A DNA stretch of 64,000 nucleotides, taken from positions 1 through 64,000 of the forward strand of contig NZ_BMFG01000010.1 of NCBI RefSeq assembly GCF_014638005.1. The letters run 5' to 3'. This document shows, piece by piece, positions 1 to 64,000 of this stretch (its first letter is position 1; each line of letters starts with the position of its first letter). The notes below the pieces were generated by a model. It worked only from the letters and a program-made list of their open reading frames with translations, had not been told where the DNA came from and did no database searches. The position numbers and the translations under genes are program-made. This DNA comes from Flavobacterium orientale. Lineage in GTDB: Bacteria; Bacteroidota; Bacteroidia; Flavobacteriales; Flavobacteriaceae.

Positions 1-1655
1 TTCCGCCGAAGCAAGATACGTTAGTAGTAGTGTTCGTAGAAGCTAAAGCCGTTGCCGGTTGCGTGATTGTTACACTTACGTTTGAAGTACATCCATTTGC
101 ATCTGTGATAACTGCGGTATAAGTACCGGCTATTAAATTGTTAGCTGTAAATGTAGTGCCACCATTAGACCATAAAATAGTATAAGGAGCTGTTCCACCT
201 GAAGCTGTTACTGTTGTACTACCTGTAGTTCCGCCGAAGCAAGATACGTTAGTAGTAGTGTTCGTAGAAGCTAAAGCCATTACCGGTTGCGTGATTGTTA
301 CACTTACGTTTGAAGTACATCCGTTTGCATCTGTGATAACTGCGGTATAAGTACCGGCTATTAAATTGTTAGCTGTAAATGTAGTGCCACCATTAGACCA
401 TAAAATGGTATATGGAGCTGTTCCACCTGTAGCTGTTACCGTTGTACTACCTGTAGTTCCGCCGAAGCAAGATATGTTGGTAGTAGTGTTCGTAGAAGCT
501 AAAGCCGTTGCCGGTTGCGTGATTGTTACACTTACGTTTGAAGTACATCCGTTTGCATCGGTGATCACTGCGGTATAAGTACCGGCTGCTAAATTGTTAG
601 CTGTAAATGTAGTGCCACCATTAGACCATAAAATGGTATATGGAGCTGTTCCACCTGTAGCTGTTACCGTTGTACTACCTGTAGTTCCGCCGAAGCAAGA
701 TATGTTGGTAGTAGTGTTCGTAGAAGCTAAAGCCGTTGCCGGTTGCGTGATTGTTACACTTACGTTTGAAGTACATCCGTTAGCATCTGTGATAACTGCG
801 GTATAAGTACCGGCTGCTAAATTGTTAGCTGTAAATGTAGTGCCGCCATTAGACCATAAAATGGTATAAGGAGCTGTTCCACCTGTAGCTGTTACTGTTG
901 TACTACCTGTAGTTCCGCCGAAGCAAGATATGTTAGTAGTAGTGTTCGTAGAAGCTAAAGCCGTTGCCGGTTGCGTGATTGTTACACTTACGTTTGAAGT
1001 ACATCCGTTAGCATCTGTGATAACTGCGGTATAAGTACCGGCTATTAAATTGTTAGCTGTAAATGTAGTGCCACCATTAGACCATAAAATGGTATAAGGA
1101 GCTGTTCCACCTGTAGCTGTTACTGTTGTACTACCTGTAGTTCCGCCGAAGCAAGATACGTTAGTAGTAGTGTTCGTAGAAGCTAAAGCCGTTGCCGGTT
1201 GCGTGATTGTTACACTTACGTTTGAAGTACATCCGTTTGCATCTGTGATCACTGCGGTATAAGTACCAGCTGCTAAATTGTTAGCTGTAAATGTAGTGCC
1301 ACCATTAGACCATAAAATGGTATAAGGAGCTGTTCCACCTGTAGCTGTCACTGTTGTACTACCTGTAGTTCCGCCGAAGCAAGATACGTTAGTAGTAGTG
1401 TTCGTAGAAGCTAAAGCCGTTGCCGGTTGCGTGATTGTTACACTTACGTTTGAAGTACATCCGTTAGCATCTGTGATAACTGCGGTATAAGTACCGGCTG
1501 CTAAATTGTTAGCTGTAAATGTAGTGCCGCCATTAGACCATAAAATGGTATAAGGAGCTGTTCCACCTGTAGCTGTTACTGTTGTACTACCTGTAGTTCC
1601 GCCGAAGCAAGATATGTTGGTAGTAGTGTTCGTAGAAGCTAAAGCCGTTGCCGGT
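1..1655 (-). repeat. Tandem 228-bp repeat array, subfamily A
   Basis: About 7.25 units of exactly 228 bp, with unit boundaries (TTCCGCCGAAGCAAGATA) at 1, 229, 457, 685, 913, 1141, 1369 and 1597. Units differ at only a few positions, for example GATACG or GATATG after the boundary. Each encodes a 76-residue repeat with CFGGTTGS and GGTAPYTILWSNGG. The array runs off the window start, so its copy number is unknown. Confidence 0.95.
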
Positions 1656-4600
1656 TGTGTGATTGTAGCACTTACGTTTGCTGTACATCCGTTAGCACTT
1701 GTTACAACACCTGTATAGGTTCCTGCCACTAAATTGTTTAGGGTGAAACTTGTACTTCCATTCGACCATAAGATCGTGTATGGAGAAGGTCCGCCTGTTA
1801 CTGTAGCTGTAATACTTCCGTTGTTACCTGCATAGCAAGTTACGTTGGTTTGCGTAGTCGTGGCTACTAAAGCAGTTGCAGGTTGTGTGATTGTAGCACT
1901 TACGTTTGCTGTACATCCATTAGCACTGGTTACAACACCTGTATACGTTCCTGCCACTAAATTGTTTAGGGTGAAACTTGTACTTCCATTTGACCATAAG
2001 ATCGTGTATGGAGAAGGTCCGCCTGTTACTGTAGCTGTGATACTTCCGTTGTTACCTGCATAGCAAGTTACGTTGGTTTGAGTAGTCGTTGCTACTAAAG
2101 CAGTTGCAGGTTGTGTGATTGTAGCACTTACGTTTGCTGTACATCCGTTAGCACTGGTTACAACACCTGTATAGGTTCCTGCCACTAAATTGTTTAGGGT
2201 GAAACTTGTACTTCCATTTGACCATAAGATCGTGTATGGAGAAGGTCCGCCTGTTACTGTAGCTGTAATACTTCCGTTGTTACCTGCATAGCAAGTTACG
2301 TTGGTTTGCGTAGTCGTGGCTACTAAAGCAGTTGCAGGTTGTGTGATTGTAGCACTTACGTTTGCTGTACATCCGTTAGCACTTGTTACAACACCTGTAT
2401 AGGTTCCTGCCACTAAATTGTTTAGGGTGAAACTTGTACTTCCATTTGACCATAAGATCGTGTATGGAGAAGGTCCGCCTGTTACTGTAGCTGTGATACT
2501 TCCGTTGTTACCTGCATAGCAAGTTACGTTGGTTTGAGTAGTCGTTGCTACTAAAGCAGTTGCAGGTTGTGTGATTGTAGCACTTACGTTTGCTGTACAT
2601 CCGTTAGCACTTGTTACAACACCTGTATAGGTTCCTGCCACTAAATTGTTTAGGGTGAAACTTGTACTTCCATTCGACCATAAGATCGTGTATGGAGAAG
2701 GTCCGCCTGTTACTGTAGCTGTGATACTTCCGTTGTTACCTGCGAAGCAAGTTACGTTGGTTTGCGTAGTCGTGGCTACTAAAGCAGTTGCAGGTTGTGT
2801 GATTGTAGCACTTACGTTTGCTGTACATCCATTAGCACTTGTTACAACACCTGTATAGGTTCCTGCCACTAAATTGTTTAGGGTGAAACTAGTACTTCCA
2901 TTCGACCATAAGATCGTGTATGGAGAAGGTCCGCCTGTTACTGTAGCTGTGATACTTCCGTTGTTACCTGCGAAGCAAGTTACGTTGGTTTGCGTAGTCG
3001 TGGCTACTAAAGCAGTTGCAGGTTGTGTGATTGTAGCACTTACGTTTGCTGTACATCCATTAGCACTTGTTACAACACCTGTATACGTTCCTGCCACTAA
3101 ATTGTTTAGGGTGAAACTAGTACTTCCATTCGACCATAAGATCGTGTATGGAGAAGGTCCGCCTGTTACTGTAGCTGTAATACTTCCGTTGTTACCTGCA
3201 TAGCAAGTTACGTTGGTTTGAGTAGTTGTTGCTACTAAAGCAGTTGCAGGTTGTGTGATTGTAGCACTTACGTTTGCTGTACATCCATTAGCACTTGTTA
3301 CAACACCTGTATACGTTCCTGCCACTAAATTGTTTAGGGTGAAACTTGTACTTCCATTTGACCATAAGATCGTGTATGGAGAAGGTCCGCCTGTTACTGT
3401 AGCTGTGATACTTCCGTTGTTACCTGCGAAGCAAGTTACGTTGGTTTGCGTAGTCGTGGCTACTAAAATCGAAACACTATCAATAGTTACCGTTCCATTT
3501 GTCAAACAACCGTTAGCATCAGTAACAACATACGTATACGTTCCTGCTGTTAAATTATTCAGCGTAAAATTGGTACTTCCGTTTGACCATAAAATGGTAT
3601 AAGGTAAAGTACCGCCTGAAGCAGTAACTGTTGCCGTTGCGTCATTATTCACGCAAGTAAGAGCAGTACTAGTAACCGTACTTGCTAAAACCGGAACAGA
3701 AAGCACAATTACAGAACCATTAGCCGTACAACCACTGGCATCTGTTAACACATACGTGTAAGTCCCGCCTGTTAAACCATCAATAGTGAAAGTTGTTGCT
3801 CCGTTCGACCAAAGAATGGTGTAAGGTGCTGTTCCACCTGTTGGTGTTGTAACTATAAATCCACTATTCCCGGTACAACAAGTTGCATGAGTTGGTGTGG
3901 TTGTAACTACTAAAACAGGAGGTTGCGAGATAGTGAAGGTGCTCGTCGCACTTGCAATTTGACCTTGTGAGTCAGTCACTGTAACCGTATACGTTCCGGC
4001 CGCTAAGCCTGTGAAAGTAACCGATTGCTGCGAACTTGTTTGCGTCATTCCATTAGATAAAGTGTAGGTAAACGGTGCCGTTCCTTCGGTAACCGTTACA
4101 ATTGCTTCACCGGTAAGATCTCCATAACAAAGCAGATCTGAGATAATAACTGAAATTGCGATTTCAGTTGAAGCACAAGCTAAAAATCCCTGATTCGTTG
4201 AACCACCAACATAGTTTTCATTAATGGCCGTAGCCGTGCTATTAAAAGCTGAAAACGAATAGCCTGTTTGTGTACCGCCAATAGCGGCATTAGCCAGTGC
4301 CAGAAATTCGGTCACCGTCATCCCTGCAAACGTGCCACTTGTGATCACTAAACTTCCAAACGATTGGGTGTTTGAAGAAAAATTAGGATCATAAGCGTCA
4401 AATCCAACAGATAATGTCAGTGCCACCAATTGTCCGGCTAACACATTTTTGTAATTTCCGCCCGGATCGACCATTGTGCCTACATTTAAGGCTCTGGGCT
4501 GTGTGCCGGATGGCAAGAACTCTTCTACCGCAGTGGAAGAAGTCAATGTCAAAGAATTTGCTGTGCCACCAATGGTTACACCATTAGGAAACGCCGCATT

Positions 4601-4759
4601 AAAATTGGCGTCGCGATAGCAGCCGGGATTCCCTCCATTGCATTGGGTCCCATATCCTCCCATTGTAAAGGTGGTAAAGCCGTTACAATTTTGTGCGGAA
4701 GATTGCAAAATTCCAAAAAACATACTTACAAGTAAGTAGCAAATTAATTTTGTTTTCAT
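1..4759 (-). CDS. SprB-repeat cell-surface adhesin, 5' part (continues past window start)
   Basis: The reverse strand is open from an ATG at 4759 to the window edge, giving at least 1586 residues, so the C-terminus is missing. The protein starts with a signal peptide ending in SSAQN. About 200 residues of unique sequence follow, containing several Cys (NCNGF, TQCNGG, PGCYRD). The rest is tandem 76-residue units of the SprB-repeat type: a Cys near the unit start (CFGG or CYAG), a GGTAPYTILWSNG core, AGTYT, and a second Cys in NGC. Nearest the N-terminus are divergent units (about 3467-4150); beyond them are two arrays of near-identical units. SprB-type proteins are large surface adhesins exported by type IX secretion and moved by the gliding machinery. 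That role, and a C-terminal sorting domain outside the window, are inferred. Short forward-strand ORFs here are shadows of the repeat. Confidence 0.9.
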   Translation of the reverse strand, partial: MKTKLICYLLVSMFFGILQSSAQNCNGFTTFTMGGYGTQCNGGNPGCYRDANFNAAFPNGVTIGGTANSLTLTSSTAVEEFLPSGTQPRALNVGTMVDPGGNYKNVLAGQLVALTLSVGFDAYDPNFSSNTQSFGSLVITSGTFAGMTVTEFLALANAAIGGTQTGYSFSAFNSTATAINENYVGGSTNQGFLACASTEIAISVIISDLLCYGDLTGEAIVTVTEGTAPFTYTLSNGMTQTSSQQSVTFTGLAAGTYTVTVTDSQGQIASATSTFTISQPPVLVVTTTPTHATCCTGNSGFIVTTPTGGTAPYTILWSNGATTFTIDGLTGGTYTYVLTDASGCTANGSVIVLSVPVLASTVTSTALTCVNNDATATVTASGGTLPYTILWSNGSTNFTLNNLTAGTYTYVVTDANGCLTNGTVTIDSVSILVATTTQTNVTCFAGNNGSITATVTGGPSPYTILWSNGSTSFTLNNLVAGTYTGVVTSANGCTANVSATITQPATALVATTTQTNVTCYAGNNGSITATVTGGPSPYTILWSNGSTSFTLNNLVAGTYTGVVTSANGCTANVSATITQPATALVATTTQTNVTCFAGNNGSITATVTGGPSPYTILWSNGSTSFTLNNLVAGTYTGVVTSANGCTANVSATITQPATALVATTTQTNVTCFAGNNGSITATVTGGPSPYTILWSNGSTSFTLNNLVAGTYTGVVTSANGCTANVSATITQPATALVATTTQTNVTCYAGNNGSITATVTGGPSPYTILWSNGSTSFTLNNLVAGTYTGVVTSANGCTANVSATITQPATALVATTTQTNVTCYAGNNGSITATVTGGPSPYTILWSNGSTSFTLNNLVAGTYTGVVTSANGCTANVSATITQPATALVATTTQTNVTCYAGNNGSITATVTGGPSPYTILWSNGSTSFTLNNLVAGTYTGVVTSANGCTANVSATITQPATALVATTTQTNVTCYAGNNGSITATVTGGPSPYTILWSNGSTSFTLNNLVAGTYTGVVTSANGCTANVSATITQPATALASTNTTTNISCFGGTTGSTTVTATGGTAPYTILWSNGGTTFTANNLAAGTYTAVITDANGCTSNVSVTITQPATALASTNTTTNVSCFGGTTGSTTVTATGGTAPYTILWSNGGTTFTANNLAAGTYTAVITDANGCTSNVSVTITQPATALASTNTTTNVSCFGGTTGSTTVTATGGTAPYTILWSNGGTTFTANNLIAGTYTAVITDANGCTSNVSVTITQPATALASTNTTTNISCFGGTTGSTTVTATGGTAPYTILWSNGGTTFTANNLAAGTYTAVITDANGCTSNVSVTITQPATALASTNTTTNISCFGGTTGSTTVTATGGTAPYTILWSNGGTTFTANNLAAGTYTAVITDANGCTSNVSVTITQPATALASTNTTTNISCFGGTTGSTTVTATGGTAPYTILWSNGGTTFTANNLIAGTYTAVITDANGCTSNVSVTITQPVMALASTNTTTNVSCFGGTTGSTTVTASGGTAPYTILWSNGGTTFTANNLIAGTYTAVITDANGCTSNVSVTITQPATALASTNTTTNVSCFGG
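1656..3466 (-). repeat. Tandem 228-bp repeat array, subfamily B
   Basis: About eight units with the same 228-bp period as array A but a different homogenised sequence (C[YF]AGNNGS, GGPSPYTILWSNG). The switch from A to B falls inside one unit at about 1655. Linked single-base variants (GTAATA/GTGATA, TTTGCG/TTTGAG, CATAGC/CGAAGC) alternate in the first four units, indicating duplication of a 456-bp dimer. Two further divergent units follow at about 3467-3930. Confidence 0.95.
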
Positions 4760-4779
4760 ACATAAACATTTAGAATTAA

Positions 4780-4802
4780 AAAATATTGACGATCAATATT
4801 TT
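4780..4802 (-). promoter_or_regulatory. Perfect 10-bp inverted repeat in the adhesin leader
   Basis: AAAATATTGA, a CGA spacer, then TCAATATTTT form a perfect inverted repeat 20 bp upstream of the adhesin ATG. It is too AT-rich and has too short a loop to be a convincing terminator. An operator for a dimeric regulator is the natural reading, but that is inferred from symmetry and position only. Confidence 0.5.
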
Positions 4803-5235
4803 CAGTTTTGTAGTCTCCTTTTTTATTAAAAAGAATGTACCATCGACAAAATATACTTAAGTAGGTCATCCGTATAAATGGTACTTGGCACATCCTTTCC
4901 TATTACAATACAATAAAGGATTACAAGTAAGAGAGCTACCGTACAAAATTAGAAGCCTGCTGTATTATAATTATTTGGAATGGTTGCATGATTGTTTGAT
5001 GTTGGGAATTAGAATGAGTGAATAGTGATTAGTGAATAGTCCAAAAACTATGGAGCGTAATTAATCACCCTATTATTTTTGGTGGACATTTGCCAAAAAG
5101 AAGGTGCTACGTTTTGGATTTTTTAGCACGAAGTTGCCGGTTAGCAGGGCGGTTTTGAATGATGGAAGATTAGAAAAAGAATTCAGCCAGTAGAAAATTG
5201 GAAGAAAAATAGGTGCAGAATTCATTTCTGATGCG
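4803..5235. other. Intergenic region, no gene seen
   Basis: AT-rich stretch between the adhesin start and the 76-residue gene. It contains short imperfect GATTAGTGAATAG-like microrepeats near 5015-5045. A loose match to a minus-strand -7 box (TATATTTTG in reverse complement, near 4848-4856) lies upstream of the adhesin, without a recognisable -33 box. No coding pattern or RNA was recognised. Confidence 0.4.
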
Positions 5236-5466
5236 TTATAAAATATCGCCTTCTCCGTTTCCTTTATTTTTCATAAGATTTAATCCGTAGGTGTAATTTG
5301 TGGAGAGGATTACATCGTTACAATCAAAGTGTTTGATTGTTCCATCTTCTACTAATGCAACAACCCAGCAGGTGTTTTGATGCATGCCGTAATCAATGAT
5401 GAATAAGGCCTGTCCACTACCCATTGGGGTTTCTACAAGGATTGACGGTTTTAATTGGAGAATCAT
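5236..5466 (-). CDS. Small conserved-looking hypothetical protein (76 aa)
   Basis: A 76-residue ORF with an ATG start and no signal peptide or membrane segment. It has short hydrophobic and strand-like stretches (QALFIIDYGMHQNTCWVVALVEDG) and an acidic, polar tail. The composition looks like a real small soluble protein, perhaps an SH3-like barrel, but the family is not recognised and no function can be assigned. It lies upstream of nothing obvious on its strand and is flanked by repetitive intergenic DNA. Confidence 0.5.
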   Translation of the reverse strand: MILQLKPSILVETPMGSGQALFIIDYGMHQNTCWVVALVEDGTIKHFDCNDVILSTNYTYGLNLMKNKGNGEGDIL

Positions 5467-5504
5467 TCTTGGGGAAGTTAGGTTGTTCGAGTATTAGATT
5501 ATTA

Positions 5505-5560
5505 GATTTTTGGATTTTTGGATTTTTGGATTTTTGGATTTTTGGATTTTTGGATTTTTT
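5505..5560. repeat. 8-bp tandem repeat (GATTTTTG)n
   Basis: Six exact head-to-tail copies of GATTTTTG at 5505-5552, followed by a seventh with one extra T. It lies between the 76-residue gene and the end of the SDR gene. Related GATTGTTGGATT sequences occur near 7840, 13920 and 24820, so the motif is a recurring intergenic filler. It could vary in copy number by slippage, but it is not placed to phase-vary a coding frame. Confidence 0.9.
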
Positions 5561-5630
5561 GGCCACAATCGGGCTATCGGGAGACCGATTATTCTAATTA
5601 AAAAAATAGTGAAATAATAATTAAAGTTCG

Positions 5631-6392
5631 TTACAAAACGATATAGCCACCCCCTATTTCGATGATATTTCCGGTGGCGAAAGAACTGTCTGCACAGGAA
5701 AGAAAAATAAAGCTGTTAATTATTTGTTCTGCCTTATCTGTTCGAGTCATGGGTACAGCTTTGTTAACGTGTTGTTTCACTTCTTCCAAGCCGGTAATAC
5801 CTCCTTTTGCTTGTGGTGGTGTATCAAAAAAACCGGGACAAATTGAGTTAAGCCGTATTCCTAACGTAGCAAATTCCAAGGCGGAAGTAAGTGTAAGTCC
5901 CATAACTCCTTGATTTGCTGCCACACCTTGTGGTGACGATTCAAAACCCATCGTACCAAAAATGGCGGCCATGTTAACGATAACACCATTTTTTTGTTTG
6001 GCCATTTGCGTTAATTCCTGTTGCATGACATAGTGTACGCCATTCAGGTTACTATCCACTACTTTTAACCATGCCTTTTCGGCAACTTCACCTACTTTGT
6101 TGGGTTTACCTCTAAAAACCGTATTGTTCAACGCTACATCAAGTGACCCAAAAACACGAATGGTTGCTTCAATAGCCGCTTGTACCTCAGCTTCAACAGA
6201 CACATCACAATCAATAAAAATAGCTTTGGGGTTGTCCTCTTTTATTTCTTCCATGGCTCTGTCTACGTTTACTGATTTCCTAGCTGCCACTACTATATTT
6301 GCCCCTTCTTTTGCAGCAGCAATCGCACAAGCTTTTCCTATAACGGATAAACCACCTGTGATGAAAAGGGTTTTGTTTTGGAGTTTTTTCAT
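5631..6392 (-). CDS. SDR-family protein lacking the catalytic S-Y-K residues
   Basis: A 253-residue Rossmann-fold protein of the short-chain dehydrogenase/reductase family. The N-terminal nucleotide motif is recognisable but altered (TGGLSVIG, where TGxxxGIG is usual). DCDVS fits the usual DVS position, and LNNTVF stands where LNNAG is usual. The active site is degenerate: NMAA replaces NxxS, and GVAANQGVMGLT stands where YxxxK is expected, so the Ser, Tyr and Lys are all absent. The C-terminal half retains family features (LNSICPGFFDTP, FLSCADSSFATGNIIEIGGGY). It may bind NAD(P) or act as a non-enzymatic partner. It lies 101 bp downstream of the DUF892 gene, in the same orientation as the stress-like genes upstream. 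Confidence 0.85.
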   Translation of the reverse strand: MKKLQNKTLFITGGLSVIGKACAIAAAKEGANIVVAARKSVNVDRAMEEIKEDNPKAIFIDCDVSVEAEVQAAIEATIRVFGSLDVALNNTVFRGKPNKVGEVAEKAWLKVVDSNLNGVHYVMQQELTQMAKQKNGVIVNMAAIFGTMGFESSPQGVAANQGVMGLTLTSALEFATLGIRLNSICPGFFDTPPQAKGGITGLEEVKQHVNKAVPMTRTDKAEQIINSFIFLSCADSSFATGNIIEIGGGYIVL

Positions 6393-6493
6393 GAGTTAGA
6401 AGGGATTAGTGATTAGAAATTAGTGATTAGTAATTAGTCGAGTCAGTGAGGTTTAGCAGAAGGGTTTTATATTTGGTGGTTGGGTTTTTGTTT

Positions 6494-7033
6494 TTATGTG
6501 GTTGTTTCCGTTTGGATGAATGCACCGGAGACCTCAGCGAGTTTTTTGTCAGTCGTTTTTTCTTCATAAAGCGTTACTAATAACAGTTCCGCTGCTTCGT
6601 TGAGTCCTAATGTTTCAGCAAATTGGTATAAGGTGCTGTAGGCCGCTATTTCGTAGTGTATTATTTTTTGAGTGGACGCAACAATGCGTGCATCTTTCAT
6701 GGCTCCGGGTTCGCAAGATGCAATGCGTTTTCCAACTTCTGCAATTAAACCTTCCATTGCCTCACATAATTTCACTTCCACTTTTTTATCGATACTTCGA
6801 TAGATGACTGCCAAACGGTCTACTTGTTGGTAGGTTTCTTCCAAATGATTCATCAGTACTTCAATCAATTCTACTGAGGTGGCATTTTGTATCCACAGCG
6901 GAATTTCTTTTATCAATGCTTTTTCAGCCCAAAAGATATCCTTTAAGCCTTCTTCAAACAGTTGCATCAATTGTGATGTTTTCCCACTTGTGGTAGTTGG
7001 AATTTTATAGTTGGTGTTAAAATAATTTTCCAT
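6494..7033 (-). CDS. DUF892 (YciE/YciF-type) ferritin-like protein
   Basis: A 179-residue all-helical protein. The start (LFEEGLKDIFWAEKAL) and the pattern of Glu and His in four helices (HLEETYQQVDRL, IIHYEIAAYSTL, TLYEEK) match the YciE/YciF (DUF892) family, a ferritin-like four-helix bundle linked to stress responses in other bacteria. The Glu/His residues are those expected to bind a di-iron centre, though the function of the family is poorly defined. Neighbours on the same strand are a tiny lipoprotein and a hydrophilic protein, a grouping suggestive of a general-stress operon. Confidence 0.85.
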   Translation of the reverse strand: MENYFNTNYKIPTTTSGKTSQLMQLFEEGLKDIFWAEKALIKEIPLWIQNATSVELIEVLMNHLEETYQQVDRLAVIYRSIDKKVEVKLCEAMEGLIAEVGKRIASCEPGAMKDARIVASTQKIIHYEIAAYSTLYQFAETLGLNEAAELLLVTLYEEKTTDKKLAEVSGAFIQTETTT

Positions 7034-7066
7034 TTCGTTTGTCCTTAATGACTTTTTTTTACTTTA

Positions 7067-7243
7067 TTACTTATTTCTTCTTGATCTCATGACTACATAA
7101 GCGATGACTACTATGATTGCGATGACAAAAAAAATCCCGACACCCATTCCGGCTTTAAATATGCCAACTATGGCATCACACGAACTCATAACAGTCACCA
7201 ACATAAGCATCGCCGCTGTTTTATAAAAGGCATTTTGTTTCAT
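7067..7243 (-). CDS. Small lipoprotein with one membrane segment (58 aa)
   Basis: The start is taken at the internal Met (MKQNAFYK) because this places a lipoprotein signal peptide with an MSSCD lipobox correctly; the longer reading adds an implausible KVCFQYKNKY leader. After the Cys there is a glycine-containing hydrophobic helix (GVGIFFVIAIIVVIAYVV) and a basic MRSRRNK tail. It is a small envelope protein of unknown function, located directly upstream of the DUF892 gene and probably cotranscribed with it. Confidence 0.65.
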   Translation of the reverse strand: MKQNAFYKTAAMLMLVTVMSSCDAIVGIFKAGMGVGIFFVIAIIVVIAYVVMRSRRNK

Positions 7244-7370
7244 TGTGTATTTATTTTTGTATTGAAAACAAACCTTCTGCCGGAACAAAAGGTTTGTTTT
7301 AAAAGGTATTGGACAACCCCTACTTTATTTGTTTCTTTCAGATTTAGTTAGAGCGGGTTGTTCTTTTTAC

Positions 7371-7643
7371 TTAACGCTTTTTGTTGGTTTCTTCTTTTTC
7401 TTGTTTTTCGTTATCGCGTTTATTAGTACCGCGATTGTCATTGTTTCCCTTGTCGTTTTCTTGTTTGCCGGTAGCCTTAACATTATTCCCTCTGTTATCT
7501 GACTCTTCTTTCTCCGATTCCCGTCTTTTTTTGTCATCCGTTTGATCTGATTTACCCGGTGTTCTGCCTAAATCCTTTTCTGCTGCTCCTCTTGACTTGC
7601 CATCATTTTGCTGATTGCGATTGTCGTTTTGATTTTTTTCCAT
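7371..7643 (-). CDS. Highly hydrophilic low-complexity protein (90 aa)
   Basis: The whole protein consists of Lys, Glu, Asp, Asn, Gln, Arg, Gly and Ser, with no hydrophobic core and no Cys, Trp or Tyr. This is the composition of an intrinsically disordered, hydrophilin-like protein. Segments such as AAEKDLGRTPGKSDQTDD recall small stress proteins of Bacteroidota. The ORF starts with ATG and heads the minus-strand group leading into the lipoprotein, DUF892 and SDR genes. A role in desiccation or osmotic stress is inferred from composition and neighbours only. Confidence 0.6.
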   Translation of the reverse strand: MEKNQNDNRNQQNDGKSRGAAEKDLGRTPGKSDQTDDKKRRESEKEESDNRGNNVKATGKQENDKGNNDNRGTNKRDNEKQEKEETNKKR

Positions 7644-7920
7644 GTTAATGCGAATTAAATTATAGCTGAATTGCTAGAATGTAAAGATTGGCATATTGGC
7701 CTGATTTAGTGTAACATAATTTTTGGGAAGACTTGCATTATTTTGAGGTGAGGGGATTTTTTTGGAGCTTTGCTCTTTTTTGTTTCACAGCGGTGCACAA
7801 GATTTTGCCACTAAGCAAAGAAGGCACTAAGTGTTGGATTGTTCGATTGTTGGATTCTTCGATTTTTGAGATGACGAAGATGAGAAAAGAGAAGTACCGG
7901 TAGTTAGAAAATGGAAAGAT

Positions 7921-8481
7921 TTACAACTCTTCCAATCCGGTTCTTCGGAAGGTTTTCATGGCTTTGAAGAAGGATGGCGTGATGCCGGTTACTTTTTTGA
8001 ATTGATTGGAAAGGTGTGACGTACCGCTATAATTCATTTTATAGGCAATTTCTTTAATGGTCAATTCATCATAAATGAGAAGCTCTTTTACTTTTTCAAT
8101 GCGATGCACCATGATGTATTGTTCGATAGTAATACCTTTTGTCTGCGAGAATACATTAGACATATAGGTATAATCCATATTTAATTTTTCACTCAAATAA
8201 TCGGAAAAATTGGTACGAGGTAATTCTTCAGCATAGTGAATCATTTCGATCACTACATTTTTTATTTTTTCAACCAATTGTGTTTTTTTATCGTCAATGA
8301 GGTCAAGTCCCATTTCAATCAAAGCCAATTTGAATTGACTGAGTTTTTCCGGTGACATATTGCCAACAATATGCACTTCGCCTAATTCAACAATGGTGTA
8401 TTTGAGTTCGAGTTTATCCAACTCATACTTCACCATCATCTTGCAGCGTAAGCTTACCATATTTCGTATAAATAATCTCAT
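7921..8481 (-). CDS. AraC-type regulator with degenerate HMA-like N-terminal domain
   Basis: A 186-residue protein. The C-terminal ~100 residues form an AraC-type DNA-binding domain (IEKVKELLIYDELTIKEIA, then NQFKKVTGITPSFFK). The first ~70 residues read like a beta-alpha-beta-beta-alpha-beta HMA fold, but the metal site is NMVSLRC: the first Cys of CxxC is Ser. The copper-island paralogue (18952-19512) keeps MVCSRC and aligns along its whole length. This copy may therefore sense something other than copper or be constitutive. It is the last gene of the minus-strand signalling block, about 100 bp after the response regulator. An obvious target is the stress block further downstream, but that is inference. 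Confidence 0.85.
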   Translation of the reverse strand: MRLFIRNMVSLRCKMMVKYELDKLELKYTIVELGEVHIVGNMSPEKLSQFKLALIEMGLDLIDDKKTQLVEKIKNVVIEMIHYAEELPRTNFSDYLSEKLNMDYTYMSNVFSQTKGITIEQYIMVHRIEKVKELLIYDELTIKEIAYKMNYSGTSHLSNQFKKVTGITPSFFKAMKTFRRTGLEEL

Positions 8482-8582
8482 TATGTCTTAATGGTTAGGT
8501 AGTATATTCTTATTTTAAATAGCCAAAAATTTACTACGCTTTTTTGATTTCCTCTTCTTCCTTATTTAGTAACGTAACTCCT

Positions 8583-9032
8583 TTACTTTATCGATAACAA
8601 AAAATCGGATCTTTTACAAGATTCCATTTGAGGTATCTTGAAATTAGTAACCGCTTTATTTAATAATTGCTTGAGCATTCCAAAGTTACAAGGTTTCTTA
8701 ATGTACCGATTTGCTCCATGGCTAAACGTTTCTTCTATATCCTTTTCTAAAGCTGATGTGGAATACACAGCAATCGAAATTTCTTTAAACTTCCCTTCTC
8801 CTCTTATTTCTTTCAAGCATTCCAAGCCATTTTTACAAGGCATGTTGAGATCCAAAAAAATAAGATGGGGCAATGCCTCCGTATTTGTTTTTAAATACTC
8901 CATCAATTGCAACCCATTATTCACCATGTGAATGGTGTGTTTTATTTCCAAATCTTGAAACGCTACCTTAAATAGTAAGCGGTCGCCTTCATCGTCATCG
9001 GCCAGAAGTATACGAAGTGTTGCGTTTTCCAT
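8583..9032 (-). CDS. Single-domain response regulator
   Basis: A 149-residue receiver domain with the acidic pocket (LLADDDEGD), phospho-acceptor Asp in IFLDLNMP, Ser/Thr in VYSTSA and Lys in IKKPCN. It has no output domain, only a short C-terminal tail. It belongs to the 'CheY-like, LNMPxKNG' group common beside PAS hybrid kinases in Flavobacteria. The gene starts 5 bp after the stop of the CheB-CheR kinase, so the two are almost certainly cotranscribed, and this protein is a likely phosphoacceptor. Confidence 0.92.
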   Translation of the reverse strand: MENATLRILLADDDEGDRLLFKVAFQDLEIKHTIHMVNNGLQLMEYLKTNTEALPHLIFLDLNMPCKNGLECLKEIRGEGKFKEISIAVYSTSALEKDIEETFSHGANRYIKKPCNFGMLKQLLNKAVTNFKIPQMESCKRSDFLLSIK

Positions 9033-9037
9033 TGGTG

Positions 9038-12000
9038 TTATTTTTTGTCTGCCGGTATATAAATATCGAATGTTGTTCCTTTGTTTATTTCACTTGTAAC
9101 GGTGATAATCCCTTGGTGGTTTTCCACTATTTTTTTCACAATTGCCAATCCAATCCCTGTTCCGGCATATTGTTCTTTTCCGTGTAGTTTTTGGAATACT
9201 TCAAAAATTTTATCGTAGTATTCTTTTTCAAATCCAATCCCATTGTCTGAAATACTAATGTGACAGTATTTTTTGTCCGCTTCAATTTCCTTATGCTGTA
9301 TTTTTGCCCCTTTTACCTTGGTGCTTTTAATTACAATGTGAGGCGGGACATCCGGTTTTGAAAACTTCAGAGCATTACAAATTAGGTTTTGCATCAATTG
9401 ATTGAATTGATACACAATCACATTGGCATCACACAGTTTATCGGTGTCGAATGTGGCTTGCTTTTCGTCAATCATCTCTTTGATATCGGTTTTCACCTTA
9501 TCAATGATGGTATTCAAGTCGGTCGATTCAAATTTAATATCGGTAGTGTTTAAGCTTGAAAAACTCAACAAGTCCTCAATTAGCGTTCGCATCCGTTGGG
9601 CTGCATCTTCAATGAGATGAAAGTATTTCTGTCCGTCATCTGATAATTTTTCATTTTCTACTATTAAATCGGCAAACGTTTGAATTTTCCGCAAAGGTTC
9701 CTGTAAATCGTGACTGGACACATAGGCAAACGCTTCCAACTCTTTGTTTTTCTTGGTTAACTCTTCCGACCGCTTTTCTTTTTCAGCACTTTCAAAAAGC
9801 AACTTTTTATTTACTTCAAGTAATTCTGTCGTTCTTTTTGATACTGCTTTTTCTAATTCTTCTTTTTGTTCTTTTTGTTCCTGTATTTCTGTTTTAGAGC
9901 CTACCCACATTTTTATTTTACCGTCTTCATTTTTCAAAGCTATGGCCCTGGTTAGGTGCCATAGGTATTTACCGTCTTTACGAAGCATTCTGTTCTCCGA
10001 TTCATAATCGGCTCCGGTTTTAATGCATTCCTTCCATCGTTTTTTGTTTTTTGCCCAATCCTCCGGATGAATGATCTTTTCCCACCCCTCGCCTTTTAAC
10101 TCCTCAAAAGACATTCCGGTGTAGTTGAACAAAGTAGTATTAAAATAATTCTTGTTACCTGCTGCATCACAGGTCCACACTTTTTGTGGCATTAACTCGG
10201 CCATTAATCGGAATTTGTTTTCGCTTTCCTCAATCCTTTTTTGAGCACTAACTTCGGTAGTTACTTCATAGGCAATAACAGCTACACCCGAAATCGTTTC
10301 ATCGGCTTCTAAATAAGGTTGAAATACAAAATTAAAATAGACGTCTTCTAATTTCCTTTTACGTTTTAAAGGCACCAATACTTCATAGCCGTAAAACGGA
10401 TTGCCTGATTCAAAAACAGTTGTAAGCAAACCGGGAATAGTTCCATTTTTCAGCTCGGGTAATACTTTCAACAAAGGTTTGCCTTCGATATCATTTCCTT
10501 TATCCCAAATATTTTTTATACTGTCATTCGCCATCGTTATCACCATGCTTTTTCCTTTTAAAACAGCAAAAGCAAAGGGAGACTGCATGAACATCATGGT
10601 AAATCGCTTTTCACTTTCTTCAATCTTAGTGCGGGCAAGAGCTTGTTCGGTAATATCTTCAATAGATAACAGAATTAACTTTTCTGAATCATTTTGGTTG
10701 ATTACCTCCCTAGCATTCAGCAACATAATCATCCTGCCAACACTTGGAAAGGTATGCGTTACTTGAAAATCATTAAAAAAGGATTTTTCCGGTAGGATTT
10801 TCTCCAATAAGATTTGCAACTCGGGAATATCCCATTGTTTATCACCCAAATTATAAATCAAATGACCTTCGGTTTCCTTCTCGTTTAACTTGAATGTGCT
10901 GTAGAACGATTTATTGGCGGTTTTTATTCGCAATGATTTATCTAATACCAATAAAGGTTCCCGAATGTTTGCGACGATAGATTCAGCATAATTTCTGGCT
11001 GCCGCAATTTGTTCATTCAAGCTAATCATTTCGTGATTCACCACCATTAGTTCCTCGTTGGTACTTTGCAGTTCTTCTTTGCTCGTTTCCAGTTCTTCAT
11101 TCAAACTTTGTAGCTCTTCACTTCCACTAAGCAATTCTTCATTGGCACTTTGCAGTTCTTCGTTGGCCGCATCCTGGTCCTCCGTTATCCCTCGCATGTC
11201 TTCACGAGTTTGGGTGAGCTCCTGTTCCAACTGTTTGATGCGACTATCCTTTGCATCCGAAGTTGATTTGGATTTTGATGGACTATTTTTAATCGGTGTA
11301 TCCAAAGCACTCGATCCACCGGTATCATGAAAAAGAATTAGATAATGGGGTTCAATCATATTAGGCAATGGTACTGCTTCAATAGTAGTATTCACTAGTT
11401 GTCCATTAATTTCAACCGGTACATTATCTTTCTTCACCGCTTCTTTTGCTTTTCTTGTTTTGTGTAAGAGGCTTCGCAGTTCAAAAGCCAATCCGTTCTT
11501 TGCCAATACCAATAAATTATGACTCGGTTTGCCGGATGATTGCTCTAAATAACGACTGGTACTCCCGCGGTACTGCACAATGTCCATTGCTTCATTGATC
11601 ACAACACCGGTTGGTGTGTAATTGCTTAGTAAAATTTCATCGGCTGTTTTTTGAAAATCAGAACGCATAGTTTCGGTTTTGGGCTTCTCATTCCTACCCT
11701 TTAAATTTATTTCTGCTCGTGGACTTACCACATGTTTAAAACTGCTTGGTACATCCTTGCGAACATACAATTTCTCACTCTTTTTTACTGTAGCAAAGAG
11801 TTGTGGTACACCACTTGTTGTTTCAGAATTGCCAAGCAATAAGAACCCTTTTGGTTTTAGGGCATAATGAAAAGTAGTCAAGGCTTTTTTTTGCAAATAA
11901 GGCTCCATATAAATCAGCACATTGCGACAACTCAACAGGTCTATTTTTCCAAATGGCGGGTCTTTCAGAAAGTTGTGCGTGGTAAAAACACACATGTCTC

Positions 12001-13222
12001 TAATTTGGCGGTTTATCTGGTAATTCCCATTGGTTTTTGTAAAAAAAGCAGTCAAGCGTTCCGGTGAAATGCCGGACATCTCCTCTTTTTTATAGACACC
12101 ACTACGTGCTTTTAAAATGGCCGGTGCACTTAAATCACTGGCAAAAAGCTGTACGCGTTCTTCTAAATACATGGAAGCATGACTGCCTAAAAATTCTTTT
12201 ATACAAATGGCCATTGAATAGGCTTCTTCACCGGTACTGCAACCAGCTATCCAAATACGGATGGGTTCATCTACTTGCTTATTTTTTAAAAGAACCGGAA
12301 AAACATTGGCACATAAATTTTCGAAAATGTGGCTGTCTCTAAAAAATGAGGTTACCGGTATTAAAAGATCTTGGTATAAAATATCTTGTTCCGAAGGGTT
12401 ATCTCTAAGGTGTTGTAAATAATCCGCAGGATGTGTATTTTTATTAATCGCCATTCTACGGAGGATTCTTCTGCGAATGGTGGTTTGCTTGTAATAGGTA
12501 AAATCAGTTCCTTTACGAATGTGAAGCAAAGCATTGATTTGTTTAAACACTTCTTCATCCTCCATAGCTAAATTTTGTTCCACTGTGGTGGGTGTATTTA
12601 AAATTTTAACCACTTCCAGAAGTTTCTCAGGTATTTCATCAGGTGAAATAACAAAATCAACCACGCCTGCTTGAATAGCACTGGAAGGCATATCCGGATA
12701 GGCAGAAGACGCTTCATCCTGAGCAAAGGTAATACCGCCATGGTCTTTAATGGCTTTCAAACCTAATGTTCCATCAGCACCGGTACCGGTAAGCACCACA
12801 CCAATAGCATGGGTTTGGTGAATGATAGCTAAAGAAGTAAAGAAAAGGTCAATGGGCAAATTGCGTTCGTTTTCACTTTTCTCCGGACGTGGAGCTAATT
12901 GCAATACCCCATCGGAGGCCACCATAACTTTGTTACTTGGGATGACATAGATGTGGTTCGGTTCAACAAAAATATCATCCTCAATGGTTAGCACAGGAAT
13001 AGGCGTTACCTTTTGTAATATTTCGGCCAATTGACTCTCATATTCAGGATGTAAATGTTGTACCAATACATAGGCCATACCACTATCCAAAGGAATGGCT
13101 TTTATTAATTTTTTAAATGCATCCAATCCTCCCGCCGAAGCACCAATCCCTACAACAGGAAACAGATTTTCTGATTTAATTAATTTTTTAAGATGCTTGT
13201 TATTTGAAGATTCAGATTTCAT
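9038..13222 (-). CDS. CheB-CheR-PAS histidine kinase fusion (1394 aa)
   Basis: Domains in order: CheB methylesterase (about 20-210; GIGASAGGLDAF, VQHLHP, VVLTGTGADG, with the Ser, His and Asp of the active site); CheR methyltransferase (about 225-490; WIAGCSTGEEAYSMAI); a Glu/Gln/Asn-rich coiled coil (about 660-740); three PAS domains; a HisKA domain with the phospho-acceptor His in SSHDLQEPLRK; and an HATPase with NALKFS, DNGIGF and GTGIGLAIVKKI. The start MKSES at 13222 is preferred: it overlaps the upstream regulator stop by 11 bp, suggesting translational coupling, and the motif spacing is unaffected. No chemoreceptor, CheA or CheW is nearby, so this is a stand-alone sensor, not a chemotaxis enzyme. 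The stress-like neighbours suggest what it controls. Confidence 0.93.
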   Translation of the reverse strand: MKSESSNNKHLKKLIKSENLFPVVGIGASAGGLDAFKKLIKAIPLDSGMAYVLVQHLHPEYESQLAEILQKVTPIPVLTIEDDIFVEPNHIYVIPSNKVMVASDGVLQLAPRPEKSENERNLPIDLFFTSLAIIHQTHAIGVVLTGTGADGTLGLKAIKDHGGITFAQDEASSAYPDMPSSAIQAGVVDFVISPDEIPEKLLEVVKILNTPTTVEQNLAMEDEEVFKQINALLHIRKGTDFTYYKQTTIRRRILRRMAINKNTHPADYLQHLRDNPSEQDILYQDLLIPVTSFFRDSHIFENLCANVFPVLLKNKQVDEPIRIWIAGCSTGEEAYSMAICIKEFLGSHASMYLEERVQLFASDLSAPAILKARSGVYKKEEMSGISPERLTAFFTKTNGNYQINRQIRDMCVFTTHNFLKDPPFGKIDLLSCRNVLIYMEPYLQKKALTTFHYALKPKGFLLLGNSETTSGVPQLFATVKKSEKLYVRKDVPSSFKHVVSPRAEINLKGRNEKPKTETMRSDFQKTADEILLSNYTPTGVVINEAMDIVQYRGSTSRYLEQSSGKPSHNLLVLAKNGLAFELRSLLHKTRKAKEAVKKDNVPVEINGQLVNTTIEAVPLPNMIEPHYLILFHDTGGSSALDTPIKNSPSKSKSTSDAKDSRIKQLEQELTQTREDMRGITEDQDAANEELQSANEELLSGSEELQSLNEELETSKEELQSTNEELMVVNHEMISLNEQIAAARNYAESIVANIREPLLVLDKSLRIKTANKSFYSTFKLNEKETEGHLIYNLGDKQWDIPELQILLEKILPEKSFFNDFQVTHTFPSVGRMIMLLNAREVINQNDSEKLILLSIEDITEQALARTKIEESEKRFTMMFMQSPFAFAVLKGKSMVITMANDSIKNIWDKGNDIEGKPLLKVLPELKNGTIPGLLTTVFESGNPFYGYEVLVPLKRKRKLEDVYFNFVFQPYLEADETISGVAVIAYEVTTEVSAQKRIEESENKFRLMAELMPQKVWTCDAAGNKNYFNTTLFNYTGMSFEELKGEGWEKIIHPEDWAKNKKRWKECIKTGADYESENRMLRKDGKYLWHLTRAIALKNEDGKIKMWVGSKTEIQEQKEQKEELEKAVSKRTTELLEVNKKLLFESAEKEKRSEELTKKNKELEAFAYVSSHDLQEPLRKIQTFADLIVENEKLSDDGQKYFHLIEDAAQRMRTLIEDLLSFSSLNTTDIKFESTDLNTIIDKVKTDIKEMIDEKQATFDTDKLCDANVIVYQFNQLMQNLICNALKFSKPDVPPHIVIKSTKVKGAKIQHKEIEADKKYCHISISDNGIGFEKEYYDKIFEVFQKLHGKEQYAGTGIGLAIVKKIVENHQGIITVTSEINKGTTFDIYIPADKK

Positions 13223-13709
13223 CTTTTGCTGCTTTTTTGTCGCTTGCAATCACAAAATTCTCTTGTTTTGGCAATTGGATATTTCCTTCTGCAATAATGG
13301 TAAGAGCTTTATAAATTACTTCTTTGAGGTCTGAAAATTTAGCGGGCTTAGTAATGTAATAGTGTGCCGCATCTCTAAAAACCGTTTTCACTTTTGCCTG
13401 ATCATTCGCTGTAGAAAAAACAATAACCGGCAGGTCATACAATTTTTCATCGCGTTTGATTTGCCCTAAAGCAACAAAACCATTTTTTCGAGGCATATTA
13501 AGATCAAGGAAAAGCACATCGGGCATGATGTGTCCTGCTTGTGACATTGTGTATAATAGTTCCTCCCCATCCATAAACGTGGTGAGGTTTGCCGTTACAG
13601 GCAACTCGTTTAACGCTTTTTCAAAAAGCTGGCAATCGGCTTCATCATCATCAGCCAGATAGATAGCAAGCGATCTTACAATCGGCTTCATTGTATCAAT
13701 TGTTTTCAT
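13212..13709 (-). CDS. Single-domain response regulator
   Basis: A 165-residue receiver domain: acidic pocket LADDDEAD, phospho-acceptor Asp in LFLDLNMPRKNG, Thr in VFSTAND and Lys in ITKPAKF. It is the first gene of a three-gene minus-strand operon (regulator, CheB-CheR kinase, regulator); its stop overlaps the kinase start by 11 bp. It resembles the regulator at 8583-9032, so the kinase is bracketed by two related phosphoacceptors. A -7 box lies about 130 bp upstream. Confidence 0.92.
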   Translation of the reverse strand: MKTIDTMKPIVRSLAIYLADDDEADCQLFEKALNELPVTANLTTFMDGEELLYTMSQAGHIMPDVLFLDLNMPRKNGFVALGQIKRDEKLYDLPVIVFSTANDQAKVKTVFRDAAHYYITKPAKFSDLKEVIYKALTIIAEGNIQLPKQENFVIASDKKAAKDEI

Positions 13710-13839
13710 AGTAAAAAATTTTAGATGTGAAATAATTCTTTCAGGTTAAGAGTAATGTATGCTCCCATAAGATACATAACATAAGAATCGTACATCAAAT
13801 TTATAATGGCTGCGAAAAGAAAAAACCATTAGATTGTAA

Positions 13840-13847
13840 CAAAGTTA
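13840..13847 (-). promoter_or_regulatory. Putative -7 box for the kinase operon
   Basis: The reverse complement reads TAACTTTG, matching the Bacteroidota -7 consensus TAnnTTTG, about 130 bp upstream of the first response regulator. No clear -33 TTG was found, so this is a pattern match only. Confidence 0.4.
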
Positions 13848-13982
13848 TGCTATTTAGGTGGTACAAAATTACATTTAGTGTTTTATTTTGGGAAATTGGG
13901 GAAGGGATGTGTAATTTAGATTATTTGTTGGATTGTTAGATTATTGGATTGTTTTAATACTAAAAAACATTTACTCCAACAA

Positions 13983-14225
13983 CACCCACCCATGTAGGAG
14001 TCCCGTAGGGACGGAACATATTGTAGCAACGGATTTTAATCCGTTGGTAAATAATCAAACAAATTGTAGCAACGGATTTCAATCCGTTGGTAAATAAAAA
14101 CAAATCATATTACAACAACGGATTTCAATCCGTTGGTAAATAAAAACAAATCATATTACAACAACGGATTTCAATCCGTTGGAATGGTTCAAATAATATT
14201 GCAACAACGAATTTTAATCCGTTGC
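13983..14225. repeat. Composite palindromic repeat cluster (5' flank of copper island)
   Basis: One hairpin GTCCCGTAGGGAC (14000-14012) is followed by five copies of the near-perfect palindrome CAACGGATTTCAATCCGTTG, or a one- or two-base variant, at 14027, 14070, 14116, 14162 and 14205, spaced 43-46 bp. Spacers contain TAAATAAAAACAAATCATAT-like sequence. The pattern is that of a REP-type dispersed element. Related composites lie at 24879, 26035-26300 and 27855-28040. No repeat-associated transposase is in the window. Confidence 0.9.
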
Positions 14226-14310
14226 GAAACAAACAAAACAAATGCTATGATTTCAATCAATTGCTAAAATAACCAAAACATCCATTTTCAGGTTTTAACA
14301 TAAAATTAAT

Positions 14311-14339
14311 TAAGAAACAGCAATTTCTTAGTAAGTTTG
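14311..14339 (+). promoter_or_regulatory. Promoter of the Cys-rich gene with overlapping inverted repeat
   Basis: TAAGTTTG at 14332-14339 matches TAnnTTTG and lies 17 bp before the ATG. Immediately upstream, TAAGAAA (14311-14317) and TTTCTTA (14324-14330) form a 7-bp inverted repeat with a 6-bp spacer, placed where a regulator would block or aid polymerase. Regulation by copper is inferred from the gene order only. Confidence 0.5.
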
Positions 14340-14356
14340 TAACTTATTCATTACTA

Positions 14357-14749
14357 ATGAAACATTTATTCACATTTTGCATTGTTCTGATCAGCTTCCT
14401 TTTGGTTCCTGATACGGCCATGGCATGTGTGAAGATGAAGGCGAAAAAATCGTGTTGTATTGAATCGATTAAAGAAACTACGGAAACGTCAACTTGTTGC
14501 TCCACAAAAGAAGCTTCTTCTGACTCCTGTTGTGCTTCTGATTCCAAAGGATGTGATAACTCCTGCAACAATGGAACTTGCACCTGTTTTGCCACGTGCT
14601 CTGTTACACCGGTAAGCTTTATTACAACTTTTGATTATGACTACAATCCGGTGGTTTTCCCCGGTTATAAAAAAGTAAAATTTTTATATACTACACCTTC
14701 CCTTTCTGAAGGTTTTTCGTCCATTTGGCTAATTCCTAAAATAAGCTAA
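14357..14749 (+). CDS. Secreted Cys-rich protein of the copper island
   Basis: A 130-residue protein with a signal peptide (FLLVPDTAMA). The middle third is packed with Cys in CC and CxC arrangements (KKSCCIES, TSTCCSTKE, SDSCCASD, CDNSCNNGTCTC), resembling a metal-binding segment. The C-terminal part is free of Cys and ends in SSIWLIPKIS, which I recall as a conserved ending in similar Flavobacterium proteins beside copper genes. It is probably a periplasmic metal buffer or sensor. It is separated from the next gene by 180 bp carrying several inverted repeats, so it may be transcribed separately. Confidence 0.75.
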   Translation: MKHLFTFCIVLISFLLVPDTAMACVKMKAKKSCCIESIKETTETSTCCSTKEASSDSCCASDSKGCDNSCNNGTCTCFATCSVTPVSFITTFDYDYNPVVFPGYKKVKFLYTTPSLSEGFSSIWLIPKIS

Positions 14750-14756
14750 AACCCTT

Positions 14757-14801
14757 TTTTGACAGCCCTACGTGTGTCAAAATTATATAGTTTTAACTAT
14801 A
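14757..14801. promoter_or_regulatory. Two adjacent inverted repeats before the HMA-DUF3347 gene
   Basis: TTTTGACA (14757-14764) pairs with TGTCAAAA (14775-14782), with a 10-nt loop, just after the Cys-rich gene stop. TATAGTTTTAACTATA (14786-14801) is a second, perfect palindrome. The direct repeat GTCAACTAGTGTCAACT follows at about 14811-14827. The first hairpin lacks a T tract, so a simple terminator is unlikely; operator function is possible. Confidence 0.5.
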
Positions 14802-14929
14802 ATCATTACCGTCAACTAGTGTCAACTGTGATTTAAAGTGTTCGATAACTAGTAGGCCATTTTACTAAATCAATTTAATTTATTATTCATTCTTCAAAGT
14901 TTTACGCTTTGATAACAATTTATTACATT

Positions 14930-15916
14930 ATGAAAAAAACAATCATAAACGTACTGATAGCCACATTTTTCGTGCTATCGGCTACCACACAAGCACAAAT
15001 AAAAAACACAGAAACAGCGTCAACTAAAGTATATGGCAACTGTGGCATGTGTAAAAAAACTATTGAAAAAGCAGGAACAATTAATAAGGAAGCGACTGTG
15101 GTTTGGGATGTCAATACGAAAATGGCAACACTCACTTTTGACAGTAAAAAAACCAACCAAGATGCCATTTTGAAACGCATTGCTTTGGCCGGTTATGACA
15201 ACGAACAGTTTTTAGCTCCCGATGATGTTTATGCTAACTTACACGGTTGTTGTCAGTATGAGCGAGAAGCTAAAACTGCGGTAAAACCTCATGAGCATCA
15301 TACAACTGTGGTTGTTACCACTCCTGAAGCACCAATGGATCATTCCAAGCACGTTGTAACTGCACCAAAAGCAGAAACCAAGAAAGAACAACAAGCAACT
15401 GCGGTTGTTACCACACCTGAAGCACCTAAGGATCATTCCAAGCACGTTGCTCCTGCACCAAAAGTGGTAACCAAAATTCAAAAAACCAATATGTTATTGC
15501 CTGTTTTTGAAGCTTATTTTAGTGTAAAAGATGCCATGATACAATCGGACGGCTCGGCAACTGCTACAAAAGGAAAACTGTTACTGGCAGCGATTGAAAA
15601 GGTTGATATGAACCAACTCGGAGCCAAAGAACACGACGTTTGGATGCAAGTTCTCCGTCCATTAAAACAAACTGTTCAAAAAATAAGCGAGACTAAAAAC
15701 ATTGGTACACAACGCGGTCAATTGGATCTCCTTTCTAAAAACATGCTTAACTTAGCAAAGGTTTCGAAGTGGGACTTTGCAATTTATAACCAACATTGCC
15801 CCATGGCGAATGATGGTAAAGGTGGGAATTGGTTAAGCAAACAAAACACCATTAAAAACCCCTATTACGGTTCAAAAATGATGACCTGTGGTAGTACTGT
15901 TGAAACCCTTAAATAA
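14930..15916 (+). CDS. Exported HMA-DUF3347 copper-binding protein
   Basis: 328 residues from MKKTII; the upstream in-frame start adds only MITIYYI. After a signal peptide (SATTQAQ) comes an HMA-like domain with the metal site GNCGMCKKT. A linker follows with two copies of TTPEAPxDHSKHV, each bearing His. The C-terminal ~150 residues are a DUF3347 domain: LLPVFEAYFSVKDAM near its start, then NQHCPMANDGKGGNWLSK and NPYYGSKMMTCGS, with Cys, Met and His suited to copper. The family is common in Bacteroidota copper and efflux clusters. The TlpA gene starts 5 bp later, so the two form an operon. A role as periplasmic copper chaperone is inferred. Confidence 0.88.
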   Translation: MKKTIINVLIATFFVLSATTQAQIKNTETASTKVYGNCGMCKKTIEKAGTINKEATVVWDVNTKMATLTFDSKKTNQDAILKRIALAGYDNEQFLAPDDVYANLHGCCQYEREAKTAVKPHEHHTTVVVTTPEAPMDHSKHVVTAPKAETKKEQQATAVVTTPEAPKDHSKHVAPAPKVVTKIQKTNMLLPVFEAYFSVKDAMIQSDGSATATKGKLLLAAIEKVDMNQLGAKEHDVWMQVLRPLKQTVQKISETKNIGTQRGQLDLLSKNMLNLAKVSKWDFAIYNQHCPMANDGKGGNWLSKQNTIKNPYYGSKMMTCGSTVETLK

Positions 15917-15921
15917 GTAGT

Positions 15922-16392
15922 ATGAAAAATAGTATCCTTTCTTGTCTCTTTTTGTTTTGCTTGACGCAGGCAAATGCCCAACTTAATTTAGGTGACCCAT
16001 TACCTGCTGTGTTTTTGAAAAACACTACAGATGTCAATCAAAGTATTGCAACGTATTCAGGCAAAGTAGTTTTAATTGACTTCTGGGCTGCCTGGTGTGG
16101 TCCGTGCCGATTAGCCAATAGAAAATTAGTGAAATTATATAACGCCACTTCCCGAGAGCAATTTGAAATTATTGGCATCTCTTTGGATGTAAAACCGGAG
16201 CTGTGGAAAAAAGCCATTGAAAAAGATAATATCAAATACATGCAAGTCATCGATCCAAAAGGGTTTGATGCTCCCACTGCGATACAGTTTGGTGTGGAAC
16301 AACTTCCTGCCTCTTTTCTGTTTGATGCCAACGGCATTCTAATTGCCATTAATCCTACTGAAGAACAAATTAAAAAACATTTAAATCAATAA
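15922..16392 (+). CDS. TlpA-like periplasmic thioredoxin
   Basis: 156 residues with a signal peptide (LTQANAQ) and a thioredoxin fold. The active site is WAAWCGPCRL; the cis-Pro loop is in LPASFLFD. This is the TlpA/ResA branch that reduces or transfers thiols outside the cytoplasm. It lies between two CxxC-bearing HMA proteins, 5 bp after one and 3 bp before the other, so keeping their metal-binding Cys reduced is the most natural role here. That link is inference. Confidence 0.92.
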   Translation: MKNSILSCLFLFCLTQANAQLNLGDPLPAVFLKNTTDVNQSIATYSGKVVLIDFWAAWCGPCRLANRKLVKLYNATSREQFEIIGISLDVKPELWKKAIEKDNIKYMQVIDPKGFDAPTAIQFGVEQLPASFLFDANGILIAINPTEEQIKKHLNQ

Positions 16393-16395
16393 ATC

Positions 16396-16884
16396 ATGAG
16401 AATTCCAATTTATATCCTTCTTTTGTTAATGAGTCTGTCAACTACGGCTCAAATTTCAAAAATCGAAATTCAAGCTACCGGCTTGACTTGTTCCATGTGT
16501 TCCAATGCCATCAACAAGCAATTGAAAAGCCTTTCGGACGTTGAAAATGTTACGACCGACTTAAATACGAACACTTTTGTAGTGTTTCTGAAGCCGAACA
16601 ACACTTTTACACCTAAAACCTTTAAAGATAGTGTGGAAAAAGCCGGTTTTTTTATTGGGACTATGGTAGTAACGCTGGATAACTCTTATCTTCAGTCGAA
16701 CACCAATCAATTCATTGCACTGGAAGATAAAACAGTCACATCATCAAATGAAGCTGCTATCAGAATTTTAGACAAAGGCTATGTCACACAAAAAGAATAC
16801 AAAAAATTACAAAAGAAATACGCCAAAGTGGCTTCCTACAGTGGTGTAAATGAAGAAGTGTATCATTATAAATTCAACAACTAA
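16396..16884 (+). CDS. Exported single-HMA copper-binding protein
   Basis: 162 residues. A signal peptide (LSTTAQ) precedes an HMA domain with the site TGLTCSMCSNAI. The C-terminal part (IRILDKGYVTQKEYKKLQKKYAKV) is helical and unrecognised. Heavy-metal-associated domains usually deliver Cu(I) between partners; an exported copy fits a periplasmic relay. Its stop overlaps the next start in TAATG. Confidence 0.88.
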   Translation: MRIPIYILLLLMSLSTTAQISKIEIQATGLTCSMCSNAINKQLKSLSDVENVTTDLNTNTFVVFLKPNNTFTPKTFKDSVEKAGFFIGTMVVTLDNSYLQSNTNQFIALEDKTVTSSNEAAIRILDKGYVTQKEYKKLQKKYAKVASYSGVNEEVYHYKFNN

Positions 16885-17696
16885 TGCCAAAGTTACTTCT
16901 GACCGCCTTACTTTTTGTTTTCGCATCACAAAGTAAGGCTCAAGAACTGTTTGTAGTTACCGACCCGGCAAGTAATGTTCCTGCCAACTCGCTGAGTGTA
17001 CGATTAAGCAACTCGCTTTTTAAAGAGGCTTTAGCAACCGGCTACAATTACCATTTAATGCCCGAAGTAACTTGGGGTATGAATAAAAATTTGATGTTAC
17101 GCGGCACTGCTTTTCTCAGTGACCGAAGCAATGCATTGTATGCCGAAGGAGGCAGTGTGTATGCCAAGTACCGTTTTTTTTCTACGGATGATCTCAACAG
17201 TCATTTCCGATTAGCCGCTTATGGGCGATACAGTATGAACCGTGCCGATATCCATCAGGAACAAATTGATATTATGGGACACAATACGGGCTATGAAGTA
17301 GGTTTTGTCGCCACCAAACTTATAAAAAAAGTAGCAATAAGCTCTTCCGTGAGTTTTGAAAAAGCGTTGGACAACCAACCCGATCATCCTTTCCCTTCGC
17401 AGTTTGGGAACCATGCCACCAATTACACGTTCTCATTAGGTAAACTAATGCATCCGAAGGTATACACCAGTTACAAACAGACCAATATCAATTTGATGTT
17501 GGAGTTTGTAGGTCAAACCATCAACACCAACGGAAAATCCTATTTAGATGTGGTGCCTGCGGTGCAGTTTATCATTAACAGTCAAGCCCGAATTGATGTG
17601 GCCTACCGTTATGAAGTATTAAGTTCTATGTTGCGAACCGCACCTAACGGCTTTTATTTAAATCTTGAATATACCTTTTTTAACCTAGCCAAATGA
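16884..17696 (+). CDS. Predicted outer-membrane beta-barrel protein of the copper island
   Basis: 270 residues with a signal peptide (FASQSKAQE). The mature part alternates polar and hydrophobic/aromatic residues in strand-length blocks with turns (LMPEVTWGMNKNLMLRGTAFLSD, split by turns; VYAKYRFFSTDD; IDVAYRYEVLSS) and ends in LNLEYTFFN, the pattern of a small transmembrane beta-barrel with a terminal aromatic residue. No family is recognised. It overlaps both neighbours (TAATG upstream, ATGA downstream), so it is translated with the HMA and DUF2911 genes. It may be an outer-membrane copper channel or a structural component. Confidence 0.7.
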   Translation: MPKLLLTALLFVFASQSKAQELFVVTDPASNVPANSLSVRLSNSLFKEALATGYNYHLMPEVTWGMNKNLMLRGTAFLSDRSNALYAEGGSVYAKYRFFSTDDLNSHFRLAAYGRYSMNRADIHQEQIDIMGHNTGYEVGFVATKLIKKVAISSSVSFEKALDNQPDHPFPSQFGNHATNYTFSLGKLMHPKVYTSYKQTNINLMLEFVGQTINTNGKSYLDVVPAVQFIINSQARIDVAYRYEVLSSMLRTAPNGFYLNLEYTFFNLAK

Positions 17697-18565
17697 AACA
17701 TTTAATTACCTTAAGCCTTTTATTTTTTTGCACCATTCAGGTGTTAGCACAAGATAAAATTCAAATCAAAACCACTTCACCCAGTCCCGCTGCTTCCTTT
17801 GAGCAAGAAATAGGAAGTGCATTAGTAAAAGTAGCCTACAGTCGCCCCTTAGCCCGAAACAGAAAAATTATGGGTGATCTGGTTCCCTATAATCAGTTGT
17901 GGCGAACAGGTGCGAGTGATTGTACCACTTTCACTACGGACGAAGATATAGTTTTTGGCGGTACTATTTTAACCAAGGGGTCGTATTCACTTTTCTCCAT
18001 TCCTGGTGAAAAAGAATGGACTATAATTGTCAATAATGATACATCACTACATGGTGACTCCGGTTATGATCAAGCGAAGGATGTTATGCGATTTACAGTA
18101 CCCGTTCAAAAAACACCCCATTATTATGAAACATTTACCATCGAAATCAACGATATCAACTCACGAGGGGAAGGCTTTTTAAAAATTATTTGGGAGCATA
18201 CCATGGTTCAAATACCCATTAAAAGCACAGCTGATGAACGTAGTATGACTTTGATTCAAAACCATATCCTCCAAAATCAAACGACAGATGCTAACTTACT
18301 TTTTCAGGCGGCAAATTATTATATAACCACTAATAGAGATAAAAATCAAGCGATTAGTTGGCTGGTACAAGCGGAAAAATATGATGCACAAAATTTTTAT
18401 TATCCCAATTTAAGGCAAAAGCTTTTGGGTGAACAAAAAAAATATTCAGAAGCTTTGGAAGCTTCCAAAAAAGCGTTGGCTTTAGCTAAGGAAAAAAACA
18501 GCAAAGGGGCTATTAAATCGTTGGAAGAAAAAATAAAGGAATATGAAATTCTTTTAAAAAAATAA
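17693..18565 (+). CDS. DUF2911 protein with C-terminal TPR-like helices
   Basis: 290 residues with a signal peptide (IQVLAQ). Residues ~25-170 match DUF2911: VAYSRPLARNRKIMGDLVPY, WRTGASDCTTF, GSYSLFSIPGEKEWT. The C-terminal ~110 residues are paired helices resembling tetratricopeptide repeats (QKKYSEALEASKKALALAKE). DUF2911 has no firm function. Translational overlap with the barrel gene shows that this one belongs to the copper operon and is not an unrelated passenger. Confidence 0.85.
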   Translation: MKHLITLSLLFFCTIQVLAQDKIQIKTTSPSPAASFEQEIGSALVKVAYSRPLARNRKIMGDLVPYNQLWRTGASDCTTFTTDEDIVFGGTILTKGSYSLFSIPGEKEWTIIVNNDTSLHGDSGYDQAKDVMRFTVPVQKTPHYYETFTIEINDINSRGEGFLKIIWEHTMVQIPIKSTADERSMTLIQNHILQNQTTDANLLFQAANYYITTNRDKNQAISWLVQAEKYDAQNFYYPNLRQKLLGEQKKYSEALEASKKALALAKEKNSKGAIKSLEEKIKEYEILLKK

Positions 18566-18670
18566 CTGTGAATGCTGTAATTTAAAAAGGAAGTAGTGTA
18601 AATCAATGCTATAGTCATTTTGTAACTTTAGCTGCAGTAAATAAACTGTAAACTAAATAGTATTTAAATT

Positions 18671-18916
18671 ATGAAAAAATCAATCTTTTCAATGATCGTT
18701 ATGGTGCTGGTTGTTATGGCCTGCAATCAAAAAAACAACGACGAAAATCAGGGTGTTGTCTTATTGGAATCGGATACCACAAGTGTCAATAGTAGTGCTG
18801 AAACACAGGAAACAAAAGAAATGGCCTATGCCTGCCCCATGCATCCTGAAGTTAACGGAAATTCAGGTGAAACCTGTCCAAAATGCGGTATGGATTTGAC
18901 AGCTGTTCTGGAGTAG
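18671..18916 (+). CDS. Small lipoprotein with heavy-metal-binding domain (HMBD)
   Basis: 81 residues: a lipoprotein signal with MACNQ, a short acidic Ser/Thr linker, then YACPMHPEVNG and CPKCGMDL, the diagnostic CPMHP...CxxCGMDL pattern of the small heavy-metal-binding domain found in Cu ATPases and Cus proteins. The same domain appears twice in the CopA at 19590. It is probably an envelope copper scavenger. It is separated from DUF2911 by 105 bp and lies 35 bp before the regulator gene. Confidence 0.85.
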   Translation: MKKSIFSMIVMVLVVMACNQKNNDENQGVVLLESDTTSVNSSAETQETKEMAYACPMHPEVNGNSGETCPKCGMDLTAVLE

Positions 18917-18951
18917 TAGTACAAGGTAATCTAGTATATGGATAGAATAAC

Positions 18952-19512
18952 ATGAAGCTCTACATTAAAAACATGGTTTGTAGTCGCTGCAAAATGGTAG
19001 TGAAGTCCGCGTTAGAAACACTCGGACATTCACTGCTTGCAGTAGATTTGGGTGAAGTAGAATTAGCCATGCCAGTTACAGATGATGAAAAAAAAGCCAT
19101 TGCCGAACAGCTGAAAGCCTTTGGTTTTGAAATCATCAACGACAAAAAAAGCAGAACGATTGATAAAATTAAAACACTAATCATAACGTTAGTCCATAAT
19201 CAAAATATACCGTTAAAAACCAATCTGTCCGATTATTTATCGCAAGAATTACATCAAGATTACAGTATATTATCCAATTTGTTTTCAGAAGTTACGGCTA
19301 CCACAATTGAGCAATTTTATATCCATCAAAAAATTGAAAAGGTAAAAGAGTTGCTGCTGTATGACGAAATCTCACTCAGTGAAATTGCGGATAGTTTAAA
19401 TTACAGTAATGTAGCTCATTTGAGTAATCAGTTTAAAAAAGTGACGGGCTTTTCACCTACTCATTTTAAAAATTTAAAAGTTGTAAAAAGAAAACAAATT
19501 GAAGATTTATAA
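18952..19512 (+). CDS. AraC-type regulator with intact HMA-like metal site
   Basis: 186 residues. The first ~70 read as an HMA-like fold with the metal site NMVCSRC (MxCxxC). The C-terminal ~100 residues form an AraC-type domain (IEKVKELLLYDEISLSEIA, NQFKKVTGFSPTHFK). There is no ligand-binding cupin. It aligns end to end with the copy at 7921-8481, which lacks the first Cys. Position between the HMBD lipoprotein and copA argues for a copper-sensing activator. Similar HMA-AraC proteins are, as I recall, widespread in Bacteroidota but rarely characterised. A candidate operator lies just downstream. Confidence 0.85.
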   Translation: MKLYIKNMVCSRCKMVVKSALETLGHSLLAVDLGEVELAMPVTDDEKKAIAEQLKAFGFEIINDKKSRTIDKIKTLIITLVHNQNIPLKTNLSDYLSQELHQDYSILSNLFSEVTATTIEQFYIHQKIEKVKELLLYDEISLSEIADSLNYSNVAHLSNQFKKVTGFSPTHFKNLKVVKRKQIEDL

Positions 19513-19542
19513 ATTTTACAAATCAAACCCATAATTTTACAA
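19512..19542 (+). promoter_or_regulatory. 21-bp-spaced direct repeat before copA (candidate AraC operator)
   Basis: AATTTTACAA occurs at 19512-19521 and again at 19533-19542, a centre spacing of 21 bp (two helical turns). Similarity extends weakly past each copy (T at +2, AA further on). AraC-type proteins typically bind direct repeats in this phase. The site overlaps the last base of the regulator gene and lies about 50 bp before the copA ATG. This is pattern evidence only. Confidence 0.55.
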
Positions 19543-19589
19543 GTGCAAGACAAGGGATTGTTAGAAATTTGTACTATAAAAAGACAAAA

Positions 19590-22127
19590 ATGAAACATAC
19601 CTATCACATTACCGGAATGACTTGCGACGGCTGTCGCTCAAAAGTCGAAAAAGCACTGCAAAGCATCGAAGGAATTGATGTTCAAGTTTCTCTGCATCCA
19701 CCTTTGGCTACCATAACGATGCAAAATCATGTGGCAACGGAACGGTTACAAGCAGCTTTATCAGCAGTTGGGCCCTATACCATTGCGATGAATAATGGGA
19801 AGACTTCTGCCTCATGCCACACCGAATCAACTACCAAAACATCCTGTTGTGCCACACCTTCTGTAACGGAAAAAAAAGCAGTACACATTCCTCACGGAAA
19901 ATACTACTGCCCGATGCATTGTGAAGGAGAAAAAACGTATGACAAACCCGGAGATTGTCCTGTTTGTGGTATGGATTTGGTAGCACAACAAAATCTCTCC
20001 TACACTTCATCAGAACAATGGACATGCCCCATGCATCCTGAAATCGTAAAAGACGAAGCAGGTGCTTGTCCGCTTTGTGGTATGGATTTAGTACCCTTAC
20101 AGGCTTCGCTTTCCTCAGAAGAAAAAACATATACAAAATTATTGCGGAAGTTTTGGATAGCTAGTGCCTTCACCTTGCCTATTTTTATAATTGCCATGAG
20201 TGAAATGATTACTAATAATCCGTTATATGAGCTATTTGAACAAAAATATTGGAATTGGATACAGTTCTTTTTGTCTATTCCCGTAGTTTTTTACGCGACC
20301 TGGATGTTTTTTGAACGGGCTTACAGAAGTATCAAAACGTGGCAACTTAATATGTTTACACTGATTGGAATTGGTGCCGGTGTAGCTTGGTTATTTAGTG
20401 TTTTTGGCATGCTTTTTCCTGATGTATTTCCCGAACAATTCAAAACCGATTCAGGTGCGGTTCATGTTTATTTTGAGGCTGCTACCGTTATTTTAACGTT
20501 GGTTCTTTTAGGTCAATTATTAGAAGCTCGTGCTCACAGCAAAACCAATTCTGCCGTAAAAGAACTTCTGAAATTAGCTCCAAACAAAGCCATCAAAGTT
20601 GTCGATGGCGAAGAAGTAGAAGTAACTATTGATAAAATTGAAGTAGGCGATATTTTAAAAGTAAAACCGGGTGAAAAAATTCCGGTAGATGGCACCATAA
20701 CCGAAGGTGACACTACTGTTGACGAATCGATGATTACAGGTGAGCCCATCCCGGTAAACAAAGCCAATGGTGATTCGGTTAGTAGTGGAACCATCAACGG
20801 CAACCAGTCTTTTTTAATGAAAGCCGAAAAAGTAGGTAGTGCAACGTTGCTCTCTCAAATTATTCATATGGTAAATGAAGCCAGCAGAAGTCGGGCTCCA
20901 ATACAAAATTTAGCAGATAAAGTATCTGGCTATTTTGTTCCCGTAGTGGTGCTTATTTCCTTGCTCACTTTTGCCGTTTGGGCTATTTGGGGACCGGAAC
21001 CCGCTTATGTTTTTGCGTTTGTGAATGCTATTGCCGTTTTAATAATTGCTTGTCCTTGTGCCCTTGGATTAGCAACACCCATGTCGGTTATGGTCGGCGT
21101 TGGAAAAGGGGCTCAAAATGGTATATTGATTAAAAATGCCGAAGCTCTCGAGAAATTGAACAAGGTAACTACCTTAATCATCGATAAAACAGGAACAATT
21201 ACGGAAGGAAAACCTACAGTCGAAAAAATAGGGACTTTTGGTACTGTTTATAATGAAAGTGAAGTGCTTCAATTTATCGTATCCTTAAATAGCAACAGCG
21301 AGCATCCTTTAGCGGAAGCCACGGTAAAATTTGGTAAAGAACAAAATACTACCCTTTTAAAATCGGAAAAATTTAGTGCTGTTACCGGTAAAGGTGTCGA
21401 AGCGATTATTGCCGGTAAAAAAATAGCCTTAGGAAATCCGAAAATGATGGAACACAGTAATGCCGCAATTAATGTTACCCTGGAAGAGGAAGCAAAAAAA
21501 TTCCAACAACAAGGTAAGACCGTATCCTATTTATCAGTAGATAAAGCAGTTGTTGGTTACGTAGTTATTGGCGATAAAATAAAACCCACAAGTGCCAAAG
21601 CGATTGCCGAACTTCAAAAAAACGGCATCGAAGTAATCATGCTTACCGGCGATAACAAAGACACGGCAAAAGCTGTAGCCGACGAACTCCATTTGTCTGA
21701 TTTCAAAGCCGGTATGCTGCCTGAAGATAAAATGAAAGAAGTAGCAAAACTGCAACTGCAAGGCAAGATTGTAGCAATGGCGGGCGATGGCATTAATGAT
21801 GCCCCTGCTTTAGCCAAAAGCGATGTAGGTATCGCCATGGGAACAGGTACTGACGTTGCCATAGAAAGTGCCATGATAACGCTGATAAAAGGCGATTTAC
21901 AAGGTATTGTAAAAGCACAAAAACTCAGTAAAGCGGTTATGAGAAACATCAAGCAAAATCTATTTTTCGCACTGATTTACAACACATTGGGTATTCCTAT
22001 TGCAGCAGGATTGCTATTTCCGTTTTTCGGCATCTTATTGTCGCCGATGATTGCTGCTTTGGCCATGAGTTTTAGTTCGGTCTCTGTTATAGTCAATGCT
22101 TTACGATTACGAACTATTAAAATTTAA
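19590..22127 (+). CDS. copA: Copper-exporting P1B-type ATPase with HMA and two HMBD domains
   Basis: 845 residues from MKHTYH; an upstream alternative adds MYYKKTK. The N-terminus has an HMA domain (GMTCDGC), a Cys-rich linker (TKTSCCATP) and two small metal-binding domains (YYCPMHCE...CPVCGMDL about 105-131; WTCPMHPE...CPLCGMDL about 144-170). Then come the P-type ATPase parts: TGEP (about 383), the intramembrane metal site CPCALG (about 488), DKTGT with the phosphorylated Asp (about 531), SEHPL and GDGINDAP (about 731). CPC and HP identify the Cu(I)-type P1B subgroup. It exports Cu(I) from the cytoplasm to the periplasm, where the HMA and oxidase products of this island can receive it. The gene follows the regulator and is 2 bp from the DUF305 gene. 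Confidence 0.95.
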   Translation: MKHTYHITGMTCDGCRSKVEKALQSIEGIDVQVSLHPPLATITMQNHVATERLQAALSAVGPYTIAMNNGKTSASCHTESTTKTSCCATPSVTEKKAVHIPHGKYYCPMHCEGEKTYDKPGDCPVCGMDLVAQQNLSYTSSEQWTCPMHPEIVKDEAGACPLCGMDLVPLQASLSSEEKTYTKLLRKFWIASAFTLPIFIIAMSEMITNNPLYELFEQKYWNWIQFFLSIPVVFYATWMFFERAYRSIKTWQLNMFTLIGIGAGVAWLFSVFGMLFPDVFPEQFKTDSGAVHVYFEAATVILTLVLLGQLLEARAHSKTNSAVKELLKLAPNKAIKVVDGEEVEVTIDKIEVGDILKVKPGEKIPVDGTITEGDTTVDESMITGEPIPVNKANGDSVSSGTINGNQSFLMKAEKVGSATLLSQIIHMVNEASRSRAPIQNLADKVSGYFVPVVVLISLLTFAVWAIWGPEPAYVFAFVNAIAVLIIACPCALGLATPMSVMVGVGKGAQNGILIKNAEALEKLNKVTTLIIDKTGTITEGKPTVEKIGTFGTVYNESEVLQFIVSLNSNSEHPLAEATVKFGKEQNTTLLKSEKFSAVTGKGVEAIIAGKKIALGNPKMMEHSNAAINVTLEEEAKKFQQQGKTVSYLSVDKAVVGYVVIGDKIKPTSAKAIAELQKNGIEVIMLTGDNKDTAKAVADELHLSDFKAGMLPEDKMKEVAKLQLQGKIVAMAGDGINDAPALAKSDVGIAMGTGTDVAIESAMITLIKGDLQGIVKAQKLSKAVMRNIKQNLFFALIYNTLGIPIAAGLLFPFFGILLSPMIAALAMSFSSVSVIVNALRLRTIKI

Positions 22128-22129
22128 TT

Positions 22130-22609
22130 ATGGAAAATAAAAAGGAACATTTAAACAGCAATTACAGTACATTCTTTGTTATGCTCGCTTGCTCATTTGT
22201 GGCAATGTACATTACAATGTATTTAAATACCTATGCCATAGACCATGTCTATTTTAGCCTCACACGCTTATATATGACTTGTTTAGGAATTTCGACAATG
22301 GCAGTCATTATGTGGTTTTTTATGCGACACATGTATAAAAATAAGAAAAAAAACATTGCGATACTCGTGGTTAGTTTTACGATCTTTGTGAGTGCATTGG
22401 GTTTAGTCCGAGCACAGCAACCATTTATTGGAGATCTACTATGGATGAAAGCAATGATTCCACATCATTCAATTGCTATTTTGACGAGTGAACGAGCAGC
22501 TATCCAAGATCCTGAGGTTAAGCAATTGGCAGAGGCAATTATAGAAGCCCAACGCAAAGAAATTGAAGAAATGAAAACAATGATTAGACGATTGGAAAAT
22601 GAGAAATAA
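22130..22609 (+). CDS. DUF305 membrane protein
   Basis: 159 residues with three predicted membrane segments and a C-terminal helical tail containing FIGDLLWMKAMIPHHSIAIL and EEMKTMIRRL. The MIPHHxxAI motif is typical of DUF305, which occurs next to copper genes in many bacteria. The His pair and Met residues could bind copper. It starts 2 bp after copA, and its end overlaps the oxidase start by 11 bp, so all three are one translational unit. Its function is unknown. Confidence 0.88.
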   Translation: MENKKEHLNSNYSTFFVMLACSFVAMYITMYLNTYAIDHVYFSLTRLYMTCLGISTMAVIMWFFMRHMYKNKKKNIAILVVSFTIFVSALGLVRAQQPFIGDLLWMKAMIPHHSIAILTSERAAIQDPEVKQLAEAIIEAQRKEIEEMKTMIRRLENEK

Positions 22610-24818
22610 ACAAATAATTTACGCTTTTTTATTTCTTTTATTTGGAAATATCGTAGTCGGCCAACAAGTTGTCCGCTATGACCTCTATGTAAAAGACACC
22701 CTTGTCAATTATACGGGAAAGCAAAAACGAGCCATTGCTGTGAACGGTCAAATTCCGATGCCTACCCTTACCTTTACAGAAGGGGATATTGCCGAAATAC
22801 ATGTGCATAACCAACTCAAAGAAAGTACTTCTATGCATTGGCATGGCATTTATTTACCCAACCAAGAAGATGGTGTCCCATTTTTAACGCAAATGCCAAT
22901 TGCACCCAATACGACACATATTTACCGATTTCCAATCGTTCAAAACGGTACGCACTGGTACCACAGTCACAGTGGATTGCAAGAACAAATCGGCATGTAT
23001 GGTTCGCTCATTTTGCTCAAACGACCTGATGATAAAACCTTTCGAAAAGGTATTGATGATATCCCTGCCGTTCCCATTATTCTCAGCGAATGGACCGACT
23101 ACAAACCGGAAAACGTGCATCGCATGTTGCACAATGCTTCCGATTGGTTTGCGATAAAAAAAGGAACGACACAAAGTTATGCCGAAGCTCTCCGAGCGGG
23201 GCATTTTAAAACCAAACTGACCAACGAATGGAAACGCATGTTGGCAATGGATGTGAGCGACATTTATTACGATCAATTTTTAATCAACGGAAAAAACGAA
23301 AGTCAGCTTTCCCAATTCAAAGCAGGTGAAACGATTCGGCTGCGAATTTCAAACGCGGGTGCTTCCTCCTATTTTTGGTTGCGGCATGCCGGAGGTAAAC
23401 TCACCGTTGTAGCCAATGATGGCAATGATGTAGCACCCGTAGAAGTGGACCGATTGCTTATTGGTGTCTCCGAAACCTATGATGTTCTGGTTACCCTTCC
23501 GGCAGAAAATACGTCCTATGAATTCTTAGCCACTGCTGAAGACCGAACCAAATCGGCTTCCATCTATTTGGGTGGCGGAATCAAACAATTAATTAGTCCG
23601 TTGCCCAAGCTGAACTATTTTGAAGGCATGAAAATGATGAATGACATGATGAAAATGAACGGCGACATGCACGATATGGGAATGAAAATGAGCTTACAAC
23701 AAATGGACATGAATGCGGTGATGTATCCCGAAATCACGGATAAAAAGAAACCGATGGAATCCAACCATTCCGACCATTCGAATCACAACATGGATGCCTC
23801 TGAAATCGTGACGCTAAACTACGCGATGTTGAAATCGCCAACCAAAACCAATCTGCCGGAAGCAGCTCCTGTAAGGGAATTTCGTTTTGAACTCACCGGA
23901 AACATGAACCGTTATGTCTGGAGCATGGACAATAAAGTACTGGCAGAATCCGATAAAATCCTGATAAAAAAAGGAGAAAACATTCGTATCACGCTCTTCA
24001 ATAATTCCATGATGCGGCATCCGATGCATTTACACGGTCATGATTTTAGAGTAATCAACGGTCAAGGCGATTATGCACCTTTAAAAAACGTGATAGACAT
24101 TATGCCGATGGAAACCAACGTCATTGAATTCAATGCCAATTTAGAAGGCGACTGGTTTTTTCATTGCCACATTCTCTACCACATGATGGCAGGAATGAAC
24201 CGCGTATTCAGTACGGAAGACCAAGCACCCAATCCGCTTTTGCCTAATAAAGCATGGGCCTACAAAAAGTTACAAAGGGAAAGCAACGAAATGCATTTCA
24301 TGATTCAAAATGACTTTGCTACTAACGGAAATGACGGTATGGCGATGTTGCAAAACACCCGCTGGAGTTTGGGAACCGAATGGCGTTTGGGCTATCACAA
24401 TGACCACGGTTATGAAAGCGAAACCCACATTGGGCGATACATTGGCAAAATGCAATGGCTAATGCCTTTTATTGGTTTTGATTGGCGGTACCGAAAACTA
24501 GGACATAATGCCGTAGAAAAAAACCTCTTCGGACAAAAAAACACCAAAGACAGTCGCACGCAAGTCAGTTTGGGTGTCGCTTATACCTTACCTCTCCTGG
24601 TCATCATTCAATCGGAACTCTACCATGATGGCAACGTTAGGATACAACTACGACGGGAAGATATCCCTATTTCAAAAAGAATCAGAGCCGCCTTTATGAT
24701 AAATACCGACAAAGAATACATGTTTGGCATGCATTATATCGCCGGAAAAAACATAGGATTCCGAACGCATTACGACAGCGATATGGGCTTTGGTGTGGGG
24801 ATGCTGGTGAATTATTGA
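22599..24818 (+). CDS. Multicopper oxidase (CopA-type) with CopB-like C-terminal barrel extension
   Basis: 739 residues with a signal peptide (GNIVVGQQ). Copper-ligand motifs: HWHGIY (about 80), HWYHSHSG (about 119), HPMHLHGHDF (about 474) and HCHILYHMMAGM (about 522), giving type 1, 2 and 3 sites. A Met-rich segment (KMMNDMMKMNGDMHDMGMK) and a His segment (NHSDHSNHNMD) lie between. From about 560, another ~175 residues are strand-rich (WSLGTEWRLGYHND, FIGFDWRYRK, MGFGVGMLVNY) and resemble a CopB-type outer-membrane domain; CopB is usually a separate gene. It probably oxidises periplasmic Cu(I), the fused barrel perhaps anchoring it to the outer membrane. Last gene of the island. Confidence 0.9.
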   Translation: MRNKQIIYAFLFLLFGNIVVGQQVVRYDLYVKDTLVNYTGKQKRAIAVNGQIPMPTLTFTEGDIAEIHVHNQLKESTSMHWHGIYLPNQEDGVPFLTQMPIAPNTTHIYRFPIVQNGTHWYHSHSGLQEQIGMYGSLILLKRPDDKTFRKGIDDIPAVPIILSEWTDYKPENVHRMLHNASDWFAIKKGTTQSYAEALRAGHFKTKLTNEWKRMLAMDVSDIYYDQFLINGKNESQLSQFKAGETIRLRISNAGASSYFWLRHAGGKLTVVANDGNDVAPVEVDRLLIGVSETYDVLVTLPAENTSYEFLATAEDRTKSASIYLGGGIKQLISPLPKLNYFEGMKMMNDMMKMNGDMHDMGMKMSLQQMDMNAVMYPEITDKKKPMESNHSDHSNHNMDASEIVTLNYAMLKSPTKTNLPEAAPVREFRFELTGNMNRYVWSMDNKVLAESDKILIKKGENIRITLFNNSMMRHPMHLHGHDFRVINGQGDYAPLKNVIDIMPMETNVIEFNANLEGDWFFHCHILYHMMAGMNRVFSTEDQAPNPLLPNKAWAYKKLQRESNEMHFMIQNDFATNGNDGMAMLQNTRWSLGTEWRLGYHNDHGYESETHIGRYIGKMQWLMPFIGFDWRYRKLGHNAVEKNLFGQKNTKDSRTQVSLGVAYTLPLLVIIQSELYHDGNVRIQLRREDIPISKRIRAAFMINTDKEYMFGMHYIAGKNIGFRTHYDSDMGFGVGMLVNY

Positions 24819-24878
24819 TTGTTGGATAATTCGATTGTTGCTATTATAAAACATGCAATCCCTCTTTCCACCTCACCA

Positions 24879-25022
24879 CCATGTAGGAGTCCCGTAGGGA
24901 CGGCACATATTGTAGCAACGGATTTTAATCCGTTGGTATCGTACAAATGATCTTGTAGCAACTGATTTTAATCTGTTGGCATCGAACAAATCATATTGTT
25001 AAAACGGATTTCAATCCGTTGG
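24879..25022. repeat. Composite palindromic repeat (3' flank of copper island)
   Basis: ATGTAGGAGTCCCGTAGGGAC, here split by its hairpin, is followed by CAACGGATTTTAATCCGTTG (about 24916-24935) and two decayed copies (CAACTGATTTTAATCTGTTG and an AACGGATTTCAATCCGTT form). The order and spacing match the start of the cluster at 13983, so closely related elements bracket the copper genes. Both are in the same orientation. Confidence 0.88.
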
Positions 25023-25072
25023 TGTAACCAAAATATAATGTAAAAACACCTTCTTACAATTTAAAAAAAGTG

Positions 25073-25080
25073 TAGTTTTG
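25073..25080 (+). promoter_or_regulatory. Putative -7 box
   Basis: TAGTTTTG matches TAnnTTTG, 40 bp before the ATG of the secreted 293-residue protein. It lies directly after the repeat cluster, so the transcript would not include the repeats. Confidence 0.45.
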
Positions 25081-25120
25081 GAAGATAGGTGAACTATAAA
25101 TTCAAAACTACCCTTTTTCC

Positions 25121-26002
25121 ATGAAAAAAGTATTTGTACTAAGCTGTTTGTGCCTCAGTTTTTCTTTGTTTTCTCAAAACCCTGTTAATTTATCAAGTCC
25201 GGTTACCCTAAAAAGTTGTGCCGATAAAACAACCAACAATTTTCCCGAACTTAAAAGATGTTTTACGTCCTATTTAAGCAATGAAGTTGCTAAAAGTATT
25301 AATTCGACCGAAATAATGAATGACGTGCCTCATGACCTACAATTTACTATATTTTATCATGTAGCTACCAATGCCATGATACATCGGGATTCAACAGTGC
25401 TTCGCAGACATTCAAAGTACACCTCAGTAATTGGCCTTCTTGACCAACAAATTGATGCTCTATTTAACCGAATCAATCAAAAAACGAAAGCCGGAACAGC
25501 TTTGGTAGCTGCAAAAAATAAAAATGGTGAGTTGACAGAAGAAAAATCCTCCTTACCGCTAACATTGGTATCGGTTGGTTTTGATGATAAGGAAATCAAA
25601 AAGCAGATTGAGGCTGTAGAAAAAGAATTTCAACAAAAAGCCATCTTTGCTCAAAAAGAAGGGGAACATTATGTGTTATTTTATCAATCAACTCGCAACA
25701 GCACCTTCTTTACCTACCAATTGGACCCAACAACTAAACAAGTTACCTTTCTTAAAGAATACGCCGATTTTAAAAAACTTCTTGAAGCCTATCCCAACGT
25801 AGAAGAGGGAATCAACCAACCCAATTATACCTTGTCCTATTTTTTCTATAAAGAGTATGATTTCATGTATGAAATTCAAAAGAAAGAAGAAAACTATCTC
25901 GTGTTACAACACCGTTACAAAACACCTTCAATCAATATGATTTTTGAAAATTTACTTTCTATTTATCATTCCTATTTTCAATATACTTTATTGAAAAATT
26001 AG
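25121..26002 (+). CDS. Secreted protein of unknown function (293 aa)
   Basis: A signal peptide (SFSLFSQNP) is followed by a mature protein of mixed helix and strand. The first third has two Cys (KSCADKTTNN, LKRCFTSY). The middle is rich in Lys, Glu and Gln; the C-terminal part is aromatic (YTLSYFFYKEYDFMYE). No family is recognised. It has its own promoter and palindromic repeats on both sides, like the next gene. Confidence 0.65.
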   Translation: MKKVFVLSCLCLSFSLFSQNPVNLSSPVTLKSCADKTTNNFPELKRCFTSYLSNEVAKSINSTEIMNDVPHDLQFTIFYHVATNAMIHRDSTVLRRHSKYTSVIGLLDQQIDALFNRINQKTKAGTALVAAKNKNGELTEEKSSLPLTLVSVGFDDKEIKKQIEAVEKEFQQKAIFAQKEGEHYVLFYQSTRNSTFFTYQLDPTTKQVTFLKEYADFKKLLEAYPNVEEGINQPNYTLSYFFYKEYDFMYEIQKKEENYLVLQHRYKTPSINMIFENLLSIYHSYFQYTLLKN

Positions 26003-26034
26003 ATTGAAATGGTTTACTGTCGGTGGCTAAAACA

Positions 26035-26300
26035 GTCGGATTGAAATCCGACATATCATTCCGTTACAACCGAATAAAATCCGTCAAATTATTACGATAC
26101 AACCGGATTGAAATCCGGCCCTACAATAAATTCGAGCCTACGGCTCTGGGAAATGGCATACTATTATCCAAAAATTCAATCCAGCTTTACACCCCCCCCC
26201 ATGTCAAAGTCCCGTAGGGACGGCACATATTGTAGCAACGGATTCTAATCCGTTGGTATCGTTCAAATAATATTGTTAAAAGGGATTTCAATCCCTTGGG
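26035..26300. repeat. Palindromic repeat cluster with compensated stems
   Basis: The order is GTCGGATTGAAATCCGAC (26035-26052), CCGGATTGAAATCCGG (26103-26118), a GAGCCTACGGCTC hairpin (about 26133-26145), GTCCCGTAGGGAC (about 26209-26221), CAACGGATTCTAATCCGTTG (about 26236-26255) and AAGGGATTTCAATCCCTT (26280-26297). Stem bases differ between copies while pairing is kept, which argues for selection on or propagation of the folded form. ORFs called across this stretch are not genes. A 26118-26260 segment recurs at 27855-28010. Confidence 0.88.
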
Positions 26301-26362
26301 GATTAAAAATAGCATTTATATCTGATTTAGTTGTATCTTTACTATCCCCAATCTTACTACCT

Positions 26363-27769
26363 ATGAAAACAAAAACTATTGTTTTTTGTGCAATTTTTTT
26401 TATACAATTTTTTTCCAATGCCCAAATTGGAATCGGCACCACTGAACCACATAGTTCTTCCATATTACACATTGAATCCATATCACAAGGTCTTCTACTA
26501 CCCAGGATGAGTAAAGCTGAAAGGGATGCTATCATTGCCCCTGCGGAAGGGTTACAAATTTATAATCTGACTAACAATTCCTCCGATATATTTAGCGGTG
26601 GCGATTGGAAATCCTTTTCCTTTTCAGTGAACTCCAACTTGGTTTATGTTTACTCACTTGCAGATTTACCTTCGCCGGTAGGCACTACTATCACCTTGGA
26701 TGCCACTAAAATGTATGTCTTTTCCGGATTTGTTGATATCAGTCCCAATGCTATTATTATAAATGGTGCAGGACTTCGTGGAACTGACCCCCAAAAAGAC
26801 ATGATAGTTTCCAATGTCAGCGGTGCCGTACTGAGAAGTACGGATACCAGTATATTTATCGAAAATTTAGCGGTCGTTCCCTTTAGTGCTTCCACCAAAG
26901 CCTATGATTTTTCAGACAGTACCGGAAATATGTATTGTAATGTTTTTTCAGGATCTTCAGTAGTGGAAATTATGCCATCATTAGGAGTTGGTCAAATTTC
27001 AGGATTTAAAGCCATTACCTTTACTAAAAACTTTTGGAAAGTTACAGATGGATTAAAAATAACAGGGAATGTTGGTAAATTTGCAGTTGCCTATTGTTTT
27101 ATTGAAAACATAACAAACGGGTCCGCCATTGAATTTTTATCAGGTCTAATCATCGATGATATCGATTTGTCAAACAACTATTTCATTTACAACGGACAAA
27201 CCGGTATTAAGGTAAATGCAGGAGCAACGATTGACAGAGGACGATTAACCACAAATATGTTTAGGGGCGTTACCACTCCATTGCAAGGTATTGATTCGTA
27301 TTCAAAAGGATGGAGCATGAGACAAAACACCAACATACCAGACTCCAGAGCATTTAGTTTCATTTATTTCAACAATAATGAAACACCTACCACACTTACA
27401 ACAGTAGGCACTTTTTATAAAATTGCCGGAACAGCAACAATTGTAAATCAAAAAAGGTTTATAACTGCCAATAGCAGGATGACTTACAATGACGTTGAAC
27501 CCATCACCGGTAAAATAGTTGTAACTATTGGAGCTAAAGCACCCGCCAATAATTCAGACTTTTCAATCGGGATTGCAAAAAATGGAACTATGATTACAGC
27601 ACCCATAGCTTCTATGGCTGCGGCAAGCAATAACCAATCCTTTCAAATTACATTGAATACCGAGGTGGATTTAGTTTTAGGGGATTACATTGAAGTTTTT
27701 ATAGCCTCTAATAATTCAAATACCTCTTCCGTTATAGTCAATGATTTACAATTTAGAGTAACTGATTAA
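26363..27769 (+). CDS. Secreted surface-type protein, possible beta-helix (468 aa)
   Basis: The start is taken at MKTKTIVF, where a signal peptide (FFSNAQ) begins; the longer reading would translate repeat DNA. The mature N-terminus (IGIGTTEPHSSSILHIES, GLLLPRMSKAERDAI, PAEGLQIYNLT) is a motif I know from many Flavobacteria surface proteins and phage tail-like proteins. The middle has regular short hydrophobic strands with Asn and Gly turns (GLIIDDIDLSNNYFIYNG), consistent with a right-handed beta-helix. No type IX sorting domain is visible at the C-terminus. Its function is unknown. Confidence 0.7.
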   Translation: MKTKTIVFCAIFFIQFFSNAQIGIGTTEPHSSSILHIESISQGLLLPRMSKAERDAIIAPAEGLQIYNLTNNSSDIFSGGDWKSFSFSVNSNLVYVYSLADLPSPVGTTITLDATKMYVFSGFVDISPNAIIINGAGLRGTDPQKDMIVSNVSGAVLRSTDTSIFIENLAVVPFSASTKAYDFSDSTGNMYCNVFSGSSVVEIMPSLGVGQISGFKAITFTKNFWKVTDGLKITGNVGKFAVAYCFIENITNGSAIEFLSGLIIDDIDLSNNYFIYNGQTGIKVNAGATIDRGRLTTNMFRGVTTPLQGIDSYSKGWSMRQNTNIPDSRAFSFIYFNNNETPTTLTTVGTFYKIAGTATIVNQKRFITANSRMTYNDVEPITGKIVVTIGAKAPANNSDFSIGIAKNGTMITAPIASMAAASNNQSFQITLNTEVDLVLGDYIEVFIASNNSNTSSVIVNDLQFRVTD

Positions 27770-27854
27770 AACTTTAAAAAAAGCTAATTATAAGGTTGCT
27801 CATTCCCGTTCAAACAAGCCTTTTAAAGGTTTGATTGGTGTTTAGCTTTATTAA

Positions 27855-28040
27855 AAAGCCGTATAATAAATTTGAACCTACGACTCTGGTAAATGCATCC
27901 CTAAAGTCAGTAACCTAATACAATTTTGCTAAATTCAATCCCTCATTTCCACCCGCCCCATGTCAAAGTCCCGGAGGGACGACACATCTTGTAGCAACAC
28001 ATTTTAATCCGTTGCTATCGTACAAATCATTTTGTAGTTT
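27855..28040. repeat. Decayed copy of the composite palindromic repeat
   Basis: It contains AATAAATTTGAACCTACGACTC (about 27866-27888), GTCCCGGAGGGAC (27968-27980) and CAACACATTTTAATCCGTTG (about 27995-28014). It aligns with 26118-26260 in order and spacing, but its stems are broken by substitutions. The two long copies lie on either side of the gene at 26363. Confidence 0.8.
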
Positions 28041-28092
28041 TCCAATTGCTAAAAATGACCCTATTATTTTTTTTATTCCTACAATTAATTCT

Positions 28093-28100
28093 TAGGTTTG
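28093..28100 (+). promoter_or_regulatory. Putative -7 box with long leader before the M48 protease
   Basis: TAGGTTTG matches TAnnTTTG, 121 bp before the ATG at 28221. The leader between them has no ORF; it contains ACAGAGTCGTACC and TTCCGGAACCGC, which suggest weak stems. Nothing recognisable as a riboswitch was seen. Confidence 0.4.
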
Positions 28101-28220
28101 TAAAGTAAGTTATCCTCTACAGCTTGGAGGGTTCTGAAAACAGAGTCGTACCTTTTCCGGAACCGCTTACAATCAATTTGTGTGTTTAGGTATTCCCTTA
28201 AAAAAAAGCTACGTATCACT

Positions 28221-30272
28221 ATGACCATTCAAATCTCTCCGGAATTTAAAAAACAAACTGCCAAAGCTATAGCTGCAATTTTTTTGTTTGTTGTTTTTTA
28301 CCTCGTATTAGTCCTACTTGTCATAGCAATCACTATAGGTTGTTTTTATGCCGGAATAAGTTTAATTGTAATAAAACCGATGTTTTTCACCTTGGTTATA
28401 GGAATTGGTTTGGCCGGTTTAGGTTGTATGATAACGGTTTTTTTATTTAAATTTTTATTTAAAAGAAACAAGACCGATTTGTCTAATTACATGGAAGTAA
28501 CCCGAAACGATGAACCACGACTCTTTTCTTTTATAGATGAAATTGTAGCTACTACGGGAACTGATTTCCCAAAAAAAGTCTATCTGTCGTCTGAGGTAAA
28601 TGCCAGTGTTTTTTATGATTCCAGTTTTTGGAGTATGTTTTTTCCAATTCGAAAGAATTTACATATTGGCATGGGATTGGTCAATTCAATCACGCACGAT
28701 GAATTGAAAGCCATAGTAGCTCATGAATTTGGTCATTTTTCTCAAAAATCAATGAAGGTGGGCAGTTATGTTTACAATGTCAATCAAATTATTTACAATT
28801 TATTGTATGACAATGAATCCTATTACAACCTCATGTCAAAAGTTGCAAATTCAAGTAATTATTTTGCTTTTTTCGTAGCTATTGCTCAAAAAATAATTCA
28901 AGGTATTCAGTGGTTATTACAGAAAATGTATGGAATAGTCAATACCAGTTATTTGGCATTATCACGAGAAATGGAGTTTCATGCGGATGAAGTAGCCGCC
29001 AATGTTACGGGCTATTTACCCTTAAAAAACTCGCTATTGCGGTTGGATTTAGCAGAGAAAGGATATCATAACGTTTTGAACTTTTATGATGGAAAACAAG
29101 CCGATGCTCTTGTCAGTTCCAACATTTTTAAAGAACAAGAATTTGTTGTTCACTTTTTGGCAGCAAAACAAGGGATACCGGTTGTGAATCAATTTCCTGA
29201 TGTTCAAATGAAACACATCGCCCATTTTAACAGCTCAAAGTTGGTGGTTAAAAACCAGTGGGCCTCACACCCGGAATTGACCGATCGAATTTCGGCATTA
29301 GAGCGATTAAACATAGAAAAAAGCAATCCAAACAACCAGCCTGCTTCCACTATTTTTATGGATGTTGAGCAAACTCAACAGGCATTAACCCATAAATTAT
29401 TTGCTTCGGTTACTTATGCTATTACTCCACAAAAACATTCTCTTGAAGCATTTCAAGAAACGTTTACTGCTTTCTATACCAAAGAAACTTTTCATGAAGA
29501 TTTTAATGGTTATTATGACCAACACAGTCCTGTAGCTTTTACAACAAATGATCCGCCCCATTCTTTGGCTACTTTTGATAGGCTATTCTCAAAGGAAGCT
29601 TGCTCATGGAGTAAAGAATTAGCCATTCTTAACAGTGATTTACAACTCTTGGAAGCGATAAAAAACAAAACCGTAGCAATCGCTAACTATGACTACGAAG
29701 GCATTAAACACAAAGCCAAAGAGGCACCTCATACTATAGCTATTATTAAAGAAAACATAGCATTACTTCAGGATAAACTCAAAAAAAATGACCAAGAGAT
29801 TTACATTTATTTTTATACAAAAGCTCAAGAACAAGGCAAATTGAATGATTATAAAGCGGTGTGTGATACCTATCTGGACTTTGATGCTACCTATGATGCT
29901 AATTTAGCATTATACACCACTCTTTTTGAACGATTGGCTTTTACCAATGATCAAAATCCTCATGATAAAATCTACATGAATTTTGTTAATTTCAACCCTT
30001 TTGAAAAACAATTTAAAGAGGCTTTACAGCAATTATTGACCCGAATAGCCTTGACCGATGAACTTCCGGAAGCCACACAAAATAAAATCAGTGAATTTAG
30101 TACTACTCGACACACCTATTTTGACGGCGAAAAGTACTTGGAATCAAACTTAGAATTGTTTTATGAAATGACCCATTATTTTCAATATTTAAACCAGCGT
30201 ATTTATTTTTTAAATAAAAAGAAATGGTTGGACTATTCTTTAGAAATAGAGGGACGAATCACCGGAATATAG
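28221..30272 (+). CDS. M48-family membrane metalloprotease
   Basis: 683 residues; ATG 28221 is chosen over an in-frame GTG 39 bp upstream. Two N-terminal membrane helices (about 15-80) precede the protease domain. The zinc motif is VAHEFGHFSQ (HExxH), with the third ligand probably in SREMEFHADEVAAN. This is the HtpX/Ste24-like M48 fold. The C-terminal ~330 residues are a helix-rich extension without a recognised domain. Related proteases cut membrane or misfolded proteins; the substrate here is unknown. The JAMM-motif gene follows by 43 bp and may be cotranscribed. Confidence 0.9.
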   Translation: MTIQISPEFKKQTAKAIAAIFLFVVFYLVLVLLVIAITIGCFYAGISLIVIKPMFFTLVIGIGLAGLGCMITVFLFKFLFKRNKTDLSNYMEVTRNDEPRLFSFIDEIVATTGTDFPKKVYLSSEVNASVFYDSSFWSMFFPIRKNLHIGMGLVNSITHDELKAIVAHEFGHFSQKSMKVGSYVYNVNQIIYNLLYDNESYYNLMSKVANSSNYFAFFVAIAQKIIQGIQWLLQKMYGIVNTSYLALSREMEFHADEVAANVTGYLPLKNSLLRLDLAEKGYHNVLNFYDGKQADALVSSNIFKEQEFVVHFLAAKQGIPVVNQFPDVQMKHIAHFNSSKLVVKNQWASHPELTDRISALERLNIEKSNPNNQPASTIFMDVEQTQQALTHKLFASVTYAITPQKHSLEAFQETFTAFYTKETFHEDFNGYYDQHSPVAFTTNDPPHSLATFDRLFSKEACSWSKELAILNSDLQLLEAIKNKTVAIANYDYEGIKHKAKEAPHTIAIIKENIALLQDKLKKNDQEIYIYFYTKAQEQGKLNDYKAVCDTYLDFDATYDANLALYTTLFERLAFTNDQNPHDKIYMNFVNFNPFEKQFKEALQQLLTRIALTDELPEATQNKISEFSTTRHTYFDGEKYLESNLELFYEMTHYFQYLNQRIYFLNKKKWLDYSLEIEGRITGI

Positions 30273-30315
30273 TAGTCAGTAGCTGTTTAAAACCAACAAA
30301 CAAAAATAGAACCTT

Positions 30316-31116
30316 ATGAAAAAATGTAGCCTTTTAGTCGTATTCCTTTTTTTAATTTCAAATGGTCAAGCACAAGAAGAACACTTTGAACGCGTGTTTG
30401 ATTCTATTATACAAGAAGCTGATTTACTCTATCGTTATGAGAAAGCGGTTTGGAATTCCACAGATCGATTGATGGCTGACAAAAAATTAAAAAAAGACTA
30501 TGGAGGCTATGTAGTTCATCATTCCGGTGATACTGTATCTGTTTGTTACATGACGAAAGATTTAAAACAACGATTAGCTTTGTATAGTTACAAGGGTTCA
30601 AATCTTACTAACCCTTTCGAGATTACTACTCAAAAATCGGAACTAACGCCAATTGAGCAGGAATTAATAAACATCAAAATAAAAATTTTAAATCAATTAT
30701 CAAATCCGGACTACCAAATAGGGTTTCCTGATGGATTCAATCCCAATTTTGTGCTGATAAAAGATAAAAGCAGTTACAAATTATATATCATAATGGGTAC
30801 TTCAAAATCAGGCGTTATTCCCTTTGGCAATGATTATCTTTTTACAACCGATGCCGACGGTACAATTGTAAACTGGAAGAAATTTCATTCCAGAATGATT
30901 CCGGCGGAATCAAAAGGGCCTAATGGTGAAAAAGTGATTTCAGCTATTCACTCTCATTTAAAAACGACACCTCATATTACAGCTACAGATATCTGCACTT
31001 TTCGCTTGTATGGTGAATTATGCGGAATGGATGAATTTAAAGTACTGTGTACCGCCACAAAATATTATTATACGTATAATAGAATTACCAATTCAATAGT
31101 GGCAGAAAAAATGTAA
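30316..31116 (+). CDS. Secreted protein with a JAMM-like motif (266 aa)
   Basis: A signal peptide (LISNGQAQ) precedes ~170 residues of unrecognised sequence. Near the C-terminus AIHSHLKTTPHITATDICTF fits the JAMM/MPN+ metal motif H[ST]Hx7Sx2D, except that Thr replaces Ser. It is followed by short strands (EFKVLCTATKYYYTY), as in the MPN fold. The upstream catalytic Glu cannot be placed with confidence. If real, this would be an exported zinc isopeptidase-like or amidase-like enzyme. It directly follows the M48 protease gene. The alternative is a chance motif in an unrelated fold. Confidence 0.6.
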   Translation: MKKCSLLVVFLFLISNGQAQEEHFERVFDSIIQEADLLYRYEKAVWNSTDRLMADKKLKKDYGGYVVHHSGDTVSVCYMTKDLKQRLALYSYKGSNLTNPFEITTQKSELTPIEQELINIKIKILNQLSNPDYQIGFPDGFNPNFVLIKDKSSYKLYIIMGTSKSGVIPFGNDYLFTTDADGTIVNWKKFHSRMIPAESKGPNGEKVISAIHSHLKTTPHITATDICTFRLYGELCGMDEFKVLCTATKYYYTYNRITNSIVAEKM

Positions 31117-31206
31117 CTATAGTTACCTGTTCAACTAAGTATACTTGCAACATCAGTTTACCTCTAAAATTGGGTACTACCATTGTTATGCATTAATTAG
31201 ACTGAA

Positions 31207-32055
31207 CTACTCCCCATAAAACACATGCAAACGCTCCTCCTCTTCCGGTTCGATATTGTGTTGTGCCACTTGTGTATAATCGCCTGCTTTCATAGCATAT
31301 AAATTAGTATCATACCCATAAAAGGCCAAATAAAATTCCGTATAACCAAATTGCTTTCGAAGGACTTTTTCGGTACGTGCAAGTAATTCCTCTTTAGCGG
31401 CTTTCGTGCTTTTATGGATGTTGGGTACATACGCCACTAAGAGCACCCGTTGTCCGTTATTCGCGGCTTCCAGTTCGTAGCCTTTCGCATTGCTTGTTTT
31501 AATCTCGCTATTCAAAAGTGACTGTAAGTAAACCGCGGCTTCATGCTCGGGCGTATCAGAAGTGCGATATGTGAGCTGCAAAAACTGTCTTTCTGCCGTT
31601 TCATAATTGCTTTCAGAAACAGTTTCCGCCACAACAATTTCATCCAAAACCTCATCGGTAGCCGAAAGCTCCGTTTCATAAATTACAGGAGCGTTCGTTT
31701 CGGGTGTTATGCCCATCTCCTGTTTGAATTCATCAAATTGCGTGAGCATCACATACACCGAACCCACTCCAAAGATAATTAACAATAGGTAGGTATACCA
31801 TTTGTGTTTGGTTTGTTCCACCACACGCTGGATGCGATCGGCGGCACTTCGTTGCGTTTTTGCATTGATGTGGTTTTGCTTCTTGCAATGCTTACAATGT
31901 ACCTCAATTGCTTTTTCGGTGGGAAACACCGGAAGTCCCAACACAAAAAACTTGGAATATACCGTCACATACAATTGTTCCTCCCCACAGCTTTCACAAG
32001 CCACAGTGGCTAACTTTTGGGTCGTTAATTCTCGTTTAAACACGCCTACTATCAT
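31207..32055 (-). CDS. Zinc-ribbon membrane protein (282 aa)
   Basis: The N-terminus carries CESCGEEQ and, about 35 residues later, CKHCKKQN, a four-Cys zinc ribbon. A single membrane helix (about 89-105, WYTYLLLIIFGVGSVYVML) follows. The ~175-residue remainder is acidic and then alpha/beta, with repeated Tyr near the end (YTEFYLAFYGYDTNLY). No family is recognised beyond 'zinc ribbon'. It lies 15 bp after a second gene of the same design, so the two form an operon. Confidence 0.65.
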   Translation of the reverse strand: MIVGVFKRELTTQKLATVACESCGEEQLYVTVYSKFFVLGLPVFPTEKAIEVHCKHCKKQNHINAKTQRSAADRIQRVVEQTKHKWYTYLLLIIFGVGSVYVMLTQFDEFKQEMGITPETNAPVIYETELSATDEVLDEIVVAETVSESNYETAERQFLQLTYRTSDTPEHEAAVYLQSLLNSEIKTSNAKGYELEAANNGQRVLLVAYVPNIHKSTKAAKEELLARTEKVLRKQFGYTEFYLAFYGYDTNLYAMKAGDYTQVAQHNIEPEEEERLHVFYGE

Positions 32056-32070
32056 GATTTGCTTGGTGTT

Positions 32071-32574
32071 TTAGTTTTTAAAAAAAGTAGTAATCGAATC
32101 GATGGGCTCCACGTTTACATCCTCATTCAGGGCTGCATCACCATCCTCATAAATCAGCTCGTCATTCTCCCCTACATCCCTAAGTTCTTGAACTCGTGAT
32201 TGTATTTCAGGGTCTTCTTTCAAGTCGTTATAATAATAACCCACCAATACCGCAAAGCCCAACAGCACTACTAGCACGCCCATACAACCAAAAAAATGCC
32301 ACCAAGGTCTTTTGGCGGGTTTAAAAGCCATGGCTCTATTAAATTTTTCGTTTAAATTGACATTCCATCGGCTTTTGGGTAGCTCGATTCGGCAATGAAT
32401 ACACTCAGCGGTCGTACTCTTATACAACGGCACCACCGGCACAAAGAAGAACGAAAAATAATGACCTTTCACCGTAAAGCGGTGTTGTAGTGTTTGATTG
32501 CAGTTCGAACAAGTGCAATCGTCTAAATAGAATTGTTTCAGTTTTGAATTTCCGATTCCAAATAATAAAATCAT
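32071..32574 (-). CDS. Zinc-ribbon membrane protein (167 aa)
   Basis: It has the same architecture as its downstream neighbour, at smaller size: CTCSNCNQ and CIHCRIEL Cys pairs about 40 residues apart around a hydrophobic FFFVPVVPLYK stretch, then one membrane helix (FFGCMGVLVVLLGFAVLVGY) and an acidic tail. The shared order (four Cys, helix, acidic region) suggests that the pair arose by duplication or acts as partners. A -7 box lies just upstream. Confidence 0.65.
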   Translation of the reverse strand: MILLFGIGNSKLKQFYLDDCTCSNCNQTLQHRFTVKGHYFSFFFVPVVPLYKSTTAECIHCRIELPKSRWNVNLNEKFNRAMAFKPAKRPWWHFFGCMGVLVVLLGFAVLVGYYYNDLKEDPEIQSRVQELRDVGENDELIYEDGDAALNEDVNVEPIDSITTFFKN

Positions 32575-32599
32575 TTCATTGGGGTTGTGAATGGTGCGT

Positions 32600-32607
32600 C
32601 AAAAATA
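32600..32607 (-). promoter_or_regulatory. Putative -7 box for the zinc-ribbon pair
   Basis: The reverse complement is TATTTTTG, matching TAnnTTTG, about 26 bp upstream of the ATG at 32574. Confidence 0.45.
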
Positions 32608-32658
32608 GTATTTTTTTTGGAAGGGTTGTAAAACGTTCCCAGCCCTTAGCGGTAAATG

Positions 32659-32781
32659 TTATACAATCCGTTTTTCCATTTTCATATTCGCTCTTTCATA
32701 AATTCCGATTTCCAACTCAATCTCATAAAAACCATATCTTCGATAGAGATGTAGGGCCGATTTTATTGTTTTATTGTAGAT
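32659..32781 (-). pseudogene. C-terminal remnant of a GNAT acetyltransferase
   Basis: On the minus strand this segment reads KTIKSALHLYRRYGFYEIE, then GIYERANMKMEKRIV and a stop. SALxLYxxxGFYEIE is the conserved C-terminal motif of GNAT N-acetyltransferases, and the short basic ending is typical. Upstream the frame is closed by a stop codon, so only the last ~40 codons remain. It is too short for the usual ORF cut-off. Confidence 0.65.
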
Positions 32782-32856
32782 TCAATCCATTCCTTTAGTG
32801 ATTTAAATAGAAATCGATGTCTTTTTCTATTGTCAATTCAATTTCTTTATATTCAC
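32763..32856 (-). pseudogene. Frameshifted C-terminal fragment of an unknown protein
   Basis: One minus-strand frame reads SEYKEIELTIEKDIDFYLNH and stops. The next frame reads on as SLKEWIESTIKQ and a stop, so joining the two at a shift gives one plausible helical C-terminus. It abuts the stop of the erythromycin-esterase gene and overlaps the GNAT remnant. The family is unknown. Confidence 0.4.
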
Positions 32857-34151
32857 TCCCCAATCAAATCATTAGTCGGAAGCCTGATATTTTTTACAAA
32901 GATCAATCCATCATACATCGCTGAAAACTTCTTTTGATACAAATGATTTTTATTGGGATTAAACCCTCCACCACCTGCCACTAGTTGTTTCGTTTTCTTT
33001 TTAAAGAAATCAGAGGCATCACCTCCTAAAGCACTAAACATATCAATAAAATAAATGTCGTCTTTTGTTTCAAAAAGTGTTTTGGCATACGTGTTAGCAA
33101 AGGGTTCCTTTAATTCCACTTTTTTCCAACTCGGTTTTTCGTCCGAATCAGAAAAATAACCGGCTAAGGTACCTGTACCAAAATCAAACCCAACACTATA
33201 ATAATCGTTTTTAAAATATTCTTTCAAATGCCTACCTAGATTGTAAATGTTTCGTCCGCTATAATTTCCAAATTGCTTGTTATTAATATGTTCGTTATGC
33301 GACCTAATAAAAGCCTTTCCATTTTTTGATTTATTTTCTAAGATCCACTTCACATTTTCAAACATTTTCAAATCCCTATCTTGACTGTAATGATTTTGTA
33401 CGTAATAGGTATATTGTATCAAATAATTCAAGGCTCTTATTGCAGCATTGAACTCCTCAATCGCCTCGTTTGTAACACCTGCTCTAAAATCAAGTAAAAT
33501 ACGCTCCACTTCATTTAGTTTAGGAATTTGAATCGTTGCCCAATCCGTTTTTGCTGCATATTTTACTTCCTTTGCTACACAACTGTCAACTACAACAAGA
33601 AGCTCTTCACTTACAGGAACAGCATATTTTTCAACTAAATCACGTATTTCTTGATTGCTATTTTTCACATCTTGAATGTCCATCCCATAAAAGCGAATTT
33701 GCTCTTCGCTACTTTTAGTAAGGTTATAATTTCGCATCCATTCCAAAAGGTCCACCACTTCTTTGCAATACCAAAATCCAATACTAAAATTGTTGGCAAT
33801 AGTGGCTGCGTCTCCTTTTCCACCGCTAATCCACTCATTAATTCCCGCTTCTGAAGTATAGGAATCCTCCATAATAAACACTTTGACATCTTGGGTTGTA
33901 ACCAAATATTTAAAGAATTTAGCCTTGATATCAAAAAATTCTTTCCCTTGATGCGTAGCTTCACCAAATCCGAAAATTTTTGCTGCAGCAAACTTTTGAG
34001 GAATGTTAGTATGAAATAGCTTCAGGTTGGTATCCGGATTGGCATCTTCAATTGTAATGGCATGCTCATTAATCCAGCCTACCGCTTTTTGATCTTGGGC
34101 ATAGGTAGCAAATAATAAAAAAAAGAAAAGGACTGAAATAAAGGGCTTCAT
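32853..34151 (-). CDS. Erythromycin-esterase-family protein, secreted
   Basis: 432 residues with a signal peptide (LLFATYAQ). The family signature GFGEATHQGKEFFDIK carries the catalytic-region His and Glu; VFIMEDSYTSEAGINEW, IRFYGMDIQD and IRSHNEHINN follow as in the Ere family (DUF/PF05139). Only some family members hydrolyse macrolides; most chromosomal homologues have unknown substrates, and secretion here makes a resistance role uncertain. Gene scraps lie on both sides. Confidence 0.85.
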   Translation of the reverse strand: MKPFISVLFFFLLFATYAQDQKAVGWINEHAITIEDANPDTNLKLFHTNIPQKFAAAKIFGFGEATHQGKEFFDIKAKFFKYLVTTQDVKVFIMEDSYTSEAGINEWISGGKGDAATIANNFSIGFWYCKEVVDLLEWMRNYNLTKSSEEQIRFYGMDIQDVKNSNQEIRDLVEKYAVPVSEELLVVVDSCVAKEVKYAAKTDWATIQIPKLNEVERILLDFRAGVTNEAIEEFNAAIRALNYLIQYTYYVQNHYSQDRDLKMFENVKWILENKSKNGKAFIRSHNEHINNKQFGNYSGRNIYNLGRHLKEYFKNDYYSVGFDFGTGTLAGYFSDSDEKPSWKKVELKEPFANTYAKTLFETKDDIYFIDMFSALGGDASDFFKKKTKQLVAGGGGFNPNKNHLYQKKFSAMYDGLIFVKNIRLPTNDLIGE

Positions 34152-34321
34152 AGGAACACTGTTTTTTTTATGTTTTTAGTATGTTTTAACTGCTTGCCAT
34201 AGATTGGACGATTTATTACTAATGATTCCAAGTACAAAATTGGCCTTGAATTTTCCGAGAAAATTCGGTATCATCCCAAGTCTAGCAAATGTTAGAAACT
34301 GTTGCTAGCCACAGTACTTAT

Positions 34322-34573
34322 TTACTGGTAAAATCGGAAATTTTTAAAAATATATGTTTGAAATTTTTCCAACTAGTTTCAGAGATAAAAATTTCATCAC
34401 TATAAATTTTAGTGGCAAATTCTTCTTTTGATAACGCTATGTTTTTGCCTTCTAAGTTATAGACATTTGCGTCTATAATAACATTCTTCCCTGCTTTATT
34501 TCTAGTATTATTATCATTTCCAATACTGATTTTCCACCAGCTGTTGTGCGATGTACTAATTCCAATCTATTAA
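34322..34573 (-). pseudogene. Truncated gene remnant (C-terminal fragment)
   Basis: The minus-strand frame is open for about 80 codons (SWWKISIGNDNNTRNKAGKN, VIIDANVYNLEGKNIALS, then SWKNFKHIFLKISDFTSK and a stop), but it starts right after a stop codon and has no Met or usual start. The coding-like composition suggests the end of a gene whose 5' part is lost. It overlaps the stop of the lipoprotein gene upstream. The rest of 34152-34321 shows nothing recognisable. Confidence 0.5.
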
Positions 34574-35275
34574 AATTAAACGCCATTTTTCTTCAATAGT
34601 TTGGTTTAAAAAATATAAAAAATTCAGCTTGTCTTGTTTAAATCTTTTGTCGTTAAATTTTACATTACTTAAAATTGTCTGTTTCATTTTTTTTGCATTT
34701 TCAGGTGTTATTTCATTAAAGATTAACGGATCCTGAAAAATTTTCTTTAGATTTTCGTCATAGTTTCCAATATCTCCATAAATAATTTTATCAAGTTCAG
34801 GACTATTATCTCTTAATATTGAAAAAAAAGTTGAATTGAATTGAAAATTTCCTAAACTCGTTTGAGTCCATTTATACTTGAACTCTTTAGGCAAACATTT
34901 AAAATAAAAAAAATAATCCAAAGAACCTGTAAAATATTCTTCTTGATTTTCAAAATATGTTGCTTTTATTACGTTTTGCGAAAGCTGATATTCATATTGA
35001 TTAGGTTCTTTTGTGTTTTTTAAAAAATCATAATTTTTAATATTTATTCTTTCATTGTTGGTTCCATTATATAAACTGTCAATTATCATTTTCTTTAATT
35101 CAGGGTTATTAAAATTTAACTCTTTATTGTTTTTGAAGAAATCATCTACAGAATTTTTATTTAGAACAATGAATGTGAACTGGTCTTGTTTTGTATCATA
35201 ATACGCTTCATTTTGAGCACAAGAATTCAAAAATAGTAATTGAAATATTAAGATTATAATTTTGTAAAATTTCAT
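34556..35275 (-). CDS. Predicted lipoprotein of unknown function (239 aa)
   Basis: The start is placed at MKFYK, which gives a lipoprotein signal (LLFLNSCAQ); the longer reading adds KQNRKQNK. The mature protein is very Asn-, Lys- and Phe-rich and of clearly lower GC than the neighbouring genes. It ends in FNDKRFKQDKLNFLYFLN, then EKWRLILIDWN. No family is recognised. Low GC and adjacent scraps suggest recent acquisition. Confidence 0.6.
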   Translation of the reverse strand: MKFYKIIILIFQLLFLNSCAQNEAYYDTKQDQFTFIVLNKNSVDDFFKNNKELNFNNPELKKMIIDSLYNGTNNERINIKNYDFLKNTKEPNQYEYQLSQNVIKATYFENQEEYFTGSLDYFFYFKCLPKEFKYKWTQTSLGNFQFNSTFFSILRDNSPELDKIIYGDIGNYDENLKKIFQDPLIFNEITPENAKKMKQTILSNVKFNDKRFKQDKLNFLYFLNQTIEEKWRLILIDWN

Positions 35276-36074
35276 TTTGTTCTGTTTTCTGTTCTGTTTT
35301 TCAAGTATATCGCACAACCTTTCCCTCCACCCAGAGTTGTCCCTTCAAAAATAGCACTGTGCTCTGCGAATGTCGCTGACTTCGCAGCAAAACACTTCCT
35401 AGTTTTTAAATTGCTTTCAACTGGTTAATACCTTCAAATATAAAAAACTTTCCCATCCAATTCAAAATTTACCAAGCTTTTTCCCATAAATATTACAAAA
35501 AACACAAATCAATAACCTCACAATCAAAAAACTAAAAAATCATTAAATCAAAAATAACAAATAATCAAAAAAACTAAAAAATCATCAAAAGCCAATACAC
35601 TCAATTCTCGAAGTCAAATCACCTACACCAATATTAAATCTTTCCGGTTCTCTTCGGGTTTGGTTCGGGGTTGTGGTACCCCTTGTTACTCACTTATTCC
35701 AATCTGTTTTTCAAAAATACATCCTTTTCCGAACCAATCCGCAGGTTATCTGCATGTTATGGTAACAATATAGTGAACAATTGAAGTCTTTTTCCATCCA
35801 TAAAAGAAACAAAAACTATTAAAAGAAACATAAAAGTGCTTACTAGGAGGCAAAGCCATAGCATCCCCATAGCAAAGCCGTAGTTGTGGTACCCTATGTT
35901 AAAATTTTATTCCAATGATACCCTTTGTTCAAACAAGTCAACAAGTTAGAAATAAACCCGTTTCGCATTGCTTTATTTTTCTGTAATTGAGCGAAGCGTC
36001 TCAAACGTCACAGAATACTATGTATATGGTTAATCTACACCCCCCAAAACAAAAGCAATAAAAATCAGTCAAAC
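35276..36074. other. Intergenic region without a recognised gene; contains direct repeats
   Basis: About 800 bp of AT-rich DNA. It contains a hairpin CTGCGAA/TTCGCAG (35364-35387), two copies of an A-rich motif (AAAAAACTAAAAAATCAT, about 35520-35590), and two copies of GTTGTGGTACCC followed some 15-20 bp later by TTATTCCAAT (about 35671 and 35884). No long ORF or RNA was recognised. It looks like decayed intergenic DNA. Confidence 0.5.
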
Positions 36075-36683
36075 TCACAACAAAATCAACACCGCAATCC
36101 CCACAAACACCACAACCTGCAAACCTTTCAAAAACAAAGCAAACCTTTCGCTTGTGCGAAGAAACCCCGTCAAGCGGTCCGCCACAATACTGACAGCCGC
36201 AAATATTAAAAAGGCCTGCACCATAAACACCAACCCAAGGATATAAATCTGTTGCGTCACATTCCCCAACTTCTCATCAATAAACCCGGGAAAAAAAGCC
36301 AAGAAAAAAAGCGTCACTTTCGGGTTTAACACGTTCATGATAAAACCTTGTTGCACCAAAGCCATGGGCGACTTAGTAGGCACCGCATCAGGAGCCACAG
36401 CCACGGTAGCAGGAGCCCGATATACTTGATATGCTATCCAAAGTAAATACACCGCACCTAAAATCTTAATCCCCATAAACACCACTTCCGATTGCTTCAA
36501 CAAAGCCGAAACACCCAACGCAATCAAGCTTGTATGCACCAATATCCCCAACACCAAACCTGCTGCTGTGGCAATGCCATACTTTTTCCCATTGGAAATA
36601 CTCTGCGTCATCACGTATAAAATATCCGGTCCCGGAGAAACCGTTAAAGCTACAGATGCGATAAGAAAAGGAATTAATGACAC
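36075..36683 (-). CDS. LysE/RhtB-family amino-acid exporter
   Basis: 202 residues with about six membrane helices. The N-terminal LTVSPGPDILYVMTQSISNG and GIATAAGLVLGILVHTS motifs define the LysE/RhtB exporter family. It starts with GTG, no ATG being near. It lies 31 bp downstream of pyrD on the same strand, so it may be cotranscribed, though the link is probably incidental. The substrate cannot be told from sequence. Confidence 0.88.
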   Translation of the reverse strand: MSLIPFLIASVALTVSPGPDILYVMTQSISNGKKYGIATAAGLVLGILVHTSLIALGVSALLKQSEVVFMGIKILGAVYLLWIAYQVYRAPATVAVAPDAVPTKSPMALVQQGFIMNVLNPKVTLFFLAFFPGFIDEKLGNVTQQIYILGLVFMVQAFLIFAAVSIVADRLTGFLRTSERFALFLKGLQVVVFVGIAVLILL

Positions 36684-36714
36684 TTTTTAGGAATTACGAA
36701 TGGAATGGTACAAA

Positions 36715-37734
36715 TTAGGCGTTTTGCAACAACCTTTTGTTAATTGCCTTAATCAAACGAGGTCCTTCATAGATAAATCCGGTATAAAGTTGTACCAAAC
36801 TGGCTCCGGCATTAAGTTTTTCAAGAGCATCCTCCGCCGTATGAATACCTCCCACCCCAATGATTGGAAACGCTTTATTGCTTTTCTCACTCAAAAAACG
36901 AATCACTTCCGTAGAACGGTTCGTTAGCGGCTTCCCACTCAATCCTCCCATTTCCGATTTATTCTCCGACTGCAACCCTTCACGAGAAAGTGTCGTATTG
37001 GTAGCAATCACTCCTGCTATTTGGGTTTCTTTTACAATCGCGATGATATCCAACAATTGCTCATCAGTTAAGTCAGGAGCAATTTTTAAAAGAATCGGTT
37101 TTTGTTTGCTTTTAGCAACGTTCAAGTTTTGTAAGGTCTGTAACAATTGAGTCAGCGGTTCTTTATCTTGCAACGCTCGTAAGTTCGGCGTGTTGGGCGA
37201 ACTCACATTCACCACAAAATAATCCACATGCGGAAACAAGGCTTCAAAACACACCTCATAATCAGAAGTCGCTTCTTCATTGGGAGTGTTCTTGTTCTTC
37301 CCGATGTTCCCTCCAATCAAAACGCCGTTGTTCTTCTTCAATCGTTCCACCGCTTCTATCACCCCGCCATTGTTAAACCCCATTCGGTTAATAATAGCAG
37401 CATCCTCTTTCAAGCGAAACAATCGTTTTTTGGGATTCCCTTCCTGAGGTTTCGGTGTTAATGTACCAATCTCAATAAAACCAAATCCGAAGTTGGCGAG
37501 TTCACGGTACAATTTGGCATCTTTATCAAAACCTGCAGCCAAACCAACAGGATTTTTAAATGTCAATCCGAATACCTCCCGTTCCAATTTGGGGTGTTTC
37601 ACCTCATAAAGACTTTGAAAGAGTTTCCCAAATCCCGGTAGCCTATTCAAAAAACGAATGAGAGCAAACGTGAAATGATGCACTTGCTCCGGATCAAAAC
37701 AAAACAATAACGGACGAATAAGTAGTTTGTACAT
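36715..37734 (-). CDS. pyrD: Dihydroorotate dehydrogenase (quinone), class 2
   Basis: 339 residues of the class 2, membrane-associated type: an N-terminal helix ([20 protein letters not shown]), the FMN barrel motifs [13 protein letters not shown] and [14 protein letters not shown], the catalytic Ser in [12 protein letters not shown], and the FMN-phosphate motif [15 protein letters not shown]. It oxidises dihydroorotate to orotate in pyrimidine synthesis, passing electrons to quinone. A minus-strand -7 box lies about 20 bp upstream. Confidence 0.95.
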
Positions 37735-37753
37735 GGTTAGTGGTGTTGTGCTG

Positions 37754-37761
37754 CAAAAATA
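37754..37761 (-). promoter_or_regulatory. Putative -7 box of pyrD
   Basis: The reverse complement is TATTTTTG, matching TAnnTTTG, about 20 bp upstream of the pyrD ATG. Confidence 0.45.
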
Positions 37762-37902
37762 GGGAAAATGTAGGGTTTTGAAAATGTTTTTTTTTGAGGG
37801 GCTGAGTAGCTGAGTTACTAAGTGGCTGAGTTATTACCTAAAGTGGTCGAGCTATTTTCGCCATCACCCATTACCTATTACCAATTACCTATTACCAATC
37901 TC

Positions 37903-38634
37903 CTAATAAAGCAACCTCACCTCTTTCACCCCAAAACGCACCATCGAATCGTCTTCAAGTCGTACTTCCAACCTACCTTCGTTGTTAACGTGTTGAATAA
38001 CCCCCATAAAACGTTGGCCTTTCATGTCTTCAAAAGGCATCGGCTTGTCTTTTTTGAAAAGATGTGAATGGTACGACTCCCATAAAACCTCCGCTTGGTT
38101 GTGGATTATTTTAGCTACTGTCATACGCAGTTGATGCACTATTTCATCACGAATACTGTCGATGTCATACGCTTTTTTCATTTGAATTTGCAGTGACGAA
38201 GCTTTAGGCAATTGGTCAAACTGCAGTTGGTTAATGTTCAGCCCGATACCCACAAAAGAAACGATCTCACCATCCGATTTAAAATTGTTTTCAATAAGAA
38301 TGCCACCAATTTTAAAATTTCCTGACATAATGTCGTTAGGCCATTTAATCTGTACGTCATTGATTTTGAATTCTTTCAACGCCATGGCAACGGCCAAAGT
38401 AACCGCGACATTCAAATGAAAAATCTGTTGGGCGTCCACTAACACATCTTTAACTAAAATACTCATAGTGAGATTTTTACCGGCCTCACTCTCCCATTTG
38501 GAGCCCATTTGCCCTTTTCCGGAAGTCTGCTGAAAGGCAGTAACAACCGTAAAATTATCCACCACTTGCGAGGCATATAACTGCTTTAAAAAGTCATTAG
38601 TAGAGGTTGTGGCATTGAGTTTGATTAGGTTCAT
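37903..38634 (-). CDS. birA: Biotin--[acetyl-CoA-carboxylase] ligase
   Basis: 243 residues without an N-terminal DNA-binding domain, so ligase only, not a repressor. Motifs: STNDFLKQL, the biotinyl-AMP loop SGKGQMGSKWES (usually GRGRxGR), IKWPNDIMSGNFKIGGILIE and FVGIGLNIN. It attaches biotin to the carrier protein of acetyl-CoA carboxylase. It is transcribed divergently from rsfS across a 95-bp gap. Confidence 0.93.
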   Translation of the reverse strand: MNLIKLNATTSTNDFLKQLYASQVVDNFTVVTAFQQTSGKGQMGSKWESEAGKNLTMSILVKDVLVDAQQIFHLNVAVTLAVAMALKEFKINDVQIKWPNDIMSGNFKIGGILIENNFKSDGEIVSFVGIGLNINQLQFDQLPKASSLQIQMKKAYDIDSIRDEIVHQLRMTVAKIIHNQAEVLWESYHSHLFKKDKPMPFEDMKGQRFMGVIQHVNNEGRLEVRLEDDSMVRFGVKEVRLLY

Positions 38635-38700
38635 AACGAATGTGTTAAAAAAACTAGTGGTAATCTTCTGTTAAGGTTCAAATGTAAACACAAAATTTGG

Positions 38701-38708
38701 TAACTTTG
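38701..38708 (+). promoter_or_regulatory. Putative -7 box of rsfS-ftsH
   Basis: TAACTTTG matches TAnnTTTG, 22 bp before the rsfS ATG, in the birA/rsfS divergent gap. Confidence 0.5.
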
Positions 38709-38729
38709 CAAAAATATAGATAATAGTAA

Positions 38730-39101
38730 ATGACGAAAAAAGTGATTAGTAAGGATGAATTGTTAGCAAACATCATCAAAGGAATAGAAGAAGTAAAAGG
38801 AAATGATATTGATATATTAGATTTACGCGAAATCGAAAATACGGTATGCGATTATTTTGTGATATGCAACGGTAACTCCAACACTCAGGTTAACGCAATT
38901 GTTAGCTCAGTTCAAAAAACGGTATCGAAAGAATTAAAAGATAAACCTTGGCACGTTGAAGGCAACGACAATGGCGAGTGGGTTTTAATGGATTATGTGG
39001 ATATTGTAGTTCATGTATTTCAAAAACACGTTCGAGAATTTTATAACATTGAAGGATTATGGGGCGATGCACGCATTACTACCATTCAAAATAAATATTA
39101 A
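38730..39101 (+). CDS. rsfS: Ribosome silencing factor
   Basis: 123 residues of the RsfS/Iojap family: DILDLREIENTVCDYFVICNG, VNAIVSSVQKTV, WHVEGNDNGEWVLMDYVDIVV and FYNIEGLWGDA. It binds ribosomal protein uL14 and blocks subunit joining when nutrients are short. It is followed closely by ftsH on the same strand, an order commonly found in Bacteroidota. Confidence 0.95.
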   Translation: MTKKVISKDELLANIIKGIEEVKGNDIDILDLREIENTVCDYFVICNGNSNTQVNAIVSSVQKTVSKELKDKPWHVEGNDNGEWVLMDYVDIVVHVFQKHVREFYNIEGLWGDARITTIQNKY

Positions 39102-39127
39102 AATTGCTGAAATAAGAGACTCTATTT

Positions 39128-41065
39128 ATGTCAAAAGAAACCAATCCCAGCCCTAATAAATTTAAATTTAACCCTTGGCTTGTCTATCTTCTGGTAGCCG
39201 GTATTTTTATTTTTGTAAGTATCATATCAGGAGGCGGCTCCTTTCAGGAACCTAACAAGCTTTCTACTTCTAAGTTCAATGAATTTTTGAACAATGGTGA
39301 AATTGCCAAAGTGGAGGTTTACAATAAAAGTGAAGCTCAAATCTTTTTAACCAAAGAAGCTTTAACTATAGAAAAACACAAAGCCGTTACAAAAGACGCT
39401 TTTGGTAGAGTAAACGACAAAGGCCCTCATTATCGTCTAGATAATATTGGTAACGACGAGTTGTTTCAGAAAAAACTGGAAGAAGCAAAAACGGAAAACA
39501 AACTAGCCGATTATAACTTTTTAGTAAAGAGTAATTGGAGTGAAATTTTTATCAGTTTATTACCCATCCTAATCATTGTTGTAATTTGGATTATCATCAT
39601 GCGACGTATGTCAGGTGGTGGTGCCGGAGGTGGCGGTGGTCAGATATTTAATATCGGTAAATCGAAAGCGAAACTGTTTGACGAAAAGAACGATATTAAA
39701 GTTAGTTTCAAAGATGTTGCCGGACTGGAAGGTGCCAAAGAAGAGATACAAGAAATTGTAGAGTTTTTGAAAAACCCTGAAAAGTATACCTCCTTAGGAG
39801 GAAAAATTCCAAAAGGAGCTTTACTGGTAGGTCCTCCGGGAACCGGAAAAACCTTGTTAGCAAAGGCTGTTGCCGGTGAAGCAAAGGTGCCTTTCTTCTC
39901 CCTATCCGGTTCTGACTTTGTGGAAATGTTTGTGGGAGTTGGAGCTTCAAGAGTTCGTGACTTATTCAAACAAGCCAAAGAAAAATCACCTGCCATTATT
40001 TTCATTGATGAAATTGATGCAGTGGGTAGAGCTCGTGGAAAAAATAATTTCTCGGGTTCAAACGACGAAAGAGAAAATACCTTGAACCAGTTGTTAACTG
40101 AGATGGATGGTTTTGGAACCAATTCCAACGTAATCGTTTTAGCAGCAACAAATCGTGCCGATGTATTGGACAAAGCTTTACTTCGTGCCGGACGTTTTGA
40201 CCGTCAAATCTATGTTGATTTACCGGACGTTAGAGAACGTAAAGAAATATTTGAAGTACATTTAAAACCCTTGAAAAAACAAGAAGGTTTAGATACTGAA
40301 TTTTTAGCAAAACAAACCCCGGGATTCTCCGGAGCCGATATTGCAAACGTTTGTAACGAAGCCGCATTAATTGCCGCAAGAAACAACAAAACAGCGGTTG
40401 ACAAACAAGACTTTTTAGATGCCGTTGACCGAATTGTTGGTGGCTTAGAAAAGAAAAACAAAATTGTTACAGCTGACGAAAAAAGAGCTATTGCTGTTCA
40501 CGAAGCAGGTCACGCCACTACCAGTTGGATGTTGGAACATGCTGCTCCGCTGGTTAAAGTAACTATTGTTCCTAGAGGTCAAAGTTTAGGTGCCGCGTGG
40601 TATTTACCGGAAGAACGATTAATCGTTAGACCTGATCAAATGCTGGACGAAATGTGTGCTACTATGGGAGGTCGAGCTGCTGAAAAAGTAATTTTCAACA
40701 CCATATCTACCGGAGCTTTAAGTGACTTAGAAAAAGTAACCAAACAAGCAAGAGCCATGGTAACAGTCTATGGTTTGAATGAAAAAATCGGAAACGTTAC
40801 CTATTATGATTCTTCGGGTCAGAGTGAATATAACTTTTCCAAACCATACTCAGAAGATACCGCAATAACGATAGACAAAGAAATTTCTATTTTAATTGAA
40901 AATCAATACCAGCGAGCTATTAAAATATTAGAAGACAACAAAGACAAGTTATTACAATTGGCAGATATCTTAATAGAAAAAGAAGTTATTTTTAAAGATG
41001 ATTTAGAAACCATTTTTGGAAAACGACCATTTAACGCCCCAATTGAAGTCACTCCTGCGGAATAA
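39128..41065 (+). CDS. ftsH: ATP-dependent zinc metalloprotease FtsH
   Basis: 645 residues. Two N-terminal membrane helices flank a periplasmic segment; a Gly-rich stretch (SGGGAGGGGGQIFNIGKSK) precedes the AAA+ domain, with Walker A GPPGTGKT (about 236), Walker B IIFIDEIDAVG and the second region GFSGADIANVCNEA. The protease zinc site HEAGH is at about 459. It degrades unassembled membrane proteins and short-lived regulators. A strong terminator follows. Confidence 0.97.
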   Translation: MSKETNPSPNKFKFNPWLVYLLVAGIFIFVSIISGGGSFQEPNKLSTSKFNEFLNNGEIAKVEVYNKSEAQIFLTKEALTIEKHKAVTKDAFGRVNDKGPHYRLDNIGNDELFQKKLEEAKTENKLADYNFLVKSNWSEIFISLLPILIIVVIWIIIMRRMSGGGAGGGGGQIFNIGKSKAKLFDEKNDIKVSFKDVAGLEGAKEEIQEIVEFLKNPEKYTSLGGKIPKGALLVGPPGTGKTLLAKAVAGEAKVPFFSLSGSDFVEMFVGVGASRVRDLFKQAKEKSPAIIFIDEIDAVGRARGKNNFSGSNDERENTLNQLLTEMDGFGTNSNVIVLAATNRADVLDKALLRAGRFDRQIYVDLPDVRERKEIFEVHLKPLKKQEGLDTEFLAKQTPGFSGADIANVCNEAALIAARNNKTAVDKQDFLDAVDRIVGGLEKKNKIVTADEKRAIAVHEAGHATTSWMLEHAAPLVKVTIVPRGQSLGAAWYLPEERLIVRPDQMLDEMCATMGGRAAEKVIFNTISTGALSDLEKVTKQARAMVTVYGLNEKIGNVTYYDSSGQSEYNFSKPYSEDTAITIDKEISILIENQYQRAIKILEDNKDKLLQLADILIEKEVIFKDDLETIFGKRPFNAPIEVTPAE

Positions 41066-41091
41066 TCAAAAACTTATTCTAAAAATTATAA

Positions 41092-41131
41092 AAATCTCAA
41101 TTCAAAACGCTATTTGAATTGAGATTTTTTT
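41092..41131 (+). terminator. Rho-independent terminator after ftsH
   Basis: AAATCTCAATTCAAA (41092-41106) and TTTGAATTGAGATTT (41113-41127) form a perfect 15-bp stem with the loop ACGCTA, followed by a T run. The next gene's -7 box begins at the end of the T run. Confidence 0.9.
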
Positions 41132-41138
41132 ATCTTTG
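41131..41138 (+). promoter_or_regulatory. Putative -7 box of the LUD-cdsA-psd operon
   Basis: TATCTTTG matches TAnnTTTG, 40 bp before the LUD gene ATG and immediately after the ftsH terminator. It would drive the five-gene run to sodA. Confidence 0.5.
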
Positions 41139-41178
41139 AACGATTACTAATACGAATACAAGCATTTCTAACAAAAAT

Positions 41179-41781
41179 ATGAGTCTTTTTAAAAAGCTGT
41201 TTGGTTCTGGCAATGATGCTTCTGAGGGAAATAAAGAAAAAGAAGCCAGCCAATTTAATCCGGAAATTAAAATTCCGGTAGATGAATTGTTTACCTTTAA
41301 TTTTAAAAAAAATGGCGGTAAATTTCTATATTGTGATTCATTAGAGGAAATCAGGGAACAGTTTTTAAATATTTTAGAAGAAAACGATTGGTTTGAATGT
41401 CATGCTTTATGCTACGAACCCAAGTTATTTCATTTGTTAGAAGAAAACAAGTTGACTTACGTTAATCCAACGGCACCCAAATTCCTGTTAGCTTCTTGTG
41501 AAAATTTAATTGCTGATGATGGTTCGGTTTTATTGACCTCCAATCAAATCAAGCAAAACAAACCGCATGAGTTACCGGCAAACATGGTTATTTTTGCAAC
41601 CACCAGTCAGATTTTAGAAAACAAAAGCGACGGATTACGTGAGATTAAAAAACGGTATGACAAAAATTATCCATCCAATATAACCACCATTAAATATTTT
41701 GAAAAAGCTAAGGAAGAGGATTTTCTACACTACGGCAGTGCAGCAAAAAACCTTTATTTATTGCTTTTAGAAGATCTTTAA
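41179..41781 (+). CDS. LUD-domain protein (LutC/YkgG-like)
   Basis: 200 residues that fit the LUD fold of the LutC/YkgG family: ASCENLIADDGSVLLTSNQI and LPANMVIFATTSQIL are the recognisable parts. Family members occur in lactate-utilisation complexes, but this is a stand-alone gene with no LutA or LutB nearby. It lies 1 bp before cdsA, so it is part of the phospholipid operon by position. Its role there is unknown. Confidence 0.8.
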   Translation: MSLFKKLFGSGNDASEGNKEKEASQFNPEIKIPVDELFTFNFKKNGGKFLYCDSLEEIREQFLNILEENDWFECHALCYEPKLFHLLEENKLTYVNPTAPKFLLASCENLIADDGSVLLTSNQIKQNKPHELPANMVIFATTSQILENKSDGLREIKKRYDKNYPSNITTIKYFEKAKEEDFLHYGSAAKNLYLLLLEDL

Positions 41782-41782
41782 A

Positions 41783-42589
41783 ATGAATGAAACGCTTACA
41801 AGAGCTTTATCAGGTGCAGTTTATATCCTTCTTTTATTAACGTGCCTACTCTATTCCAACACTACTTTTTATATATTGTTTGGACTTTTCTTGGCACTTG
41901 CTGTTCTTGAATTTTGCAAATTAATTCAACTCAAATTCAGACTTCCTTTATTGCTAGCCGTTTTAAGCTATGGAGCTTTTTATTTATGGGATTTCGAATT
42001 GATTTATCAACAAGTGCTGTTATTACTTTGCATCTGTGTTTCCATTCGATTGTTGTTCTTTTTATTTTCCAAAAAAGATAAAAAGATTAGCAAATTTGAA
42101 AAGTGGTTGTATGTTATTGGTTATCTCATTTTTCCATTTATAATCATCACAAAAATACCGATTGGTATCAATGGGTACAATCCAAAAATTATTTTGGGGG
42201 TTTTTATTTTGATTTGGACCAACGATACTTTTGCTTATTTAGTGGGTAAATCCATTGGGAAACACAAACTTTTTGAACGCATCTCACCTAAAAAAACAAT
42301 AGAAGGTTTTTTAGGCGGCTTTTTTTTCAGTGTTCTTGCCAGTATTTTGATTGCAACTTATTTTATAGGAACCAGCAATTTAGGTATATGGATTGGAATC
42401 GGAATTTTAGTTAGTATATTTGCAACACTAGGTGATTTAATTCAATCAAAGTTCAAGCGATTAGCCAATGTGAAAGACAGCGGCAAAATCATGCCGGGTC
42501 ACGGTGGTATTTTAGATCGTTTGGATAGTATTATATTTGTTTCACCGTTTATTTTTTTATTCTATCAAATTTTAAATTATGTTTCATAA
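41783..42589 (+). CDS. cdsA: Phosphatidate cytidylyltransferase
   Basis: 268 residues with multiple membrane helices and the CDP-diglyceride synthetase signature near the C-terminus (FKRLANVKDSGKIMPGHGGI, LDRLDSI). It makes CDP-diacylglycerol from phosphatidic acid and CTP. Its end overlaps psd by 11 bp, coupling two steps of phospholipid synthesis. Confidence 0.95.
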   Translation: MNETLTRALSGAVYILLLLTCLLYSNTTFYILFGLFLALAVLEFCKLIQLKFRLPLLLAVLSYGAFYLWDFELIYQQVLLLLCICVSIRLLFFLFSKKDKKISKFEKWLYVIGYLIFPFIIITKIPIGINGYNPKIILGVFILIWTNDTFAYLVGKSIGKHKLFERISPKKTIEGFLGGFFFSVLASILIATYFIGTSNLGIWIGIGILVSIFATLGDLIQSKFKRLANVKDSGKIMPGHGGILDRLDSIIFVSPFIFLFYQILNYVS

Positions 42590-43241
42590 AGAAGGAGCTA
42601 AGCTTATTTTAATTACTACTGTTATTGTAACCGCATGGATTCTATTAGCAGACAGTTTTATTGCCATTGATTGGTTACGTATGGTTGTTCAATCCATTGG
42701 TTTGGTGTTGTTAATTTTAGTATTGCAGTTTTTCAGAAATCCAAAACGCAATACTCATGTGGATGATACTACCGTTATTGCACCGGTTGACGGAAAAGTG
42801 GTGGTAATTGAAGAAGTTTATGAAGACGAATATTTTAAAGACAAACGTCTTCAGGTTTCTATCTTTATGTCACCTATCAACGTGCACGTTACTCGATATG
42901 CGGTTAACGGAAAAGTAAATTTCAGCAAATACCATCCCGGTAAATATTTGGTAGCTTGGCATCCAAAAGCGAGTACGGAAAACGAACGTACCACTGTAGT
43001 TTTAGAAAACCGATTATTTGGAGAAATATTATACCGTCAAATTGCAGGAGCTTTAGCCCGAAGAATTGTAAACTATGCCAAAGAAGGCACACAAGTAAAA
43101 CAAGGAACGGATGCCGGATTTATTAAATTTGGTTCAAGAGTAGATTTATACCTACCTTTAGGTACTCCAATTAACGTAGTTTTGAATCAAAAAGTTAAGG
43201 GAGGTGAAACAGTAATCGCTGAACTTCCGAGTCATGAGTGA
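42579..43241 (+). CDS. psd: Phosphatidylserine decarboxylase
   Basis: 220 residues, the short bacterial form. Motifs: an N-terminal membrane stretch, VIAPVDGKVVVIEE, SIFMSPINVHVTRYAV and GFIKFGSRVDLYLPLG, whose Gly-Ser is the expected self-cleavage site forming the pyruvoyl group. It converts phosphatidylserine to phosphatidylethanolamine. It overlaps cdsA by 11 bp and the acyl-CoA-binding protein gene by 8 bp. Confidence 0.95.
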   Translation: MFHKEGAKLILITTVIVTAWILLADSFIAIDWLRMVVQSIGLVLLILVLQFFRNPKRNTHVDDTTVIAPVDGKVVVIEEVYEDEYFKDKRLQVSIFMSPINVHVTRYAVNGKVNFSKYHPGKYLVAWHPKASTENERTTVVLENRLFGEILYRQIAGALARRIVNYAKEGTQVKQGTDAGFIKFGSRVDLYLPLGTPINVVLNQKVKGGETVIAELPSHE

Positions 43242-43500
43242 GACCGATTTAGACCGACGATTTAACGAAGCTTTTGAATTAGCTTCTAACATGACCGAAA
43301 CCTTGCCGCCGGATGTGATGTTGCGAATTTATGCTTATTACAAGCAAGCCACTCACGGCACCGTTGGATTCAGGCACATAAACAATAGTGATCTTAGAAA
43401 TGCTTTCAAAACCAATGCTTGGATGCAAATTAGCCATTTGACTCCTGATGAAGCCAAAGAACGCTATATTGAAACTATAAATTCTTTATTAAAAAAATAA
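43234..43500 (+). CDS. Acyl-CoA-binding protein
   Basis: 88 residues of the four-helix ACBP family: FNEAFELASNM, PPDVMLRIYAYYKQATHG (usual LYxxYKQAT) and NAWMQISHLTPDEAKERYIE (usual AKWxAWxxLxGxSKxxAxxxYI). It binds long-chain acyl-CoA esters. It is mostly a eukaryotic family, in bacteria seen in a few groups including Bacteroidota, and its operon with cdsA and psd fits lipid handling. Confidence 0.92.
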   Translation: MSETDLDRRFNEAFELASNMTETLPPDVMLRIYAYYKQATHGTVGFRHINNSDLRNAFKTNAWMQISHLTPDEAKERYIETINSLLKK

Positions 43501-43505
43501 CTACT

Positions 43506-44282
43506 ATGAAAAAAATTATTTATTATTCCGTTTTACCGACCGTTCTTTTTTCGCTTATTTCTTGTAACAATTCTAAAAAATTAGAAGAAGTAGTAGAAGT
43601 TGCAGGTCCGGAAATTGAAGAAGTTATTGTTGCTGATCCTGCCGATGTAAAAGCAGACGAAGGCGGTACTTTTGAAATGGTTACACTACCCTATGCTTAC
43701 AATGCATTGGAACCTTTCATTGATGCAAAAACTATGGAAATTCATTTTTCCAAACATCATTTGGCTTACACTAACAACTTAAACAAAGCAATTGCGGGTA
43801 CACCAATGGCTACTCTTTCAATTGAAGAAATTCTGAAAAATTTAGATGGTGAAAACAAAGCAGTTAGAAATAACGGTGGTGGTTATTATAATCATAATTT
43901 CTTTTGGGAAATTCTAAAAGTTAATGACGGAAAAGGTCCGGATGCCACTTTAACTGCAGCTATAACTAAAGATTTTGGGAGCTTTGAAAATTTCAAAACA
44001 CAATTTTCTGATGCCGCTATGAAACAGTTTGGTTCCGGTTGGGCTTGGTTGGTTGTAGATGCAACAGGTAAATTGACCATTGTAGCAACACCAAACCAGG
44101 ACAATCCTTTGATGTCAAAATTGGGGCTTTCAGGAACGCCAATTCTTGCTTTGGACGTATGGGAACATGCTTATTATTTAAATTATCAAAACAAACGGAA
44201 AGACTATGTAGATGCTTTTTTCAGCGTTGTCAATTGGGAAAAAGTCAGTGAAAAATACAACGCAACTCAAGTAGCCCAATAA
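43506..44282 (+). CDS. sodA: Fe/Mn superoxide dismutase, lipoprotein form
   Basis: 258 residues. A lipoprotein signal (LFSLISCNN) and an acidic linker of ~50 residues precede a complete Fe/Mn SOD domain: LPYAYNALEPFIDAKTME, HFSKHHLAYTNNLN, YYNHNFFWEIL, FGSGWAWLVV, LDVWEHAYYLNYQNKR. The two His, Asp and His metal ligands are present. It removes superoxide, here apparently at the cell envelope, unlike the usual cytoplasmic enzyme. Last gene of the LUD-cdsA-psd run; a terminator follows. Whether it uses Fe or Mn is not settled from sequence. Confidence 0.93.
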   Translation: MKKIIYYSVLPTVLFSLISCNNSKKLEEVVEVAGPEIEEVIVADPADVKADEGGTFEMVTLPYAYNALEPFIDAKTMEIHFSKHHLAYTNNLNKAIAGTPMATLSIEEILKNLDGENKAVRNNGGGYYNHNFFWEILKVNDGKGPDATLTAAITKDFGSFENFKTQFSDAAMKQFGSGWAWLVVDATGKLTIVATPNQDNPLMSKLGLSGTPILALDVWEHAYYLNYQNKRKDYVDAFFSVVNWEKVSEKYNATQVAQ

Positions 44283-44303
44283 CTAAAAAATTACAATTAA
44301 TTC

Positions 44304-44332
44304 ATCCCGGGCTTTGGTTCGGGATTTTTTTT
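44304..44332 (+). terminator. Rho-independent terminator after sodA
   Basis: ATCCCG (44304-44309) pairs with CGGGAT (44320-44325), followed by a run of T. It ends the five-gene phospholipid/SOD transcription unit; the next gene starts 13 bp later. Confidence 0.85.
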
Positions 44333-44344
44333 AATACACCTTTC

Positions 44345-45430
44345 ATGAAAAAGTTAATTACCCTTATTTTGATTTCAACCCTACTATTTTCTTGTAAAAA
44401 AGACAAAGACGAAGAAGTTATAGCGGTCACCAATGAACCTGAATTTAGCGATTTAAGCCATTATAATTTATATGGTCCGGTAAAATCGGTTGAAGAAAAA
44501 TCATTTGAAATTATCGACGGGAGAAATTCAGGCAGTTTAAAAAGAGAGACCTATTCGGAGTATGATTTTGTATTGGAATTTAATCAAAAAGGGCAATTAA
44601 TTCGAGAAAAGAAGTTCAATTCGACAGGTGCACTTCATGAAGAAACCATTTATGACGGTAAAAACCAAATTGTTGACTATATTCAATATATGAACAATGC
44701 GGTTTTTTTAACCACAAAACACACCCGTGATGATAAAGGAAATACCATTATTATCACCCGAAGAAATCCGGATGGCAGTCAATATGATAAAATTGTTCAA
44801 ACTTTTATTGATTCAAAATTAGTGCAAAAAAGAAATTTTGACGCTAATGAGCGTTTGATGAGTAAAATTAGTTTTACTTATGATGAAAAAGGAAATTTGA
44901 TTAAAGAAAGTTATTATAAAAACACAGAACGCATCACCAATTATATCACCTATGAATATGATGATACCAACAAAAAACTAAGTGAGTCGTATTTTGACAG
45001 TCAAAACAACAATGTTTCCAATACAAAGTATGAATATTTGGGTGATTTATTGGTAAAAGTAGAAAGTTATCTTCCAAACGGTGAACTGCAATATTCTGAA
45101 ATGAAAATGTATGACGACAACAATAATTTGACTTATAACAAAGTGATTGACAATAGCATAAAACAAGTTTCAGAAGAAAAAATTGGATATGACAGTCAGA
45201 AAAACATTGTTTCTCATGAATTTATTCAAAACGGTACAACAGTACAAAGCATTACAAAAGGGTATGACGACTCCAATCGATTAGTAGAGACTGCTACTAC
45301 ATCACAAAACGGAACCTCAAAACGCACGCTTTTTTTTGAAACAGATGACAAAGGAAATTGGGTCAAGAAAACCGTTCTTATTGATAAGATGCCTGTTTAT
45401 GAAATCCAGCGGGTGATTTTATATTATTAA
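44345..45430 (+). CDS. Lipoprotein with YD-like repeats (361 aa)
   Basis: A lipoprotein signal (LLFSCKKDKDEE) is followed by degenerate ~20-residue repeats of the form YDxxGNLIxExxY (FTYDEKGNLIKESYYKN, YEYDDTNKKLSESYFD, KGYDDSNRLVETATT, ETDDKGNWVKKTVL), resembling the Rhs/YD repeat that folds into a beta-shell. There is no toxin or Rhs core domain, so it is probably a small surface or periplasmic beta-protein of unknown function. The next gene may be cotranscribed. Confidence 0.75.
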   Translation: MKKLITLILISTLLFSCKKDKDEEVIAVTNEPEFSDLSHYNLYGPVKSVEEKSFEIIDGRNSGSLKRETYSEYDFVLEFNQKGQLIREKKFNSTGALHEETIYDGKNQIVDYIQYMNNAVFLTTKHTRDDKGNTIIITRRNPDGSQYDKIVQTFIDSKLVQKRNFDANERLMSKISFTYDEKGNLIKESYYKNTERITNYITYEYDDTNKKLSESYFDSQNNNVSNTKYEYLGDLLVKVESYLPNGELQYSEMKMYDDNNNLTYNKVIDNSIKQVSEEKIGYDSQKNIVSHEFIQNGTTVQSITKGYDDSNRLVETATTSQNGTSKRTLFFETDDKGNWVKKTVLIDKMPVYEIQRVILYY

Positions 45431-45493
45431 ATTAGTTTTTGCTTCAATCTCTAAAACACCTGATTCTTTTACTTAAACCACTCCGTTAAGAAA

Positions 45494-46537
45494 ATGAAAA
45501 AAACATTTTTACTACTGTCACTACTCTACACTATTATTGGTTCTGGACAAAACGCTATTCATGATCTAAATGGAACATGGATAAAAGTAAAATCCGAAAT
45601 GAAAGACGGAAGTAAGTTATTTTCAAGACATGAAGAAGAAAGTACTTATGTGGAATTTAAAATTAATACTAACCAGCTTTGCATAAATTATTATCCTTTT
45701 CACTCAAAATCACAAGACTGTGTAAAATTTAACCTAGAGAATGACTTCATTAAAACATCACCAACTTCAGGTTATACAATTGAAAAAATTACGGATGATT
45801 CCTTGAAATTGACCGAAAAAATAGCCGGTTTAAAAGATGATAAACTAAGAAGGTATTATTTAGTAAAACAAGAAACCTTACTAGCAAGGTTTAAAGAGGA
45901 AAATAAAAATAATAAAAACATTGTTGCCACAGCAAATTGTACGCCAAAAACCACGGGAAACATCGGCAAAGATCTTGTTGATGCCTACAAAATGAAGTAC
46001 GGAAATTTTAAATTAATTGGTCATTTAATAATTTATCCTGGTGAAAAGAAAATACAAACAGTCATCACCTATGCCTCAAAAAAAGATTCGCCAAAAATAC
46101 AAATACTTAAAAAAGTGCTGGATAATTCTTTCAAAAATTGGGACTTAACAAATTTTAATGAATATGAATCTATTACATTACCTTTTGTTGTCGAAAATAT
46201 AAACATAAAACATTCAGTAGGAATAGACATTATTTTTTTCTCAGATAATTTAAATGATTTGAAACCGTTCACTATGCGTAACGTTGCAAAACAAGTCAAA
46301 GCTGACGAATTATTTAAGCATGGAATTCTAGCATTTCAAGAGAAAAATTATGCCAAAGCAATTGCATCTTTTTCTGAATGTTACGAAAAAGACCCAAAAA
46401 ACTTAGATGCTTTATACAACAAAGCTGCAGCACTATTTCAGTCAGGGGATAAAGAAAAAGCCTGCAAAGTCTGGAAAGAAATTTCAAATTTAGGACAAGT
46501 GACCGGGAAAGAATTGCACCACACTTACTGTGAATAA
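45494..46537 (+). CDS. Secreted protein with TonB-C-like and TPR regions (347 aa)
   Basis: A signal peptide (YTIIGSGQN) leads to an N-terminal lipocalin-like beta region (LNGTWIKVKSEMKDGS, CVKFNLENDF). The middle (about 190-250) resembles the TonB-C fold of Bacteroidota (ILKKVLDNSFKNWDLTNFN, ITLPFVVENINIKHS). The C-terminal ~75 residues are two tetratricopeptide repeats (ADELFKHGILAFQEKNYAKA, LDALYNKAAALFQSGDKEKA). Its function is unknown. Confidence 0.7.
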   Translation: MKKTFLLLSLLYTIIGSGQNAIHDLNGTWIKVKSEMKDGSKLFSRHEEESTYVEFKINTNQLCINYYPFHSKSQDCVKFNLENDFIKTSPTSGYTIEKITDDSLKLTEKIAGLKDDKLRRYYLVKQETLLARFKEENKNNKNIVATANCTPKTTGNIGKDLVDAYKMKYGNFKLIGHLIIYPGEKKIQTVITYASKKDSPKIQILKKVLDNSFKNWDLTNFNEYESITLPFVVENINIKHSVGIDIIFFSDNLNDLKPFTMRNVAKQVKADELFKHGILAFQEKNYAKAIASFSECYEKDPKNLDALYNKAAALFQSGDKEKACKVWKEISNLGQVTGKELHHTYCE

Positions 46538-46605
46538 TCAAGTTATTAAAGAATATATTTTCAATTAATGATTATCTTCAAGTTACCATAAGAATCTTTT
46601 ACATA

Positions 46606-47739
46606 TTATTTTGTTTCAATCTCTTTCAGCACTTTAATCATGTGTAGCACTTCATCATTAGTATTGGCATAACTAAACGAAATACGAATACTGGGTTTTT
46701 GCAATTCGCCCATTGAAAGCATTTCTGCTAAAACGTGTGAAGGCTTTGTGGTTCCGGATTGACAAGCACTTCCTCGAGAAACCGCAATACCATGCATGTC
46801 CAATTCAAAAAGTAGCATAGCTGTTTTTTCTGCTGAAAAAGGCAATTGCACATTCAATAAGGAATGAAACGTTTCTTCAAGATTCCCATTGGATTTCACT
46901 AACGGAAAAACTTTTTGCAATTCGTTCCATGCAAAAGCTTTGAGTTCTTTAATTCGATTGCTTTCTGCTTCCAAATTTACATAGGCTAGTTCTAGAGCTT
47001 TTGCCATTCCTGCAATTTGATGAATGGCTTCTGTGCCGGCTCGCAAACCTTTTTCTTGTTCACCACCCAATAACATCGCTCCTAAACGACTGTTTTTCTT
47101 AACATAAGCAAACCCAACCCCTTTTGGCCCGTTGAATTTATGAGCACTCGCAACAATAAAATCTACCGGAGTTTCTTGTAGATTGAAGGTTTGTTTTCCA
47201 ATACTCTGAACCGTATCGGAATGAAAAAGTGCGTTGTATTTTTTGCATAATGCTCCAACGGTATTTAAATTCATTACAACTCCTGTTTCGTTATTGACAT
47301 GCATCAAACTTACAAGAGTAGGTTTTTCGTCTACCAACAATGTTTCTAATTCATTTAAATCGATACAGCCGTTACTATCAACCGATAAAAAGGAAACCTC
47401 AACGTCTTCTTTTTGCCATTCTAAAATGGGATACAACACCGCGTGGTGTTCCACTTTGGATGAAATGATTCGCTTGATGTGCAATTTATTTACCGCATTG
47501 CTAATAATCCAATTGTTAGCTTCTGTAGCTCCGGAGGTAAAAATGATTTCAGAAGTTGTAGCATTTAAAAGTTTCGCAATACTTTTTCGAGCTGTTTCCA
47601 AAACTACTTTGGCACTTCTTCCAAAACTGTGAGTTGATGAAGGATTGCCAAAATCTTCCTGCATGACACGTGTCATTTCCTGAATTACTTCGGGTCGGAT
47701 TGCAGTAGTTGAGGCATTATCCAAGTATATTTTATTCAT
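46606..47739 (-). CDS. Cysteine desulfurase (NifS/IscS-like)
   Basis: 377 residues, PLP-dependent. Motifs: YLDNASTTAIRPEV, FTSGATEANNW, SKVEHHAVL, HVNNETGVVMN, the PLP Lys in SAHKFNGPKGVGF and the active Cys in SRGSACQSGTTKPSHVL. It supplies sulfur for Fe-S clusters or thiolation. It lies 20 bp downstream of a glycoside hydrolase on the same strand, an unusual but probably incidental pairing. There is no IscU or SufB nearby. Confidence 0.93.
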   Translation of the reverse strand: MNKIYLDNASTTAIRPEVIQEMTRVMQEDFGNPSSTHSFGRSAKVVLETARKSIAKLLNATTSEIIFTSGATEANNWIISNAVNKLHIKRIISSKVEHHAVLYPILEWQKEDVEVSFLSVDSNGCIDLNELETLLVDEKPTLVSLMHVNNETGVVMNLNTVGALCKKYNALFHSDTVQSIGKQTFNLQETPVDFIVASAHKFNGPKGVGFAYVKKNSRLGAMLLGGEQEKGLRAGTEAIHQIAGMAKALELAYVNLEAESNRIKELKAFAWNELQKVFPLVKSNGNLEETFHSLLNVQLPFSAEKTAMLLFELDMHGIAVSRGSACQSGTTKPSHVLAEMLSMGELQKPSIRISFSYANTNDEVLHMIKVLKEIETK

Positions 47740-47759
47740 TTCAATTCTCGTAAGTCGTT

Positions 47760-49859
47760 TTAATTTAAAGGTACAAAACTGATTGCTGCACCACCTCCGG
47801 CCGCTAAATTCAGTTTTAGTTTCGATTTTGAAGTTACTTCAACTGTTCTGATAGCATACGCTTTCGGATTTTTTTCCCAATGAGCGTCTTTTGCATCTTC
47901 ATAAATGGTGGCTTTGTATTTTTTTCCGGGTGATAAAAAATCTAATGTAATTTCTGTTTTTCTGGCATTTTCATCGGAAATGGCTCCTAAAAACCAAGTT
48001 TCTTTTCCTTTTGCTTTTCTGGCAATGGTGATATAATCTCCAGGTTCTGCTTCCACTATTTTAGTGTCGTCCCAGTCGACTTCAACATCTTTGATGAATT
48101 GGAAAGCATCCGGATACTTCTCATAATTTTCAGGTAAATCGGCTGCCATTTGCAACGGACTGTAAATGGTTACATATAACGCCAGTTGTTTTGCAAGCGT
48201 AGTATGTACTTGTTCTTTTTTGGTTGGATCATAATGACTCATTTTAATTTCAAAAATGCCAGGCGTATAATCCATCGGTCCACCCAAAAATCGAGTAAAT
48301 GGTAAAATGGTTTCATGTGCCGGAGGGTTTCCATTACTCCAAGCATTGAATTCATTACCACGAGCTGCTTCTGAGGCAATATAATTGGGATACGTGCGAT
48401 GCAAACCTGTTGGTCGAGAAGATTCATGAGAGTTGACTAAAATTTTATAGTCTGCTGCTCTTTGAACCACATAATTAAAATGGTTGACCATGGATTGCCC
48501 GTCATGCCATTCGCCTCTTGGGATAATTTTACCCACATAACCCGTTTTAACCGCGTTGTAAGCGTTTTTCTTCATAAAATCAAAGGCACGGTCTAATCTT
48601 CGCTCATAATTGCTTACAGAGCCTGAGGTTTCATGATGCATAATCATTTGTACTCCTTTTGATTGAGCATAACGTTTCACTTCTTCCACATCAAAATCAG
48701 GATAAGGTGTTACAAAGTCAAATACTTCCTCTTTCCAATTGCCAAACCAATCTTCCCAGCCTACATTCCAACCTTCTACTAAAACACCGTCAAAACCATG
48801 TTTAGCAGCAAAATCTATATAGCGTTTGGTGTTTTCTGTAGTTGCTCCATGTTTTCCGGTTGGCTTCAGCGAACCATCAGTAGTATTTTGAGCATTTTGC
48901 GAACCTGCATAATCCCAAGTAGCCTTACCAACGTGCATTTCCCACCAAATACCAACATATTTCATTGGCTTAATCCAAGAAGTATCTTCAATTACATTGG
49001 GTTCATTCAAATTCAAAATCATTTGAGAGCTAAGTATTTTTCGAGCATCATTACTTACCATAACTGTACGCCATGGTGTTTTTGCAGGAGCTTGAAGATA
49101 GGCTTTATCGCCAATGGCATTGGGAACCAAATGGGATTGCATGGCAAAGGTGTCGGTATTCACATCCAAATGCATGATGGGAAAGTTCACAACAGCAGCT
49201 TCAAAAATATTGATGTAAAGTCCGCTATTTGTTTTCATCATCACTGGAGATTGGATTCTGGTTTTTGTCATCGGTCCTTTCATTCCAATGCCATTATTCA
49301 TATCCAACTTTAAAATATCAATATCAGAAAGTTTCGTTTCATTATAGGCGTATTCTTGACTATCATAATCTCCCGGAATCCAAAAAGCATTATGATTTCC
49401 AACTAAATTAAATTGCGTAACCTCATCACTTACAACAAAATAATTTAAGTTACTTTGAGTAGGGATTTCATATCGAAATGCCAAACCTTCATTGTATAAC
49501 TTAAAATGCATGTGCACTTTTCTATTGGTTGCATTTTGAATCAACTCAATCATCAAACCATTGTAATGATTTTCAATGGTTTTATATTCACCTAAAACCG
49601 GATTCCAATTTTCATTAAATGTAGTTTGTGTTGTATTTCGAACAGAAAATCCTGATGTTAATCCTTGTTCGTTTTTTAACTCAAGACCCAAATTACTTTT
49701 TTTAATTACTGCTTCAGACCCTAACAACAACTCATATTGAGGCGTGCCATTTTCAGAAATAATAAAATTCATTTTTAATTGTTTATCAGGTGATTGCAAG
49801 TTTTGACTAAAAGCAATAGATGAAGTGGAAAATATCATAAATACAATGAGTTTGTTCAT
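47760..49859 (-). CDS. Glycoside hydrolase family 97 protein (SusB-like)
   Basis: 699 residues with a signal peptide (SSIAFSQN). It fits the GH97 layout: an N-terminal beta-super-sandwich, a (beta/alpha)8 barrel with YVGIWWEMHVGKATWDY, GFDGVLVEGWNVGWEDWFG, GVQMIMHHETSGSVSNYERR and NSHESSRPTGLHRTYPN, and a small C-terminal beta domain. Family members are calcium-dependent alpha-glucosidases or alpha-galactosidases acting in the periplasm. There are no SusC or SusD partners here, so it is a solitary enzyme and its sugar cannot be named. Confidence 0.92.
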   Translation of the reverse strand: MNKLIVFMIFSTSSIAFSQNLQSPDKQLKMNFIISENGTPQYELLLGSEAVIKKSNLGLELKNEQGLTSGFSVRNTTQTTFNENWNPVLGEYKTIENHYNGLMIELIQNATNRKVHMHFKLYNEGLAFRYEIPTQSNLNYFVVSDEVTQFNLVGNHNAFWIPGDYDSQEYAYNETKLSDIDILKLDMNNGIGMKGPMTKTRIQSPVMMKTNSGLYINIFEAAVVNFPIMHLDVNTDTFAMQSHLVPNAIGDKAYLQAPAKTPWRTVMVSNDARKILSSQMILNLNEPNVIEDTSWIKPMKYVGIWWEMHVGKATWDYAGSQNAQNTTDGSLKPTGKHGATTENTKRYIDFAAKHGFDGVLVEGWNVGWEDWFGNWKEEVFDFVTPYPDFDVEEVKRYAQSKGVQMIMHHETSGSVSNYERRLDRAFDFMKKNAYNAVKTGYVGKIIPRGEWHDGQSMVNHFNYVVQRAADYKILVNSHESSRPTGLHRTYPNYIASEAARGNEFNAWSNGNPPAHETILPFTRFLGGPMDYTPGIFEIKMSHYDPTKKEQVHTTLAKQLALYVTIYSPLQMAADLPENYEKYPDAFQFIKDVEVDWDDTKIVEAEPGDYITIARKAKGKETWFLGAISDENARKTEITLDFLSPGKKYKATIYEDAKDAHWEKNPKAYAIRTVEVTSKSKLKLNLAAGGGAAISFVPLN

Positions 49860-49886
49860 GTTTTTTCTTTGTTTGATTTATAGTTT

Positions 49887-49894
49887 CAAAGATA
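49887..49894 (-). promoter_or_regulatory. Putative -7 box of the GH97 gene
   Basis: The reverse complement is TATCTTTG, matching TAnnTTTG, about 28 bp upstream of the GH97 ATG. It shares a 123-bp divergent gap with the lipoprotein gene. Confidence 0.5.
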
Positions 49895-49955
49895 GTAATA
49901 TTGGTTAAAATCATCCCAATTAAAAACAAATGCTTTTACAAGCCATTAAAAGTTC

Positions 49956-49963
49956 TATTTTTG
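49956..49963 (+). promoter_or_regulatory. Putative -7 box of the duplicated lipoprotein gene
   Basis: TATTTTTG matches TAnnTTTG, 19 bp before the ATG at 49983. Confidence 0.5.
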
Positions 49964-49982
49964 CTTTTTAAAAACAACACAA

Positions 49983-51005
49983 ATGAAACGCTTTTTAGGT
50001 CTTATACTTTTAGTTTTTGGTTTTCAATCTTGTGATGACGGTGACTTTAATGTAGAATCGTTTGATTTCAGCAACGTTACAGCATCAGCATGTTCAGGCT
50101 CAAATAATCAGTTTTTTATTTATTATACAAACCAAAGAGAAGCTTTGTTGTTGCAAATTCCAATTACAAGTTTTCCAAATATTATCACACCGGAAGATGA
50201 ACCTAGAACTGTAGCAATTGCAGCAGGAACCCAAGTAACATATCGAGTATATGATGGAACGATAAATTCTCAAGTTATTTGCACTGCTATACCTCCTGCA
50301 ACGCCAACCGTTTCGGAAGAATGGACCGCTACTTCAGGAGTTATTCAAATTGAAACTTTTGCCAACAAAACCATAGACGAAACCATAGGACAAGCTTTGA
50401 TTACAGGCTACACCCACATCATTAAACTAATTAATACAACATTTGAAAAAAGCAATGGAAGTCAGCAATTATTTGCAGAATTACAATTAGGAAATTTCAT
50501 AACCAATGCCTCGCCTCCCTCTACTATTATTGCAAGCTCTGAATTGAGTAACTGTGGTAACAACTTGTCTTTTATATATAAAAACGGGGGCACTCAAGCT
50601 ATTACTTTATATACTGATGTGGCACTTTTTGAAAACAGCAACACACCTGCTGACATGCCAAGAAAAGCCATCATAGGACAAGACAACACTTCAATCAATT
50701 ACAACCTTTATGATGCTATTATTCCAATACCCAATAATGCTATTATTCCAACACCTTTATCGTTTTTCTGTACTAATCCAACTCCAACAACTCCAGCACG
50801 TATAGAGAACTGGATAGGCGTGGATGGAATTGCTAATGTTAGTGGTGTCATCGAAGTAACTTCAATAGAGGAATTTGACTCCGAACTACAACAAAATGTA
50901 TTTAAACACACGGTTCGACTCAGAAAAGTGGTGTTTACCAGTGCGGGAGTGAACTTTACTTTTGGAGATTTGTATGAATTAGGCGTTTTAAAAACCGTTC
51001 CATAA
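49983..51005 (+). CDS. Lipoprotein with internal duplication (340 aa)
   Basis: A lipoprotein signal (LVFGFQSCDDGD) precedes two homologous halves of about 150 residues. Each half has, in order, a Cys in a short strand (SACSGSNNQFFIYY; LSNCGNNLSFIYK), a [DM]PR segment (EDEPRTVAIAAG; ADMPRKAIIGQD), xYxxYDGTI-like residues (YRVYDGTI; YNLYDAII), a Cys (ICTAIPP; FCTNPTP), E[EN]W, IEITS-like strands and a final F[EA]L..G. Such duplication gives a two-domain beta protein. The family is not recognised. It faces the Smr gene across 6 bp. Confidence 0.7.
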   Translation: MKRFLGLILLVFGFQSCDDGDFNVESFDFSNVTASACSGSNNQFFIYYTNQREALLLQIPITSFPNIITPEDEPRTVAIAAGTQVTYRVYDGTINSQVICTAIPPATPTVSEEWTATSGVIQIETFANKTIDETIGQALITGYTHIIKLINTTFEKSNGSQQLFAELQLGNFITNASPPSTIIASSELSNCGNNLSFIYKNGGTQAITLYTDVALFENSNTPADMPRKAIIGQDNTSINYNLYDAIIPIPNNAIIPTPLSFFCTNPTPTTPARIENWIGVDGIANVSGVIEVTSIEEFDSELQQNVFKHTVRLRKVVFTSAGVNFTFGDLYELGVLKTVP

Positions 51006-51011
51006 TTTCAA

Positions 51012-51563
51012 TTAAACACGCTGTTTGATAAAAACCTCGGTTGCTCCAAGTCCGTATTTTTGGTAGTTAGCATCATGAAAGGACACATTTTCATACCTGC
51101 CTAACAAAAAATCCAGCTCAGCTTTTAAAACACCCTCACCAACGCCGTGAATAAAAACCACTTTAGGCATTCGTTTTGAAATCGCAAATTCGAGCTGTCT
51201 TTTGGCTGTATCCATTTGAATAGTTAAGATATCATAATTGGATAATCCTTTTTTATTCGGCACCAATTTCTCAATGTGCAAATCAATTTCGAGTACAAAT
51301 TCATCCTTCTTAGATTTCTTTTCTTTAACAAATGAACGCTTGATCGGTTCCTTTTTCTCATGCAAAGCCTTATGTAATTTATCACTTGATATGAATGAAT
51401 TTAAATCGTTGGTAATGTTGTATTTAATTAATTCGTTGACAAAATATGTCATCAAAAATCCGTCAGTAGTTTCTATCAAAATTTCATTGTTTTGAACAGA
51501 CACCACTACCCCTTCAATAGCTTCATCAAGTACTGAAACCTTATCTCCTTTATGCAACATCAT
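51012..51563 (-). CDS. Smr-domain protein (DUF2027/MutS2-C-like)
   Basis: 183 residues. The N-terminal ~70 form a small beta domain (KVSVLDEAIEGVVVSV) followed by a Lys-rich linker. The C-terminal ~85 are an Smr domain (LEIDLHIEKLV, VFIHGVGEGVLKAELDFLLG, LGATEVFIK), with the HGxGxGxL motif slightly altered to HGVGEGVL. Smr domains nick or bind nucleic acids, often on stalled ribosomes. Its start overlaps the small membrane gene by 14 bp, so the two are cotranscribed. Confidence 0.87.
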   Translation of the reverse strand: MMLHKGDKVSVLDEAIEGVVVSVQNNEILIETTDGFLMTYFVNELIKYNITNDLNSFISSDKLHKALHEKKEPIKRSFVKEKKSKKDEFVLEIDLHIEKLVPNKKGLSNYDILTIQMDTAKRQLEFAISKRMPKVVFIHGVGEGVLKAELDFLLGRYENVSFHDANYQKYGLGATEVFIKQRV

Positions 51564-51735
51564 CTTGATTGTCTTTTTGATTTTTACTTGGCACTTTGTT
51601 CATTAAACGCATCACTCCTATCATAACAATAACGATGGCTAAAATTTTAAAATAAAAAGCAAAGGAATTGTCTTTTGGCAAATACAAAGCAAAAAAAGCT
51701 GCCACTACAACTAATACGATTAGTAATTTTTTCAT
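51550..51735 (-). CDS. Small membrane protein (61 aa)
   Basis: The start is at MKKLLIV; the 3-codon-longer reading begins with TTG. It has two hydrophobic segments (LLIVLVVVAAFFALYL and FAFYFKILAIVIVMIGVM) and a polar tail ending in KNQKDNQDDVA. Its function is unknown. It overlaps the Smr gene start by 14 bp, so it is translated with it. Confidence 0.65.
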   Translation of the reverse strand: MKKLLIVLVVVAAFFALYLPKDNSFAFYFKILAIVIVMIGVMRLMNKVPSKNQKDNQDDVA

Positions 51736-51751
51736 AGGAATCAAATTTTAT

Positions 51752-51759
51752 CAAAGGTA
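51752..51759 (-). promoter_or_regulatory. Putative -7 box for the small membrane protein and Smr gene
   Basis: The reverse complement is TACCTTTG, matching TAnnTTTG, about 17 bp upstream of the ATG at 51735. Confidence 0.5.
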
Positions 51760-51824
51760 GTAACAAATAAAAAAACGATCACCTAATGGAATTAAAAAAT
51801 ATTTTTAGTAAACTTGTGGTATTC

Positions 51825-51832
51825 TAATTTTG
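51825..51832 (+). promoter_or_regulatory. Putative -7 box giving a leaderless DUF2752 transcript
   Basis: TAATTTTG matches TAnnTTTG and ends 6 bp before the ATG at 51839. With a start 5-8 bp after the box, transcription would begin at or next to the ATG, so the mRNA would have almost no leader. Confidence 0.45.
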
Positions 51833-51838
51833 GATTCT

Positions 51839-52117
51839 ATGGAAGACTATATGATTCCCTGTATGAGTAAAAAACTTTTTGGCATGGACTGCATGGGTTG
51901 CGGCATCCAGAGGGCAATTGCTTTACTTTTAAAAGGGGAATTTGAAGCTGCTTTTTATATGTATCCGGCTATTTATACCCTACTTCCTTTTTTTTTATTT
52001 GTGGGTTTGAGTTTTATTGACAAATCGCGTAACTACCACAAAACAATTGTTGGTTTTGCCATTATAACCGCAATTTTGATGGTTACCTCCTATTTTTATA
52101 AAGTAATCTATTATTAA
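51839..52117 (+). CDS. DUF2752 membrane protein (92 aa)
   Basis: The ATG start gives MEDYMIPC; the reading from TTG at 51830 adds 3 residues. KLFGMDCMGCGIQRAIALLL carries the conserved C-x2-C-G-x2-R pattern of DUF2752, followed by two membrane helices (YPAIYTLLPFFLFVGLSFI; TIVGFAIITAILMVTSYFY). The Cys motif may bind metal or form a disulfide; function unknown. The CCC-motif membrane gene follows by 25 bp. Confidence 0.85.
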   Translation: MEDYMIPCMSKKLFGMDCMGCGIQRAIALLLKGEFEAAFYMYPAIYTLLPFFLFVGLSFIDKSRNYHKTIVGFAIITAILMVTSYFYKVIYY

Positions 52118-52142
52118 CCAACATATAACTAAATCAAAACGT

Positions 52143-52469
52143 ATGGAAAAACAAAAATTACCCAATCAAACTGCTATTATCATTCTAGGATTAACCTCAT
52201 TTGTAGGTTGTTGTTGTACTAACGGTGTACTAGGTGTTATTTTAGCTTATATTGGTTTACATCTTGCCAAAAAAGACGAAAAATTATATGCTGAAAACCC
52301 TGAAGTTTATGATATTGGCTCTTTAAGCACATGGAAAACTGTCAATTTAATCAGTTTAATAATCAGTGCGTTATTTGTAGTATGGTTAATATATGCTCTT
52401 GCTACCGGAGGTTTCAACGAAAGCATGGAACAATACCAAAAGATAATTGAACAACTTCAAAATCAATAA
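52143..52469 (+). CDS. CCC-motif membrane protein (108 aa)
   Basis: LPNQTAIIILGLTSFVGCCC, followed by TNGVLGVILAYIGLHLAKKD, is the mark of the 'CCC motif membrane protein' group in Flavobacteria, related to DUF4190. A second helix (LISLIISALFVVWLIYALA) and a Gln-rich tail follow. Three consecutive Cys at the membrane surface could carry lipid or metal. Its function is unknown. Probably cotranscribed with the DUF2752 gene. Confidence 0.82.
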   Translation: MEKQKLPNQTAIIILGLTSFVGCCCTNGVLGVILAYIGLHLAKKDEKLYAENPEVYDIGSLSTWKTVNLISLIISALFVVWLIYALATGGFNESMEQYQKIIEQLQNQ

Positions 52470-52478
52470 TACCAAAAA

Positions 52479-52504
52479 CCACGCCTTGAGCGTGGTTTTT
52501 TTTT
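52479..52504. terminator. Bidirectional Rho-independent terminator
   Basis: CCACGC (52479-52484) and GCGTGG (52490-52495) form a GC-rich stem with the loop CTTGA, with an A run before and a T run after, so it can work for both converging units. The ferredoxin stop codon lies at the end of the T run. Confidence 0.9.
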
Positions 52505-52853
52505 ATTCGTTATGCAAGAAAGATTGCCTATTTAAAAGTGTTTCTTCGCTTTCTACGTGATTATCATCGGGGACGCAACAATCAACCGGACAAACGGCGG
52601 CACATTGTGGTTCTTCATGGAAACCTTTACATTCTGTACATTTCCCCGGAACAATATAATAGATATCATCCGATATAGGCGTTTGAGCCGCATCAGCATC
52701 CACTTCTGTTCCATCGGGTAAGATTACTTTTCCGCTTAGTTTGGTTCCGTCTTTGTATCTCCAATCGTCCGCACCTTCATAGATAGCGGTATTTGGACAT
52801 TCCGGTTCGCAAGCTCCACAATTAATGCATTCGTCAGTTATTATGATTGCCAT
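52503..52853 (-). CDS. 2[4Fe-4S] ferredoxin with an inserted loop
   Basis: 116 residues. The first cluster motif is CINCGACEPECP; the second is CTECKGFHEEPQCAAVCP, with the longer spacing of the Bacteroidota/Chromatium type. About 40 residues (YKDGTKLSGKVILPDGTEVD and on) are inserted between. It probably transfers electrons to an acyl-CoA- or pyruvate-related enzyme. It is divergent from the acyl-CoA reductase gene across 163 bp, an arrangement I recall as conserved in Flavobacteria. Confidence 0.92.
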   Translation of the reverse strand: MAIIITDECINCGACEPECPNTAIYEGADDWRYKDGTKLSGKVILPDGTEVDADAAQTPISDDIYYIVPGKCTECKGFHEEPQCAAVCPVDCCVPDDNHVESEETLLNRQSFLHNE

Positions 52854-52968
52854 TTTAGATTGTTTAAAAGTTTAAGGTTTAAGAGTTTAAAAGTTGATTG
52901 TCAAAATTTGTTTTTCAAAATCTAATTCAATCATTTTAACTATTGGCTATTTCCAACTTTCAATTTCT

Positions 52969-52976
52969 TATTTTTG
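52969..52976 (+). promoter_or_regulatory. Putative -7 box of the acyl-CoA reductase gene
   Basis: TATTTTTG matches TAnnTTTG, 40 bp before the ATG at 53017. Confidence 0.45.
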
Positions 52977-53016
52977 TGCAAAATTACAATCAAAACACTA
53001 CATAAACAAGTTACAA

Positions 53017-54075
53017 ATGTTACAAAACGTTAAAAAAGACAGTTTTATTGAATTAGGAAAATTTTTATCTCAATTTTCATTGGATAATTCTCAACAAAAT
53101 GATGCCGTACAACACAATGACCGTTTTTTTGAAGCTTTTGAAACATTGTTGGCTTTGTCTCAATCACACAACGGGTGGTTTACGAAAGAACAAGTTTATT
53201 TTGCTGTCAATTCTTGGGCAACAGCTTTAACGGAAACTAATTTAGACCTGTGGCTTTCACGTTATGATTTTTCAAAAGTTGAAACCAAAACAGTTGGGTT
53301 AATATTGGCCGGAAATATTCCGTTAGTAGGTTTTCATGATTTTTTATCTGTTTTAATCTCAGGTCATCATGTTTTGGTTAAAGCCTCTTCAAATGACCAA
53401 CATTTAATCAAGTTTTTAGCCAATTATTTGATTGTCATTGATAAAAAACTAGAAGAAAGCATCACCTTTACAGATGGGAAATTAGAAAATTTTGATGCGA
53501 TAATCGCCACCGGAAGTAACAATACCGCACGTTATTTTGAATATTATTTTAAAGACAAACCTTCTATCATTCGAAAAAACAGAAATTCTGTAGCTGTTTT
53601 AAACGGGAATGAATCGCAGGAAAATTTGGTAAATTTAGGAGAAGATATTTTTCGTTATTTTGGTTTAGGATGCCGAAATGTTTCTAAACTTTTTGTTCCG
53701 GAAGGTTATACTTTTGATGATTTTTTTAATGCTATTTTTGCTTACCAAGACGTAATTCATTATGAAAAATATGCCAATAACTATGATTACAACAAAGCGG
53801 TTTTCTTGATGAGTAACTTTAAATTACTCGACAATGGATTTTTAACCTTAAAAGAAGATTCTAGTTATTCCTCTCCTATTTCAAGTGTTTTTTATGAGTT
53901 TTATGAAGATTTAGAAACATTACGAAACAGATTGACTAACGACCAGGAACAAATTCAATGTATAGTTTCCAATGATTTAATCAGCCACAGTATTCCATTT
54001 GGTCAAACTCAAAAACCCCAACTTTGGGATTATGCTGATGGTGTTGATACTTTGGAATTTTTAATTTCTATTTGA
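53017..54075 (+). CDS. Acyl-CoA reductase (LuxC-like)
   Basis: 352 residues from MLQNVKKD; the longer reading would translate the promoter region. The fold is that of aldehyde-dehydrogenase-like LuxC acyl-CoA reductases: VGLILAGNIPLVGFHDFLSV, VLVKASSNDQHLIKFL, IIATGSNNTARYFEYYF, KPSIIRKNRNSVAVLNG, then LGCRNVSKLFVPEGY with the active-site Cys. It reduces acyl-CoA to aldehyde. It lies opposite the ferredoxin and upstream of serC. The substrate is unknown; there are no other lux genes. Confidence 0.88.
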   Translation: MLQNVKKDSFIELGKFLSQFSLDNSQQNDAVQHNDRFFEAFETLLALSQSHNGWFTKEQVYFAVNSWATALTETNLDLWLSRYDFSKVETKTVGLILAGNIPLVGFHDFLSVLISGHHVLVKASSNDQHLIKFLANYLIVIDKKLEESITFTDGKLENFDAIIATGSNNTARYFEYYFKDKPSIIRKNRNSVAVLNGNESQENLVNLGEDIFRYFGLGCRNVSKLFVPEGYTFDDFFNAIFAYQDVIHYEKYANNYDYNKAVFLMSNFKLLDNGFLTLKEDSSYSSPISSVFYEFYEDLETLRNRLTNDQEQIQCIVSNDLISHSIPFGQTQKPQLWDYADGVDTLEFLISI

Positions 54076-54110
54076 TTTTTTTCTTAACTTTGATGGAAAC
54101 CAAATCAATC

Positions 54111-55502
54111 ATGTTAAGAAAATTACTTTTGTTCAGTTTCTTTTTATCTATTTTTACATTAACCGCTCAAACCAATTTAAGTGGGTTTTTGCCATCAAAT
54201 AGCAACTCAGGAATCCGTTTTGGTTGGCAAACTGCTTTACACGATGACACTTATGTTGTCTCAAGTCAAACTTTTAGCAGTACTCTCGGAAAAGTTTTTG
54301 TTTTTTCAAAAGTAAATCAAGTTTTAACGCAACAAAGTGTTTTATATGCTGATGATGCTGTGAGTACTGACCAATTTGGTCGATCAATAGCTATTTTTGG
54401 AGATTATATAGCAGTAGGTTCGCCTTTTCACGACTCCGAATTTACAGATTCAGGAGCGGTTTATGTTTACAAAAAAATAGATAATGTTTGGACTTTTATA
54501 CAAAAAATTACTGCTTTTGATACTAGTGCAGATAAAAATTTTGGTTCATGTGTAAAAATACAAGGAACTTCTTTATTTGTCTCAGCACCAAACGATCAAA
54601 ATTCAAATAGTTCAGGATCGGTTTATGTCTATTCTTATAATGGAACAAATTGGTCTTTCCAACAAAAATTGACTGTTCCTTTAACTACAGAATTAGGCCT
54701 AAAATTTGAAGTTCAAGGAAATTTATTAGTAGCAATAGATGCTTTAGATGCTCATCACACATTTACCTATAACAATTCTTGGATTCTCAGCGATTCAACT
54801 TTATATATCGGAAACTTAGAATATGACTTAAGAGACTTTGTGCTTGATGGAGAACGACTCTATATTACAGCTGTATCTCCAATGAATCCGACGGATAATG
54901 CAGTTTTGATTCTAAATAGAGTGAATAATACTTGGGTTTTTGAACCTGGTGTTGATGGTAATTTTAACGACTTTTATATAGGTAAAATTGCGGTTTCCGG
55001 CACTCATATGTTAGTAGGTTATCAAAATTACATATTCCAAGTAGAAAGAAAATTTCCAATACGGTACTACAAAAAAATTTCAAATAGCTGGGTTTTACAA
55101 ACCACTTTCTATGGCGAAGGTGCCGCAGGATTTGATGACTATTTTGGAAATAGTATAGCCATGCAGGATGCTGAAATTTTAATCGGAGCTCCCGAAGAAG
55201 GCATTGCTCTTTCAACCGGCAAAGCATATGCCTTTAACTTAAATTTGTTAAGCGTTTCTTCCTTTGAAAAAAACAACATTGTGGTTTATCCAAATCCAAC
55301 CGTAAATAACATTTTATTTGAAAATCAAACTTTACTTGAAGTGGCTCAATATGAACTTTTCTCCAGTTCAGGAAAATTAATCACTTTATCTTCAAAAGAT
55401 TCGTCATTTATTTCTTTAGAAAATCTTCATTCCGGTATTTATATACTGAGAACCACTTTTGAAAACGGCTCTTTTGAAAACCATAAAATTATTAAATATT
55501 AG
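54111..55502 (+). CDS. Secreted FG-GAP-like protein with type IX sorting domain
   Basis: 463 residues from MLRKLLL (signal FTLTAQ). The central ~370 residues are repeats of the form FGxSIAIxGDYxxVGSPxxxxxxxxxGAVYVYKK (here FGRSIAIFGDYIAVGSP, FGSCVKIQGTSLFVSAP, FGNSIAMQDAEILIGAP), giving a beta-propeller. The last ~75 residues (VVYPNPTVNNILFENQ, SSSGKLI, LHSGIYILRTTFENGS, NHKIIKY) are a type A C-terminal sorting signal for type IX secretion. It is likely attached to the surface or released. It is 35 bp after the acyl-CoA reductase gene. Confidence 0.9.
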   Translation: MLRKLLLFSFFLSIFTLTAQTNLSGFLPSNSNSGIRFGWQTALHDDTYVVSSQTFSSTLGKVFVFSKVNQVLTQQSVLYADDAVSTDQFGRSIAIFGDYIAVGSPFHDSEFTDSGAVYVYKKIDNVWTFIQKITAFDTSADKNFGSCVKIQGTSLFVSAPNDQNSNSSGSVYVYSYNGTNWSFQQKLTVPLTTELGLKFEVQGNLLVAIDALDAHHTFTYNNSWILSDSTLYIGNLEYDLRDFVLDGERLYITAVSPMNPTDNAVLILNRVNNTWVFEPGVDGNFNDFYIGKIAVSGTHMLVGYQNYIFQVERKFPIRYYKKISNSWVLQTTFYGEGAAGFDDYFGNSIAMQDAEILIGAPEEGIALSTGKAYAFNLNLLSVSSFEKNNIVVYPNPTVNNILFENQTLLEVAQYELFSSSGKLITLSSKDSSFISLENLHSGIYILRTTFENGSFENHKIIKY

Positions 55503-55627
55503 ACACCTAACTTTTCAACTACAACGTTTTTGTTAATAACCTATAATAAATACTACCCTTAAACAAAGTACATTTAGAAGTGAATTTCAGAAATTTGCAT
55601 TTCAATCTTTGATATCAATTTTCCGTA

Positions 55628-56698
55628 ATGAAAAAACACAACTATAGTGCAGGTCCTTGTATTTTACCACAAGAAGTATTTGAAAAATCCGCTCAAGCCG
55701 TTTTAAATTTTAATAACTCCGGGTTATCCATTTTAGAAATTTCACACAGAAGTAAAGATTTTGTTGCTGTGATGGATGAAGCAAGAGCTTTGGCTTTGGA
55801 ACTTTTAGGTTTGGAAGGAAAAGGTTACCAAGCGTTGTTTTTACATGGAGGTGCCAGTTTGGAGTTTTTAATGATTCCTTACAACTTAATGAAAGTTGAT
55901 GGAAAGGCGGCCTATTTAGATACAGGAACTTGGGCAAATTCAGCCATTAAAGAAGCTAAATCTTTTGGTGAAACCGTTATAGTTGCTTCATCCAAATCAG
56001 AAAATTATAACCATATCCCAAAAGGATATGTTGTTCCAACGGATGCTGATTATTTTCACTGTACTTCCAACAATACCATTTTTGGCACACAAATGAAAGA
56101 ATTTCCAAACCTAAACATGCCGATGGTTTGTGATATGAGTTCGGATATTTTTTCGAGAACATTAGACTTTTCAAAATTTGACTTAATTTATGCCGGAGCT
56201 CAAAAAAATATGGGGCCAGCCGGAACAACACTAGTAGTTGTTAAAGAAGATATTTTAGGAAAATCAGGTAGAACTATTCCTAATATGTTAGATTACAAAC
56301 AGCATATTGAGAAAGAAAGTATGTACAACACCCCAGCAGTGTTTCCTGTTTATGCTTCGCTTTTAACGCTACAATGGTTAAAAAACTTAGGTGGTATTGC
56401 TGCTATTGAAAAAATAAATCAAGCTAAAGCCAATTTATTATATTCTGAAATCGATCGTAATCCCTTGTTTAAAGGAACTGCAGTAGCAGAATTCAGAAGT
56501 AACATGAACGCCACCTTTTTATTGAATGATGAAGCACATGCTCCATTATTTGATGCTATGTGTAAAGAAGCCAGAATTTCAGGATTACCAGGTCATCGTT
56601 CTGTTGGCGGCTATAGAGCATCAATGTATAACGCATTGCCATTAGAAAGTGTGCAAGTGTTAGTTGATGTAATGAAGGAATTGGAGAGTAGAAGTTAG
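55628..56698 (+). CDS. serC: Phosphoserine aminotransferase
   Basis: 356 residues with HNYSAGPCILPQEV, ISHRSKDF, LFLHGGASLEFLMIPYN, the PLP Lys in YAGAQKNMGPAG and a C-terminal GLPGHRSVGGYRASMYNALP. It converts 3-phosphohydroxypyruvate to phosphoserine with glutamate. It is followed by a D-3-phosphoglycerate dehydrogenase gene, so the first two serine-pathway steps are together. Confidence 0.96.
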   Translation: MKKHNYSAGPCILPQEVFEKSAQAVLNFNNSGLSILEISHRSKDFVAVMDEARALALELLGLEGKGYQALFLHGGASLEFLMIPYNLMKVDGKAAYLDTGTWANSAIKEAKSFGETVIVASSKSENYNHIPKGYVVPTDADYFHCTSNNTIFGTQMKEFPNLNMPMVCDMSSDIFSRTLDFSKFDLIYAGAQKNMGPAGTTLVVVKEDILGKSGRTIPNMLDYKQHIEKESMYNTPAVFPVYASLLTLQWLKNLGGIAAIEKINQAKANLLYSEIDRNPLFKGTAVAEFRSNMNATFLLNDEAHAPLFDAMCKEARISGLPGHRSVGGYRASMYNALPLESVQVLVDVMKELESRS

Positions 56699-56800
56699 AA
56701 AATAAAGTATAGAAAATAGAAATAAATAAATTTATAAATACGTTGTCGGAATCTAAGTTACTCAGCAACTCAGAATCTCAGCAACTCAGAATCTTAAAAA

Positions 56801-57760
56801 ATGAAAGTATTAGCCAATGACGGAATTTCTCCAAGTGGGATAAAAGCTCTTGAAAAAGGAGGATTTGAAGTAATTACAACTAAAGTTGCTCAGGAACAAG
56901 TAGCCAATTATATCAATGCCAATCAAGTTAGTGTTATTTTGGTGAGAAGTGCAACCAAAGTAAGAAAAGATATAATTGACAATTGTCCGAGTTTAAAAAT
57001 CATCGGACGTGGCGGTGTTGGAATGGACAATATTGACGTAGCTTATGCTCGTGAAAAAGGTATTCATGTTATTAATACCCCGGCATCTTCTTCAGAATCA
57101 GTAGCCGAATTGGTTTTTGCACATTTGTTTTCGGGTGTGCGATTTTTGCATGATTCCAACAGAAATATGCCTTTAGAAGGTGATGTCAATTTTGACGGAT
57201 TGAAAAAAGCCTATGCCAATGGAATTGAACTTAGAGGAAAAACATTGGGAATTATAGGTTTTGGAAGAATTGGTCAAGCAGTAGCAAAAATGGCCTTAGG
57301 TTTAGGAATGCGAGTAATTGCTTCGGACAAATATGTGGGAGAGGCGGTAATTCGTGTGGATTTTTACAACGATCAATTTATCAATGTTGATATTGTTACA
57401 GAACCTATGGAAGATTTGCTGAAACATTCTGATTTTATCACACTACATGTTCCTGCTCAAGATGGTTATGTTATTGGAGCTGAAGAATTAAAAACAATGA
57501 AAGATAATGTGGGAATTGTAAATGCAGCTCGTGGTGGTGTAATTGATGAAGTTGCATTAATTGATGCATTAGATGAAGGAAAAGTGTTATTTGCCGGATT
57601 AGATGTTTTTGAAAACGAACCAACACCGGAAATTAAAATTTTAATGCATCCAAAAATTTCATTATCGCCACATATTGGTGCTGCTACTGAAGAAGCTCAA
57701 GATAGAATTGGTACAGAACTGGCGGAACAAATCATTAGCCTTTTAAAAACAGAAAAATAA
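56801..57760 (+). CDS. serA: D-3-phosphoglycerate dehydrogenase, short form
   Basis: 319 residues of the D-2-hydroxyacid dehydrogenase family: LKIIGRGGVGMDNIDVAYA, the NAD motif GKTLGIIGFGRIGQAVAKM, the catalytic Arg in NAARGGVIDE, a Glu in ENEPTPE and the catalytic His in SLSPHIGAATEEAQ. It lacks the C-terminal ACT domain, so it would not be serine-inhibited by that route. The position after serC supports the assignment to serine synthesis. A TCAGCAACTCAGAATC direct repeat lies just upstream. Confidence 0.93.
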   Translation: MKVLANDGISPSGIKALEKGGFEVITTKVAQEQVANYINANQVSVILVRSATKVRKDIIDNCPSLKIIGRGGVGMDNIDVAYAREKGIHVINTPASSSESVAELVFAHLFSGVRFLHDSNRNMPLEGDVNFDGLKKAYANGIELRGKTLGIIGFGRIGQAVAKMALGLGMRVIASDKYVGEAVIRVDFYNDQFINVDIVTEPMEDLLKHSDFITLHVPAQDGYVIGAEELKTMKDNVGIVNAARGGVIDEVALIDALDEGKVLFAGLDVFENEPTPEIKILMHPKISLSPHIGAATEEAQDRIGTELAEQIISLLKTEK

Positions 57761-57827
57761 TACAAAATAGATTGATATTTAGGATATTATTTTATAAATT
57801 CGTTAAAATAATTTAAAAGCCTAAGCT

Positions 57828-58388
57828 ATGTTTGAACAATTAACACAATTAGTGCAGCAATATGGAAATGAAGCTGTAGTAAAAAACAATGCTATCCCAA
57901 ACGAATTAAATGATAGCGTAATGAAAGAAACCGGAAGTTCATTACTTTCAGGTTTACAAAAAATGGCTTCTGAAGGAAAACTGGAACAATTAGCCGGTTT
58001 ATTTCAGGGTAACAATGCAGGAGCTTCATCAAATCCGGTTGTAAAACAATTGGTAGAACAAGTTTCAGGAAACTTAGGACAAAAATTTGGAATTGATAGT
58101 AATACTGCTAATGGTGTAGCTTCAAACATGATTCCTCAAATATTAGGTTCTTTGATTGGTAAAGCAAAAGATCCTAATGTAAAGGGTTTTGATGTGGCAG
58201 ATTTAGTGAAAGCAATTTCAGGAGGTTCAGGAAATTCCAGTTTACTTGATGCAGTAACCAAATATGGCGGTCAATTTGGATTGGATCAAAATGGAGACGG
58301 TAAAGTTGATATGCAAGATGCCATTGCTGCTGTTAGTAAAAAAGGTGGAGGATTAGGGGGATTATTAGGTAAATTTTTTAAAAAATAA
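57828..58388 (+). CDS. DUF937 protein with an EF-hand-like loop
   Basis: 186 residues. The family pattern is a helical N-terminus, then LGQKFGIDSNTANGVASNMI and PQILGSLIGKAKDP. Near the C-terminus DQNGDGKVDMQDA matches the calcium loop DxNxDGxxxxxD, followed by Gly/Lys-rich GGGLGGLLGKFFKK. No signal peptide. Function unknown; calcium binding is inferred from the loop alone. A terminator follows. Confidence 0.82.
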   Translation: MFEQLTQLVQQYGNEAVVKNNAIPNELNDSVMKETGSSLLSGLQKMASEGKLEQLAGLFQGNNAGASSNPVVKQLVEQVSGNLGQKFGIDSNTANGVASNMIPQILGSLIGKAKDPNVKGFDVADLVKAISGGSGNSSLLDAVTKYGGQFGLDQNGDGKVDMQDAIAAVSKKGGGLGGLLGKFFKK

Positions 58389-58410
58389 ATTTTATTGATA
58401 TAATAAATTA

Positions 58411-58438
58411 AAATCACCAAGTTTGGTGATTTTTTTTT
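58411..58438 (+). terminator. Rho-independent terminator after the DUF937 gene
   Basis: AAATCACCAA (58411-58420) pairs with TTGGTGATTT (58423-58432), with a very short loop, followed by a T run. It ends the serine/DUF937 unit. Confidence 0.88.
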
Positions 58439-58487
58439 GTTGAAGAATGTCATTTTAAATCGATACTATTTTTTGTATCTTTATACA

Positions 58488-58916
58488 ATGAAAATAAGTT
58501 TACTTATATCAGCTTTTTGTTTATTAGTTATTAGTTGTAACTCTTATAAATCTAAATCATTTGCTAAAGAACCTACAACAGGAGTAAATGACACCATTCG
58601 AATTGCAAATGATGAATTAGAATATGAGGTCATAATTATTGAACCCGGTTTTAACGCTTGGTTAGCAAGCAGAGCTATGCCTCGCGATTATTATTCTCAA
58701 TCGTATTTAGAAGCACGAAATAATTTATGGGTAATTGAGTATAACAGTAGAGCTCTTCAATCTTCTCGTTATGATCCGAATCTTTATCCAATGCAAATAG
58801 ATTACAGGCGTGGCATTGATTATGGTTATGAAGTAAACTATATGCTTTATAATTATTTGGTTTATTTTCAATTGACTTATAAACAAAAACTTGGTGGTTT
58901 TCAAGCAAGGTTGTAA
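58488..58916 (+). CDS. Lipoprotein, DUF6146-like (142 aa)
   Basis: The ATG gives a lipoprotein signal (LLVISCNSYKS); the longer reading begins with TTG and crosses the terminator T run. ELEYEVIIIEPGFNAWL, PRDYYSQSYLEARNN, WVIEYNSR and GIDYGYEVNYMLYNYL resemble the DUF6146 family of Flavobacteria, from memory. Its function is unknown. Confidence 0.8.
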   Translation: MKISLLISAFCLLVISCNSYKSKSFAKEPTTGVNDTIRIANDELEYEVIIIEPGFNAWLASRAMPRDYYSQSYLEARNNLWVIEYNSRALQSSRYDPNLYPMQIDYRRGIDYGYEVNYMLYNYLVYFQLTYKQKLGGFQARL

Positions 58917-58991
58917 TATTTTAAAACCAATTACTTACTAATAAACCCATTTCTAATAACAATAAAACTACTTTAATTACCTGCTTTTTTT

Positions 58992-59312
58992 ATGAAAAAA
59001 CTTAAAGAACGTTGGGGAATTTCCTCAAATTTTCAATTAGTAATTATATTTATCGTATTTGCAATTACAGGATCATTATCTGCTTATTTATCAAAACCGT
59101 TTACCAATTGGATTGGTCTTACAAAAGAAAATCTTGGCCATTTTTATTTACCAATTCGATTGATTGCTATTTTTCCAATTTATCAAGTTTTATTGGTCTT
59201 AACGGGTTTTCTGTTTGGACAATTTACCTTTTTTTGGTGGTTTGAAAAAAAGATGCTTCGCAGCATGAAATTAGGCTTCATTGCGGAATGGTTTGAAAAT
59301 AAAAGTAACTGA
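58992..59312 (+). CDS. Small membrane protein, DUF6787-like (106 aa)
   Basis: KKLKERWGISSNFQLVIIFI starts a two- to three-helix membrane protein (FAITGSLSAYLSKPF, YQVLLVLTGFLFGQFTFFWW) with the ending FEKKMLRSMKLGF. This resembles the DUF6787 family, from memory. Its function is unknown; it is 75 bp after the DUF6146-like gene and probably in its operon. Confidence 0.78.
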   Translation: MKKLKERWGISSNFQLVIIFIVFAITGSLSAYLSKPFTNWIGLTKENLGHFYLPIRLIAIFPIYQVLLVLTGFLFGQFTFFWWFEKKMLRSMKLGFIAEWFENKSN

Positions 59313-59326
59313 TTCTTAAATTGGTA

Positions 59327-59623
59327 CTACTTTTTATCTTTAATCAAATAAGTATAAATCCAAGTAATGGTAAAAGTGGGAATAAAATCCAAACCCGGTA
59401 GTAATTCTTCAATAAAAACAATTATTCCACCAACGGTTCCAACGGTTCCTTTGTACATTCGTAGCAAAAGTAATCCGGCAATTGGAGCCCAAATTACATC
59501 GGAAAGCGTTCCCAAAACAGGAACCAAATAGGAGAGCATTCCGATGCCATCAAAAAGAAGACTTAGAAATAAATCTCTTTTTTTATTTGATTTTGAGGTG
59601 TTTTCAACAACTTCTTTTGTCAT
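59327..59623 (-). CDS. Small membrane protein (98 aa)
   Basis: After a polar N-terminus (KEVVENTSKSNKKR) come two to three hydrophobic segments (LFDGIGMLSYLVPVLGTLSDV, read with a break; IVFIEELLPGLDFIPTFTITW). It recalls small membrane proteins annotated as hypothetical throughout Flavobacteria. Function unknown. Its own -7 box lies about 28 bp upstream. Confidence 0.65.
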   Translation of the reverse strand: MTKEVVENTSKSNKKRDLFLSLLFDGIGMLSYLVPVLGTLSDVIWAPIAGLLLLRMYKGTVGTVGGIIVFIEELLPGLDFIPTFTITWIYTYLIKDKK

Positions 59624-59650
59624 CGATAGTATTTTTAATCACGATTCAGA

Positions 59651-59658
59651 CAAAAGTA
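59651..59658 (-). promoter_or_regulatory. Putative -7 box of the small membrane gene
   Basis: The reverse complement is TACTTTTG, matching TAnnTTTG, about 28 bp upstream of the ATG at 59623. Confidence 0.45.
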
Positions 59659-59666
59659 GTGCCATT

Positions 59667-60338
59667 TTATTTATCTTGCTTCATTAAGTTAAAAAAATCA
59701 TTTCTGTTTTCTTTTTCGTTAAATATTCCTCCATATTGAATGGTTGAAGTATAACTTGAACTGTCTTTTATGCCACGACTTGACACACACAAATGTTCTG
59801 CTTCAACAACTACAATCACATCTTCTGTATCCAAAACAGTTTTTAACTCATTGAAAATCTGCATTATCATTCGTTCTTGCACTTGTGGTCTGCGAGCATA
59901 ATAGTCTACAATTCGATTTAATTTTGATAAACCAATTACTTTTCCGCTAGAAACATAACCGATATGAGCTTTGCCAATAATTGGTAAAAAATGATGTTCG
60001 CATGTGGAATTGAAACTTATATTGGCTTCTACCAACATTTTGTCATAATTGTAACTGTTTTCAAAAACCGAAATTTTTGGCTTGTTTGCGGGATTCAAAC
60101 CGCTAAAAATTTCTTGTATAAACATTTTTGCAACTCTATGTGGTGTTCCTTTCAAACTATCATCGGTCATATCAAGACCCATTTCCTCCATGATAATTTT
60201 AAAATGTTTTTCAATAGTTTCCATTTTTTCTGCATCCGATTTTACGAAAGCATCAGGACGCAGCGGTGTTTCGGCAGAAGTCATTTGATGATTATCCCCC
60301 AAAAGTTCAATTAATTCTTTTTCAGTTAAAGTATTCAT
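59667..60338 (-). CDS. folE: GTP cyclohydrolase I
   Basis: 223 residues with DSLKGTPHRVAKMFIQEIFSG (read in parts), the zinc motif NSTCEHHFLPIIGKAHIGY, SKLNRIVDYYARRPQVQERM and VVVEAEHLCVSSRGIKD. Cys and His zinc ligands are present, so this is the standard Zn-dependent FolE. It starts the folate pathway from GTP. Confidence 0.96.
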   Translation of the reverse strand: MNTLTEKELIELLGDNHQMTSAETPLRPDAFVKSDAEKMETIEKHFKIIMEEMGLDMTDDSLKGTPHRVAKMFIQEIFSGLNPANKPKISVFENSYNYDKMLVEANISFNSTCEHHFLPIIGKAHIGYVSSGKVIGLSKLNRIVDYYARRPQVQERMIMQIFNELKTVLDTEDVIVVVEAEHLCVSSRGIKDSSSYTSTIQYGGIFNEKENRNDFFNLMKQDK

Positions 60339-60406
60339 AGCTTTTTTTTTAATTATTTCAATGCTTCCATATAAGCTGTTCGATAATCGAGGTAACTCTT
60401 GGGAAT

Positions 60407-61054
60407 TTATTTTTTCAATCTACTCTTGTAATTCTTTTTGAGCTTTTCAATCTTAGGAGTAATTACGTAACTACAATAGGATTGGGTTTTATTTAAGTTA
60501 TAATAATTTTGATGATACTCTTCGGCTTCATAAAATTTTGATGCAGGAGAAATTCGCGTTACAATTGGTTTTGTAAACGTTTTTTCTGAAGTCATCAAAT
60601 CAATATAGTCTTCAGAAATTTCTTTTTGTTGGTCATTGTAATAAAAAATTTCACTTCTGTATTGTGTACCAATATCGTTACCTTGACGGTTTAACGTTGT
60701 GGGATCATGAGTAGCAAAAAATATTTCCAATAATTCGCCAAATGAAATTACTTTCGGATCAAATGTGATTTGAATAGCTTCCGCATGACCGGTTGTTCCA
60801 GTACCAATATCTTTGTAAGTGGGGTTTTCGAGTATCCCACCGATGTAACCCGACACTACTTTTTTTACACCTTCTAATTCCAGAAAAACTGCTTCAGTAC
60901 ACCAAAAGCAACCACCGGCAAGTGTTGCTATTTCTAATCCGTCTTTTGTTTCCATAACTACAGGTTTGTCTACTACTAAAAAAGTAGTGTTTTTATCTTG
61001 TGATTGACACGAAGTTTGTGACACAAGTAACAATAATAAGATATACTTTTTCAT
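60407..61054 (-). CDS. msrA: Peptide methionine sulfoxide reductase MsrA, exported
   Basis: 215 residues with a lipoprotein-type signal (LLLVSQTSCQSQ) and the MsrA domain: ATLAGGCFWCTEAVFLELEG (active GCFWC), VVSGYIGG, GHAEAIQITFDP, HDPTTLNRQGNDIGTQYRS and AEEYHQNYY. It repairs oxidised methionine, here on the envelope side. No MsrB is adjacent. Confidence 0.95.
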   Translation of the reverse strand: MKKYILLLLLVSQTSCQSQDKNTTFLVVDKPVVMETKDGLEIATLAGGCFWCTEAVFLELEGVKKVVSGYIGGILENPTYKDIGTGTTGHAEAIQITFDPKVISFGELLEIFFATHDPTTLNRQGNDIGTQYRSEIFYYNDQQKEISEDYIDLMTSEKTFTKPIVTRISPASKFYEAEEYHQNYYNLNKTQSYCSYVITPKIEKLKKNYKSRLKK

Positions 61055-61070
61055 AGCAATTTTTGTTTAA

Positions 61071-61078
61071 CAAATATA
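61071..61078 (-). promoter_or_regulatory. Putative -7 box of msrA
   Basis: The reverse complement is TATATTTG, matching TAnnTTTG, about 17 bp upstream of the msrA ATG. Confidence 0.45.
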
Positions 61079-61195
61079 GCATTTAATTAAACAATAAATG
61101 TAATTTAACGTAACTTTATTATCTATCTTTAAATAATAAAAAACTATACCCCATAAAATTCTTCAAAACTTTGTTTCTTTGTGAAAATGAAAACG

Positions 61196-61858
61196 ATGAT
61201 TCAAATAAAAAATATCCATAAATCTTTTGGTCAGGTGCATGTTCTGAAAGGTGTCAATTTATCTATACAAAAAGGTGAAATTGTTTCCATTGTAGGATCT
61301 TCAGGAGCCGGAAAAACGACGCTTTTACAAATTTTAGGTACTTTAGAAAAACCTGATAAAAATTTTAATGAGGAACTAGTTATTGACTCTGTTTCCATTT
61401 TATCTTTGAATGACAAGGAATTGTCTAAATTTAGAAATTTAAAAATCGGTTTTATTTTTCAATTCCACCAATTATTACCTGAATTTACAGCGATTGAAAA
61501 TGTTTGTATTCCCGGATTTATTGCCGGAAGAAACACAAAAGAAATTGAAAAAGAAGCCGAACGTTTATTGAATTATTTAGGTTTGGGCGAACGCATGCAT
61601 CACAAACCTTCTGAACTTTCGGGAGGAGAACAACAGCGTGTTGCGGTTGCTAGAGCATTGCTTAACAAACCGGCTGTGATTTTTGCCGATGAACCTTCGG
61701 GAAATTTAGATACGGCTTCGGCTCAAAATTTACATGAACTTTTTTTCAAATTAAGAGATGAATTTGGACAAACCTTTGTGATTGTAACACATAATGAAGA
61801 ATTAGCTAACATGGCAGACCGAAAACTAGTAATGAAAGACGGACAAATTATTGAATAA
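61196..61858 (+). CDS. ABC transporter ATP-binding protein (LolD-like)
   Basis: 220 residues from [12 protein letters not shown] 61181 and ATG 61187 are alternative starts. Walker [10 protein letters not shown], the Q-loop [16 protein letters not shown], the signature [15 protein letters not shown] and Walker [13 protein letters not shown] mark the LolD/MacB subfamily. In LolCDE it drives lipoprotein release from the inner membrane. No LolC/E permease is adjacent, as is common in Flavobacteria. Confidence 0.92.
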
Positions 61859-61874
61859 TTAATCAAACAAACAG

Positions 61875-63575
61875 ATGTTTTTAATTGCACTATCATTCAT
61901 CTACATCATTTTTACTTGTATCAATTTTGGTTTGGTTTATAGTCGGTTTATTAAATATCATCCATCCGATTTGATTGTCAATTCTTTGTTAGGTCTTTTT
62001 TCTATTACTATTATAACCAGCATTTGGGCTCTTTTTGGCAGAATTCATATTGAATTTCATCTTTTTATTCTTTTTCTAAACTGTCTTATTTTTTATTTTT
62101 TTCAAAAAGAAATCAAAGCCAATTATATAGAATTTATTAAATCGTTTAAAAACCTCAATCGCTTTTTAAAAAGTTTTCTTTTATTTTCCATGCTATTAAT
62201 TTTAGCACAAGCAGCAAGTATTCCTTATATTTTAGATAATGAATCGTATTATATTCAAACTATAAAATGGCTCAACAATTATGGTTTTGTTGAAGGTTTA
62301 GCCAATTTGCATTTGTTTTTAGGACAACAAAGTGGTTGGCATATTACTCAAAGTGCGTTTAGTTTTTCATTTTTATACAATGAATTTAATGATTTGAGTG
62401 CATTTTGCTTATTGTTAGGAATCACATATTCTGTCTTTAGATTGCAAGACTATTTAACTACAAAAGATAGCAACCAATTGATTTTTGGTTTATTACCTCT
62501 TTTTTTGGTTTTATTGTTTCAATTTATAAGTGCTCCTTCTCCTGATTTACCCATTTATATACTTACATTTTTTCTTTTTTATATTTTTCTTGAGCATTAC
62601 AACAAAATGACCATTGGTGTTTTTAACCTGCTTACCACTTTTGTTTTATTCATGTTGTATATCAAAAACACGAATATTGCTTTGATAATTTTGCCGCTGC
62701 TCCTTTTCATAAAACATTTCAAAGATTTTGTTCCAAAATTATTTCGAATTAGTAGTATTGCTTTTTTAGTCTTAGCATTATTTCTATTAAAAAACATAAT
62801 CATCACCGGAACGCCTGTTTTTCCTATGACGACATCGCTCATTTATTCGTTTGATCATGTAGTTCCCGAAAAAATAGTGTCCATGTATTATGAAGAATTA
62901 AAAACATATGGCTTCTATATTACCGCTGAAGAATACAAGTCAATGAATGCCTATCAATTGTTTGTGCGATGGCTTTCAATGCCAAAACTGAATGGACTGT
63001 TTAATAAAATTAGTATTATTCTACTTGTAGTTTGTCCGTTTTTGATTTTAAGAATGAAACGATTAAGAAACTATGGAATACTCTATTTAATCATGGTCAT
63101 TCATTTAATGATTTTATTGGTCACCTCACCTCAATATCGTTTTCACCTGAACTTTGTTTTGTTTTTTAGTTTGTTCTGTTTAGCAATTGCCTTTCATGAA
63201 AAAATTAAAATCATTTACTTTGGTTTAATTGCATCCGGTTTAGTCACATTACTAGTTTTGATTGTTCCGTTGGATTTCAATGCATTTAGTTCTAATAAAT
63301 TTTTATTAAAAAACAGTACATTCAACATTGAAAACATAATTATTCCGCATCCCAAAACAAAATTAATGACCGAGTATGAAACACATACATTGGGTAATTT
63401 GACTTATCATTCACCCATCAAAAACGAGTTTTTTTGGGCTTCAGGTGATGGACCGCTTCCATGTGTAAATAAAGTACAACTTGATTATTATGAGTATTGG
63501 TTACACCTAATTCCGCAGATGCAAACAGCTGATTTGAAAGACGGATTTTATGCAAAAGACATTTCCAAACCATGA
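61875..63575 (+). CDS. Multi-pass membrane protein (LIC_10190-like)
   Basis: 566 residues with about 11-13 predicted membrane helices and a soluble C-terminal ~100 residues. Loop motifs such as LDNESYYIQTIKWLNNYGFV and HLFLGQQSGWHITQSAFSF recall the LIC_10190 family and glycosyltransferase-like membrane enzymes with an acidic first loop. No enzymatic motif is certain. Its stop overlaps the next start (ATGA). Confidence 0.75.
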   Translation: MFLIALSFIYIIFTCINFGLVYSRFIKYHPSDLIVNSLLGLFSITIITSIWALFGRIHIEFHLFILFLNCLIFYFFQKEIKANYIEFIKSFKNLNRFLKSFLLFSMLLILAQAASIPYILDNESYYIQTIKWLNNYGFVEGLANLHLFLGQQSGWHITQSAFSFSFLYNEFNDLSAFCLLLGITYSVFRLQDYLTTKDSNQLIFGLLPLFLVLLFQFISAPSPDLPIYILTFFLFYIFLEHYNKMTIGVFNLLTTFVLFMLYIKNTNIALIILPLLLFIKHFKDFVPKLFRISSIAFLVLALFLLKNIIITGTPVFPMTTSLIYSFDHVVPEKIVSMYYEELKTYGFYITAEEYKSMNAYQLFVRWLSMPKLNGLFNKISIILLVVCPFLILRMKRLRNYGILYLIMVIHLMILLVTSPQYRFHLNFVLFFSLFCLAIAFHEKIKIIYFGLIASGLVTLLVLIVPLDFNAFSSNKFLLKNSTFNIENIIIPHPKTKLMTEYETHTLGNLTYHSPIKNEFFWASGDGPLPCVNKVQLDYYEYWLHLIPQMQTADLKDGFYAKDISKP

Positions 63576-64000
63576 ACTCAGCAGAACTAAAATCGTTTTT
63601 AGACGAAAAAGTAGTACTCTATAATCAATCAAGGTTTATAGAAAGTGACCCTATTCAAATTCCGCATCGTTATTCTCTGAAAGAAGATATTGAAATTGCC
63701 GCTTTTTTGACTGCAATCATTTCTTGGGGAAACAGAAGAATGATTATTTCTAATGCCAACAAAATGATGGATTTCATGGGAAATTCACCTTTTGATTTCG
63801 TAATGAGTCACGATGTTTATCAATTAGAAAAACTGGAAAACTTTGTACATCGCACCTTCAATGGACAAGATTTGCAGTTTTTTATAAAATCGTTGCAGCA
63901 TATTTATAAAAACCATAAAGGACTGGAAGCCGTTTTTGCTAAAAATCAAGAAACAGCAAGTTTACAAATAAGTATTTCTGAATTTAAGAAAGTGTTTTTT
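63572..64000 (+). CDS. TIGR02757-family protein, N-terminal part (runs off window)
   Basis: The ATG overlaps the preceding stop. The 143 residues present include FLDEKVVLYNQSRFIESDPI, IPHRYSLKEDIEIAAFLTAI, SWGNRRMIISNANKMMDFM and FVHRTFNGQDLQFFIKSL, which match the TIGR02757 (DUF2400) family of unknown function. The C-terminus lies past the window. Confidence 0.9.
   Translation, partial: MNSAELKSFLDEKVVLYNQSRFIESDPIQIPHRYSLKEDIEIAAFLTAIISWGNRRMIISNANKMMDFMGNSPFDFVMSHDVYQLEKLENFVHRTFNGQDLQFFIKSLQHIYKNHKGLEAVFAKNQETASLQISISEFKKVFF

Follow-up and report, generated by a model that had tools for sequence, protein, structure and literature searches.

We report here that genes D and E of a copper-linked cluster in Flavobacterium orientale, encoding an exported HMA protein and a predicted outer-membrane beta-barrel, are inherited jointly. 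The pair is the new element in a cluster whose parts and overall role are otherwise mostly of known kinds. The cluster comprises eleven plus-strand genes, designated A to K, at positions 14357-24818 of the 64,000-nucleotide stretch analysed (the window), and encodes copper-linked parts of the cell envelope; its gene order is conserved in other species beyond chance. The genes named in a preliminary description of this DNA are all present on the plus strand where it had placed them, with support for most of them from Pfam and NCBIfam domain matches; its list omitted two others, H (18952-19512) and J (22130-22609). The overlapping starts that it reported are likewise evident from the coordinates (1 base for D/E, 4 bases for E/F and 11 bases for J/K).

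Gene A (14357-14749) encodes a small Cys-rich secreted protein with the C-terminal sequence IWLIPKIS (signal peptides throughout, and the lipobox of G, were judged visually). The window copy has no match in Pfam or NCBIfam; a relative, from locus L094, barely passes Pfam DUF6769 (27.5 bits, cut-off 27). HYC_CC_PP proteins lie near A's place in distant loci (two tested pass NF047658, the others being visual assignments), whereas the window A passes neither that model nor DUF6769. Gene B (14930-15916) encodes an exported protein with an HMA-like domain, a His-bearing linker and DUF3347. The DUF3347 half of the "HMA-DUF3347" label previously given to B is firm (PF11827, 74.6 bits, cut-off 25.5, 1.2e-20), but the HMA half is not reported by Pfam at E-values up to 0.1 and finds only MerP/CopZ-like NCBIfam matches, all below their cut-offs. 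The linker of B contains an 89-base near duplication. The product of gene C (15922-16392) is a TlpA/ResA-type thioredoxin with a WCGPC active-site CxxC, whose export was judged visually; it passes AhpC-TSA (PF00578, 60.8 bits, cut-off 26, 1.6e-16) as well as PF13905, PF08534 and PF00085, without reaching the NCBIfam subfamily cut-offs. Gene D (16396-16884) encodes an exported HMA protein (PF00403, 39.5 bits, cut-off 24.8; CxxC, CSMC) with a C-terminal tail that is conserved in the alignment.

The product of gene E (16884-17696) belongs to no family in Pfam or NCBIfam. AlphaFold models it as a 12-stranded barrel (pLDDT 82.3, pTM 0.77) and, together with the visually judged signal peptide, this predicts a 12-stranded outer-membrane channel. 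Among the structure matches listed, the highest scores are with FapF (Z 21.5), a COG4313 channel (Z 20.3) and KdgM (Z 19.6); PcoB is not among the 50 listed. Comparison with PDB by sequence returned a single match, not credible at an E-value of 0.67. On the face assigned as inward, Met59, Met71, Met205, His57, His107 and His190, and also acidic residues, are shared by 90% or more of 41 sequences; the assignment was made from strand alternation, not coordinates, and on almost no contrast for strand 177-190, which bears His190.

Conservation was assessed by a census of E. Within the genus, 83 places were found and 80 regions fetched, the organism's own genome and two fragments being left out. 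The genus loci overlap with the named loci, which are the best 80 of 242 and the closest relatives by choice. Merging identical E DNA reduced 160 loci to 112 distinct ones, the window itself not among them; 83 of the 112 have full context, with at least 7 kb before and at least 8.5 kb after E. All locus counts are inflated by related species, and p-values ignore kinship. E is present in 76 of 299 genus genomes, its own included. D adjoins E in every one of the 83 full-context loci, accompanied by A in 74 and by C in 66, the typical order being A, B, usually C, then D-E; the A family occurs in 96 of the 112 distinct loci. A phylum sample includes 18 genus genomes: 8 of them have D together with E, and the remaining 10 have neither. 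Of ten loci in distant Bacteroidota (E identity 26-40% for eight of them), nine have an HMA gene ahead of E, once with a thioredoxin in between; the distant E of locus L215 lacks an adjacent D, and two D homologues lack an adjacent E. The preliminary description had singled out the overlap-linked genes and a functionally unassigned middle. Of the former, D-E is a truly conserved pair but E-F is not; the latter resolves into a conserved unit, D-E with A, B and C, but DUF2911 (gene F) falls outside this core.

Gene F (17693-18565) encodes DUF2911 (PF11138, 166.9 bits, cut-off 27, 3.3e-49) followed by a TPR-like region, the latter a visual call, and G (18671-18916) an HMBD lipoprotein (PF19335, 41.1 bits, cut-off 23.6, 1.7e-10). 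H is a small AraC-type regulator (PF12833, 2.2e-13) whose HMA-like N-terminus (MVCSRC) scores 14.8 bits, below the Pfam cut-off of 24.8. Gene I (19590-22127) encodes CopA, a copper P-type ATPase (TIGR01511, 588.6 bits, cut-off 397) with an HMA domain and two HMBD stretches (PF00403, PF19335, PF00122); its translation carries ACPCALG and DKTGTITEG, CPC and DKTGT being motifs of P1B-1 copper ATPases. J is a membrane-anchored DUF305/CopM-like protein (PF03713, 41.9 bits, cut-off 27) that scores 41.1 bits against NCBIfam CopM, below the cut-off of 90.

The oxidase of the preliminary description is the product of gene K (22599-24818), which also carries a predicted C-terminal 12-stranded barrel (about residues 563-739), the second barrel in the cluster and one that the description lacked. 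K has three Pfam Cu-oxidase domains and the copper motifs HWHG, HWYHSH, HPMHLHGH and HCHILYHMMAGM, which vary little or not at all across 21 sequences; four such His-rich motifs are the mark of multicopper oxidases. Its score against the PcoA/CopA subfamily TIGR01480, 381.1 bits, is below the cut-off of 478.95. The model of the whole protein is poor (mean pLDDT 48.8) and, the oxidase part being poorly modelled, only the tail is interpreted. Its last 175 residues form 12 strands (local pLDDT 57-82) that align with PcoB 7pge (Z 13.1, rmsd 3.4, 159 of 198 aligned), although KdgM and NanC rank above PcoB. By sequence, none of 20 tails matches a CopB-type Pfam family at E-values up to 5 (filters drop most matches above 0.1), nor does the K tail match PDB at E-values up to 5. 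Kinship between E and the tail of K received no support from hhalign (probability 0.3).

The word "island", applied earlier to the cluster, is not borne out in the sense of foreign DNA: G+C is 0.36-0.44 within the cluster and 0.34-0.40 around it. A palindrome flanking the cluster was considered as its border and rejected. The genome has six exact copies, all at 14.0-26.3 kb; allowing up to two mismatches gives 11 places, including one on a different contig. Because the palindrome also turns up scattered through 31 of 150 genus genomes, it is a genus repeat and not a copper signal.

Upstream of A, TAAGTTTG (14332-14339, plus strand) is a candidate -7 box of an operon promoter, with the consensus TAnnTTTG, and the sole match to it in non-coding DNA upstream of a gene of the block; no TTG occurs 17-23 bases before it. 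In F. psychrophilum, promoters that have been mapped carry TAnnTTTG as their sigma-A -7 box (PMC9723704). The box is found upstream of 90 of 96 A genes as against 1 of 73 B genes, and thus A probably heads one operon. It is also seen ahead of H in 6 of 17 cases and of K in 4 of 16, counting those copies with an intergenic gap in front, and ahead of 138 of 388 other genes; internal promoters within the block are possible. A second element, TTTTAACA (14293-14300, plus strand), is a candidate activator site: its motif occurs in 40 of 96 stretches upstream of A versus 5 of 388 upstream of other genes, and in 23 of 67 versus 4 of 344 once near copies are removed. H was considered as its binder; motif and H are not significantly associated in the same locus (Fisher 0.17, 67 loci stretches).

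On balance, we lean towards a single copper-stress operon, expressed mainly from the promoter just ahead of A, that moves copper outward stepwise. CopA would export Cu(I) out of the cytoplasm; the periplasmic Cys- and HMA-type proteins A, B and D would bind it, their cysteines being kept reduced by thioredoxin C; and K, tethered to its own outer-membrane barrel, would oxidise Cu(I) to Cu(II) and let copper leave. E would be a second barrel working with D, which probably either passes copper on to E or acts as its gate, and H probably senses Cu(I). The relay through C, A/B/D and E is what we infer from the gene set, as are the metal, the direction of flow, the D-E contact, reduction by C and sensing by H. 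A DsbD-type reductase gene, present in 8 of the 83 full-context loci (one member confirmed as DsbD), fits a thiol-reducing partner. Caulobacter PcoA and PcoB cooperate in copper efflux according to PMC12509749; PMC9210255 presents E. coli PcoB as an entry route for copper, so that flow here may be the reverse.

Linkage of the overlap-linked genes to copA was one test set in advance by the preliminary description, which would have been contradicted by its absence in most genomes together with no copper response. The outcome is divided: CopA itself is in the fetched flank of only 31 of the 83 full-context loci, but at least one of CopA, a K-type oxidase, a CusA-type pump and an HMA-AraC regulator is there in 65, in keeping with the copper-linked envelope cluster that had been proposed (the CusA-type pumps, a methyltransferase-like gene and some of the HYC-type proteins being identified by eye). 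The flanks fetched for the other 18 loci contain no copper gene, and 5 of the 8 loci with a DsbD-type gene are among these 18; housekeeping genes surround several of the distant D-E pairs.

Alternatively, A to E may form a thiol-redox and metal-chaperone unit that provides envelope cuproenzymes (K or a terminal oxidase) with copper instead of detoxifying, E admitting copper or one of its ligands. Partners of TlpA and DsbD type are reminiscent of oxidase metallation, some cassettes are without CopA or pumps, a gene of the family whose tested member is Haem_bd occurs in 32 of the 112 distinct loci, and import by PcoB would agree with such a role (PMC9210255, available part). CopA, pumps or the oxidase nevertheless share the locus in most cases, and we consider supply rather unlikely. 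HMA domains serve metals besides copper. A cassette for another soft metal, or soft metals generally, joined secondarily by copper genes, would accommodate both the 18 loci without a copper gene and the MerP and MerTP models among the weak matches of B and D. We think it improbable: recognised metal neighbours are mainly copper genes, and of the 18 genomes of the phylum sample with E, 15 also have the K barrel, including 7 of the 10 that lie outside the genus (Fisher 3.7e-6 for the latter, kinship not corrected). A loose collection, in which chance brought unrelated envelope genes (barrel, DUF2911) next to copper genes, would explain why DUF2911 and G-H-I-J-K shift place or are missing between genomes; it is hard to credit given the near-invariant D-E pairing and the presence of DUF2911, at varying positions, in 13 of 83 loci where 0.79 are expected (about 16-fold enrichment). 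That E is merely a general porin in an ordinary Pco/Cus-like copper operon of Flavobacteriia, as its closest listed folds (the general channels FapF, COG4313, KdgM and NanC) might suggest, is very doubtful, since nothing requires such a porin to accompany one particular HMA gene and E shows inward Met/His conservation.

A more tentative and less likely proposal is that D and E form a Bacteroidota copper conduit of two proteins at the outer membrane, separate from the Pco, Cus and TonB-dependent routes. Its dedicated exported HMA protein, reduced by TlpA, would pass Cu(I) to a 12-stranded pore lined with Met and His, and DUF2911 would be an optional accessory in the periplasm. The proposal offers a function hypothesis for two families, E and, more weakly, DUF2911. 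Judged on titles and the beginnings of abstracts, full-text searches gave no description of the D-E pair, and one of them found nothing linking DUF3347 to copper, subscription journals being thinly covered throughout.

Several known systems resemble parts of the cluster. The 12-stranded KdgM/NanC and COG4313 channels share the fold of E at 7-8% identity, and have other substrates. In the TlpA-ScoI system of Bradyrhizobium, a periplasmic thioredoxin reduces a copper chaperone, as proposed for C (PMC6696091, available text); here, however, the block has no Sco protein, the proposed targets are HMA and Cys-rich proteins, and C looks, by eye, secreted and not membrane-anchored. K unites both partners of PcoA-PcoB, its predicted 12-stranded tail aligning with PcoB, but does so in one polypeptide, with no CopB-type Pfam match and a TIGR01480 score below cut-off. 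This oxidase-barrel architecture is already published for Bizionia argentinensis G2EDV6, which has three oxidase domains and ends in a porin-like region that somewhat resembles PcoB; the available text of PMC11213822 makes no mention of an E-like barrel paired with an HMA protein. Even for PcoB, the way in which copper passes the outer membrane is not settled, both efflux (PMC12509749) and import (PMC9210255) being reported. Next to PcoB, D-E is a candidate further route, and E, an uncharacterised barrel that keeps a single metal-binding partner across many species, presents a compact case for study.

The block at 14357-24818 is filled by eleven genes. All lie on the + strand and some have overlapping starts, as the preliminary description had rightly observed. 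They encode, in order, a Cys-rich secreted protein (A), an HMA-like protein with DUF3347 (B), a TlpA (C), an exported HMA protein (D), a predicted barrel (E, 16884-17696), a DUF2911 protein (F, 17693-18565), an HMBD lipoprotein (G), an HMA-like AraC regulator (H, 18952-19512), CopA (I), a DUF305 protein (J) and a multicopper oxidase (K). The genes listed in that description are all present, but it had missed H and J as well as K's barrel tail. Known parts of the block are backed by Pfam and NCBIfam matches. Overlaps measure 1 base (D/E), 4 bases (E/F) and 11 bases (J/K); gaps of about 180 and 105 bases separate A from B and F from G. Taken together, the block represents a known kind of copper operon plus one unassigned module.

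Within B, an 89-base near duplication (15293-15474) doubles a linker bearing DHSKHV, a possible copper-binding stretch. H is a short regulator of the AraC type that begins with an HMA-like MVCxRC stretch and might be a one-component Cu(I) sensor; it has matches in 108 plasmid records, 30 spanning at least 80% of the protein. Two genes to the right of the operon (25121-26002 and 26273-27769) have no Pfam match. Palindromic repeats, CAACGGATTnnAATCCGTTG, spaced 39-46 bases, flank the operon on both sides (14007-14230, 24896-25027, 26236-26255 and 27995-28014). All six exact copies in this genome lie around this operon; the locus of a near relative (L031) has ten copies ahead of its block, but the palindrome is dispersed in 31 of 150 Flavobacterium genomes.

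Fetching 80 genus loci and 80 named loci (the best 80 of 242 stretches in the genome collection that encode E relatives) gave 112 distinct loci, among which D occurs in 110, A in 96 and C in 81. The 83 with full flanks contain D without exception, A in 74, C in 66, this oxidase type in 37, a CusA-type pump in 36, an HMA-AraC regulator in 30, another P-type ATPase in 17 and a DsbD-type reductase in 8. B was found by tblastn in 75/77 and 64/71 loci (two sets that overlap, taken with 3.5 kb of upstream sequence). One locus, L085, shows a minimal form, A-B-D-E-CopA-oxidase. Nine of the ten distant loci (L207-L216) have an HMA protein ahead of E, which it directly adjoins in eight; in L213 a thioredoxin lies between the two, in L214 the HMA gene is a match of the D search (G462:C11), and in L215 E has no preceding HMA protein. 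HYC-type small proteins are often nearby (two model-tested, the rest judged by eye). Directly 3′ of E, 19 of the 112 loci (e.g., L042, L157) have a methyltransferase-like gene, named by eye, and two distant genomes a protein rich in His and Met, roughly 465 residues long (L209, 6661-8052; L211, 8797-10191), the L211 copy having no Pfam match.

E is present in 76/299 Flavobacterium genomes, this one counted, and in 18/296 Bacteroidota genomes. Its near relatives are from Flavobacterium (locus L111 at 96%). Across 149 genomes sampled from the family (148 genera), the single E protein found its own genome alone, and a profile search added one weak partial match. Reverse searching with D gave D-like matches in 34/296 genomes, many of the weaker ones merely HMA domains. 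Eighteen genus genomes had D and E together (8) or neither (10). Two D homologues opened because E had not been found (L223, L224) have no adjoining E; near the former, a thioredoxin and an HYC-type gene recur.

In favour of a link to copper, some copper gene (CopA, oxidase, pump or regulator) accompanies E in 65 of the 83 full-flank loci. Against it, CopA itself is nearby in a minority (31/83), and 18 loci show no copper gene; of these 18, 5 have a gene of DsbD type and 4 have one for DUF2911. Across genomes, E co-occurs with a K-type barrel in 15/18 E genomes versus 44/296 overall (Fisher 2.2e-11) and, outside the genus, in 7/10 versus 27/278 (Fisher 3.7e-6), both p values ignoring kinship.

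DUF2911 has 135 matches over 81 genus genomes (0.46 per Mb), which predicts 0.79 in the 1.70 Mb of full-flank loci; the observed figure is 13 loci out of 83 (Poisson 3e-12, kinship ignored). It lies directly 3′ of E in 5/112 loci, including L146, L188 and L189, the first two with members that pass the Pfam model. F is thus a real yet optional neighbour.

TAnnTTTG is the flavobacterial -7 box (PMC9723704). Among genes preceded by a gap of at least 60 bases, this box lies upstream of 90/96 A genes versus 1/73 B genes; the counts are 3/46 for CopA, 4/33 for C, 6/17 for H, 4/16 for K, 2/41 for a further B-like group and 138/388 for other genes. In the window, 14332 is the one place where TAnnTTTG lies in the non-coding DNA ahead of a block gene. 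On these data, A is most likely the first gene of a single transcript; some species may also start transcription internally, at H or K. No TTG was found 17-23 bases ahead of the box at 14332. A second motif, TTTTAACA, precedes 40/96 A genes versus 5/388 others. With near copies removed (n = 29), it ends 20, 32 or 43 bases before the box in 7, 15 and 5 cases (+/-1 base), two differing. The spacing thus steps by about one helical turn, as that of an activator site would, making it a candidate for one. Its association with H in the same locus was not significant (p 0.17).

Modelled from an alignment of 41 sequences (A2), E is predicted to form a barrel of 12 strands (mean pLDDT 82.3, pTM 0.77). 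Its top matches among solved structures, at 7-10% identity, are FapF (Z 21.5), a COG4313 channel (20.3) and KdgM (19.6). Pfam searches with 24 members gave no family better than an E-value of 0.02, and a PDB sequence search gave no credible match. The face assigned inward by strand alternation is conserved above the outward one (0.88 versus 0.78); inward Met59, Met71, Met205, His57, His107, His190 and several charged residues are at least 90% conserved, a pattern that would fit metal passage without proving it. The last 175 residues of K were also modelled with 12 strands (pLDDT of the block 57-82), aligning with KdgM (Z 17.4) and PcoB (7pge, Z 13.1). A search of the phylum sample with this tail gave 55 matches, 50 of them within frames of at least 700 residues. 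The four opened among the other five (L217-L220) are split genes or contig ends, so fusion to the oxidase is the normal state of the tail. In L218 and L219 the oxidase-barrel gene is broken into several frames.

For F. orientale we infer that CopA would export Cu(I), to be bound by A, B and D, while C would hold thiols reduced; K would oxidise copper and hand it on, and D-E would form a second copper path. The periplasmic relay envisaged earlier is a reasonable hypothesis, its basis now being the conserved D-E pairing. The role of C would resemble that of Bradyrhizobium TlpA, described as keeping a copper chaperone's thiols reduced (PMC6696091). Because E. coli PcoB has been described as an importer (PMC9210255), copper might flow in either direction. 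The K step would be in line with PcoA-PcoB of Caulobacter (PMC12509749), and K shares its oxidase-barrel architecture with the multicopper oxidase already published for Bizionia (PMC11213822).
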